40,539 bases of DNA from Verrucomicrobiota bacterium (GTDB lineage: Bacteria; Verrucomicrobiota; Verrucomicrobiia; Chthoniobacterales; UBA10450): NCBI GenBank assembly GCA_003218755.1, contig QHOK01000032.1, positions 1 through 40,539 on the forward strand, in the 5' to 3' direction. Of the stretch, positions 1 through 40,539 are shown piece after piece. Position numbers and translations under genes: made by a program. How positions within the stretch are numbered: the stretch's first letter is position 1; every line of letters starts with the position of its first letter. A model generated the notes under the pieces. That model did not search any database. It was not told the DNA's origin and saw only the letters and a list, made by a program, of their open reading frames with translations.

Positions 1-1
1 C

Positions 2-880
2 ATCCGCGACGCACGGGACGGCATCGCCATTTTTCTAGAACAAAGCGCGCCAGAGCATGTTTACTGGGTCGAGCGCACGGGTAAAACGGAGCGGTTCTTC
101 GCTCTCAACGCCGCGCCTGTCGATCTGGCGCCGGTGTTACGGCGAATGCTCTTTCGCGAAAACTGTTGTTGCGTCATGACCAGCGCGACTCTGGCAGTCG
201 GCCGCGCAGATCTCGCGTATTTTCGCGAGCGCACCGGCGCAACCGAGGCGGAACCGTCGCAGCTCGGCAGCCCGTTCGATTTTCAGCGGCAAATGAAAAT
301 GTTCGTCGTCCAAAAGATGCCCGACCCGCGCGACGCCGCTTATCAGAAAGAGCTGGAGCGATGGATCGCGCATTTCGTCGAAAAAAGCGACGGGCGCGCG
401 TTTGTCCTTTTCACAAATTACCGCGACATGCGGCAGGTGGCAGGCGCGATGCAGAAATTTTTTGTGGAGAAGGGCATGAACCTTCTCGCGCAGGGAGCAG
501 GCGCGCCGCGCAGCAAGCTCCTTGAGCAATTCAAATCAACGCCGCGAGCCGTCCTCTTCGGCACGGACAGTTTTTGGGGCGGTGTGGATGTTCCGGGCGA
601 GGCCCTTTCAAATGTAATCATCACGCGCCTGCCATTTGCCGTGCCCGATCATCCAATTATCGAAGCCAAACTCGAATTAATCGAGGAACGCGGCGGCGAT
701 CCGTTCACGGAATATTCCCTGCCGGAAGCGATCCTCAAGCTGCGGCAGGGCGTCGGTCGATTGATTCGGACGAAGAGCGACCACGGTATCATTGTGATCC
801 TAGACAACCGCATCGTGACCAGACCCTACGGGCGCGCCTTTATGCAGGCGCTGCCAAAATGTCCGGTGGAGATTGTTTGA
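2..880 (+). CDS. DinG/XPD-like ATP-dependent DNA helicase, C-terminal part (5' end outside window)
   Basis: The frame is open from the first bases, so the gene starts upstream of the window. What remains is the second RecA-like lobe of a superfamily 2 DinG/XPD-type helicase. SATL (about position 180) resembles the motif after the iron-sulfur/arch region, VLFGTDSFWGGVDVPG (about 550-600) is the motif V region, and QGVGRLIRT (about 745-772) is motif VI with its arginine finger. Family members are 5'-3' DNA helicases that clear unusual DNA structures during replication and repair. The Walker A lobe and any Fe-S cysteines lie outside the window, so DinG versus a DinG-like paralogue cannot be settled. 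The end overlaps the next gene by 4 to 22 bp, so the two are probably co-transcribed. Confidence 0.88.
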   Translation: MRDARDGIAIFLEQSAPEHVYWVERTGKTERFFALNAAPVDLAPVLRRMLFRENCCCVMTSATLAVGRADLAYFRERTGATEAEPSQLGSPFDFQRQMKMFVVQKMPDPRDAAYQKELERWIAHFVEKSDGRAFVLFTNYRDMRQVAGAMQKFFVEKGMNLLAQGAGAPRSKLLEQFKSTPRAVLFGTDSFWGGVDVPGEALSNVIITRLPFAVPDHPIIEAKLELIEERGGDPFTEYSLPEAILKLRQGVGRLIRTKSDHGIIVILDNRIVTRPYGRAFMQALPKCPVEIV

Positions 881-3009
881 ACTACTCGCGGATTAAAGAG
901 CTGATCCCCCCAGGTGCGCACTGGCTGATGCTCGCCATCACCGCCGTGCTTTTCCTGCTCGTGGTGGTATTTGTCGATCTTAAGCCAGTCGTGGAAGAAA
1001 GTTTTTTCTTCTCGACCAGCGATCCCGGGTTCGCGCAGTCGCGGCAAATCGAGCGCCGCTTCCCATCGCAGCCGCAACTCGTGCTAGCGGTGTCCTCGAC
1101 TGACATTTCTTCACCGCGCTATATCGAGCGGATTGGAAAGCTCACAAAACGCATCCAGGCGATCGATGCAGTCACCGGCGTGAAAAGTCTAGCGGCCGGC
1201 CCAAAGAGTTTTCAGGACGCAGTGGCGAGCCCGTTCTGGAGCCGATTGCTGATCGCGAAAGATCGCAAATCCAGCAACGTCATCGTGTTCACCGAACACG
1301 GCGATAGTGGAAGAATTATCCGGCCGCTCGAACAAATCATGCACGAGCTGGAAGCGCGGAATTTTCACATTCACATCGCCGGCACTCCTTACGTGGTGGA
1401 GATGCTGCGGCGCAGCCTGGCACACGATTTTCGCTACTTCAGTCTCACCGCGGTCGTTTTATTCGGGCTGACGATGGCGGCAATGTTTCGCTCCGGCCGG
1501 CTCTTTATCGGAATGCTCGCCACGTGCGCAAGCGCCGTGTTGTTGACGCTACTCGTGCAACAAATGTGCGGCAAAAAGATCGGCATCCTCACGGTCAACC
1601 TCGGCACGATCGTTTTCGTCATCGCGTTGTCGCACCTCGTCTATATGACCTTCAACTGGCAGACACTTGCCGATCGCATGCACCGCATCGGCAAAGAATC
1701 GCCGCACCTTGCGGCCGATGCGTGGCGCATGACTTTTCCGGCTTCCTTTTGGTCGATGATCTGCGCCTCCCTCGGCTTTGGCAGCTTGCTGGTCGTCCAG
1801 GCCAAGCCACTGCGCGAACTCGGCTTCGGCGGTGTGCTCGGATCGGTCGTGGCATTCCTTTGCGCCTATGCCATGTATCCGCCGTTTCTGCGCTGGGCAG
1901 TTCCGCGCAAAAGCAAACTTGTCGAGCAGGAGCCGCCGCATTGGTTTTGGTCGCGCCGGTTCGCTTTGCTTTCGTTAGGCGTCATTCTCGTCAGTGCGGC
2001 TCTGGGATTCGGTCTCAGACTAGTAAACACCGACCCAAGTCTGCTCGAGTATTTCAAGCCGCACCAGCCGTTGCGCGACGGCCTCGAATACGTCGACAAC
2101 AACGGCGGCTGCAATCCGCTGACGCTCGTTGTGTCATCGTCGGACGGCGCCAAACTCAACACCGACGCCGCTTACCAGAAAATGTGGAGGCTGCACGGCG
2201 CGCTCGAGAATTATCACGATGTCGGCACGGTCATTTCCCTGCCGACGCTTTTGGCCGAAGGCGACCGGGTGCCGTTCTCGTTTTTGCTCAGCTACGAAAA
2301 AATGATGGAGATCATGGAACAACCGAAGTATGCGCGCGTGGCCAAAAGTTTCGTCACCGAAGACCGCAGCGAGGCGGTGTTCCTTTTGCGCATGGTCGAA
2401 AACCGCCGGGAGAAACTGCGCCTGGAAGTGGTCGATGATCTTCGCTCGATCGCGCGCAAGCACGGATTCAAGCCCGCGCTCGTCGGCGGCGTCTACTATT
2501 TGCAAGGCAGACTGGCCAAACTGGTCGCATCCAGCCTCGTCACCGGCCTCTTCTGGCTCAATTTCTTGTTCATCGTCATCGCCTGGGTCGTTGCGCGTTC
2601 AATTCGCGGAGCAGTGGCCATGATCGTGAGTCTGACGCTCGTGCCGTTGTGCATGCTCGGGGGCATCGGTTGGTTGCATGTGCCGGTCGACATCATTTCC
2701 GCGCCGGCGACTAACGTTTGCATCGGGATCGCCATCGATTCGATGATCCATCTCGTCTTCGGCGTCCGCCGCGCGCAACGCGACGGAAAAAAAGGGTGGC
2801 CGGCATGGATCGCGGCGCGCGAAGAACAATGGCGCGGGATCGTTTACTCCGACGTCATCATTGCCGCCGGCTTCGCCATCTTCGTACTGTCCGATTTTCC
2901 GCCGACCCAACGCTTCGGTCTCGTCGTTCTCGCCGGCTGCATCATCGACATCCTGGCAAACCTCTTTGTCCTGCCGCTCCTTGGCGGCGCTCAATTGAAA
3001 AAGAGATAA
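859..3009 (+). CDS. RND superfamily (MMPL/HAE3-type) membrane transporter
   Basis: The protein is about 716 residues with the RND layout: one N-terminal membrane helix (LMLAITAVLFLLVVVFV), a periplasmic loop, a block of five helices, then a second copy of the same arrangement ending in DILANLFVLPLLGG. The motif GIAIDSMIHLVFGVRRA in the second helix block is typical of MMPL/predicted-exporter RND proteins. Such proteins move lipids, hopanoids or other hydrophobic compounds using the proton gradient; the substrate here cannot be read from sequence. The start is either ATG 859, 22 bp inside the helicase gene, or TTG 877, which overlaps the helicase stop as TTGA and has GGTGGAG a few bases upstream. 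An upstream reading from 574 in this frame is only a shadow of the helicase gene. Confidence 0.85.
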   Translation: MSGGDCLNYSRIKELIPPGAHWLMLAITAVLFLLVVVFVDLKPVVEESFFFSTSDPGFAQSRQIERRFPSQPQLVLAVSSTDISSPRYIERIGKLTKRIQAIDAVTGVKSLAAGPKSFQDAVASPFWSRLLIAKDRKSSNVIVFTEHGDSGRIIRPLEQIMHELEARNFHIHIAGTPYVVEMLRRSLAHDFRYFSLTAVVLFGLTMAAMFRSGRLFIGMLATCASAVLLTLLVQQMCGKKIGILTVNLGTIVFVIALSHLVYMTFNWQTLADRMHRIGKESPHLAADAWRMTFPASFWSMICASLGFGSLLVVQAKPLRELGFGGVLGSVVAFLCAYAMYPPFLRWAVPRKSKLVEQEPPHWFWSRRFALLSLGVILVSAALGFGLRLVNTDPSLLEYFKPHQPLRDGLEYVDNNGGCNPLTLVVSSSDGAKLNTDAAYQKMWRLHGALENYHDVGTVISLPTLLAEGDRVPFSFLLSYEKMMEIMEQPKYARVAKSFVTEDRSEAVFLLRMVENRREKLRLEVVDDLRSIARKHGFKPALVGGVYYLQGRLAKLVASSLVTGLFWLNFLFIVIAWVVARSIRGAVAMIVSLTLVPLCMLGGIGWLHVPVDIISAPATNVCIGIAIDSMIHLVFGVRRAQRDGKKGWPAWIAAREEQWRGIVYSDVIIAAGFAIFVLSDFPPTQRFGLVVLAGCIIDILANLFVLPLLGGAQLKKR

Positions 3010-3025
3010 TTATGGAGAGCCCATT

Positions 3026-4213
3026 TTGTCGAATACTCGTTCGCTTATGCAATCGCCGGGATCACGCACGAACTGCGTGGGCGTCACGACCCGATTAAGT
3101 GCAACCACTGAACGACCAGATCGCGTGAGAGAAATCACACAAGCGGAGTTTGATCAACTCGCAACGTTCGTTGCGGTTGCGGAGGAACTGAGAATGGAGC
3201 CTTTTCTTTCCGAGGATAACCACGAAAGGCTTGTGCAGCTAAGGGCAGCGACTGGGGGATCCAACGTCAGCGCCCATTTTTGCCATCCGGCGTTCCTAAA
3301 ATCGGCAATAATGCCCTTTCGAAGGCTGTGGCTCGCTTCTGAAATATGCGCGTTTGAATCAATTCGCGACCTGGTGTTTCGCATACACCCAGACCAGAAG
3401 CTCGTCGAAAGTTACCGGCATTGGTTTTACGATTTGTATTCTAGACAACTCGAGGAGTCTGCCGACAGAGACTGGGCGAATGAGTCGAGGCGCGATATTC
3501 TCGACATTTGGATTTACACACAAGCGGCTCACGCCGGAAAAAAGCAGTACCAAAAAGGTAAAACTATTGGTCGATTTAGCCTGTTGGATTTCGACCAATG
3601 GGCGGAACGGATCGGGCGGGAAAGATTTGAATTCCTCTTCAGGAGCAGTGTGCGAGCGGTCGGTTATCTCTACATCCAATTCTTAGAAAAACTTGCGGCT
3701 CCGCTGTTTTGGCATTTGACGAGAAAATCGCAGATGAGACCCGGGTTTGAAGCGGCTGCCGCTTTGAAATATAGTCCTTATCCCGATCCTCGTTATCGAA
3801 TCACTTTCGACGATGTTTTTTGGCATCTTGATAAAGAGTCCCTCGAGGAGACATTCGATCGCTTGCTTGCTCGGCAGAATTATGCCGCCATGGAAAGCTT
3901 TCTGCCTGCATATTTTGGCAACAAATCGGACGCGATTGCCGCCGTATGTGAAAACACAAGCTTTTCGGCGATGATTGAAAAGACCGCCGCAACGCTAGTA
4001 ACACAGGAGCCAGACAGCGCTCAGCTCATGTGCAGCCGTAATATCGGCTGGGGGGCATCGCGCTTTGGTGCGGTAAAATTTGAGGTATACGCCGGAAAAC
4101 GAATTCGTTTTTTTGATCGAAGCGAGGAGGTCTTAGCTGAGATATTTGATGATTTTCGGAAATGCCTTTTCGAAGAACGCCGACGCCAACGGCGCAAACG
4201 TTGGGACCGGTAA
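3026..4213 (+). CDS. Hypothetical protein in an A/T-richer segment, not recognised
   Basis: An open frame of 395 codons that I do not recognise. The predicted protein is soluble, rich in aromatic and charged residues (for example YRHWFYDLYSRQLEES and RITFDDVFWHLDKESLEETF) and ends in a very basic run (EERRRQRRKRWDR). There is no signal peptide or membrane helix. TTG 3026 has GGAGAG six bases upstream; ATG 3047 and GTG 3125 are alternative starts, and convincing protein-like sequence begins near 3125. Its composition is visibly richer in A/T than the flanking genes, which suggests a different origin. It sits between the transporter and the SOS unit, where a full imuB 5' end and perhaps imuA might be expected. 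No function is proposed. Confidence 0.6.
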   Translation: MSNTRSLMQSPGSRTNCVGVTTRLSATTERPDRVREITQAEFDQLATFVAVAEELRMEPFLSEDNHERLVQLRAATGGSNVSAHFCHPAFLKSAIMPFRRLWLASEICAFESIRDLVFRIHPDQKLVESYRHWFYDLYSRQLEESADRDWANESRRDILDIWIYTQAAHAGKKQYQKGKTIGRFSLLDFDQWAERIGRERFEFLFRSSVRAVGYLYIQFLEKLAAPLFWHLTRKSQMRPGFEAAAALKYSPYPDPRYRITFDDVFWHLDKESLEETFDRLLARQNYAAMESFLPAYFGNKSDAIAAVCENTSFSAMIEKTAATLVTQEPDSAQLMCSRNIGWGASRFGAVKFEVYAGKRIRFFDRSEEVLAEIFDDFRKCLFEERRRQRRKRWDR

Positions 4214-4375
4214 GAGCTGTGCGTAATCAGCGAACCTTAAAACCTTATGACTCCGTTCGATAAGGCACATCGGCTTGTTCGTGACTTAGCAGCGGACTTT
4301 CAACATCAACTTGCAATGACCGCAACGCCTAACCATGCCCTTTGGTTGCAATTGTACCCTCGCGGGCGGTTAAAA

Positions 4376-4389
4376 CGTTCACTTGAACA
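4376..4389. promoter_or_regulatory. LexA (SOS) box of the Verrucomicrobia type
   Basis: The palindrome CGTTC-ACTT-GAACA matches nine of ten fixed positions of TGTTC-N4-GAACA, the LexA-binding motif reported for Verrucomicrobia. It lies 29 bp before the imuB start and upstream of dnaE2, both classical LexA targets, so position and sequence agree. LexA would be expected to repress the unit until DNA damage. LexA itself is not in the window, so binding is inferred. Confidence 0.7.
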
Positions 4390-4418
4390 TATCGACTTCC
4401 TGAGTGTAGTTTAGGCGC

Positions 4419-5417
4419 ATGCCGCGCTCTGCTTCGCCCGAAGATCGACAAGCTGAAGTTCAGCAGATCATCACAATCCTGCACAAGTGGGGGATTCATA
4501 CCCTTGGTGAGCTGACAACGCTTGGTAAGGAGGAGCTTGGCGCGCGACTTGGTCTCGAAGCCATCCGGATGTGGGAGCGGGCGAACGGGCAATCCAATCG
4601 ATTACTCAAACTGATTCGGCCGCCGGAGTCGTTCGAAGAGAGGTTCGAATTTGAAAATGAAATTGAAACAGCCGAGCCGCTCCTTTTCATGCTGCGCCGT
4701 TTTTTGGAGCAGCTCGCGGTGCGGCTGCGCGCAATTTATCTCGTCGCAAAAGAATTGAGCCTACGAATCACGTTCGCGAACAAACAAGTTTACGAACGCG
4801 TTTTCAAAATTCCGCAGCCGACAAACGATGTCGATCTTCTGTTTCGGATGCTCCAGACGCACCTGGAGAATTTTAAATCGGAATATCCTATCGTTGCCGT
4901 CGCGCTAAGCGCGCACCCGAGCAGAGCTGCCAGAGAACAATTCGGATTATTTGAAACCACATTACGCAATCCGCAGCAATTATCAGAAACGCTCGCACAT
5001 TTGATCGCTCTTCTGGGCGCTGATCGAGTCGGCACACCGGTTTTGGAAGAGACGCATCGGCCGGATGCATTTCGTCTGGAGCCGTTTTTGTGGGCTGTAG
5101 CCCCGAAAGCATTCGGGGCTGTCCCTAGTGGACAATCTTCCGATGCGCTGACGACAGCGCACACTACAGCAGCTCTGCGGCGTTTTCGGCCAGCCGCCCC
5201 GATATCAGTCTTATTGGATGAAGACAGGCCTGCGCATGTTCACAGCCTAGATTACGGAAAAGTTATCGAGCACCGAGGTCCGTATTTGATCTCCGGAAAT
5301 TGGTGGGACGAAAAATCATGGGCACGCGCCGAATGGGATCTGCAGATGGAAGACGGCGATTTGGTTCGCGTTCATGAGGCTGAGGGAACGTGGGAAATTG
5401 ATGGTGTTTACGATTAG
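4419..5417 (+). CDS. imuB: ImuB-like mutasome protein lacking the N-terminal polymerase-like domain
   Basis: The 332-residue product matches the C-terminal two thirds of ImuB, the inactive Y-family polymerase relative that bridges DnaE2 and the sliding clamp in SOS mutagenesis. Visible parts are a helix-hairpin-helix thumb (GIHTLGELTTLGKEELGARLG, about residues 25-45), the little-finger region, a clamp-binding-like pentapeptide QFGLF (174-178), the LSETLAHLIALLGADRVGTPVLEE stretch shown in part as LLGADRVGTPVLEETHRP, and the ImuB ending ISGNWWDEKSWARAEWDLQ with GVYD at the C-terminus. The usual palm domain of roughly 150-200 residues is absent: an in-frame stop at 4407 blocks extension and nothing palm-like was found upstream. 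A palindromic repeat is read through at 5094-5170. It is either a decayed gene or a minimal bridging form; dnaE2 follows 72 bp later. Confidence 0.78.
   Translation: MPRSASPEDRQAEVQQIITILHKWGIHTLGELTTLGKEELGARLGLEAIRMWERANGQSNRLLKLIRPPESFEERFEFENEIETAEPLLFMLRRFLEQLAVRLRAIYLVAKELSLRITFANKQVYERVFKIPQPTNDVDLLFRMLQTHLENFKSEYPIVAVALSAHPSRAAREQFGLFETTLRNPQQLSETLAHLIALLGADRVGTPVLEETHRPDAFRLEPFLWAVAPKAFGAVPSGQSSDALTTAHTTAALRRFRPAAPISVLLDEDRPAHVHSLDYGKVIEHRGPYLISGNWWDEKSWARAEWDLQMEDGDLVRVHEAEGTWEIDGVYD
5094..5170. repeat. Palindromic multi-hairpin repeat inside imuB
   Basis: The outer ends are GCTGTAG and CTACAGC, a 7-bp inverted repeat. Inside are three further stems: AGCCCCGAA-AGCA-TTCGGGGCT (5099-5120), GTCC-CTAGT-GGAC (5121-5133) and GCGCTG-ACGA-CAGCGC (5145-5160). 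The segment is translated as low-conservation sequence between two conserved ImuB blocks, so it looks like an insertion tolerated in frame. Confidence 0.65.
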
Positions 5418-5424
5418 CCATTTT

Positions 5425-5442
5425 GGCGGTCATAAGACCGCC
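5425..5442. repeat. Short hairpin repeat between imuB and dnaE2
   Basis: GGCGGTC-ATAA-GACCGCC is a perfect 7-bp stem followed by GCTACA, the same end signature as other repeats here. No T-run follows, so it looks like a dispersed repeat rather than a strong terminator; it could still stall transcription or affect mRNA stability between the two SOS genes. Confidence 0.6.
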
Positions 5443-5489
5443 GCTACAGCGAAACGCCGATTTTAACGCTTCAACGCTTGAACGGAATC

Positions 5490-8400
5490 ATGCCTTACAT
5501 CGAATTACATGCCTCCAGCGCGTTCAGCTTTTTGCGAGGCGGCTCTTTCCCAGAGCAATTAGCTGAGGTGGCAGCGGAACTGGAAATGCCGGCGATGGCG
5601 TTGCTCGATCGCAACGGCGTTTACGGCGCGCAACGATTTTCCGTCGCTGCGCGCGAGCAAAATGTGCGGCCAATCATCGGCTGCGAATTATCCATGAACG
5701 ACGGCAGTGTCCTGCCTGTGCTGGTCGAAAATCGCACCGGCTACAAAAATTTGTGCGAGTTGCTGACCCAAGCGCATCTGCGCAGTGAAAAAGGCACGTG
5801 CGTCATGCGATGGCACGAGCTGCCATCATTCGCGCAGGGGCTGGTCGCCCTTCTGGGTAGCGCACGCGTCTCGCGTGCTGGTTTCGGCGTTGCGCCGAAA
5901 CAATCTTTCGAAGAATTCGCCACTTATCATAGATTTCGAACGATCAGAAAAGTTCGCGATGGCGAGGACGCCCTCGCCAGCACGCGAGACGCGTGCGCTA
6001 CCCAGTCGTGCACGAACCGCGTCAAACTGCTGATCGATGCTTTCGGGCGCGACAATGTTTTCGTTGAAGTTCAGCGACATTTCATTCGCGGCGAAGAACG
6101 CATCAATCGCGAGCTGATTGATCTTGCGCGTGCAAATCGATTGCCGCTTCTCGCTACGAATGGCGTGCAGTATGCAAAGCCTTATGGACGCGAGGTGATG
6201 GATGTTTTCACCTGCATTCGCGAGCACACGCACCTCGATGCTGCGGGAAAATTGCTAACGCAAAATGACGAACGGCATCTGAAGAGTGATCGCGAAATGC
6301 GAGCAATTTTCGCGGATTTGCCGGAAGCGATCGAAAACACATCGCGCCTGGCCGAGCGGCTCACGTTTTCGCTCGAGAATCTCGGATACGAGTTTCCCGA
6401 ATATCCAGTGCCGGCCGGTCACACGATGGATTGGTTTTTGCGCACGATCGTCTGGTTCGGCGCGCAACAGCGTTACGACGCGATCAGCGCCAAGGTGAAG
6501 CGACAGCTCGAAGAAGAACTCGCGCTTATCACGAAGCTCGGATTTGCCGGTTATTTTTTAATCGTCTGGGACATCGTCAATTTCTGTCGCGAACACAACA
6601 TCATGGTCCAGGGCCGGGGCAGCGCCGCGAACAGTGCGGTTTGTTATTGCTTGGGAATCACGCCAGTCGATCCCGTGGAAAATCATCTCGTATTCGAGCG
6701 TTTTTTAAACGAGAGCCGCAAAGGCTGGCCCGATATCGATCTTGATCTTCCCAGCGGCGATCGCCGCGAAGCCGTGATCCAGGAAATTTATCGCCGCTAC
6801 GGCAAGCACGGCGCGGCCATGACTGCGAATGTGATCAGTTACCGCGGACGCAGCGCCGCCCGCGAGATTGGCAAAGCGTTGAACTTTTCTCCCAGCATCA
6901 TCGATCGGTTTTCACATCTATTTGCCAGCGGCGATTTCCCGCACACGCTCGAGCTCGAATCGCAGATCGAACAAGCTGGTTTGCCAAAGGCGCACCCGCG
7001 GATGCCCGCATTCATCAGGCTGTATCACGCGATTTATGGATTGCCGCGGCACCTTGGGCAGCACTCTGGCGGAATGATTATCTGCCAGAATAAACTCAGC
7101 TCGTTCGTGCCGCTGGAGAACGCGTCTATGCCGAGCCGCGTCGTAGCGCAATGGGACAAGGACGATTGTGAAGACCTCGGCATCGTGAAAGTCGATCTAC
7201 TCGGCCTGGGGATGATGTCAGTGATGCAGGATACGTTCGAGCTTTGCCGCGAACGCGGGCGGCCTCTCGATCTTGCTCACATTCCCAAGAATGATCCGGC
7301 GACATTCGAGATTATGCAGCACGCCGACACGATCGGTGTCTTTCAAATCGAGAGCCGCGCCCAAATGGCCACCTTGCCGCGGATGAAACCGGAATGTTTT
7401 TACGACGTGGTGATTGAAGTGGCGATCATTCGCCCGGGACCGATCCAAGGCGACATGGTGCATCCTTATCTGGCGCGTCGCGCGGGAAAGGAGCCGCTGA
7501 CTTATTTCGACGAGCGATTGAAACCAGTGCTCCAACGCACGCTGGGGGTTCCGCTTTTTCAGGAACAAATGCTGAAGATCGCGATGGTCATGGCGGATTT
7601 TTCCGGCGAGGAAGCGGAAGAGTTGCGGCGCGCGCTTAGTTTCCATCGCTCAGAAGAACGGATGAACAAAGTCTGTGCGAAATTGCGCGCGACGATGGAA
7701 CGCAAGGGCGTGCCGCCGGACAAAATCGACAAAATTATTCAGTCCATCTCATCATTTGCCCTTTACGGATTCCCGGAATCACACGCGATCAGTTTTGCCA
7801 TTCTCGCTTACGGCAGCGCTTATTTAAAAGTGCATCGCGCGCCGGAATTTTATGCCAGCCTGTTGAACAATCAGCCGATGGGTTTCTACACGCCGGCGAC
7901 GATTGTCAAAGACGCGCAGCGGCATGGGCTAAAGATCAAGCCAGTTTGCATATCGCAATCCGAGCGGCGCTGCATAGTGCTCGATGATAATACGGTGCGC
8001 CTCGGGTTTTGCGTCGTGAATGGATTGCGGCAGGAACACGCCGAAGAACTCGTGAGGCAACGACAAGAGCGACCATTCGCGTCACTGGACGATTTCAAGC
8101 GGCGCGTCCCGCTCTCAAAAGATGAATTGCGCAGATTGGCGGAATTGGGTGCGCTCAATTGTTTCGCCAAACATCGCCGCGCAGCGATGTGGGACGTGGA
8201 AGAGACGATACACGACGATTTGCTAACATCCTCCAGAGGCGTAGCGGTGTTTGGCACAAGCGCCTCTACAACGGAACCGCTGGCGCGAATGACGTTGCCG
8301 GAACGCGTGAAAGCGGATTACGAGACGATGAATCTGACGACAGGGCCGCATCCGATGAAACTGTTGCGCGAAACTTTCCCGAATATTTGTCGTGCGATCG

Positions 8401-8702
8401 ATCTCGTTCACGCGCGACACGGTTCGATTATTCAGATCGCCGGCAACGTGATTTGCCGTCAGCGTCCTGGCACGGCGAAAGGATTTGTGTTTATCAGCCT
8501 CGAAGATGAAACCGGCGTCTCGAATGCAATCGTTGAGCCAGACTTGTTCGAACGCTTTCGGCTCGTGATCACAGAAGAAGCCTTCCTGCTCGTCGAAGGC
8601 GAAGTACAGAAGTCGGACAACGTAGTTTTGATTAAGGCGCAGGAGATCAGAGCGCTGGCGCACGAACAACTCATCGGAAGCGAGTCGCATGATTTTCATT
8701 AA
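5490..8702 (+). CDS. dnaE2: Error-prone DNA polymerase III alpha subunit DnaE2
   Basis: This is a C-family polymerase of 1070 residues, the damage-tolerant DnaE2 partner of ImuB. The N-terminal PHP domain begins IELHASSAFSFLRGGS, a DnaE2-type signature. The palm carries PDIDLDLPSGDR with catalytic aspartates near residues 415-419, then LPRHLGQHSGGMII, and the C-terminal OB fold includes GFVFISLEDETG. It copies damaged templates in the cytoplasm during the SOS response. ATG 5490 is preferred over TTG 5478 because MPYIELHASS matches the family start. Two palindromic repeats are translated within it: about residues 122-172 in the PHP domain, about 50 residues longer than expected there, and about 916-926. 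Both keep the frame, and all core polymerase motifs remain. Confidence 0.93.
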   Translation: MPYIELHASSAFSFLRGGSFPEQLAEVAAELEMPAMALLDRNGVYGAQRFSVAAREQNVRPIIGCELSMNDGSVLPVLVENRTGYKNLCELLTQAHLRSEKGTCVMRWHELPSFAQGLVALLGSARVSRAGFGVAPKQSFEEFATYHRFRTIRKVRDGEDALASTRDACATQSCTNRVKLLIDAFGRDNVFVEVQRHFIRGEERINRELIDLARANRLPLLATNGVQYAKPYGREVMDVFTCIREHTHLDAAGKLLTQNDERHLKSDREMRAIFADLPEAIENTSRLAERLTFSLENLGYEFPEYPVPAGHTMDWFLRTIVWFGAQQRYDAISAKVKRQLEEELALITKLGFAGYFLIVWDIVNFCREHNIMVQGRGSAANSAVCYCLGITPVDPVENHLVFERFLNESRKGWPDIDLDLPSGDRREAVIQEIYRRYGKHGAAMTANVISYRGRSAAREIGKALNFSPSIIDRFSHLFASGDFPHTLELESQIEQAGLPKAHPRMPAFIRLYHAIYGLPRHLGQHSGGMIICQNKLSSFVPLENASMPSRVVAQWDKDDCEDLGIVKVDLLGLGMMSVMQDTFELCRERGRPLDLAHIPKNDPATFEIMQHADTIGVFQIESRAQMATLPRMKPECFYDVVIEVAIIRPGPIQGDMVHPYLARRAGKEPLTYFDERLKPVLQRTLGVPLFQEQMLKIAMVMADFSGEEAEELRRALSFHRSEERMNKVCAKLRATMERKGVPPDKIDKIIQSISSFALYGFPESHAISFAILAYGSAYLKVHRAPEFYASLLNNQPMGFYTPATIVKDAQRHGLKIKPVCISQSERRCIVLDDNTVRLGFCVVNGLRQEHAEELVRQRQERPFASLDDFKRRVPLSKDELRRLAELGALNCFAKHRRAAMWDVEETIHDDLLTSSRGVAVFGTSASTTEPLARMTLPERVKADYETMNLTTGPHPMKLLRETFPNICRAIDLVHARHGSIIQIAGNVICRQRPGTAKGFVFISLEDETGVSNAIVEPDLFERFRLVITEEAFLLVEGEVQKSDNVVLIKAQEIRALAHEQLIGSESHDFH
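5853..6005. repeat. 153-bp palindromic element inserted in frame in dnaE2
   Basis: Two perfect 29-bp inverted arms (5853-5881 and 5977-6005, starting CTGGGTAGCGCACGCG) enclose 95 bp. Internal stems are TTTCGGCG-TTG-CGCCGAAA (5882-5900) and GGCGAGG-ACG-CCCTCGCC (5961-5978). Length is exactly 51 codons. Its left arm is read as LGSARVSRAG and its right arm as STRDACATQ; because the arms are inverted copies in matching register, the opposite strand reads the same terminal peptides and is also stop-free. Confidence 0.9.
8235..8267. repeat. 33-bp hairpin repeat inside the 3' part of dnaE2
   Basis: AGAGGCG and CGCCTCT flank a 19-nt loop containing TAGCGGTGTTTGGCACAAG. It is translated as RGVAVFGTSAS in a weakly conserved linker of DnaE2. 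It resembles the other short palindromes in the window in having a GTAGCG-like core. Confidence 0.55.
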
Positions 8703-8707
8703 TCAGC

Positions 8708-8757
8708 TGTAGCCGAGGCCGTTGACCTCGGCTGCCAGGCTCAACGCCCCGGCTACA
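8708..8757. repeat. Palindromic repeat downstream of dnaE2
   Basis: TGTAGCC (8708-8714) and GGCTACA (8751-8757) form the outer ends; GCCGAGG (8712-8718) and CCTCGGC (8726-8732) form an inner stem. It lies just after the dnaE2 stop and could slow transcription there, but there is no T-run of the intrinsic terminator kind. Confidence 0.65.
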
Positions 8758-8781
8758 ACATGGCGAATCGCACGATTCTAG

Positions 8782-8831
8782 GTAGGGACATCCCGCTGCG
8801 ATGTCCGATCGGCGCAGCGCGCCCACCCTAC
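8782..8831. repeat. Palindromic repeat at the convergent dnaE2/gnd junction
   Basis: GTAGGG (8782-8787) and CCCTAC (8826-8831) are the outer ends; GGACATC (8786-8792) and GATGTCC (8800-8806) form an inner stem. It ends 2 bp from the gnd stop. It has the same architecture as the neighbouring element at 8708-8757 but a different sequence, so the two belong to different repeat families. Confidence 0.65.
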
Positions 8832-8833
8832 AA

Positions 8834-10318
8834 TCACTCTCCCGCGTGATGCGGTTCGGGCGTTTTCGGTTGGGCCGGTTTTTCAGCTGGTTTTTGCTCC
8901 GACTCGGTCCAATCAGTGTGAAACACGCCGGGCTTATCGATGCGCTCGTAAGTGTGCGCGCCAAAGAAATCGCGCTGCGCTTGCAGGAGGTTTGCCGGAA
9001 GCCGAGCGGAGCGATAACTGTCGAAGTACGCCAGCGACGCAGAAAACGCAGGCGCAGCTACGCCATGTTTGATCGCTGTCGCAACGACGAGACGCCATTT
9101 GGGCTGCGCCTTCTTGATGGCCCTCGTGAAATACCGATCAAGCAGAAGATTGTGCAGCGTGGGGTCGCGCTGATATGCTTCCACGATTCGGTTCAAAAAT
9201 TTCGCGCGAATGATGCAGCCGCCGCGCCAGATGGTGGCAATGTCGCTCAGGTTGAGGTTCCACTTGTATTCGGCGCTTCCAGAGCGCAGAAGCTCCATTC
9301 CCTGCGCGTAAGATACAATTTTCGACGCGTAAAGGGCATCGCGCACTGCATCGATTAGACGAGTGCGATTGCCTTTAAACTGTCGAGCTCTGGGTTGCGG
9401 CAGAATTTTCGAGGCGGCTACCCGTTCTTCTTTTCGCGAGGAGATAACGCGCGCTTCGACGGCGGCGTTAATAGTCGAGATGACGACGTATTGTTTGATC
9501 GCGGCTTGCAGTGTCCAGATACCGGTCCCTTTTTGGCCGGCCTTGTCGAGGATCATGTCTACCAGCGGCTTGCCTGTGTCAGGATCGATCTTTCGAAAAA
9601 TCTCCGATGTGATTTCGATGAGATAACTTTCCAGCTCGCCTTTGTTCCATTCAGCAAACGTGTCGGCGAGTTGCGCGGCGTCCATTCCGAGGACGTCTTT
9701 TAGAATAGCGTAGGCTTCGCAGATCAATTGGATATCGCCGTACTCAATGCCGTTGTGGACCATCTTGACGTAGTGACCGGCGCCGTCCGGTCCCATGTAA
9801 CGACAACACGGTTCGCCATCCACTTGCGCGGCGATCTTGCGAAAAATCGGCGCGATAATCTCCCATGACTTACGCGAGCCGCCTGGCATGAGCGAAGGGC
9901 CTTTGAGCGCGCCTTCTTCACCGCCGGACACGCCCATTCCCACGAAATGAATTCCTTTGCCCTCTAATTCCTTTCCGCGCCGTTGCGTGTCGGTGAAAAG
10001 CGAATTTCCTCCGTCGATGATGATATCGCCCTTTTCGAGTAGCGGTGAGAGTTGATCGATAACCGCGTCCACGGGCGGCCCAGCCTTCACCATCATCATT
10101 GCTATGCGCGGCTTTTTCAGCGCGGCGACGAATTCTTCCATTGTGCGCGTCGGCTGAATGTTTTTTCCCTGGGCGCGCCCGGCAGCGAATTTCTCGGTAA
10201 CTTCTGTTGTGCGATTGAACACAGCGACAGAAAATCCCTTCGATTCCATGTTGAGTACGAGATTTTCGCCCATCACACCGAGGCCGATGAGGCCAAGATC
10301 ACATTGATTCGCGTTCAT
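8834..10318 (-). CDS. gnd: 6-phosphogluconate dehydrogenase, decarboxylating
   Basis: The 494-residue protein oxidises and decarboxylates 6-phosphogluconate to ribulose 5-phosphate with NADP in the oxidative pentose phosphate pathway. The N-terminal Rossmann fold starts GLIGLGVMGENLVLNM. GGNSLFTDTQRR, GVSGGEEGALKGPSLMPGG and GHYVKMVHNGIEYGDIQL carry the substrate and catalytic region, including the Lys of YVKMVHNGIEY. GTGIWT and a long helical C-terminal domain follow. The last 25 or so residues are a Pro/Lys/Glu-rich extension (EQKPAEKPAQPKTPEP). The start has GGGAGA 7 bases upstream. It is convergent with dnaE2 and divergent from the moaE remnant. Confidence 0.96.
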   Translation of the reverse strand: MNANQCDLGLIGLGVMGENLVLNMESKGFSVAVFNRTTEVTEKFAAGRAQGKNIQPTRTMEEFVAALKKPRIAMMMVKAGPPVDAVIDQLSPLLEKGDIIIDGGNSLFTDTQRRGKELEGKGIHFVGMGVSGGEEGALKGPSLMPGGSRKSWEIIAPIFRKIAAQVDGEPCCRYMGPDGAGHYVKMVHNGIEYGDIQLICEAYAILKDVLGMDAAQLADTFAEWNKGELESYLIEITSEIFRKIDPDTGKPLVDMILDKAGQKGTGIWTLQAAIKQYVVISTINAAVEARVISSRKEERVAASKILPQPRARQFKGNRTRLIDAVRDALYASKIVSYAQGMELLRSGSAEYKWNLNLSDIATIWRGGCIIRAKFLNRIVEAYQRDPTLHNLLLDRYFTRAIKKAQPKWRLVVATAIKHGVAAPAFSASLAYFDSYRSARLPANLLQAQRDFFGAHTYERIDKPGVFHTDWTESEQKPAEKPAQPKTPEPHHAGE

Positions 10319-10366
10319 TTTTACATCTCCCTGTCTGACTGGTTAGAACTCTCCTCATAATGGTGC

Positions 10367-10457
10367 TGTCATGTTGAGCGAAGCGAAACATCTCCGTATC
10401 GCTCTGGGGAATCGCTTCGTAAATGATCAGAGATTCTTCGCTTCGCTCAGAATGACA
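10367..10457. repeat. Imperfect inverted repeat of the CHSERSEES/RFAQHD type
   Basis: The left arm (10367-10394, starts TGTCATGTTGAGCGAAGC) and right arm (10430-10457, ends CGCTCAGAATGACA) match at 24 of 28 positions. The minus-strand translation contains CHSERSEES and FRFAQHD, peptides often seen as spurious proteins from dispersed repeats in bacterial genomes. It fills the divergent gap between gnd and the moaE remnant, where promoters for both would lie. Confidence 0.8.
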
Positions 10458-10513
10458 TCTGTGACATGGTTTGTAAACCCGCGGCAATGAGCTGTGGCGA
10501 GGAGTTGAGGCAT

Positions 10514-10817
10514 ATGGCAAACCCGGCTTGCGAAGTTTTAGTAACCGAAGCGCCCCTTGATGCGCCGCCGCAAAACCACCGTGGTGACGCAGGAGCGATA
10601 AACGACTTTTGGGGAGTGGTGCGGAGACTTGAAGGTGGACGCGAAATCATAGGAATCGAATATGAAGCGCACCGGGAAATGGCCGAACACCAATTGAGAC
10701 AAATTGCGCAGCGAAGGATTTCGAGCCGGTCAATGGATAGTCGATGAGTTGAAGAAGAAAGTGCCGATTTGGAAACGGCCCGCCTTCGCCGAGGCTACGG
10801 CGGGCAAGCCCCGCTAA
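10514..10817 (+). pseudogene. moaE: Molybdopterin synthase large subunit remnant with internal deletion and frameshift
   Basis: The first frame from ATG 10514 (GAGGAG upstream) gives MANPACEVLVTEAPLDAPPQ, then NDFWGVVRRLEGGREIIGI and EYEAHREMAEHQLRQIA, a clear MoaE N-terminal half. It then goes out of frame. From 10713 a second frame gives EGFRAGQWIVDELKKKVPIWKRP, the MoaE C-terminus. Roughly 35 residues normally between these blocks, including the conserved HR-x-G region, are missing, so both a deletion and a frame change occurred. MoaE with MoaD inserts sulfur into precursor Z for molybdenum cofactor; this copy should be inactive. The second frame runs into the repeat at 10779-10804 before stopping. 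No moaD or other moa gene is nearby. Confidence 0.85.
10779..10804. repeat. Short hairpin repeat at the end of the moaE remnant
   Basis: CCCGCC (10779-10784) and GGCGGG (10799-10804) flank TTCGCCGAGGCTAC. It contains the GGCTAC end signature shared by several repeats here and now supplies the last codons of the moaE remnant. Confidence 0.55.
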
Positions 10818-10833
10818 CAAGCATGACGATGAT

Positions 10834-11412
10834 ATGAACTGGGCGAATCGGATTACTCTGAGCCGGCTTGCGCTTACAGTGCTTTTTGTAGTGGCGCTCA
10901 ATTCTTCCTGGCAGTATGCGCGCACCACTGCGCTTGTGATTTTTTTGATCGCGGGCCTCACGGATTTCATCGACGGAGAAATCGCCCGGCGCTACGGAGT
11001 AATCACTAGCTTTGGGAAACTAATGGATCCGCTCGTCGACAAGATAATGGTGGCGGCAGCGTTCATTTCCCTAGTTCCTCTCAAAGCCGTGCCAGCGTGG
11101 GCAGCCACGACAGTGGTGGCGCGAGATTTTTTAATTACCGGATTGCGCCTTATGGCGAGTGCCAAAGGGCGGATCCTCCCGGCGGAAAGTCTCGGTAAAC
11201 AGAAGACTTCATGGCAAATGATCACGATTATTTTCTTTCTCGCGCTCCTTTCGATTGTGGAACTGCATTACGCGAGCGAAACATCTGCATGGTGGATGCG
11301 GGCCTGGGGCGAAGCCGGGCCGGTGCTGGTATGGATTACGGTGGCGCTGACGATTTACTCAGGTCTCGGCTTCACCTGGCGAAACCGCGAACTGATCTCG
11401 CCGGATCAATAG
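10834..11412 (+). CDS. pgsA: CDP-diacylglycerol-glycerol-3-phosphate 3-phosphatidyltransferase (PgsA family)
   Basis: This 192-residue membrane enzyme has the complete CDP-alcohol phosphotransferase motif D-G-x2-A-R-x8-G-x3-D-x3-D at residues 47-69 (D47, G48, A51, R52, G61, D65, D69), preceded by D44. Hydrophobic helices surround it (LALTVLFVVALNS, TALVIFLIAGLTDFI, MITIIFFLALLSIV). The likely reaction joins CDP-diacylglycerol and glycerol 3-phosphate to make phosphatidylglycerolphosphate, the first step to phosphatidylglycerol and cardiolipin, in the inner membrane. Family members can use other alcohols, but length and sequence style fit PgsA. Its stop codon overlaps the duplicated tRNA-Gly 3' end at 11411. 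Confidence 0.88.
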   Translation: MNWANRITLSRLALTVLFVVALNSSWQYARTTALVIFLIAGLTDFIDGEIARRYGVITSFGKLMDPLVDKIMVAAAFISLVPLKAVPAWAATTVVARDFLITGLRLMASAKGRILPAESLGKQKTSWQMITIIFFLALLSIVELHYASETSAWWMRAWGEAGPVLVWITVALTIYSGLGFTWRNRELISPDQ

Positions 11413-11434
11413 CGGGCAACGGGAATCTAATCCG
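11411..11434. repeat. Duplicate of the tRNA-Gly 3' end (att-like direct repeat)
   Basis: The 17 bases AGCGGGCAACGGGAATC are identical to 11875-11891, the discriminator, acceptor and T-arm 3' end of the tRNA-Gly gene. Extending to 24 bases gives 22 matches. Both copies have the same orientation and are 464 bp apart, as left by integrases that use a tRNA 3' end as attachment site. No integrase remains. Confidence 0.7.
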
Positions 11435-11533
11435 GATTTGTAGGAATCCGTTTAGACAAACAATTAGTGGGGGAAGCGCGCCAAGAACGTAACAGCCGTC
11501 CACTGGCCGTTGACGACTGAACAATGGGTAGAA

Positions 11534-11722
11534 TTAGGGATGCGCTGGCCCCGCTTCGAGCCCGGGTTGATACGTGAGCGGCGGCTGCGGCGGTGCTTCA
11601 GGCAGAACTGTTTGTTGAGTTCGTGCGCTGGTGTCAATCATTGTCTCCGAATAGGGACTGTTGGAAGCGCAACTACAAAGCAGTCCGGATAGGAGTAAAC
11701 CCAGCAGCAAACGTACTTTCAT
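11534..11722 (-). CDS. Small predicted lipoprotein
   Basis: From ATG 11722 the product is 62 residues: MKVRLLLGLLLSGLLCSCAS starts a typical signal peptide, and the Cys in LCSC is the best lipidation site. The mature part is short and Pro-rich (VLPEAPPQPPLTYQPG). An alternative ATG five codons upstream (11737) adds MKHQT. It would be exported and anchored in a membrane; the function is not recognised. It lies alone between the two copies of the tRNA-Gly 3' end, on the same strand as the tRNA. Confidence 0.6.
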   Translation of the reverse strand: MKVRLLLGLLLSGLLCSCASNSPYSETMIDTSARTQQTVLPEAPPQPPLTYQPGLEAGPAHP

Positions 11723-11874
11723 CGTTTGATGCTTCATACATCGGATAATTTAGGCTAAGATGCGAGTCTGACGACAGGTTTCGCAAAGATCTTTCGCATG
11801 CGCCCGAGGGCAACCCAAAGCACGGGAGCGAGGAGTTTCGCTATGATCTCCACGCGCGACGGAAAAAGGAAAAG

Positions 11875-11945
11875 AGCGGGCAACGGGAATCGAACCCGCA
11901 TGGCCAGCTTGGAAGGCTGGAACTTTACCATTAAGCTATGCCCGC
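11875..11945 (-). tRNA. tRNA-Gly(UCC)
   Basis: On the minus strand the 71-nt sequence folds as a tRNA: acceptor GCGGGCA with TGCCCGC, D arm around TAGCTTAATGGTA, anticodon stem CCAGC/GCTGG with loop CTTCCAA and anticodon UCC at 11913-11911, and T arm GGGTTCGATTCCC. The discriminator is U, usual for bacterial tRNA-Gly. CCA is not encoded and must be added after transcription. Confidence 0.96.
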
Positions 11946-12097
11946 GCGTGATGTAGTGAACTCCGAAAGTTCGCGAGTACATAGTGACTGGCGACGAGTG
12001 AATAGTCAAAGCTCCGCTTTGTGGTGAATTAGACAGCACTGGCTTCCAGTGCGGAATGCTTTCGGAACACCTTACCGAACAAGAACCCGGGAACGAG

Positions 12098-12121
12098 AAA
12101 AGGTTCGGCACGATGCCGAAC
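12098..12121 (-). terminator. Possible intrinsic terminator after fabF
   Basis: Read on the minus strand, an 8-bp stem GTTCGGCA-TCG-TGCCGAAC is followed by C and a run of four T. It begins about 20 bp after the fabF stop. The T-run is short, so termination strength is uncertain. A further hairpin GCACTGG-CTT-CCAGTGC lies at 12036-12052. Confidence 0.5.
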
Positions 12122-12141
12122 GACGTACGCTGGCAGCACGG

Positions 12142-13395
12142 CTATCCTTCAAAAGCGGTGGCGACCAGAGTGGCGTTGTGGCCGCCGAAGCCGAAGGAGT
12201 TATTCAGAGCGACGCGCACTTTTCTTTCGCGGGCGACGTTGGGCGTATAATCCAAGTCGCATTCTTCGCCCGGATTTTCCAGATTGATTGTCGGCGGAAT
12301 TACCGAATCCCGAATGGCAAAGGCGCACGCGGCCATTTCTACTCCGCCAGCGCCGCCTAGCAGGTGGCCGGTCATCGATTTGGTGGAACTGATGGCAACC
12401 TTATAGGCGTGGTCGCCAAACACTTGTTTGATGGCGCGGGTCTCGCAAATGTCGCCAATATCGGTGGAGGTGGCATGTGCATTAATGTAATCAACCTGGT
12501 CCGGAGATAGGCGGGCGTGCTGAAGCGCGAGTTGCATCGCGCGCGCTGCGCCTTCGCCGTCTGGCGGCGGCGCCGTCATGTGGTAGGCATCGGCAGACAT
12601 GCCGTATCCTGTGATCTCGCAATAAATTTTCGCGCCACGCGCTTTGGCGTGCTCCAATTCCTCCACCACGACAACTCCTGCGCCTTCGCTCATCACAAAG
12701 CCGTCGCGATCACGATCGAACGGCCGGGAGGCGCGCTCGGGTTCATCGTTGCGGGTGCTGAGCGCTTTCATGGCTGAAAATCCTGCAAGGCCAATCTCGA
12801 CGATGGACGCCTCCGAGCCGCCTGCGAGAAAAACATCGGCATCGCCGAATTTAATGATCCGCCAAGCTTCACCGATGGCGTTGTTCGAGGTCGCGCAGGC
12901 GGTGACGATGCACAGATTAGGGCCGTGGAGGTCGAACTCCATCGAAATAACGCCGCTGGCCATGTTGCTGATCAGCATGGGAATCGTGAACGGCGAATTC
13001 CGCGATGGACCTTTCGTCAGCAGGATCGTCAATTGCTCCTGGAGAGTTTTTAGTCCGCCGATTCCGGTGCTAACGATCACACCGAAACGGTCTCGTCGAG
13101 ACACCTTCTCTATGTCGATCCCGCAATCCTCGACTGCCATTTTTGCTGCTGCCATCGCCAACTGCGTAAATCGATCGGTGCGGCGTATATCCTTAGGATT
13201 TTTGAAGAATGGTTTGGGAGCGAAATCGCGAACTTGTCCACCGATTTTGCAATCGTACCCGGTGGTATCGAACGCGTCGATGGTGTGAATACCGCTAACC
13301 CCGTTCTTAAGATTCGACCAAAACGTCTCGACGTCATTGCCAAGCGGCGTAATGGCACCGAGACCAGTGACAACAACTCTGCGATCGTTATTCAT
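12142..13395 (-). CDS. fabF: 3-oxoacyl-[acyl-carrier-protein] synthase II
   Basis: The 417-residue protein has the full KAS II fold. It starts VVVTGLGAITPLGNDV; the nucleophile is Cys167 in TACATSNNAIGEA, and the catalytic histidines are His307 in NAHATSTDIGD and His344 in SMTGHLLGGAG, with Lys339 between them. NNSFGFGGHNATL closes the active site. It condenses malonyl-ACP with acyl-ACP in fatty acid elongation. No acpP lies directly upstream, which is unlike many genomes; the 103-bp gap to guaB3 holds degenerate AATCG-type short repeats and no clear ribosome binding site. Confidence 0.97.
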   Translation of the reverse strand: MNNDRRVVVTGLGAITPLGNDVETFWSNLKNGVSGIHTIDAFDTTGYDCKIGGQVRDFAPKPFFKNPKDIRRTDRFTQLAMAAAKMAVEDCGIDIEKVSRRDRFGVIVSTGIGGLKTLQEQLTILLTKGPSRNSPFTIPMLISNMASGVISMEFDLHGPNLCIVTACATSNNAIGEAWRIIKFGDADVFLAGGSEASIVEIGLAGFSAMKALSTRNDEPERASRPFDRDRDGFVMSEGAGVVVVEELEHAKARGAKIYCEITGYGMSADAYHMTAPPPDGEGAARAMQLALQHARLSPDQVDYINAHATSTDIGDICETRAIKQVFGDHAYKVAISSTKSMTGHLLGGAGGVEMAACAFAIRDSVIPPTINLENPGEECDLDYTPNVARERKVRVALNNSFGFGGHNATLVATAFEG

Positions 13396-13498
13396 TTAAG
13401 CGGTTTAGCGATTCGGCGATTTAAGGGTCTAAATGGTCTAGCGATCTAACGTGAGGTCAATCGTTAAATCTCTGAATTACTGAATCGCTGAGTAATCT

Positions 13499-14677
13499 TT
13501 AGCTCGTTCCCATTCCGACGCTTTGGACGGTTTGGAAGAGTTTGCCTTCGGTCTTGATAGAAGGCGCAATGATAATCTCCGTTTGCTGAAACTCGGCAAT
13601 GTTGCGCGCGCCGACATTACCCATGCAGGTAGTGATGGCGCCGACCAAATTTTGGCTACCGTCGTCAACTTCTGCCGGCCCAAACAGGATTTGTTTGAGC
13701 GATCCGGTAGAGCCCACCTGGATGCGGGTCCCTCGAGGAAGATTTGCGTGCGGAGTGGCCATGCCCCAATGGTAGCCGCGCCCAGGCGCTTCGTGCGCTT
13801 TGGCGAACGCGCTGCCGACCATCACCGCGTCTGCACCGCAGGCCAGCGCCTTGCAAACGTCGCCGCCTCTGCTCATCCCGCCATCAGTGATGATCGGCAC
13901 GTAGCGTGATGTTTTTTTGAAGTAAGCGTCACGTGCCGCCGCGCAATCGACCGTCGCGGTGACCTGCGGAACACCGAGTCCAAGCACGCCGCGCGAGGTG
14001 CAAGCCGCTCCCGGTCCGACGCCGACCAAAACCGCCGCGGGCCCGCACTCCATGATCTCGAGGGTCACGTCGTAGCCGACCGTGTTTCCGACGATTACCG
14101 GAATGCGCATTTCGCGGCAAAACTTTTCCAGATCAAGCGACTTGTACTGCGACGAAATATGCCGCACCGTAGAAACCGTGCTTTGCACCACGAAAACATC
14201 AGCGCCAGCATCTTCCGCGATCTTGCCAAATTCAGCGGCACGTTGAGGAATGGAACTGACCGCAGCTAGTACACCGCCAGTTTTAATCTGGCGCACACGC
14301 GCCGCGATTAGATCCTCCTGGATAGGTTCTTGGTAGATCCGTTGCAGCAGCGCAGTAATGTCGGACCTGTCGGCCTCGACGATTTTTTGCAGCACTTCCT
14401 GCGGGTTTTTGTATCGCGTTTGCACTCCTTCGAGATTCAGAACCGCGAGCCCCCCCAATTTGTTCATGGCGATGGCGAAACGCACATCGACGACTCCATC
14501 CATCGCGCTCGCGAGAATCGGAATTTTCAACTCAAGTGGCTCTGCGTCTTTGCGCGGCAAACGGAAGGCGATGTCGACTTCATTGGGGTTGATCGTTACG
14601 CGCCCGGGTACAAGCGCGATTTCGTCAAACCCGTAGGTTACACGCGCCTTGCGATTTCGGCCTATCCACATTCCCAT
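13499..14677 (-). CDS. GuaB3-type IMP dehydrogenase/GMP reductase family protein without CBS domains
   Basis: The 392-residue TIM-barrel protein belongs to the IMPDH/GMPR family. The nucleophile is the Cys in GPGAACTSRGVLGLG, followed by PIITDGGMSRGGDVCKALACGADAVMVG in pieces DGGMSRGGD and ALACGADAVMVGS. The barrel is continuous with no CBS pair, and it has the GYHWGMATPHANLPRGTR stretch typical of the GuaB3 subgroup. Some GuaB3 proteins have been characterised as GMP reductases, others are annotated as IMPDH, so the direction of reaction should stay open. Its ATG follows the zinc-ribbon gene stop as TAATATG, so the two are co-transcribed. Confidence 0.85.
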   Translation of the reverse strand: MGMWIGRNRKARVTYGFDEIALVPGRVTINPNEVDIAFRLPRKDAEPLELKIPILASAMDGVVDVRFAIAMNKLGGLAVLNLEGVQTRYKNPQEVLQKIVEADRSDITALLQRIYQEPIQEDLIAARVRQIKTGGVLAAVSSIPQRAAEFGKIAEDAGADVFVVQSTVSTVRHISSQYKSLDLEKFCREMRIPVIVGNTVGYDVTLEIMECGPAAVLVGVGPGAACTSRGVLGLGVPQVTATVDCAAARDAYFKKTSRYVPIITDGGMSRGGDVCKALACGADAVMVGSAFAKAHEAPGRGYHWGMATPHANLPRGTRIQVGSTGSLKQILFGPAEVDDGSQNLVGAITTCMGNVGARNIAEFQQTEIIIAPSIKTEGKLFQTVQSVGMGTS

Positions 14678-14678
14678 A

Positions 14679-14918
14679 TTAAATCCGTTCCATCTTAAAT
14701 CGTTCGTTTAAACTTCCGCAGTGCGGGCACCGCGGAAGCAGCGCGTCGGTTCGATCCTCAAATTCGAACGCGCAAATCACACAACGCAACCGGTGCTGCA
14801 GAGCCCGTCGCTCCCGCCGCCGGCGATTCCATTCTCCAACTATCCAGAAGAGAAAAACCGCCGCAAGAAAAAGCAGCAGATAAATCGTTACCAAAGTGGC
14901 AAGACTAACGCGAATCAC
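14679..14918 (-). CDS. Small membrane protein with C-terminal zinc ribbon
   Basis: The 79-residue protein has one N-terminal membrane helix (LVTIYLLLFLAAVFLFWIV), a very basic stretch (RRRRERRALQHR) and a zinc ribbon made of CVIC and CPHC. The basic region next to the helix puts the ribbon on the cytoplasmic side. It starts with GTG 14918, overlapping the upstream TonB-like stop as GTGA, and is followed at once by guaB3. The function is not recognised; the placement suggests it belongs to the TonB/ExbBD operon. Confidence 0.75.
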   Translation of the reverse strand: MIRVSLATLVTIYLLLFLAAVFLFWIVGEWNRRRRERRALQHRLRCVICAFEFEDRTDALLPRCPHCGSLNERFKMERI

Positions 14919-15712
14919 GGGGTCACGCTGACTGCCGGTTGCGGCTGCAGGCGCACGATGTCACTGCCCCATTCAATTGTCGCGATCCCCCAGACCAGAA
15001 ACGAATCGGCTTTGCCAGGGTTCGCGGTGCTTTTAGGAAAACGGCAACGCGCCACATACAAACGGGCTTGTTCGTCCAGCGCCGGGTCACCTGACGAATT
15101 GACCGGGAAACAGTATCGAATTTCTCCAAGCTTGTTCACGGCCACCCGAAAGCGAATGGTTTGAGGCGTCTCCTCGTTGGAGGCGGCGAAACTCGCCTCT
15201 GGCGGGGTCGGAGCGCCAAAAGCGTCGAACTCCTTTGAAAACGAAGCGGACGTTGTGAAAAGAGCCATGGCAGCGGCAGTTTTCTGACGAACAAGCCGTA
15301 CCGCGCCCGGTGCCTGGCAACTCGGAATGCGCAGATCGCGTTCCAGCGGTGGAATGTCCTTCAACGTGGGCTGTATGGCGGAATAGGACGGCACATGCTC
15401 AGTCTTTGGCAGGGCATAGAGCCTTGCTTCGGGCGGACGGTGAGTTGTGAAAGCGAGCGCAGGATCTTCCGAATCGATCCAGCGAAGCAGCGTGCGACCT
15501 TCTTCGGAGGCGGGCGTAATCAACGTCACGCGGGCTGGCGGCGGCAGAAGCGCGATCGTTGGTGGATAAACGATTTGAAAAACGTAAAAGCAGAGAGCGT
15601 GCGCCGTCAAAGAAAGCGCTAGAAAAATTGTGATCGCTAGTTTTTGGCGGCGAGGCGAATCCCAGCTAAAGATAAGCGGTTCAGTTGCGCTCTCGGAGAT
15701 GACGCTGTTCAT
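14915..15712 (-). CDS. TonB-like energy transducer protein
   Basis: The 265-residue protein has a cytoplasmic N-terminus, one membrane helix (LAITIFLALSLTAHALCFYVF), a long periplasmic spacer and a C-terminal domain with RFRVAVNKLGEIRYCFPVNSSG and LDEQARLYVARCRF, resembling the TonB C-terminal fold in which a family-typical V..G.V pattern precedes D..a...v....F. TonB proteins pass proton-motive energy from ExbB/ExbD to outer membrane receptors. Similarity to classical TonB is modest, and the spacer is not strongly Pro/Lys-rich. It begins with ATGA, overlapping the exbD stop, and ends GTGA, overlapping the zinc-ribbon gene. Confidence 0.75.
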   Translation of the reverse strand: MNSVISESATEPLIFSWDSPRRQKLAITIFLALSLTAHALCFYVFQIVYPPTIALLPPPARVTLITPASEEGRTLLRWIDSEDPALAFTTHRPPEARLYALPKTEHVPSYSAIQPTLKDIPPLERDLRIPSCQAPGAVRLVRQKTAAAMALFTTSASFSKEFDAFGAPTPPEASFAASNEETPQTIRFRVAVNKLGEIRYCFPVNSSGDPALDEQARLYVARCRFPKSTANPGKADSFLVWGIATIEWGSDIVRLQPQPAVSVTP

Positions 15713-16113
15713 CGCGGTGGACTCGCAGCCAGCGCTACGGAAGTGATGCCATGTTCGAGCGCAGCGTTTGCCACTTTGGCAACCGTTTCGTAAGAAGTAG
15801 AACGGTCGGCCTTAATGATAATGGATTGGTCCTTGCGCTTGGCTGCATCCAGTAATAGCCCGAGTTGTTCCATTGTGACTCTTTGGTCTTGGAAATAAAT
15901 GGCCGGAACCGCCCCGCCACTGATGCTGATGATTTGGTGGCTGATCTGCGGGCCGAGCGTAAAGCGCGAGAACGGCATCGAAATCGAGATGCCTTGTTGC
16001 AAGATGAAGTTGGAACTGAGCAAGAGGAAGAAAACAAGCAGAAAGGCGACGTCCACTAGCGCCACAAGGACAATCCACCCAAAATTGAAATTTATCGTGC
16101 GGCGAAGCTTCAT
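15709..16113 (-). CDS. exbD: ExbD/TolR-type biopolymer transport protein
   Basis: The 134-residue protein has one N-terminal helix carrying the conserved Asp (WIVLVALVDVAFLLVFFLLLS, the D of ALVDVAF being the proton-binding residue) and a periplasmic ExbD/TolR domain with QSIIIKADRSTSYETVAKVANAA, in which KADR is family-typical. With ExbB it forms the proton-driven motor in the inner membrane. It sits between exbB (37 bp gap) and the TonB-like gene (4 bp overlap). The nearby TonB-like protein favours ExbD over TolR. Confidence 0.9.
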   Translation of the reverse strand: MKLRRTINFNFGWIVLVALVDVAFLLVFFLLLSSNFILQQGISISMPFSRFTLGPQISHQIISISGGAVPAIYFQDQRVTMEQLGLLLDAAKRKDQSIIIKADRSTSYETVAKVANAALEHGITSVALAASPPR

Positions 16114-16150
16114 GAGACGCTGCAGGTTCGTCGATTACCGAATCGCCGCT

Positions 16151-16864
16151 CTAGGAATCAAACTGCGCCTCGGACCTGGCCGGCTCTTCAGGTTGTTGAA
16201 AGCTGATAATGCCACTGATCGGGCGGCTTTCAGTTAGCATGTGGACGATCTCAATTCCCGCGCGTTCCATGTCATGAAACATGGTGTTCACGCGCGAAGA
16301 GAGATAGCTATAAGCGACAAAAGTGGGCGTCGCTACAACCAAGCCTGCTGCGGTGGTCAGCAAACTCTTATAAACGCCGCTGGAAAGCTCAGTCACTGTC
16401 GCGTAACCACCGCTTGAAGCGATTGTACCAAAAGCGTCAATCATTCCGGTAACGGTTCCAAGCAATCCAAGCAATGGCGTCAAAAACGCAATGGTAGCCA
16501 GCACCGCTAGGAACCGCTCCAATTTTGGCACTTCAAGCTGGGCGGCTTCTTGTACGATATCGCGCAATTCCGCGCGGGGCGCATCGTGCCGGATAATCGC
16601 TGCATGAATCACCCGCGCCACCGGGCCCGGTGTGCCCGCGGATTCATGAAGTGCCTCAGCGAAATTGCGCCGACGAATGAGGTTCGACAGTCCCTTCAAG
16701 AACTCGCCGACGTGAATCGTGGCACGGTGCAAGTAGAAGAGGCGTTCGGCAAAAACAGCAATCGCGATGATGCTACAGCCCAGGATTGGCCACATTAACA
16801 ATCCGCCCTTTTGGATGTAATCAATCACGCTGGTTTTTCTACCGCTCTTTGCCCACTGTGGCAA
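16151..16864 (-). CDS. exbB: ExbB/TolQ/MotA-type proton channel protein
   Basis: The protein is up to 237 residues with three membrane helices: LLMWPILGCSIIAIAVFAER, RFLAVLATIAFLTPLLGLLG and LLTTAAGLVVATPTFVAY. LLGTVTGMIDAF between the second and third helices is the MotA/TolQ/ExbB signature. It forms the pentameric proton channel that drives TonB. The longest reading starts at TTG 16864; GTG 16828 (VIDYIQKGGLLMWP) matches family starts better. It heads the exbB-exbD-tonB-like operon. Confidence 0.92.
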   Translation of the reverse strand: MPQWAKSGRKTSVIDYIQKGGLLMWPILGCSIIAIAVFAERLFYLHRATIHVGEFLKGLSNLIRRRNFAEALHESAGTPGPVARVIHAAIIRHDAPRAELRDIVQEAAQLEVPKLERFLAVLATIAFLTPLLGLLGTVTGMIDAFGTIASSGGYATVTELSSGVYKSLLTTAAGLVVATPTFVAYSYLSSRVNTMFHDMERAGIEIVHMLTESRPISGIISFQQPEEPARSEAQFDS

Positions 16865-16944
16865 GCCAACAACCGGATTCCACTCTGCCGCCTAACCAGT
16901 GCCAGGAGTGAGTCTTCAGCGTCGGGTTATCTTGAACAGGAGGC

Positions 16945-17460
16945 TTAGCGCCGAGTCTTCTCGTGCGGTTTTGCGGAAGGAGATGCGCGGCTGGTAGCAG
17001 TGCTCGTGCGGCCCAGCAATTTGCCGGATGCATCAAAGATGGAATAACCCGTCTGCTTTCCCGATGAGTCGTAGCTATAAACGATTTTATGCTGAAGAGT
17101 GCCGTCTGCTGCGCTTTGCGCTTCTTCGAGTATGCGGCCGGCATCGTCATACTTGTAGCGACTCTTGAGCCGAAGGCGGCCATCAGATCCGGAAATTTCC
17201 GCACTGGAAAAACGCCCCACGTCATCGAGTTCATAGCGAATCGTCTCCCGAAGTTTGCCATCCTGCCCGGTGGTCGTGGCCGCCGCCTTATGCTGTGCGG
17301 TATCGAAATTGTAAACGGTGCGCGAGCCGTCTGGGTGCATCGACACAGTCACCCGCATAGCATCACCACGAGGTTGCTCCGGAGATTGGCCGAATCCTTT
17401 TGTGTCGCCACAGACGAGAAGAGCGCAAACGATCGTCACCTCGAGCCGGAAAAATTTCAT
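16945..17460 (-). CDS. Secreted protein with YD/RHS-like repeats, function unknown
   Basis: The 171-residue protein has a signal peptide (MKFFRLEVTIVCALLVCG, cleavage near FGQS) and a mature part made of imperfect beta-strand repeats of the type YKYDDAGRILEE and VYSYDSSGKQTGYS, preceded by similar units ETIRYELDDVGRFSSAE. These resemble short YD repeats of RHS-like surface proteins. It ends in a basic tail (PHEKTRR). It is transcribed away from mraZ, with a 104-bp shared intergenic region, and precedes exbB by about 80 bp. The role is unknown. Confidence 0.7.
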   Translation of the reverse strand: MKFFRLEVTIVCALLVCGDTKGFGQSPEQPRGDAMRVTVSMHPDGSRTVYNFDTAQHKAAATTTGQDGKLRETIRYELDDVGRFSSAEISGSDGRLRLKSRYKYDDAGRILEEAQSAADGTLQHKIVYSYDSSGKQTGYSIFDASGKLLGRTSTATSRASPSAKPHEKTRR

Positions 17461-17535
17461 GACCCGAGGAGCTTACGGCGACGGCGGCTGGGCGCAATAT
17501 GGCTGAAAATTTTTATTGACCGCCGGTTGCGGAGG

Positions 17536-17568
17536 TGGTTAAAGGTGGGGTCAAGTGGGGCAAAATGG
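17536..17568 (+). promoter_or_regulatory. MraZ operator: four TGG repeats spaced 10 bp
   Basis: TGG occurs at 17536, 17546, 17556 and 17566, within AGGTGGTTAA, AGGTGGGGTC, AAGTGGGGCA and AAATGG. This equals the exact 10-bp spacing of direct repeats bound by MraZ in other bacteria. The last unit overlaps the preferred mraZ start codon. A possible -35 TTGACC is at 17516-17521, with a weak -10 near 17538, so bound MraZ would cover the promoter and ribosome site. Confidence 0.75.
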
Positions 17569-18044
17569 ACGATTGTTCCACTCGACCAATGGACGCCGAT
17601 CCCCAACCCGAACGCCTCTACGCCGGAGAATTCCGGCATTCCGTCGACGAGAAGAATCGGATCACGATTCCCTCCCGTTGGCGGCGCGGGCATGCTGAAG
17701 AATTCATTCTCTTGCCGGAGGCGACTCACCAGTTTCTGATCGTTATGTCGCCGACGGAATTTGCAAAAACGAGTTCGGCTGCGGAAACCAATCAGACCGT
17801 ATCCGCACGCGATCGACGCGTCTTCCTGCGCCATTTGCATTCTCGCGCTCAGCACGCAGGCGCGGACCGACAAGGGCGGCTGGTATTGCCGGAAGACCTT
17901 TGCCGAAAGCTCGGATTAAAAGGGGAGGTTGCTCTCGTGGGCGGGCAGGGCCGTTTTGAGGTTTGGAATTTGCAACGCTGGAAACGGGCGCACGAGGAGG
18001 AAACGCCCACTTACCAGCACGTGGCAAGTGCAATTGGTTTATAA
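17565..18044 (+). CDS. mraZ: Transcriptional regulator MraZ
   Basis: The 159-residue protein has two AbrB/SpoVT-type halves: LYAGEFRHSVDEKNRITIPS near the N-terminus and AGADRQGRLVLPEDLCRKLG in the second half, each with the D..(G/N)R(I/L).(I/L)P core. MraZ forms a ring that binds the direct repeats in its own promoter and controls the dcw cluster. ATG 17565 and ATG 17589 are both possible; the longer frame from GTG 17535 translates the operator and is unlikely. It opens the division cluster. Confidence 0.93.
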   Translation: MDDCSTRPMDADPQPERLYAGEFRHSVDEKNRITIPSRWRRGHAEEFILLPEATHQFLIVMSPTEFAKTSSAAETNQTVSARDRRVFLRHLHSRAQHAGADRQGRLVLPEDLCRKLGLKGEVALVGGQGRFEVWNLQRWKRAHEEETPTYQHVASAIGL

Positions 18045-18141
18045 GCGAATGGTTCGTCAAAACGTTGTTAGCGCATTGTGTTTGGAGCGGCCTGTCGGGC
18101 TCGCCGTCGATCCGGGGCCTGCCGAAGAGAAGGCCCATCCA

Positions 18142-19092
18142 ATGGAGGATTTTGTCTATCACCGTCCAGTGTTGCAGAGGGAAGTGCTGAGGTTACTCAA
18201 GCCCAAAGCAGGTTCTCTCATCGTAGATGGAACATGCGGCGGCGGTGGTCACACCGAAGCGCTCTTGGAAACTGGCGCCGATGTAGTGGCCCTGGATCAG
18301 GACCCTGATGCGGTAAAACATGTGAGCGAGCGACTGGCACATTTCGGTCGTCGCCTCATCGTGCGGCAGGCGAATTTCCGGCATGCAGCCTGCGTCCTCG
18401 ATGAGCTTGGTATCCGCACCATCGGCAGAGCGCTCCTCGATCTCGGTGTTTCTTCGCGGCAACTGGAAAATGCGGAGCGCGGTTTCAGCTTCGTGCGAAA
18501 CGGTCCACTCGACATGCGCATGGACCCGGGGACGCAGCTAACTGCTGCTCAGATCGTAAACGAATATGGCGAAGAGGAATTGACGCGGTTATTTCGCGAA
18601 CTGGGTGAGGAACCGGCTGCGCGGAGAATCGCGAGCCTGATCGTCAAGATACGCAAGACTTCGCCGTTTCGTGAAACTCTGCCGCTGGCGCGCGCGATCG
18701 AAAAGTTGGTCGGCCGGCACGGGCGGCAGCATCCAGCCACTCAGGTTTTTCAAGCGCTGCGGATGAAAGTAAATGACGAGCTGGGCGCCCTCGAAGAAGG
18801 CTTGCGGATTTTAACTGCGCGACTTGCGCCCGGCGGGCGCATCGGGGTGATCACTTTTCACTCACTAGAGGATCGGATCGTGAAGAACTTTTTTCGCGAT
18901 CATAGCCGGGAATGGCTCGATAAGCCGGAATGGCCAGAGCCACAGCGCAATCCCGATTACGACCTTAAATTGGTTACGCCGAAACCGGTGGAACCGGCCG
19001 ATGAAGAACAGCGCGCGAATCCCCGCTCGCGGAGCGCAAAGTTGCGCGTGGCCGAAAGGATAAATGAAGCGTTCGCGTCGAAGAAACCATAA
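18142..19092 (+). CDS. rsmH: 16S rRNA (cytosine1402-N4)-methyltransferase
   Basis: The 316-residue protein is the usual RsmH length. The SAM site is VDGTCGGGGHTEALL, followed by ALDQDPDA, DLGVSSRQLENAERGFSF and GPLDMRMDPG, then ITFHSLEDRIVKNFF near the C-terminus. It methylates C1402 in the ribosomal decoding centre and is a standard dcw member (mraW). ATG 18142, with GAGAAGG upstream, fits the family start MEDFVYHRPVL; an upstream ATG 18049 would add an unlikely extension. It overlaps the ftsL-like gene by 29 bp. Confidence 0.95.
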   Translation: MEDFVYHRPVLQREVLRLLKPKAGSLIVDGTCGGGGHTEALLETGADVVALDQDPDAVKHVSERLAHFGRRLIVRQANFRHAACVLDELGIRTIGRALLDLGVSSRQLENAERGFSFVRNGPLDMRMDPGTQLTAAQIVNEYGEEELTRLFRELGEEPAARRIASLIVKIRKTSPFRETLPLARAIEKLVGRHGRQHPATQVFQALRMKVNDELGALEEGLRILTARLAPGGRIGVITFHSLEDRIVKNFFRDHSREWLDKPEWPEPQRNPDYDLKLVTPKPVEPADEEQRANPRSRSAKLRVAERINEAFASKKP

Positions 19093-19432
19093 TGCGGTAA
19101 ACGCGGCCTCGCTTGCGCGCTGGATCGTGATGACTGCATTTCTGGCAGTGGCCGGATTGACCTACGTTTATTTGACGCTGCAACTTTATCATCTCGGCGA
19201 GCGCAGAAAAGCAGTCGAGAACGAGCTTACCAGTCTGCGCACTCAAAATGATGTAGCGAGCGCGCAGATAGCGGCATTGACGTCGCGGTCGGCGCTGCAA
19301 CGCCGATTAAAAGAGGGCTACTTGAAAATGATCCCGATTTCGGAGGCAAACATTGTTCGGCTGACTATTCCTCCCCGGTCACCGGACGAAGATACGATCC
19401 AGCCTGTAGCCAACCCTTCCGCCGCAAGATGA
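19064..19432 (+). CDS. ftsL: FtsL-like cell division protein
   Basis: The 122-residue protein has a short basic cytoplasmic end (MKRSRRRNH), one membrane helix (WIVMTAFLAVAGLTYVYLTL) and a periplasmic coiled-coil (LGERRKAVENELTSLRTQND). This bitopic plan and its place between rsmH and ftsI match FtsL, which binds FtsB and FtsQ and activates FtsW-FtsI. FtsL is poorly conserved in sequence, so the call rests mainly on topology and order. Its TGA overlaps the ftsI ATG. Confidence 0.8.
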   Translation: MKRSRRRNHNAVNAASLARWIVMTAFLAVAGLTYVYLTLQLYHLGERRKAVENELTSLRTQNDVASAQIAALTSRSALQRRLKEGYLKMIPISEANIVRLTIPPRSPDEDTIQPVANPSAAR

Positions 19433-21246
19433 ATCCAAACAGCCGAAGCCGTTGCGTGTTGGTGTGCGCTGCTTTTATCGGGCTGTTCAGCATCTTTTCA
19501 TTCCGTTTGATTTATCTGCAGGCGATAAAGCACGACGAATATGCCGGTCTTGCTGCTGAAAAACACGTTTACAAGCAAATCATTTACGCAGAGCGCGGCA
19601 CGATTCTCGACGCGAACAGTGAAGTTCTCGCGCACAATATTCCTGTAGAGACGGTCGTGGCCGACGCCACGCATCTCAGCAACCCGGAAGCGATCGTTGG
19701 CCCCGTAAGCAACGAACTCGGCATCCCGTCCCGGCAGCTTGCGGAGAAATTAAACAGCGGACGCCGTTACATCGTGATTAAGCGCGAAGTGCCCGAGCAC
19801 ACCGCAAACGCGCTGCGTGAAAAACTTCGTGCCGGAAATTTGCGCGGAATTTATTTCGAGCATGATGCCACGCGCATTTATCCAAATGGCTCCATGCTTT
19901 GCCACGTCATTGGATTTACCGACTTTGATCATCGCGGTATCCAAGGCGTGGAAGCCTCGATGGAGGAGTATCTTCACGGGCAGGACGGCTATCGTTTCAT
20001 CGAGCACAACCGGGCTGGCCAGGAGATCGTACCTTATCGCGGACAGGAGCGGGCTCCGCGCGACGGCTACCAGATCCATCTGACCGTCGATCTTGGTTTG
20101 CAGAACATTGTGGAGAACGAGATCGACGCCGCGATGCAGCAATATTCACCTCAAAAAGCCACTATTATTTTGATGCGGCCGCGGACAGGAGAAATCCTGG
20201 CGATGGCCAATCGACCGCATTTTGATTTGAACCTCCGCTCGGAGGCCAAACCTGAACAGATGAAAAACCGGGCCATCATCGACATGATGGAACCGGGCTC
20301 GACTTTCAAGATTGTCGCGGCCGCCGCCGCTCTCAATGAACGCAAGCTGCGGCCGGATTCGGAGGTCTTTTGCGAGAATGGTCTCTGGAAGTTCGGCGGC
20401 GCCGCCCTGCACGACCACCGCTCGTTTTCGTACCTTAGCGTGCGCGACATTCTCATTAAATCGAGCAACATCGGAGCAGCTAAACTCGCGCTCAGTGTAG
20501 GCGAACAGAAGTTCTACGAGTACATTCGCCGCTTCGGATTTGGCGAGCGCACGGGAATTGAGCTGCCCGGCGAGATCAATGGGCTCATTCGGCCTCCGCA
20601 ATCCTGGAGCAAAATCTCCATCACCCGTATTCCGATGGGGCACGAGATCGGGGTCACGCCGTTGCAGATGACAATGGCGATGGCGACGATTGCCAACGGC
20701 GGCAAACTAGTCGTGCCGCGCATCGTGAAATCGATTACGACATCCGAGGGCACAACCATCAGTTCGCTTTCCCCGGTCGTGTTGCGTCAGGTCATTTCTC
20801 CTGAAACCGCCAGAGAAATTGGTGATGCGCTACGAGGCGTGGTAAGCGATGCCGGGACCGCCGCTGCCGCGGCCGTGCCAGGCTTTACCATTGCCGGAAA
20901 AACTGGAACCGCGCAGAAAGTTGATCCTCGAGGCGGGTACGAAGAGGGTAAGTACGTCGTTTCTTTTGCAGGGTATCTGCCCGCCGATCATCCCGAATTT
21001 GTAGGTCTGGTGGTGCTCGATGATGCACACACGAGCAAACCAGAGTTAAATTACGGCGGGCTTGTCGCGGGGCCGATCTTTGCCCGGCTCGCGGAGAAAG
21101 CTGCCCGCTATCTCGATCTTGAGCCGCATGAGGAGATTCGCAAAGCGATTCCCGTGGAGCGAGTGGAAAAAAAGGTGCCGGCAAAGCGAATCCACAAGAC
21201 TGCGTCGGCAGAACGAATCGCCTTAACTAATGCCTCGCGCCATTGA
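19429..21246 (+). CDS. ftsI: Septal peptidoglycan transpeptidase (PBP3/FtsI)
   Basis: This 605-residue class B penicillin-binding protein has a membrane anchor (VLVCAAFIGLFSIFSFRLIYL), a pedestal domain starting AERGTILDANSEVLA, and a transpeptidase domain. Active-site motifs are S291-T-F-K294 in EPGSTFKIV, S345-S-N347 in IKSSNIGAAK and K491-T-G493 in AGKTGTAQK. It crosslinks septal peptidoglycan in the periplasm together with FtsW. The C-terminal tail after the enzyme fold has Lys/Arg-rich short repeats (PVERVEKKVPAKRIHK) of unknown role. Confidence 0.95.
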   Translation: MNPNSRSRCVLVCAAFIGLFSIFSFRLIYLQAIKHDEYAGLAAEKHVYKQIIYAERGTILDANSEVLAHNIPVETVVADATHLSNPEAIVGPVSNELGIPSRQLAEKLNSGRRYIVIKREVPEHTANALREKLRAGNLRGIYFEHDATRIYPNGSMLCHVIGFTDFDHRGIQGVEASMEEYLHGQDGYRFIEHNRAGQEIVPYRGQERAPRDGYQIHLTVDLGLQNIVENEIDAAMQQYSPQKATIILMRPRTGEILAMANRPHFDLNLRSEAKPEQMKNRAIIDMMEPGSTFKIVAAAAALNERKLRPDSEVFCENGLWKFGGAALHDHRSFSYLSVRDILIKSSNIGAAKLALSVGEQKFYEYIRRFGFGERTGIELPGEINGLIRPPQSWSKISITRIPMGHEIGVTPLQMTMAMATIANGGKLVVPRIVKSITTSEGTTISSLSPVVLRQVISPETAREIGDALRGVVSDAGTAAAAAVPGFTIAGKTGTAQKVDPRGGYEEGKYVVSFAGYLPADHPEFVGLVVLDDAHTSKPELNYGGLVAGPIFARLAEKAARYLDLEPHEEIRKAIPVERVEKKVPAKRIHKTASAERIALTNASRH

Positions 21247-21274
21247 ATGCCTCCCTTGGGAATGTTAAAGCCTC

Positions 21275-22762
21275 ATGCAGCTCAAGACTCTCCTCGCCGC
21301 GACTCCAGTTCGCCAAGTCATCGGGCCACTTGATCGCCCGGTGGAAAACATCGCGTATGACTCGCGGCGAGTGCAAAGGAACACCTTGTTCGTGGCATTG
21401 CGGGGCGAGAAAACCGACGGGCACGAATTTATCGGTCACGCCATCAGCAAAGGCGCATCGGTAATCGTTGCTGAACGCGAGGAAAAAGACCCGCGTATTA
21501 CCTGTCTCGTCGTTGAGGACACGCGTACTGCGCTTGCTGATTTCTCGGCGACTTTTTACGGACACCCAGCACGCAAATTGAAACTGGCGGCTGTCACGGG
21601 CACGAATGGCAAAACCACAACAACCTTTCTCATCAAGCACATCTGTGAAAGTGCTGGTTTGCGGTGCGGATTAATCGGAACGGTGCGCTATGAGATTGGT
21701 GAGCGGCTTCTGCCGGCCATCCGCACCACTCCGGAGTCGCTGGATTTACAAGAGCTGCTGGCGCAGATCGCCAATGCCGGGTGCAAGGCGGCGGCGATGG
21801 AAGTCTCTTCACATGCGCTTGCGCAGAATCGGACGCACGACCTCGAATGGAACGTCGCCGTCTTTACAAATCTCACCCAAGACCATCTCGATTTTCACGG
21901 CACAATGGAAAACTACTTCGACGCCAAGCTGAAGCTGTTCACTGGACTCGCGAACCAGAAAAGAAAACGCAAACCTGTTGCAATTGTAAATATCGATGAC
22001 CGTTACGGCCAACGACTGCTCGACAAAATCGACAAGCGCGTGGCGGTTGTCACTTACGGAATGGGGACGCGCGCGGATTTTCGCGCTTCAAATTATCGCG
22101 CCGAGTTTAGCGGCACGTCCTATCAGCTTGACGCCCATGGCAAGAGTTATCTGGTTCGTCTCCCGTTAATTGGCCGATTTAACGTGACAAATTCGCTCGC
22201 AGCGCTTACTGCGGCCGACGCGCTCGGAATTAATCTGCGAAGCGCAGTGTTTATCCTCGCCAAGGCGCCGCAAATCCCGGGACGTTTGGAGTTGGTTCAA
22301 GCGAAGCGACAATTCCAGGTGTTCGTCGATTACGCACACACGCCGGACGCGCTCGGCAACGTTCTGAAAACCCTTCGGGAACTGGAGCCGCACCGTTTGA
22401 TCACCGTATTTGGCTGCGGCGGTGATCGCGACCGGCAAAAGCGCCCGCTGATGGCTGAGATGGCAGATCGCCTTGCTGACTACTCCATCATCACCTCTGA
22501 TAATCCGCGCAAGGAAGATCCAAACGCGATCATCGCCGAAGTCGAAAAAGGTTTTCGTTCGAATCGGTACGAAAAAATGATTGATCGCACCCAGGCGATC
22601 GACCGCGCTATTGCGCTCGCCCGACCGCGAGACATTATATTGATTGCTGGCAAGGGACACGAAAATTATCAGGAGTTCGGCGATTACACGATCCCGTTCG
22701 ACGATATCCAAGTCGCGCGACGCGCGATTGAAAACCATCCCGTCGAGTTTTTGTCATTATGA
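21275..22762 (+). CDS. murE: UDP-MurNAc-tripeptide ligase, meso-diaminopimelate adding
   Basis: The 495-residue Mur ligase has the ATP loop VTGTNGKTTTT (residues 107-117), the central motif MEVSSHAL, the FTNLTQDHLDFHGTMENYF block and the C-terminal DNPR motif at 409-412 in TSDNPRKEDP. DNPR marks enzymes that add meso-diaminopimelate, so this organism should have DAP-type peptidoglycan. The carboxylated-Lys position lies in the MENYFDAKLKLF segment. It follows ftsI after 28 bp. Confidence 0.96.
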   Translation: MQLKTLLAATPVRQVIGPLDRPVENIAYDSRRVQRNTLFVALRGEKTDGHEFIGHAISKGASVIVAEREEKDPRITCLVVEDTRTALADFSATFYGHPARKLKLAAVTGTNGKTTTTFLIKHICESAGLRCGLIGTVRYEIGERLLPAIRTTPESLDLQELLAQIANAGCKAAAMEVSSHALAQNRTHDLEWNVAVFTNLTQDHLDFHGTMENYFDAKLKLFTGLANQKRKRKPVAIVNIDDRYGQRLLDKIDKRVAVVTYGMGTRADFRASNYRAEFSGTSYQLDAHGKSYLVRLPLIGRFNVTNSLAALTAADALGINLRSAVFILAKAPQIPGRLELVQAKRQFQVFVDYAHTPDALGNVLKTLRELEPHRLITVFGCGGDRDRQKRPLMAEMADRLADYSIITSDNPRKEDPNAIIAEVEKGFRSNRYEKMIDRTQAIDRAIALARPRDIILIAGKGHENYQEFGDYTIPFDDIQVARRAIENHPVEFLSL

Positions 22763-22832
22763 TTCTGTTTTTCAGTTTGCCAGGACGTGAATCGCGCAGA
22801 ATCAGGCGCCTGCGCTCACGAATCCCTGCACT

Positions 22833-24227
22833 ATGAATCCGCTCCCACTCTCTCAAATCGCGCAATTTGCTGGTGGCGCCATTTTGAGCGGCGACGGGAC
22901 TGTCTTAATTCAGAAAGTCAGCACCGATTCACGCACACTTAAGCCGGGTGACTTGTTCGTCGCATTGCGGGGTCAAAATTTCGATGGCCACAATTTCGTC
23001 GAGCCCGCCGCACGAGCCGGCGCGGCCGGGGCCATCGTTGAGTCCACCTGGAACGGGAAAATTCCCAAAAACTTCGCGCTCATCCGTACGGAGGATAGTT
23101 TGCGGGCGTACCAGGAGCTCGCGGCCAACTACCGGAAATCACTGACGCTAAATGTCGTGGCGATTACCGGAAGCAATGGCAAGACGAGCACGAAAGACTT
23201 TACTGCAGCAGTGCTCGCCCGCCGTTTTCGAGTCACGAAAACGGAAGGAAATTTCAATAATCATGTCGGGCTGCCCCGGACAATCTTGGAGGCAACCTCA
23301 CAGGACGAAGTAGCTGTCTGGGAGATCGGCATGAATCATCCCGGCGAAATTGCGGCGTTGGCGAAACTGGCAGCGCCCGATGTGGCCATCATCACAAATA
23401 TTGGTGTGGCGCACATCGAGTTCATGGGTTCGCGCGAAAAAATTGCGGAGGAGAAAGGGGCGCTCGCGGAGGCCGTAAGCACGCAGGGAACAGTTATTTT
23501 GAATGCAGACGATCCATTTACCGGGAGCGTCGCGAGCCGCGCACGCGGGAAACTGATTTTGGCCGGCAGCACCGCGGGAAATATCCGAGCCGGCGAAATT
23601 AGTCAGAGCGGGACCGGAACAGATTTCACGATTCTCGAGGGCGCACATCGCTGCCGCGCGCAGTTGCCGGTGCCTGGCTTGCATATGGTGCAGAACGCGC
23701 TGCTGGCCGTCGCCGCTGGTCGCGCGTTCGGTCTGTCATTGGAGGACTGCGCCGCCGGCCTGATTGCTGCGCCGCTCACTAAAGCCCGTTTGCAAATCAA
23801 GGATGTCGGTGGCGTGCAATTCCTCGACGACAGCTACAATGCAAATCCCGATTCGATGAAAGCAGCGTTGCACACACTGGTTGAACTGGACGCCGATGGA
23901 AAGCGGATCGCGGTTTTGGGCGAAATGCGCGAATTGGGCGAGGAATCAGAACGCGGGCATCGCGAGGTGGGCGAAACCGCGGCCGCGCTAAAGATTGATC
24001 AGTTGATTGCGATTGGCGACGCCGCGACCGCGATTGCTGACGGCGCAAGACACGCCGGCTTACGAAAAACCACCGTTGTAAACTCGACATCGGAAGCCGC
24101 AGACCTGTTGCGTGAGATCGCCGCGCCAGGCGACCTTATCCTGATCAAGGGAAGCCGCGCTTCGCGAACGGAGGAAGTCATTGAGCATTTCGGGCTTCGT
24201 TATTCTTCATTCGTTACATCCCCATGA
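22833..24227 (+). CDS. murF: UDP-MurNAc-pentapeptide synthetase (D-Ala-D-Ala adding)
   Basis: The 464-residue Mur ligase carries the ATP loop AITGSNGKTSTK (about residues 110-121), TEGNFNNHVGLPRTI, the metal-site stretch WEIGMNHPGEIA and the C-terminal FLDDSYNANPDSMKAAL, all MurF-type. It adds D-Ala-D-Ala to the tripeptide precursor in the cytoplasm. The 70 bp between murE and murF hold no recognised element. Its stop overlaps the mraY start by 4 bp (ATGA). Confidence 0.96.
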   Translation: MNPLPLSQIAQFAGGAILSGDGTVLIQKVSTDSRTLKPGDLFVALRGQNFDGHNFVEPAARAGAAGAIVESTWNGKIPKNFALIRTEDSLRAYQELAANYRKSLTLNVVAITGSNGKTSTKDFTAAVLARRFRVTKTEGNFNNHVGLPRTILEATSQDEVAVWEIGMNHPGEIAALAKLAAPDVAIITNIGVAHIEFMGSREKIAEEKGALAEAVSTQGTVILNADDPFTGSVASRARGKLILAGSTAGNIRAGEISQSGTGTDFTILEGAHRCRAQLPVPGLHMVQNALLAVAAGRAFGLSLEDCAAGLIAAPLTKARLQIKDVGGVQFLDDSYNANPDSMKAALHTLVELDADGKRIAVLGEMRELGEESERGHREVGETAAALKIDQLIAIGDAATAIADGARHAGLRKTTVVNSTSEAADLLREIAAPGDLILIKGSRASRTEEVIEHFGLRYSSFVTSP

Positions 24228-25324
24228 TGTACTACCTCCATCGCCTGAGTGATCACTTCATCGGGTTTAACGTTTTCCTTTATGTCACTTTCCGAGCCAT
24301 TGCCGCGGCGGTAACGGCTTTCGTAGGGACATTAATTTTTGGAAATTTTATCATTCGAAAACTGACTGCGCTGAAGCTGGGACAACCGATTCGCGGAGCG
24401 GCAGAAGTTCACCGTCTTGCAGAGCTGCATGGCGTCAAGCAAGGCACACCCACCATGGGGGGCGTGCTGGTTATCGGAGCCGTTTTCGTGGCGAGTGTTA
24501 TGTGGGCTCGCCTCGACAACCGATTCGTTTGGCTGGCTCTGTTCAGCATGGTCTATCTCGGGGCGCTTGGCTTCGCCGATGATTACCTCAAGGTCACAAA
24601 GAAAAAATCCGACGGCATCAGCGGCCGGATCAAACTCGTTTTTCAAATCGCTCTTGCGGCAATTATCACTGCCGTTTTTCTCACCAGTCCGTTGTTGGAA
24701 GTGCAAGCGCGCGCTCTGTACGTGCCGTTCGTGAAGGCGCCCGTCATTGCCAACATGAGCTGGTTCACGTTCGTGTTTTTTGTGCTCGTCATTGTCGGTT
24801 CGTCGAACGCGGTGAACCTCACCGACGGCCTCGACGGATTGGCAATCGGTTGCACCATCACGGTAGCATTTGCATACGCGTTGCTTTCTTACGCGGCTGG
24901 CAATTTCCGCATCGCGGAATACTTGCAAGTCCCATTTTATCCGTTTGCCGGGGAACTGACGGTTGTCTGCTCAGCACTCATCGGCGCGGGTCTCGGTTTT
25001 CTCTGGTTTAACTGCTATCCAGCCAGGGTTTTTATGGGCGACACCGGATCGCTGGCGATCGGCGGCATGTTGGGCGTGGTCGCCATCTGTTGTAAGCAAG
25101 AGTTGCTTTTAGTAGTCGTCGGCGGCGTTTTCGTCATCGAAGCCGTGTCAGTCATTTTGCAGGTGTTGAGTTTCAAACTGACAGGCAAGCGATTTTTCGT
25201 CATGTCTCCGCTTCACCATCATTTCGAGCTGACTGGCTGGAAGGAAACCACCGTCATCGTTCGGTTCTGGATTCTCTCAATCATCTTCGCCTTGCTTGGT
25301 TTGGCGACACTCAAACTGAGATGA
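24224..25324 (+). CDS. mraY: Phospho-MurNAc-pentapeptide transferase
   Basis: This 366-residue polytopic enzyme makes lipid I from UDP-MurNAc-pentapeptide and undecaprenyl phosphate at the inner membrane. Catalytic aspartates are D119-D120 in FADDYLKVTKKKSDG and the NLTDGLDGLA loop (198-206). FMGDTGSLAIGG and PLHHHFELTGWKE are further MraY signatures. About ten membrane helices are visible. It overlaps murF and murD by 4 bp on each side. Confidence 0.97.
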   Translation: MMYYLHRLSDHFIGFNVFLYVTFRAIAAAVTAFVGTLIFGNFIIRKLTALKLGQPIRGAAEVHRLAELHGVKQGTPTMGGVLVIGAVFVASVMWARLDNRFVWLALFSMVYLGALGFADDYLKVTKKKSDGISGRIKLVFQIALAAIITAVFLTSPLLEVQARALYVPFVKAPVIANMSWFTFVFFVLVIVGSSNAVNLTDGLDGLAIGCTITVAFAYALLSYAAGNFRIAEYLQVPFYPFAGELTVVCSALIGAGLGFLWFNCYPARVFMGDTGSLAIGGMLGVVAICCKQELLLVVVGGVFVIEAVSVILQVLSFKLTGKRFFVMSPLHHHFELTGWKETTVIVRFWILSIIFALLGLATLKLR

Positions 25325-26664
25325 AGAACGGGCGCTACGAAAATCAAAATATCGCTGTTCTTGGTGCAGGCTTGAGCGGCAGCGCTGGGGCGCTTCTGCT
25401 CAGGTCAGAAGGCGCACAGGTCACGGTGTTGGATAGCGCGGACGAAAAAAATTTACTCAAATCGACCATAGATAATCTGCGGGCACACGGTGTCCGCGTG
25501 ATTTGCGGCACCGCGGCGGATGAAGATTCAGCCGTATATCACATGGCCATTTTAAGTCCGGGCATCGATCTGGCTTCCCGACTGACGCGCAATTTTTCCT
25601 CGCGCGGAATTGAAATGATCAGCGAGCTCGAGCTGGGCTGGCGCTCCTGCGAAATTCCGGTCATCGCTGTTACTGGCACGAACGGCAAAACGACAACGAC
25701 CGAGTTGCTGGCTGAAATGTTAAATGCCTGCGGTCAGCGAACGATAGCTTGTGGAAACATTGGCAAACCGCTTTCAGAAGTAGCGCGCGAAAAACAGCCA
25801 TACGATGTGCTCACGGTGGAGGTGAGCTCGTTCCAACTGGAAGCGGTCCGCACCTTTCGCCCATCTATCACCCTCTGGCTCAACTTCGCTCCCGACCATC
25901 TCGACCGGTATCGCTCGGTGTCTGATTATCGCGCGGCCAAGCTGCGCATTTTCGAAAATCAAACTGAAGCCGACGTCGCAGTAGTAAACGCGATCGAAAA
26001 ATTACCCGCAATTTGCCCGCGTAAAATCACCTTTAGTGCTTATGCCGATCAGGCGGACTTCCGCGTCTCTGAAGGCGCGATCGTTTATCACGACGAAGCG
26101 GTCCTGCGGCTGGCGGATACGAAACTGCGCGGCTTGCATAACATCGAAAATTTGATGGCGACACTCGCCGCCGGCATGGCGCTTGGATTGTCGTTTCGGA
26201 AGATGGTGCCGCCGCTGTGTGCGTACGAGCCGCGTCCACATCGTTGCGAATTTGTGCGCGAAGTCGGCGGCGTCGGATATGTGAACGACTCTAAGGCGAC
26301 AAACCTTGACGCAGTGGACAAAGCGCTGCGTGCGCAAAACAAGCCGGTCATCCTCATCGCTGGCGGCAAGGACAAAGGTTTTAGCTTTGATCCACTTCGG
26401 TCTCTGGTGAAGGAAAAGGTCAAATCGACAATTTTGATCGGCGAAATGGCCGAGAGCATTAGGCGTTCCTGGAGCGGCGCGGTCGAGTGCGAGATCGCAA
26501 ACTCGCTCGCGGACGCCGTTGAGCGCGCACATGCCAGCGCAAGACCAGGGGAAGTGGTTCTTTTTTCCCCAGGCACATCGTCCTTCGACATGTTCAAAAG
26601 CTATGGCGATCGAGGTGATCAATTTCGCGCACTGGTGCGGGCGCTGCCCCAAACAGACCAATGA
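25321..26664 (+). CDS. murD: UDP-MurNAc-L-alanine:D-glutamate ligase
   Basis: The 447-residue protein has an N-terminal UDP-binding fold (NIAVLGAGLSGSAGALLL), the ATP loop VTGTNGKTTTTELLAEML from residue 117, VEVSSFQLEAV, LNFAPDHLDRY and the C-terminal domain with VNDSKATNLDA and ILIAGGKDKG. It adds D-glutamate to UDP-MurNAc-L-Ala. ATGA overlaps at both ends tie it to mraY and the LysM gene. Confidence 0.96.
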   Translation: MKNGRYENQNIAVLGAGLSGSAGALLLRSEGAQVTVLDSADEKNLLKSTIDNLRAHGVRVICGTAADEDSAVYHMAILSPGIDLASRLTRNFSSRGIEMISELELGWRSCEIPVIAVTGTNGKTTTTELLAEMLNACGQRTIACGNIGKPLSEVAREKQPYDVLTVEVSSFQLEAVRTFRPSITLWLNFAPDHLDRYRSVSDYRAAKLRIFENQTEADVAVVNAIEKLPAICPRKITFSAYADQADFRVSEGAIVYHDEAVLRLADTKLRGLHNIENLMATLAAGMALGLSFRKMVPPLCAYEPRPHRCEFVREVGGVGYVNDSKATNLDAVDKALRAQNKPVILIAGGKDKGFSFDPLRSLVKEKVKSTILIGEMAESIRRSWSGAVECEIANSLADAVERAHASARPGEVVLFSPGTSSFDMFKSYGDRGDQFRALVRALPQTDQ

Positions 26665-27230
26665 AAATCCCGAAATTCTTTAGACATAAAAAACTCTTGG
26701 CGGCAACGGCGCGCCGCGCCTCGGCTGCTGCGGGAATGGATTTCGAGGACATCCCGGAACCGAACATGAAGTTGTCGCGGGCGTTGCTCATAGTTCTGCT
26801 TTTGCACGTAGTTGCCGTGTCGGGAATCATCGCGTTCAACGCGATCAAGACGCGAGAGAGCTCATTTGTACCGGCAGCCCCAGCGAACCTAGAAAACAAC
26901 GTCTCCAAAACGTCGGGAACGCCAGTTCACGCGGATGTTGCCAAGCCGCGACCTGCGCTCTCGCAAAAGGAAATTGTGCCGCGTAAGGATCCGAAATCTT
27001 CACATTCCGCTTCGAAGGATGAACACGCGAAGACGCCTCCGTCTTCGGGAAAGACTTACATCGTCAAAAAGGGCGATAATCCCGTCACAATCGCAAAGAA
27101 ACTTAAAGTTTCTTACAGCGATCTGATCGCTCTGAACCACATCGACGATCCCCACAAATTGCGGATTGGCCAAAAGCTGCTGATTCCGGCTGAGGCGACC
27201 AAAATAAAAACGAGGAAGGCCAACCAATGA
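26661..27230 (+). CDS. Membrane-anchored LysM protein in the division cluster
   Basis: The 189-residue protein has a cytoplasmic basic N-terminus, one membrane helix at about 40-60 (ALLIVLLLHVVAVSGIIAFN), a Lys/Pro/Ser-rich periplasmic linker and one LysM domain at 132-176 (YIVKKGDNPVTIAKKL to LRIGQKLLIP). LysM binds GlcNAc-containing glycans such as peptidoglycan, so this looks like a wall-binding bitopic division or wall protein. It is not a standard dcw member. The 4-bp overlap with murD suggests tightly coupled expression; ftsW follows. The enzymatic role, if any, is not visible. Confidence 0.85.
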   Translation: MKIPKFFRHKKLLAATARRASAAAGMDFEDIPEPNMKLSRALLIVLLLHVVAVSGIIAFNAIKTRESSFVPAAPANLENNVSKTSGTPVHADVAKPRPALSQKEIVPRKDPKSSHSASKDEHAKTPPSSGKTYIVKKGDNPVTIAKKLKVSYSDLIALNHIDDPHKLRIGQKLLIPAEATKIKTRKANQ

Positions 27231-27282
27231 GGCTTCGAGGCAACAGCAGTTTTTGTGCAGCGCAAACGTTCACACCGTAGTC

Positions 27283-28425
27283 ATGCATCGCAAGAGCGCT
27301 TATATCCTTTTCCTCGCCGTGCTGGGACTACTCGTCATTGGGATTGTCATGCTTTTCAGCACGAGCGCATTTGCACGTGATAGTCATGGAGACGTTTATT
27401 TCTTCATCAAACGCCAGGCGATGTGGTTTGGCGTCGGACTTGTGGTCTGCATCTTCGCCGCGCTGATCGATTATCATTTGTGGCAGCGGACGTGGTGGCT
27501 TTGGTTCGCGCTGGCGCTGGTGGTTTTGGCGCTTTGCTATGTCCCGCACATCGGCATGCGTCTCAACGGGTCCCGCCGCTGGATTGGCTGGGGTCCAATT
27601 ACTCTTCAGCCATCGGAACTGGCAAAGCTGGCCATAATCTTTTTCCTCGCCGCCTGGTTTGCACGATATGAAAAACCCGACCGCAAGCTGCTCTTCGGAT
27701 TTATTCTCCCGCTCGCAATCATCACTCTACCGGCTGCGCTTGTGCTGGGCGAAGTAGATTTGGGGACAACGGCTTTGATCGGAACCACCGCGTTTGTGGT
27801 AATGTTCGTTGCCGGGGCCAATCCGTTATGGCTCGGCATTATATCGCTCACTGGTCTGGGGGGACTTTTGCTGGTTGCTACGCGAATCTCTGAGCGGATG
27901 GGACGGCTCTCTGCTTTCCTCCATCCGCAGCATTTCCAGGAAGATGCTGGTTTACAGCAGATGCAGGCATTGATTGCCTGGGGCAGCGGCGGAATGGAAG
28001 GTCTCGGCCTGGGCAACGGGCGCCAGAAGATGCTTTATCTGCCTTACGCGCATACCGATTTCATTTTTCCCATTGTGGGCGAAGAGCTTGGCCTGCGGTT
28101 TAGTCTCCTCGTGGTTTTCTTATTCGTGGTGATAATTGTCTGCGGCACCATGATTGCGCTTCATGCCAAGGATCGTTTCGGCCTGCTCCTGGGTTGCGGC
28201 GTGGTTTCGCTCCTGGCTCTGCAGGCCGCAGTTAACATCGGCGTGACCACGTCGCTCCTGCCGAATAAGGGCCTGCCCTTGCCCTTTATTAGCTACGGAG
28301 GTTCTAACCTGGTCGCGTGCATGTTCGGCGTCGGTTTGTTGCTGAACATTTATCGGCAGGGCATTCTTGAACCACCGAATAAGAAACACGCCACCATGCG
28401 TGCCCGGATAACGCCGCGGATTTGA
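27283..28425 (+). CDS. ftsW: SEDS family septal peptidoglycan polymerase FtsW
   Basis: From ATG 27283 the protein has about 380 residues and ten membrane helices. SEDS motifs include NGSRRWIGWGPITLQPSELA, the FIFPIVGEELGLR stretch and KGLPLPFISYGGSNL near the C-terminus. It polymerises lipid II at the septum with FtsI. A longer reading from TTG 27253 adds MCSANVHTVV before the real start and is unlikely. RodA is a paralogue, but the location in dcw between murD and murG favours FtsW. Confidence 0.94.
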   Translation: MHRKSAYILFLAVLGLLVIGIVMLFSTSAFARDSHGDVYFFIKRQAMWFGVGLVVCIFAALIDYHLWQRTWWLWFALALVVLALCYVPHIGMRLNGSRRWIGWGPITLQPSELAKLAIIFFLAAWFARYEKPDRKLLFGFILPLAIITLPAALVLGEVDLGTTALIGTTAFVVMFVAGANPLWLGIISLTGLGGLLLVATRISERMGRLSAFLHPQHFQEDAGLQQMQALIAWGSGGMEGLGLGNGRQKMLYLPYAHTDFIFPIVGEELGLRFSLLVVFLFVVIIVCGTMIALHAKDRFGLLLGCGVVSLLALQAAVNIGVTTSLLPNKGLPLPFISYGGSNLVACMFGVGLLLNIYRQGILEPPNKKHATMRARITPRI

Positions 28426-28460
28426 TCAATCATGAGTCGCGTGAGTCACATAAGTCCGAT

Positions 28461-29558
28461 ATGAATGCTGTAATTGCATGCGGAGGTACTGGCGGCCATC
28501 TTTTCCCAGGCATCGCCGTGGCAGAAGTGCTGCGCGATCGTGGCCACGAAGTGATGCTGTTGATTTCCGAAAAGGAAATTGATGCTCTGGCGCTTTCCGG
28601 GCACACCAACTTCCGAGTCGAAAAATTACCCACCGTTGGGCTGCCTTCGCCTTTTTCTCCGGCGTTCTTTGGTTTCCTTCGCCGCTTTTATGAAAGCTTG
28701 TCACTTTGCCGGTCTCTTTACCGTAAATTCAAACCTCAGGTAGTCCTCGGCATGGGTGGATTCACTTCCACAGCACCGGTGTTGGCCGCGCGAATACGAG
28801 GAATTGCGGCCTTTATTCACGAATCAAACGCGGTCCCCGGAAAGGCCAACCGATTGACGGCGCGGATGGTGCACGCGGTAATGCTCGGCTTCAAGGAATG
28901 CGCGCCTTTTTTTCCAAAAACGCACACCGAAGTCACCGGCACGCCGGTCCGGACCGAACTCGTGCGTTTGGATCGACGGGTCGCGCGCCGAAAACTCGGA
29001 CTGGACGAGGATCTACCCACATTGCTTGTGATGGGAGGCAGCCAAGGGGCGAGCGGAATGAATCAGGCGCTGATCAAATCGCTGCCGTTCTTGCAAGGTT
29101 TGTCACTGCAGGTGATCCACCTATCCGGCGGGCGGGATGAACGTCTGGTTGCCGATAACTATCGCCGCGAAAATGTTCCTGCTTACATCGCGGCTTTTCA
29201 TCATCGAATGGAAGAAATTTACAGCGCGGCAGATCTCGTTGTCGCGCGAGCCGGCGCAGCCAGTCTGGCTGAGTTCGCCGCTTTTTCATTGCCGGGCATC
29301 TTGATCCCCTTCCCTTATGCCACGGATGATCATCAAACGCGCAACGCGGAGATTTATGCTCGCGTTCAGGCAGCGATTCTCCTCAAGGAGTCAGAGGTCT
29401 CCGGAGAATTGCTTGCACGCAACATCCGCGAGTTGATCCAGAACCCGCAGCGGATTGAGCAAATGGCGGCGAATTCTGCACGTCTGGCGCCGAAAGACGC
29501 TGCTGGCCGCGTGGCTACCACGATGGAGAAATATACGACTCATGAAACCCGCCTCTGA
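28461..29558 (+). CDS. murG: Undecaprenyldiphospho-MurNAc-pentapeptide GlcNAc transferase
   Basis: The 365-residue GT28 enzyme makes lipid II from lipid I and UDP-GlcNAc at the inner face of the membrane. Signatures: GGTGGH at residues 8-13, GMGGFTSTAPVLAA, HESNAVPGKANR, VMGGSQGASGMNQAL and the donor-site block VVARAGAASLAEFAAF with PYATDDHQTRNA. ATG 28461 gives the family start MNAVIACGGTGGH; an earlier TTG 28422 overlaps ftsW and adds a non-conserved leader. Its last 17 bp overlap murC-murB. Confidence 0.95.
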   Translation: MNAVIACGGTGGHLFPGIAVAEVLRDRGHEVMLLISEKEIDALALSGHTNFRVEKLPTVGLPSPFSPAFFGFLRRFYESLSLCRSLYRKFKPQVVLGMGGFTSTAPVLAARIRGIAAFIHESNAVPGKANRLTARMVHAVMLGFKECAPFFPKTHTEVTGTPVRTELVRLDRRVARRKLGLDEDLPTLLVMGGSQGASGMNQALIKSLPFLQGLSLQVIHLSGGRDERLVADNYRRENVPAYIAAFHHRMEEIYSAADLVVARAGAASLAEFAAFSLPGILIPFPYATDDHQTRNAEIYARVQAAILLKESEVSGELLARNIRELIQNPQRIEQMAANSARLAPKDAAGRVATTMEKYTTHETRL

Positions 29559-31893
29559 AGAACGCAGCGCGCCCGCCGACGTTGCTCGCGAAGAGTTTCG
29601 GAGTCGCGACCTCTCGCTCGACTTGCCGCGATTCCTGACTCGTGAGCATCACCGGATTCATCTTGTAGGTGTAGCGGGAAGCGGCATGAGCGGTCTCGCA
29701 GCGCTTCTGATTGACCTCGGGCACGCAGTGAGCGGTTCAGATAAGGTCAGCACGATGGAAACAAATCGATTGCAGCGGCTCGGGCTGCGCTTTTACGAGC
29801 AGCACCGCCCGGAACATGCAGACGCCTCAGATCTTATTGTTTTTTCCTCCGCAATTAAGAACGACAATCCCGTTCTCGTAAGCGCGCGTGACTCGGGAAA
29901 ACCGGCGTTCCGTCGCGCGGAAGCTCTTGCTGCAATTATGAGCGCAAAGCGCGGCATTGTTATCGCCGGAATGCACGGCAAAACAACAACCTCGGCAATG
30001 ACGGCACACGTTTTGCGCGAAGGTGGACTCCATCCATCCCATTATGTCGGCGCCGAAATTCAGATTCTCGGGACGAACGCGCACTGGGATCCGCGCGGCG
30101 ATTATTTTGTTGCCGAAGGCGACGAAAGCGACGGAACCCTGCGCTGCTTCCATCCCGAGCACTGCCTCATTCTGAATATCGAGGAAGAGCATCTTGATTT
30201 TTATGCCGATCTTGCGGCAATCGAAAAAGTCTTCGCCTCGCTTGTCGAGCAAACCGCCGGAAAAGTTTTTTATAACATCGATGACCCGAACACGGCGCGA
30301 CTATGCGCAAAGCGAAAAAACACCATCTCGTTCGGGTTCTCGGATGAAGCCGATTATCGAGGCGGCGACGTGAAGTTGAACGCCTTCAGTTCAGATTTTC
30401 GCGTTTATCTTCGCGAGCAAAAACTCGGCAAGGCGGTGCTCAACGTGCCCGGGCCGCACAACGTCCACAATGCGCTGGGCGTCATCGCGCTTGCAGTAGA
30501 ACTTGGAATTCCGTTTGAAAAGATCGCAGCTTCTCTACGGAAATTCGAGCACGCGCGACGCCGGTTCGAGATTAAATATGAGAGCGAACGCTTTTTGCTT
30601 GTTGACGATTACGCGCATCATCCTACCGAAATTCGCGCTACATTGAAAACTGCGCGAGCGACTGGCCGCAAGCGGGTGCTCGCCATGTTTCAGCCCCATC
30701 GGTATTCGCGCACGAAAGCGCTTTGCACGTGGTTTGGCAGCGCCTTCGACGACGCGGATCGCGTGGTGGTGACGGATGTTTATCCCGCGAGCGAACCGCC
30801 GATTCCGGGCATCAGCGGGCAGACGATCGTTGATGAAATCGTTAAATGCGGTCATCGTGCTGCCAGTTATCAGCCACGGTTCGAGCGCGTCCATTGGGAT
30901 ATCGGCAATGCCCTCGGTGGCGGCGATATCGTGCTGAGTCTCGGCGCTGGCAACATCCACGAACAATTGTCGATTCTGGCGGCGGATCTGGTGATCGCAG
31001 AAAAGTTGCAAGCGATCGTGGGCGAAGGCGACGTCCGTCTTTACGAGCCGCTTTCGAAACACACGACGCTGCGCGTAGGCGGCCCGGCGCAATTTTGGGT
31101 CGAGCCGCAGAGTGAGGACGCCTTTGCGCAACTGATTCGGTTTTGCCGCGATGAGAACTTGCCGCTTTTCGTAATGGGCCGCGGATCGAATCTTCTTGTC
31201 CGCGATGGTGGAATCCGTGGCGTGGTGATTCATCCGTCGGGCGGCGATTTCGACAAAATCGAGGTGAACGGCTCCGAAATCACGGCAGGCACTGGGGTGA
31301 AGTTGAGGGAAGTTGCTTATGCAGCGCGTGCGGCAAATCTCGGCGGACTCGAATGGATGGAAGGCATCCCGGGCGTAGTCGGTGGCGGGTTGCGGATGAA
31401 CGCCGGCGCGATGGGCGCGCAAACTTTTGAGAATGTCACGCGCATTCGTTATCTCGATAGCGAAGGGAATCCACACGTGAAAAATCGAGATGAACTGGAG
31501 GTTTTTTACCGGCAATTCCCGTTACTGGAAAATAATTTTGCGATTTCGGCGACCTTCCGCGCGCAGCCGGCCGAGCGCGCAAAGATCGATAACCGCTTGC
31601 GCGAATCACAGGAGAAACGACGCACCACACAGCCAGTCGCCAAGAGCGCAGGCTGCATTTTCAAGAATCCTGACAGCATTCCAGCTGGAAAACTGGTGGA
31701 TGAATTGAGACTGAAAAATTCGCGCGTCGGGAAAGCACGGGTGTCGGAGGTGCACGGCAACTTCATTGTCAACGATGGCGGAGCGACAGCGGCGGAAATG
31801 CTCGAATTAATCGAACTGATCAAGACGAGAGCGCGGGCAAATCGCGGGATTGAATTGGAAACCGAGGTCCAAATCGTGGGAGAACCAGGATGA
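29542..31893 (+). CDS. murC-murB: MurC-MurB fusion: UDP-MurNAc-L-alanine ligase plus UDP-MurNAc dehydrogenase
   Basis: This 783-residue fusion joins two consecutive steps. Residues 1 to about 495 are MurC: HLVGVAGSGMSGLAALL, ATP loop AGMHGKTTTS (M144 to S151), EGDESDGTL, VDDYAHHPTEIRATLK and FQPHRYSRTKAL. Residues from about 500 are a flavin MurB: TTLRVGGPAQFWVEP, MGRGSNLLVRDGGIRGVVI, GIPGVVGGGLRMNAGAMG, the catalytic-Ser region KSAGCIFKNP and VHGNFIVNDGG. MurB reduces UDP-GlcNAc-enolpyruvate to UDP-MurNAc and MurC adds L-Ala, so the product can be handed on. ATG 29542 has GGAGAAA upstream. There is no stop or frameshift between the halves, so this is a real fusion. Confidence 0.95.
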   Translation: MKPASEERSAPADVAREEFRSRDLSLDLPRFLTREHHRIHLVGVAGSGMSGLAALLIDLGHAVSGSDKVSTMETNRLQRLGLRFYEQHRPEHADASDLIVFSSAIKNDNPVLVSARDSGKPAFRRAEALAAIMSAKRGIVIAGMHGKTTTSAMTAHVLREGGLHPSHYVGAEIQILGTNAHWDPRGDYFVAEGDESDGTLRCFHPEHCLILNIEEEHLDFYADLAAIEKVFASLVEQTAGKVFYNIDDPNTARLCAKRKNTISFGFSDEADYRGGDVKLNAFSSDFRVYLREQKLGKAVLNVPGPHNVHNALGVIALAVELGIPFEKIAASLRKFEHARRRFEIKYESERFLLVDDYAHHPTEIRATLKTARATGRKRVLAMFQPHRYSRTKALCTWFGSAFDDADRVVVTDVYPASEPPIPGISGQTIVDEIVKCGHRAASYQPRFERVHWDIGNALGGGDIVLSLGAGNIHEQLSILAADLVIAEKLQAIVGEGDVRLYEPLSKHTTLRVGGPAQFWVEPQSEDAFAQLIRFCRDENLPLFVMGRGSNLLVRDGGIRGVVIHPSGGDFDKIEVNGSEITAGTGVKLREVAYAARAANLGGLEWMEGIPGVVGGGLRMNAGAMGAQTFENVTRIRYLDSEGNPHVKNRDELEVFYRQFPLLENNFAISATFRAQPAERAKIDNRLRESQEKRRTTQPVAKSAGCIFKNPDSIPAGKLVDELRLKNSRVGKARVSEVHGNFIVNDGGATAAEMLELIELIKTRARANRGIELETEVQIVGEPG

Positions 31894-31894
31894 C

Positions 31895-32824
31895 ATGAAA
31901 ACGCTGCCGAAAAGAATCGCCGTCCTGATGGGCGGGCCGGGCAGTGAGCGCGACGTTTCGCTGGCGACGGGGCGCGGAATTTCGAAAGCACTACGTTCGC
32001 TCGGCGTGGACGTTGCCGAAGTCGATGTGCGAGATGAGAATTTCCAGCTCCCCAAAGTTGTCGATCTCGCATTCATAGCGTTGCACGGAACTTTCGGCGA
32101 GGACGGACAAATCCAGCAGCTTCTCGAAGAACGCGGCGTCGCTTACACGGGCGAAGGAGTTCAAGGAAGCAGGCTGGCCTTCGACAAAATCCGGTCGAAA
32201 GAAAAATTTGAGGAACACGGGGTGCGAACTCCGAAGTGGGAAACGATTGAAGCGACTCAGCAACCGCGCATGCGGCCACCGATTGTGATCAAGGCGCCGC
32301 GACAAGGGTCCACCGTTGGCATCCACATCGTGAAGAGATCCGAGGAACTTGCGCCGGCGATTGCCGGTTCTGCAAAGTACGATCGCGAGCTATTGATAGA
32401 AAAGTTTGTATCTGGCCGGGAATTAACGATAGGTGTTCTCCGTGGCCAAGCCTTGCCCATTCTCGAGATAATTCCGAAAGGCGGGTTTTACGATTTCACC
32501 AACAAGTATCCTTTTCTCAATCCGCAGGCAGGTGGCGGCGCGGAGCATGTTTGCCCGGCTCGGATTGATGAAAACAAAACAGTCGAGATCCAGGAATTAG
32601 CGTTGCGAGCCTTCCGCGCGCTCGGCTTGCAAGTGTACGCACGTATTGATGTCATTTTGTCCGACAGCGGAGAGCCGTTTGTGCTCGAGGCCAACACCAT
32701 TCCTGGAATGACCGAAGCTAGTCTGCTGCCGGAGGCTGCTGCGGCTGCTGGTATCAGCTACGTCGATCTTTGCGCCCGCATTATCGCGCTCTCTCGCGCA
32801 AGAACAGAAGGGAGCCGGAGATGA
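31895..32824 (+). CDS. ddl: D-alanine-D-alanine ligase
   Basis: The 309-residue ATP-grasp enzyme makes the D-Ala-D-Ala dipeptide used by MurF. Visible motifs: RIAVLMGGPGSERDVSL at the N-terminus, ALHGTFGEDGQIQQLL, KAPRQGSTVGIHIV (ATP-binding region), EIIPKGGFYDFTNKY and EANTIPGMTEASLLPEAA, the last holding the metal ligands. ATG 31895 starts just after the murC-murB stop. The end overlaps ftsQ as ATGA. Confidence 0.96.
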   Translation: MKTLPKRIAVLMGGPGSERDVSLATGRGISKALRSLGVDVAEVDVRDENFQLPKVVDLAFIALHGTFGEDGQIQQLLEERGVAYTGEGVQGSRLAFDKIRSKEKFEEHGVRTPKWETIEATQQPRMRPPIVIKAPRQGSTVGIHIVKRSEELAPAIAGSAKYDRELLIEKFVSGRELTIGVLRGQALPILEIIPKGGFYDFTNKYPFLNPQAGGGAEHVCPARIDENKTVEIQELALRAFRALGLQVYARIDVILSDSGEPFVLEANTIPGMTEASLLPEAAAAAGISYVDLCARIIALSRARTEGSRR

Positions 32825-33888
32825 ATTTCGGCCAAAAAAGCCCCCGATCGCGCAATCGACGAGTGTCCAATGTGCGCCAGCGGCGTCAGCAGCACTTGCT
32901 CGACGTGAAGGTCCGCTCCCGCAGAGCGACGCAGCATCGCATTCGAAGGGTCATCGGCGTACTCTCAAGAGTAATTTTGCTCGTTGCATTGTGCGCGGCC
33001 GCTTATGCAGGCGTGCGCGAAGCTGCAAGACGTCTGTTCTTCGAGAATCCAGATTATCAACTCAAGACAATTGAATTGCAGACTGACGGCACCTTGCAGC
33101 GCGAGCAGGTTTTGAAAGCGGCCGACCTGCATGAAGGCGAAAATATCTTTAGGGTAAACCTGGCACGGGTCCACGATCGTATACAGCAGCTTCCTCAAAC
33201 TGACGAAGTTCAGGTGGTGCGAAAATTACCGGGTGAGATCGATATTCGCGTGGTGGAACGAAAACCGGTCGCCTGGATCACCAGCGAAAAGGAAATTTCC
33301 GATCCATTTGCGTCAGACGCTGCTTTTTTGGTGGACGCACGGGGCGTTTTGATGAAACAAAAGAAGTTGTTGCCCGAATACCTCGGACTGCCGCTGATTC
33401 TGGGGTGCTCGAGCGAATCGCTCGAGGCAGGGAAAATCGTCGAATCGGACGAAGCAAAAACCGCACTGGAGCTGCTTCGCCTATGCACGCGCAGTTTTTT
33501 GCAAATGCGGTTCCAGATTCGCGAGATCGATGTTTCCAAAGGTTATTGCCTGTTGGTAACGGACAAAAATCGTTCGCGCGTGACGTTCGCGTTTAATGAT
33601 CTGCAAACGCAATTACGGCGGCTGGAACAATTTCTTGTTTATTGCGACGACTCGAAACAGGAACTCGGGACCGTAAATCTGGTTGTGCAACGAAACATTC
33701 CCGTCACTTTCGCCGAGCCTCCGGCAAGTGTCATTAACGATACAATCGAGCCTGCTGTGCAGCCGCGGATTATGAAGGCTATCCCCGTGCACGCTCCTGA
33801 AAAAACTGCGCCGCCCGCAGGGAAACCGCGCGCCGGTTCGAAGCCCATTACCAAAACAATCTCGAAGCAACGACAGAAAACGGATTAA
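32821..33888 (+). CDS. ftsQ: Cell division protein FtsQ
   Basis: The 355-residue bitopic protein has a long, strongly basic cytoplasmic tail (about 40 residues, RNRRVSNVRQRRQQH), a membrane helix (VLSRVILLVALCAAAYAGV), a POTRA domain (TIELQTDGTLQREQVLKAAD to EVQVVRKLPGEIDIRVVERK) and a beta region. FtsQ links the early and late divisome through FtsL/FtsB. The C-terminal 60 residues form a Pro/Lys-rich extension. Place between ddl and ftsA is canonical. Confidence 0.9.
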   Translation: MNFGQKSPRSRNRRVSNVRQRRQQHLLDVKVRSRRATQHRIRRVIGVLSRVILLVALCAAAYAGVREAARRLFFENPDYQLKTIELQTDGTLQREQVLKAADLHEGENIFRVNLARVHDRIQQLPQTDEVQVVRKLPGEIDIRVVERKPVAWITSEKEISDPFASDAAFLVDARGVLMKQKKLLPEYLGLPLILGCSSESLEAGKIVESDEAKTALELLRLCTRSFLQMRFQIREIDVSKGYCLLVTDKNRSRVTFAFNDLQTQLRRLEQFLVYCDDSKQELGTVNLVVQRNIPVTFAEPPASVINDTIEPAVQPRIMKAIPVHAPEKTAPPAGKPRAGSKPITKTISKQRQKTD

Positions 33889-33893
33889 CAATC

Positions 33894-35102
33894 ATGGCTA
33901 GCAATAATTTGATGGTGGGTCTTGAGATTGGCACATCCAAAATCTGTGTCGTTGTTGGTGAAGGCCGGCCCGACGGCACGATCAAAATCCTCGGAGTCGG
34001 CCAGGCGCCATCACGCGGCGTCCGAAAAGGCGAGATCGTCGATTTTGAGACGGCGATGAAATGCGTGCACGAAGCAGTGGTCGATGCCGAACAGAAAAGC
34101 GACGTGATGATCCGAAGCGTTTATGTCGCCGTCGCAGGCTCGCATCTGCAAAGTTTCAATAATCGTGGATGCGTCATGCTGCCCGAGGATCGCGATGAAA
34201 TTGATGAACGGGACGTCGAGGACGTAAAGATTAACGCGCGTGAGGTGAGCATTCCGGCGCAAAACGCATTCCTTCATTCGCTCATTCAACATTATCATGT
34301 CGACGGACAGGACGGTGTGCTGAACCCGATCGGGATGCTTGGGCAAAAATTGGAAGCCGATTTTCATATCATCCATGGCGTGCGCACCCGAATCCAAAAT
34401 ACGATCCGTTGCGTGAAAGAACTGCCGCTGGACGTGGAGGACGTTGTTTTTGGCGGGCTTGCTTCTGCGCAGGTCGTACTCACCCAGCATCAAAAGGATC
34501 TTGGCGCGCTGGTGATCGATATGGGCGGTGGCACGACTGATTACGTGTTGTACGCGGACGGTGCGGTGAAACAAAGCGGTTGCGTGGCTTTGGGCGGCGA
34601 CCATATCACCAACGATATCTCCATGGGGCTGCGCATCCCGATGGCGCGCGCGGAGAAGTTAAAAATTGAAGAGGGCAGTTGCACCCTCGGCAATTGTTTG
34701 CCTGGCGAAATGATTTTACTAAAGGACGATTCAGGGTTCGCCGGCAAAGAGATCGAGCGGGAAATGCTGAACACGATCATTCACCTGCGCGTCCGCGAAG
34801 GATTTGAGCTGCTCAAACGCAGGCTTGAAGAGGAGCCATATCTCAGTTATCTCGGCGCCGGCATTTTCATCACCGGCGGTTGCAGCCTTCTTAGCGGCAT
34901 CGATCATCTCGCAGAGGAAATTTTTGAGATACCTGCGCATCTCGCGCACGCGCAGACCACCTGGGGCGTAACATCCGCAGTGGAGGACCCCCAGTTCTCG
35001 ACAGCGATCGGCTTGGTCAGGTTCGCACAAGTTATGCAAACGGATCGGCCGCCGCGAGGCCTTGGCCGAATCTTTGGAAGGCTCTTCAGCGGAATGCGAT
35101 GA
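33894..35102 (+). CDS. ftsA: Cell division actin-like protein FtsA
   Basis: The 402-residue protein is actin-like: phosphate-1 loop VGLEIGTSKICVVVGE, 1C domain region, phosphate-2 loop VIDMGGGTTDYVLYADG and adenosine motif FITGGCSLLSGID. The C-terminus GLGRIFGRLFSGMR is an amphipathic membrane-targeting helix. It anchors FtsZ filaments to the membrane by binding the FtsZ C-terminal peptide. That peptide is out of frame in this window's ftsZ, which makes the pair worth checking. It lies 16 bp before ftsZ. Confidence 0.96.
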   Translation: MASNNLMVGLEIGTSKICVVVGEGRPDGTIKILGVGQAPSRGVRKGEIVDFETAMKCVHEAVVDAEQKSDVMIRSVYVAVAGSHLQSFNNRGCVMLPEDRDEIDERDVEDVKINAREVSIPAQNAFLHSLIQHYHVDGQDGVLNPIGMLGQKLEADFHIIHGVRTRIQNTIRCVKELPLDVEDVVFGGLASAQVVLTQHQKDLGALVIDMGGGTTDYVLYADGAVKQSGCVALGGDHITNDISMGLRIPMARAEKLKIEEGSCTLGNCLPGEMILLKDDSGFAGKEIEREMLNTIIHLRVREGFELLKRRLEEEPYLSYLGAGIFITGGCSLLSGIDHLAEEIFEIPAHLAHAQTTWGVTSAVEDPQFSTAIGLVRFAQVMQTDRPPRGLGRIFGRLFSGMR

Positions 35103-35118
35103 AGGCGGATAAAAAATC

Positions 35119-36336
35119 ATGATTCAACTCAATAAAAATTACAGTGTGCCGGAAGCCTTGGCAGAATCTGTGCCGGTAAAAGTTGTCAGCGTTGGTGGCG
35201 CCGGTCTAAACGCTCTCGATCGAATTGTCCTCGACGGCTTGGAGAAGGCCAGCGTAGTTGCAATCAATACCGACGTGCAGTCACTCACTAGTTCGGTTGC
35301 GGCGCATAAGGTGCAGCTCGGCCGTACTGTCACGCGCGGTTTGGGCACGGGCGGCGACCCCGAACTCGGTTATGACGCGGCGGTGGAATCGGCTGATGAA
35401 ATTCGCGAAGCGCTGGCCGATGCGCGCATGATTTTCGTTTGTGCAGGGCTCGGCGGCGGAACCGGGTCGGGTGCGGCGCCTTACGTCGCGCAGCTGGCCC
35501 GTGAAGCTGGGGCGCTTGTCATCGCCTTCGTCACTCTTCCATTCACTTTTGAAGGCAAACGGCGCAACGCCCAGGCCCGAGAGGCGCTGGCCCGACTCAA
35601 CGAGGTTGCCCACTCAGTGATCTGCTTCGAGAACGACCGAATGGGCGACTTGGTGGCGCCGCAAGCAGGAATTCATCAGGCGTTTGCAATGACCGATACC
35701 ACAATCAGCCAGAGTGTGCGCTCGATTGTGAACCTAATTCAGCGGCCGGGACTTATTCGCATCGGCTTCGATGATTTGCTGGCGGCATTGCGCATACGCA
35801 ACGGCCGTTGCTTGTTTGGCTTCGGCGAAGCTGATTCGGACAATCGCGCGCACGACGCTCTCACGCAGGCGCTTAAAAATCCATTGATGGATCGTGGCCG
35901 GATGCTGGCAGACGTCACACACGTGCTCGTGCAGGTGGCGGGGGGGCCCGGGATGACGCTCTCCGAGGTCGAAGTCCTCATGCAGGAGCTTGGGCGGCAC
36001 GTTAACGAGCAAACACAAATTCTCTTCGGTGCCGTCGTGGACGCACGACTGGGAGATCGTTTGACCGTGACCATTATCAGTTCGCTCGCTCCAGAGGAGG
36101 ATTTGATTTCGCAATCCCGCGACGGCGGGACGTCGAGGAGCGCGTCCGCGCAGCCGGCACTCGGGGAGCAGTACCAGCACCCCGAGCCACAGATTCATAT
36201 CGAACCAGAACCAGCGGCGATGGAACCCGCGCCTTTTGAGGAAAGTATTTCGTTTGAAGAGCCGCTGGCGGCGGAGGCGACACCGCCCTCCCCACCCGTT
36301 CCAAGCGAACACGAGCCGTTCACAGTTGCGATTTGA
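35119..36336 (+). CDS. ftsZ: Cell division GTPase FtsZ, frame ends before the C-terminal peptide
   Basis: The 405-codon frame has the complete GTPase: VSVGGAGLNALDRI, INTDVQSL, tubulin signature GGGTGSG at residues 112-118, and FENDRMGDLVAPQAG. A Pro/Glu-rich linker starts near residue 330 (SRDGGTSRSASAQPALGEQ). The frame ends EHEPFTVAI-stop. FtsZ normally ends in a short peptide that binds FtsA and others; none is present in this frame, but it is encoded directly after the stop in the +1 frame (36332-36415). FtsZ polymerises with GTP into the division ring. Confidence 0.95.
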   Translation: MIQLNKNYSVPEALAESVPVKVVSVGGAGLNALDRIVLDGLEKASVVAINTDVQSLTSSVAAHKVQLGRTVTRGLGTGGDPELGYDAAVESADEIREALADARMIFVCAGLGGGTGSGAAPYVAQLAREAGALVIAFVTLPFTFEGKRRNAQAREALARLNEVAHSVICFENDRMGDLVAPQAGIHQAFAMTDTTISQSVRSIVNLIQRPGLIRIGFDDLLAALRIRNGRCLFGFGEADSDNRAHDALTQALKNPLMDRGRMLADVTHVLVQVAGGPGMTLSEVEVLMQELGRHVNEQTQILFGAVVDARLGDRLTVTIISSLAPEEDLISQSRDGGTSRSASAQPALGEQYQHPEPQIHIEPEPAAMEPAPFEESISFEEPLAAEATPPSPPVPSEHEPFTVAI

Positions 36337-36415
36337 AAAAAGTGAGCCAACCATCGTCGAAGGCGAAGATCTGGATGTTCCGACCTATCTGCGAAAGAAC
36401 ATCAAGGTGAAGTGA
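36332..36415 (+). other. ftsZ: Out-of-frame FtsZ C-terminal peptide
   Basis: In the +1 frame relative to ftsZ, 27 codons read FEKSEPTIVEG then EDLDVPTYLRKNIKVK and stop at 36413-36415. LDVPTYLRK matches the conserved FtsZ tail (LDIPAFLRK in E. coli, LDIPTFLRN in B. subtilis). The junction is ATT TGA A: a +1 slip there gives TTT GAA and joins the tail to the linker. An indel or an assembly error would look the same. Confidence 0.8.
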
Positions 36416-36422
36416 CCGCCAG

Positions 36423-36514
36423 GTCATCCCGAGCGGAGCCAGGCGCAGTCGAGGGATCCCATGGAATTACCGAAAGGTATAGCTACGGGCTTCCTCGACC
36501 TCGCTCGGAATGAC
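36423..36514. repeat. Inverted repeat after ftsZ
   Basis: The left arm starts GTCATCCCGAGCGGAGCC and the right arm ends CGACCTCGCTCGGAATGAC; the reverse complement of the right arm starts GTCATTCCGAGCGAGG, so the arms are imperfect inverted copies. It resembles the repeat at 10367-10457 in layout (GTCAT-CGAGCG ends) but differs in sequence. It lies between ftsZ and the convergent M20 pseudogene and could act in termination. Confidence 0.65.
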
Positions 36515-36523
36515 TGAATGCAG

Positions 36524-37793
36524 TCAATTCTTCATCAACTCCAGCACGGCTGCTGTCATCGCCACAATCCCTGTGCGAATCGTCGGCTCGGGAACAGGCG
36601 CGAATTTGCTCGAATGCAAGCTGGGTAATTCTTTTCGCGCCTGCTTGTACTCCGCGATTTTCGCCGGATCGACTGCGCCGACGTGAAAATCAACAGCGGG
36701 AATGGAATGGTCCGGCAGGCTGTATTCGGAAAAATCTTCGCCGCCCATCGTTGGATCGACAATCTCCACGTTTTCGTCGCCTAACGACTTCTTCCACATT
36801 GCAACGAGACGTTTCGTTAGCTCGGGATTATTGTAAGTCGCGGGCGTAAATTGATCTTTGGCGACGCTGACGATCGGCGCGCGCTCCGCAGGAATTCCCG
36901 CAGCCACCGCGATCCCTTTCGCTATCCGCTCAATCGCCGCCAGCACGCGATCGCGGGTGTCGGCTTTGTAGGTGCGCACGGTCAACTGCATTTTGACTTC
37001 GTCCGGAATAATGTTGTGCTTTGTTCCGCCGTGAATCGAACCAACTGTAATGACGATCGGATCGAGTGGGTTATTCTCGCGGCTTGCGATGGTTTGCCAG
37101 GCGTTGATCATCTCCGCCGCGAGCACAATCGGGTCTTTCGTCTTGTGCGGATATGCGCCGTGCCCACCTACGCCACGCACCGTCACGTCCACTGAATCGA
37201 CATTCGCATACGTATAACCTTCCGTGACGCCGACGTGGCCGATTTGCATGTCAGGCGCGCGCACCATTGCCGGTTTCCTCCGCCGGTTGCGCGACGAACA
37301 GGATCGTGCCGTGCCATTGATCTTTCAGTTTCGCAAGCGAGCGCGCCACCCCGATGAACATCGACATGTGCGCATCGTGGCCACATGCGTGCATCACCGG
37401 AACCTCTTTGCCTTCATCGTTGTTGGTCGTGACAGTGCTGGCATAGGGCAAACCAGTCTCTTCATGCACGGGCAACGCATCCATATCCGTGCGCACTAGC
37501 ACGGTCGGCCCATCACCATTCTTCATCACGCCGACCACTCCGTGGGGTTTGAATTTGGAGTCCTGATATTTGCCGAGATGCTCGGTGACCTGGCAGCCTG
37601 TGGCGCGCAATTCCTTTGCGACCAGCGTTGCCGTGCGCTCCTCATGCCCGGATAGTTCCGGATGACTGTGAATGTCTTTATAAATTGGGAGCAGCGACGG
37701 CAATTCCGCGTCAGCAAGTGATTGTGGCGTTTGCTGCGCCAAAGCCACAGCCGAACAAAAGATCGACGTTAACAAAATCGAGAAGAGTGTCAT
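36524..37793 (-). pseudogene. M20 family amidohydrolase broken by an internal deletion
   Basis: Two frames together make one M20 zinc peptidase/amidohydrolase. The first (37793 to 37251) has a signal peptide (LFSILLTSIFCSAVALAQQ), DIHSHPELSGHEERTA, metal motif MHACGHDAHMSM and AQPAEETGNGARA, then stops. The second (from about 37267 to 36524) continues APDMQIGHVGVTEGYTYANV, GGHGAYPHKTKDP, GGTKHNIIPDEV and GGEDFSEYSLPDH. About 20-25 residues, including the His of the usual LH-x-x-P metal motif, are missing at a GCGCGCG junction, and the frame shifts there. Related enzymes cleave N-acyl amino acids or peptides in the periplasm. This copy should be inactive. Confidence 0.85.
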
Positions 37794-37804
37794 GTCCGAT
37801 TTAT

Positions 37805-37955
37805 ATCCACAGATTTCGCAAATTTCCGCAGATTATTTCGAACCTTACCGGCGCCTCGCGTCTGCCTCACGCGGGATCGCGACTATACGGCGCTGAGACG
37901 ATTGAGATGAGGTGACTTGTTTTTGAATCTGTGAAAATCTGCGCAATCTGTGGAT
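37805..37955. repeat. Inverted repeat of the ATCTGTGGAT type before polB
   Basis: ATCCACAGATT (37805-37815) and AATCTGTGGAT (37945-37955) are perfect 11-bp inverted ends; the similarity extends inward (ATTTCCGCAGATTA versus GAAAATCTGCGCAA). The 151-bp element fills the divergent gap between the M20 pseudogene and polB, so promoters for both lie in or next to it. AATCTGTGGAT-type repeats are common dispersed repeats in related genomes, from memory. Confidence 0.7.
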
Positions 37956-37960
37956 GATTA

Positions 37961-40063
37961 ATGGAATTCGAGAAAAATACGCTGCTTTTTGGCGCTGATC
38001 CGACGCCGCGAATTGTGGCCGTTGAACTGGGCGAAACCGGCACGGCTCGTGTTCATCGCCGCGAAACAGATGCCTCGAGAGCAGCCGACGTCGAGGCGTT
38101 CCATCCGTTCGTGTGGGCCGACAGCGACGTTGTCGATCTGGGCATCGAATCGGAAAAGCTCCAGAGCGACCTCAAGTACAGCTGGCTCATCACCGTGGAT
38201 AGCTGGAAGGAACTAATCGCCTTGCGTAACGGCCTAAAGAATTCCGGCCGCCATTTCTTCGCGTTCACCGACCCGGTGCAGCATTACCTAACGGCAACGG
38301 GCCGCACGTTGTTCAAAGATCTGCCGTTTGAAGAATTGAAACGAATGCAGCTGGAAGTGCTTTCTGTAGCCGGGGGCGCTGACCCCGGCCCGGACAATCA
38401 CATTATGAGCATCGCGCTCTCGGATAACACCGGCTGGGAAGAATTGATCGTTGTCGACCCAAGCAACATCGAGGAATCCGAGAGAAATGCGCTCAGGCGA
38501 CTCACTGCGCTCATTAAAGAGCGCGATCCGGATGTGATCGAAGGCCACAACTTGTTCCGGTTCGATCTGCCTTATCTCGTCGATCGCGCAAAGAAGCTGA
38601 AAACCAAACTCGACTGGGGACGCAGCGGCGGCTTTCTCCGCTCGCGTCCGTCACGACTCCAAATCGCAGAAAAAACGATTGATTACCCGAAGTTTACAAT
38701 TGGCGGCCGCCACTTTGTCGATACCTTTTTGCTCGCGCAATTCTACGATGTCGGGATGCGTTCCCTGGCGGGCTTCGAACGAACCGACGTCGCGCGGCAT
38801 TTCGAGTTGTGCGATAGCGAACAGGTTTCAGCGCTCACGGGCAAGGAATTGCAGCGCGCGTACCTGGACGATTCAGAAATGTTCAGGCGACGCGCTTTAT
38901 GCGGCGTCCGGGAAACACGCGCCTTGTCGGACCTGCTGAGCCCGAGCTACTTCATTCAGGCGCAGATTTTTCCGTATAATTACCAGGATGTGATCGTGCG
39001 CGGCAACGCCACGCGCATCAATGCACTTTTTCTCCGCGAGTATTTTCGGCAGCGGCATTCCATTCCAGAACTGCCGATGGTGCGCGCATTCGAAGGCGGT
39101 TACACCGACATTTTCTTCACTGGCGTGGCGCGCAACGTCTGGCACTGCGACATCGCCTCGCTTTATCCGTCAGTCATGTTGCAGTTCGATTGCTTTCCTG
39201 CAACCGATCAATTGCAAATATTCCGCCATTTGCTCACCGATCTCCGCACGTTCCGCTTGGAAGCAAAGGCAAAAATGCGCGCGCAAAAGGATCCCGCAAC
39301 GCAGCATCATCTTCAAGCGCTGCAAAACACCTTCAAAATTCTGCTGAACAGTTTCTACGGGTACCTTGGATTCGCGCAGGGACATTTCGCCGATTTCGAC
39401 GCTGCCGCGCGCGTGACGCAGATCGGCCGCGATCTACTTGAGAAGATGATTGACTGGCTCAACGCGCACGGCGCGCAGGTCATCGAGGTCGATACGGACG
39501 GAATTTATTTCGTGCCGCCTGAGAACACCGATATCGATGATTTGCAGAAAAATCTGGCGAACGAATTGCCACCCGGAATCGATGTTGAAATCGACGAGCA
39601 GTTCCACGCAATGTTCAGTTACAAAGCGAAAAATTATGCGCTGCTCACGAAAGATGGCGACGTCATCATCAAAGGCGGCGCATTGAAATCGCGTGGACTC
39701 GAAAAATTCCAGCGCGTTTTTCTGGAGGAAATGATCAAGCTTATCATGCAGGTCCAGGATTCACTCGATAAATATCGGGCGAAGATTGCCGGCGCAACGC
39801 GCAATCGCGCGGCTGCGTACGAGCTCGCTCTCGCCAGCGGGCGCAATTACAAACCCGGCGCCCAAATCAGCTATTATATCAAGGCCACGCCAAAGAAAGT
39901 TCCTGCCTACGAAGCCGCCAAGCTTGCCAGCGACTTCGATCCGCAAAACCGTGACGAAAATGTCGATTACTACGTGGCGAAGCTTAACGAGCTCGCGAAG
40001 AAATTCGCTGGACTTATCACCGCTACCGGCTCGATACCGAAGCAGGAGAGCTTAGCTCTCTAA
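37961..40063 (+). CDS. Family B DNA polymerase with degraded exonuclease motifs
   Basis: The 700-residue protein has intact polymerase motifs: A (HCDIASLYPSVMLQF), B (NTFKILLNSFYGYLG) and C (VIEVDTDGIYFVP), plus KGGALKSRGLEKFQR. In the 3'-5' exonuclease domain Exo II is present (EGHNLFRFDLPYL), but where Exo I should show D-x-E the sequence reads KRMQLEVLSVAGG, next to a hairpin repeat, and where Exo III should be Y-x3-D (expected YALDDVRET) it reads RALCGVRET. Proofreading is therefore doubtful while synthesis looks possible. Relatives include Pol II and archaeal PolB; the cellular role here is unknown. ATG 37961 is the first start in the frame. Confidence 0.9.
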   Translation: MEFEKNTLLFGADPTPRIVAVELGETGTARVHRRETDASRAADVEAFHPFVWADSDVVDLGIESEKLQSDLKYSWLITVDSWKELIALRNGLKNSGRHFFAFTDPVQHYLTATGRTLFKDLPFEELKRMQLEVLSVAGGADPGPDNHIMSIALSDNTGWEELIVVDPSNIEESERNALRRLTALIKERDPDVIEGHNLFRFDLPYLVDRAKKLKTKLDWGRSGGFLRSRPSRLQIAEKTIDYPKFTIGGRHFVDTFLLAQFYDVGMRSLAGFERTDVARHFELCDSEQVSALTGKELQRAYLDDSEMFRRRALCGVRETRALSDLLSPSYFIQAQIFPYNYQDVIVRGNATRINALFLREYFRQRHSIPELPMVRAFEGGYTDIFFTGVARNVWHCDIASLYPSVMLQFDCFPATDQLQIFRHLLTDLRTFRLEAKAKMRAQKDPATQHHLQALQNTFKILLNSFYGYLGFAQGHFADFDAAARVTQIGRDLLEKMIDWLNAHGAQVIEVDTDGIYFVPPENTDIDDLQKNLANELPPGIDVEIDEQFHAMFSYKAKNYALLTKDGDVIIKGGALKSRGLEKFQRVFLEEMIKLIMQVQDSLDKYRAKIAGATRNRAAAYELALASGRNYKPGAQISYYIKATPKKVPAYEAAKLASDFDPQNRDENVDYYVAKLNELAKKFAGLITATGSIPKQESLAL
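38365..38389. repeat. Hairpin repeat inside the exonuclease domain of polB
   Basis: TGTAG is followed by GCCGGGG-GCGCTGA-CCCCGGC, a 7-bp stem (38369-38375 and 38383-38389). It is translated as VAGGADPG at the place where the Exo I motif of family B polymerases is expected. TGTAGCC is the end signature seen in the repeat at 8708-8757. Confidence 0.6.
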
Positions 40064-40074
40064 GTATTTGGTTT

Positions 40075-40539
40075 ATGAACACACGAATTCTATCACTGAT
40101 AGCAATTGTCGCACTCATCGCCGGCGCTAGCCACGCCTTCTCAGCTGAAAACGATGTCGCCACAATCAAAACGGAAATCACCAAGCGCCACGATGAAGCG
40201 GTGAAGCGGTTGCAGGACTGGATCGGGCAGGTGTCGATCGCGGCGGAGAACCGCGGCTACCCGCAAGGCGCGGAGTACATGGCCAAGCTGGCGCGCGATG
40301 CCGGGTTTCAGCAGGCGACCGTGATCAACACGGACGGCAAACCCGGCGTATTCGCGACGCTTGATGCCGTCGCACCGAAAACCGTCGGTCTTTATTTCAT
40401 GTACGACGTGAAACAGTTCGATCCGGCGGAGTGGACTTCGCCGCCTACTGAAGCGCGCATCGTGGACAAACCGCCACTGGGCAAAGTCATCGTCGGTCGC
40501 GGTGCGGTAAACCAAAAAGGACCGGAAGCAGCGTTCCTC
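40075..40539 (+). CDS. M20/M25/M40-type secreted peptidase, N-terminal part (3' end outside window)
   Basis: From ATG 40075 the frame gives a signal peptide (ILSLIAIVALIAGASHAFSA), a helical start (TKRHDEAVKRLQDWIGQVSI) and then GLYFMYDVKQFDPAEW and VIVGRGAVNQKGPEAAFL, which resemble the N-terminal metal-binding region of M20 dipeptidases (an H/Y-x-D and a GRGA-x-x-x-KG block). In the first block Tyr-Asp replaces the more usual His-x-D. The gene continues past the window. It follows polB by 11 bp. Confidence 0.8.
   Translation, partial: MNTRILSLIAIVALIAGASHAFSAENDVATIKTEITKRHDEAVKRLQDWIGQVSIAAENRGYPQGAEYMAKLARDAGFQQATVINTDGKPGVFATLDAVAPKTVGLYFMYDVKQFDPAEWTSPPTEARIVDKPPLGKVIVGRGAVNQKGPEAAFL

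Follow-up and report, generated by a model that had tools for sequence, protein, structure and literature searches.

How can a long palindrome with perfect arms lie inside a DNA polymerase gene and leave that gene readable? This question is raised by positions 5853..6005 (153 bp, 51 codons) on the forward strand of the window, by which we mean the whole 40,539-nucleotide stretch that was analysed. It comes from a soil Verrucomicrobiota metagenome-assembled genome (MAG) of 293 contigs (G000), whose relatives include Chthoniobacterales and Candidatus Udaeobacter. The palindrome is the only inverted repeat in the 40.5-kb window with exact arms of at least 18 nt less than 400 bp apart. It is, with high probability, an in-frame REPIN that has settled in a loop of the PHP domain of DnaE2 where insertions are tolerated, and that adds a spacer of 51 residues to the protein. 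A RAYT (REP-associated Y1/HUH transposase) belonging to its own REP family most likely moved it.

The palindrome and its copies in the genome

The host gene, dnaE2 (5490..8702, forward strand), encodes an error-prone polymerase III alpha with Pfam matches to PHP, DNA_pol3_alpha, DNA_pol3_finger, HHH_6 and OB, and an ImuB-like gene with an IMS_C domain (4419..5417, forward strand; PF11799, E = 3.8e-8) sits directly upstream. The element makes up DnaE2 residues 120-170, numbered from 5496, and is placed between residues that align to positions 135 and 164 of E. coli PolIII alpha. It falls inside the PHP match, and the NTPase, finger, HHH and OB matches are full; the Pfam matches agree with the first-pass annotation of this DNA, which had located the palindrome in the PHP domain and noted intact polymerase motifs. 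The insert alone gave no match to Pfam.

The two arms, at 5853..5881 on the forward and 5977..6005 on the reverse strand, are 29 bp long and perfectly reverse-complementary, with 95 bp between them, and when mismatches are allowed they reach 38 nt at 89% identity. The left arm contains the short REP hairpin GCACGCG-TCT-CGCGTGC (5862-5878), with a GTAG tag (5857-5860) at its foot, and the right arm, recovered in the inverted-repeat scan, is an inverted REP that ends in CTACCCAG. With a GTAG-tagged REP hairpin in either arm, the element can be recognized as a head-to-head REP dimer, or REPIN, in which the GTAG tags face outward and the spacer lies within the 20-100 bp of REP dimers. The DNA fold shows a further, inner hairpin in each half of the element: that of the left half (5881..5901, forward strand; GTTTCGGCG-TTG-CGCCGAAAC) is conserved in the copies, and that of the right half lies at 5962..5977 (forward strand) in the fold centroid. 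Between these two hairpins is a 48-nt centre (5905..5952) that is unconserved between copies and by which the dnaE2-resident lineage was traced. The forward strand of the element reads LGSARVSRAGFGVAPKQSFEEFATYHRFRTIRKVRDGEDALASTRDACATQ and the reverse strand, in matching register, reads LGSARVSRAGEGVLAIANFSDRSKSMISGEFFERLFRRNAETSTRDACATQ, both without a stop codon. The perfect arms, the 51-codon length and the absence of stops on both strands had been noticed before from the letters, and they hold up when the two arms are compared and both strands translated.

Further copies had also been predicted, and BLAST and arm-pattern searches found many, both in the same genome and in relatives. The genome itself contains 81 BLAST matches, about 21 full-length copies and 51 matches to a 24-mer of the arm with at most three mismatches (none for the reversed control pattern). 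About 50 bp at either end are conserved among the copies and the centre is variable. Most of the copies are intergenic or fall in doubtful open reading frames, and those that are clearly intragenic are in dnaE2, uvrA and recG. On average 2.9 of the six frames of a copy are open, compared to 1.3 after shuffling. A length divisible by three and openness in both directions were rejected as properties of the entire family, since only 9 of 18 measurable copies have such a length and only 6 of 18 are open on both strands, indicating that these are traits of the copies filtered by residence in genes. A search of plasmids did not find the element. Neither a transposition event nor a circular intermediate was seen, and no target duplication, the feature looked for as a sign of a MITE of a DD(E/D) transposon, was detected at the flanks of the 21 copies or against empty sites, including the DnaE2 site, where such duplications had been suggested as a check.

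In uvrA, in-frame REPINs occupy the position of a native loop, LEKRKRAGNGDLFKLVSGAQE, which is ~21 residues long (L057 on contig C50; L179-L187). A second, insert-free uvrA (C72) and an insert-free recG (C178) are also present in the genome, by strain mixture, contamination or true paralogy, and therefore the contigs that carry the occupied recG and uvrA (C12 and C50) may stem from a relative.

Occupants of the DnaE2 loop in related genomes

We searched 98 genomes, mostly MAGs; the DnaE2 site could be read through in most members of the same family and also in ten outgroup genomes from other families of the order. The outgroup proteins have a native loop, e.g. TGDEEGPLRRALARDD, without the element, so the empty sites expected from the first-pass annotation do exist. 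In most same-family relatives, this loop is occupied by at least six REPIN families, labeled here by peptide signatures that were picked by the analyst: GSARVSRAG..STRDACATQ, GSTGCQPV..AACAPQ, GSARLQRAG..LQACAPQ, GSAGASPA..GARAPQ, GRVGILPAG..GRDAHPT and GSARASRA..RGACAPQ. Further inserts could not be assigned to a family, and short scars remain in some genomes (such as GSACATQ in G004 and GAGAPQ in G020). All inserts have a length divisible by three and are in frame in intact genes, and the REPIN takes the place of the native loop. Placed on the DnaE2 tree, the occupants fall into 11 states and require 27 changes, with a minimum of 10 and with 35 when shuffled, a count that is rough because many inner branches are weakly supported. 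As judged from these sequences, the loop is a standing landing site in which several REPIN families have replaced one another. One of the inserts at this loop, 'NASFANCRASVSDANSSRRF', recurs in five genomes (G016, G029, G009, G001 and G005; L097, L099, L101, L124 and L127), and no RAYT with this signature was recognized.

A REPIN is non-autonomous, and would most likely be moved by a RAYT as a single-stranded hairpin. In DnaE2 it takes the place of the native loop and would be translated as a spacer; the frame entered through the GTAG end (GGT AGC, Gly-Ser) is open on both strands. It probably survives in dnaE2 because this frame is combined with a length divisible by three, so that insertion or a later inversion, in either direction, keeps the polymerase readable. 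Within genes, an insertion would be expected to survive only if it hit a permissive loop, kept the frame open and had a length divisible by three; deletion between the arms would then leave scars, after which new families could reinsert. The REPIN would be mobile and expressed, and the DnaE2 protein that carries it is presumably active.

That the element can survive in coding sequence in either direction, as the first-pass annotation had proposed, is seen in the family-A element. It lies in one direction in the DnaE2 of G000, G003, G011, G013 and G034, and reversed, in the same loop and still in frame, in G007, G008 and G028; on the DnaE2 tree, its orientation needs at least three changes, likewise a rough count. 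The 48-nt centres of these eight copies differ by 0.26 on average, compared to 0.56 among other copies, and the synonymous sites of the flanks differ by 0.56. Since the centres are far closer to each other than to those of other copies, the eight seem to form one lineage, in which the arms would permit inversion in place.

The reversed copies could instead have arrived separately, by repeated insertion of a single subfamily into a favoured site. This is a variant of the landing-site explanation, and both may hold; it is a possibility to be taken seriously, though we consider it the less probable course. Other families entered the same loop repeatedly, and an intergenic copy (L046) has 71% of its centre in common with the dnaE2 element, both of which fit repeated arrival. 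However, centres in opposite orientation are as close (0.27) as those in the same orientation (0.25), compared to 0.52 to other copies, and inversion could proceed directly through the 29-bp arms.

It is improbable that the palindrome is instead maintained in dnaE2 for an RNA or DNA structure, acting in attenuation or mRNA stability, rather than being a tolerated mobile element. The hairpin is indeed very stable, with a single-stranded DNA fold of -63.4 kcal/mol compared to -27.8 ± 2.7 for shuffles (z = -13), and REPs elsewhere are thought to act in RNA (PMC3733652). However, the native loop of the outgroups is free of the element, the scars represent losses and the families substitute for each other freely. 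Rfam gave just a sub-threshold match, to the microRNA MIR7127 at window positions 5852-6006 (46.5 bits, cut-off 100); this identity was dropped for its score, and the match is almost surely a hairpin artefact.

A functional, DnaE2-specific peptide under amino-acid selection is very unlikely. The insert is present in most DnaE2 proteins of the family and in frame every time, as such a peptide would be, but its nonsynonymous and synonymous differences are about equal (pN/pS 0.12/0.13, 0.16/0.17 and 0.14/0.09), and pN is far below pS in the adjacent DnaE2 codons. Moreover, unrelated families and both orientations hold the site, some relatives lack the insert, and the same sequence is dispersed between genes. 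From these comparisons, the insert peptide seems to be without amino-acid selection. Even less plausible is a mini-intein or intron that is removed after translation or transcription: a conserved gene, an intact frame and fidelity to one site would suit a spliced element, but 51 residues are too short for an intein, Rfam gave no significant intron match and copies also occur between genes. An assembly artefact or contamination is hardly credible, for although the MAG is fragmented and also contains insert-free recG and uvrA, the window's own contig runs through the insert, and the same arrangement recurs in dozens of independent assemblies.

RAYT transposases inside housekeeping genes

Contig C12 carries a recG with an in-frame RAYT of the REP family of the dnaE2 element, flanked by REPs of that family. 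This RAYT with its REP ends (L045, positions 976-3765 of C12, reverse strand) lies between helicase motif Ia and GTHAL, as do those at L149-L163 and L236-L257. In other relatives, the recG site is either empty (46-58 residues, compared to 247-329) or holds a shorter insert (74-78).

Searching the 98 relatives with a RAYT profile turned up 62 strong matches (E ≤ 1e-40), 54 of which are in frames of more than 400 codons and 8 in short frames, as counted among the listed open frames. In a phylum-wide sample, RAYTs were found in 6 of 241 genomes, all in frames of 730-1164 codons. According to Pfam and NCBIfam, the hosts are recG, thrS, metH, at two inter-domain sites (L208, L211, L305 and L307 versus L209, L210, L215, L217, L306 and L310), and alaS (L212-L214, L216, L308, L309, L311, L312, L292-L295 and L297-L300, including distant Verrucomicrobiota). 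Six further hosts were confirmed with the same databases, and a second, more distant RAYT class accounts for most of the RAYTs there: carB in many relatives (L302, L303, L320, L330, L333 and L335-L339), valS (L304 and L329), leuS (L327 and L328), tsaC/Sua5 (L322-L325), clpB (L321) and a RarA-like ATPase gene (L332). For the first class, 57 of 62 distinct cores are in frames of at least 400 codons, and 56 of 62 lack an in-frame ATG in the stretch from the left REP to the core, GTG or TTG starts being possible. By their reading frames, the embedded RAYTs appear to be mostly without a start and stop of their own, in frame inside needed genes.

The embedded RAYT cores keep their catalytic residues. 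HxH and the catalytic tyrosine are invariant in an alignment of seven RAYT sequences, and HxH is kept in 59 of 62 cores. Pfam Y1_Tnp scores above its cut-off in most hosts tested, is below it in L212 and is not listed for recG; the NCBIfam profile REP_Tyr_transpos gives 55-78 bits, under its cut-off of 80. AlphaFold models the RAYT core alone with a pLDDT of 88.3, and the best PDB match of the core is 4er8, the complex of the E. coli RAYT with a REP hairpin (TM 0.70, 19% identity), although that TnpA-REP is a free-standing gene. The model of the whole RecG-RAYT protein is of low confidence (mean pLDDT 59.9), with linkers encoded by the REPs that look disordered and an ordered RAYT core. For the cores in recG and metH, dN/dS is ~0.05-0.12, like that of the host domains, with synonymous sites near saturation. 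The RAYT tree groups by host gene, requiring 12 changes compared to 31.8 with shuffled labels.

Often the RAYT-bearing host is the only copy of its gene that was found. In the six genomes where the RAYT-bearing alaS is complete on one contig, no other alaS was found. Likewise, nine genomes whose carB bears a RAYT have just one carB, in which the oligomerisation-domain match ends at about position 50 of 80. The dnaE2 REPIN agrees in family with a RAYT of its own genome in 20 of 27 genomes, compared to a permuted mean of 10.3, and this was equalled in none of 20,000 permutations, which ignore relatedness, with family A dominating the set.

On balance, we favour the view that these RAYT cassettes are 'in-frame transposons', mostly startless and stopless and expressed solely within the host protein (RecG, MetH, AlaRS, ThrRS, ValRS, LeuRS, CarB, ClpB, TsaC or the RarA-like protein), with the REPINs as their non-autonomous relatives. 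A frameshift or stop in the RAYT would be purged along with the host, since the cell needs the host gene and often has just one copy of it; this would keep the RAYT alive much like an intein but without splicing. The dnaE2 REPIN would have the same habit of settling in a landing loop.

Relation to known systems

In its basic kind the element is known, since Di Nocera et al. (2013, PMC3733652) reported in-frame GTAG REP dimers from repair genes such as dnaE2 and uvrA and counted the most intragenic GTAG repeats in a verrucomicrobium, Opitutus terrae. Those REPINs resemble the ones described here in tag, hairpin body, head-to-head arrangement and RAYT partners. In that study, REPs of one functional gene category occupy different sites, with Xanthomonas recB as the exception, whereas here one loop is common to at least six families and both orientations, and the RAYT itself lies in frame inside housekeeping genes. 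What appears to be new, from comparative genomics, is the multi-family loop with both orientations, the peptide without amino-acid selection, the family-matched RAYTs and the in-frame RAYTs. We found no embedded RAYTs in RecG, carB or other housekeeping genes in the open-licence literature. Such genes could be missed in surveys, because proteins longer than expected were dropped from one large Y1 transposase survey, being taken for gene fusions or mistakes of annotation (PMC6006769).

The comparison with Rickettsia palindromic elements made in the first-pass annotation stands in concept, as these are likewise palindromes translated within proteins, but not in the precise kind, which is a GTAG-tagged REP dimer with RAYTs. 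The intragenic RPE-4 and RPE-6 of Rickettsia conorii are tagged REPs of the CGTC type, which apparently lack a dedicated transposase, and are set apart by this description (PMC3733652). Inteins and IStrons (PMC4227781) are likewise mobile in genes without harm to the host; unlike these, the dnaE2 element has no splicing signal and would survive by being translated as a tolerated insertion.

REP/RAYT systems persist for very long, and an agreed explanation is lacking. If the reading proposed here is true, upkeep by translation inside needed genes would explain this persistence, and it is directly testable. It also provides natural insertion-tolerant sites in essential proteins and, in RecG-RAYT, a natural helicase-HUH fusion. 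In two of the relatives, nested inserts place several REP families side by side around the RAYT of recG (L163 in G030 and L170 in G031), and recG there looks as if it is collecting elements.
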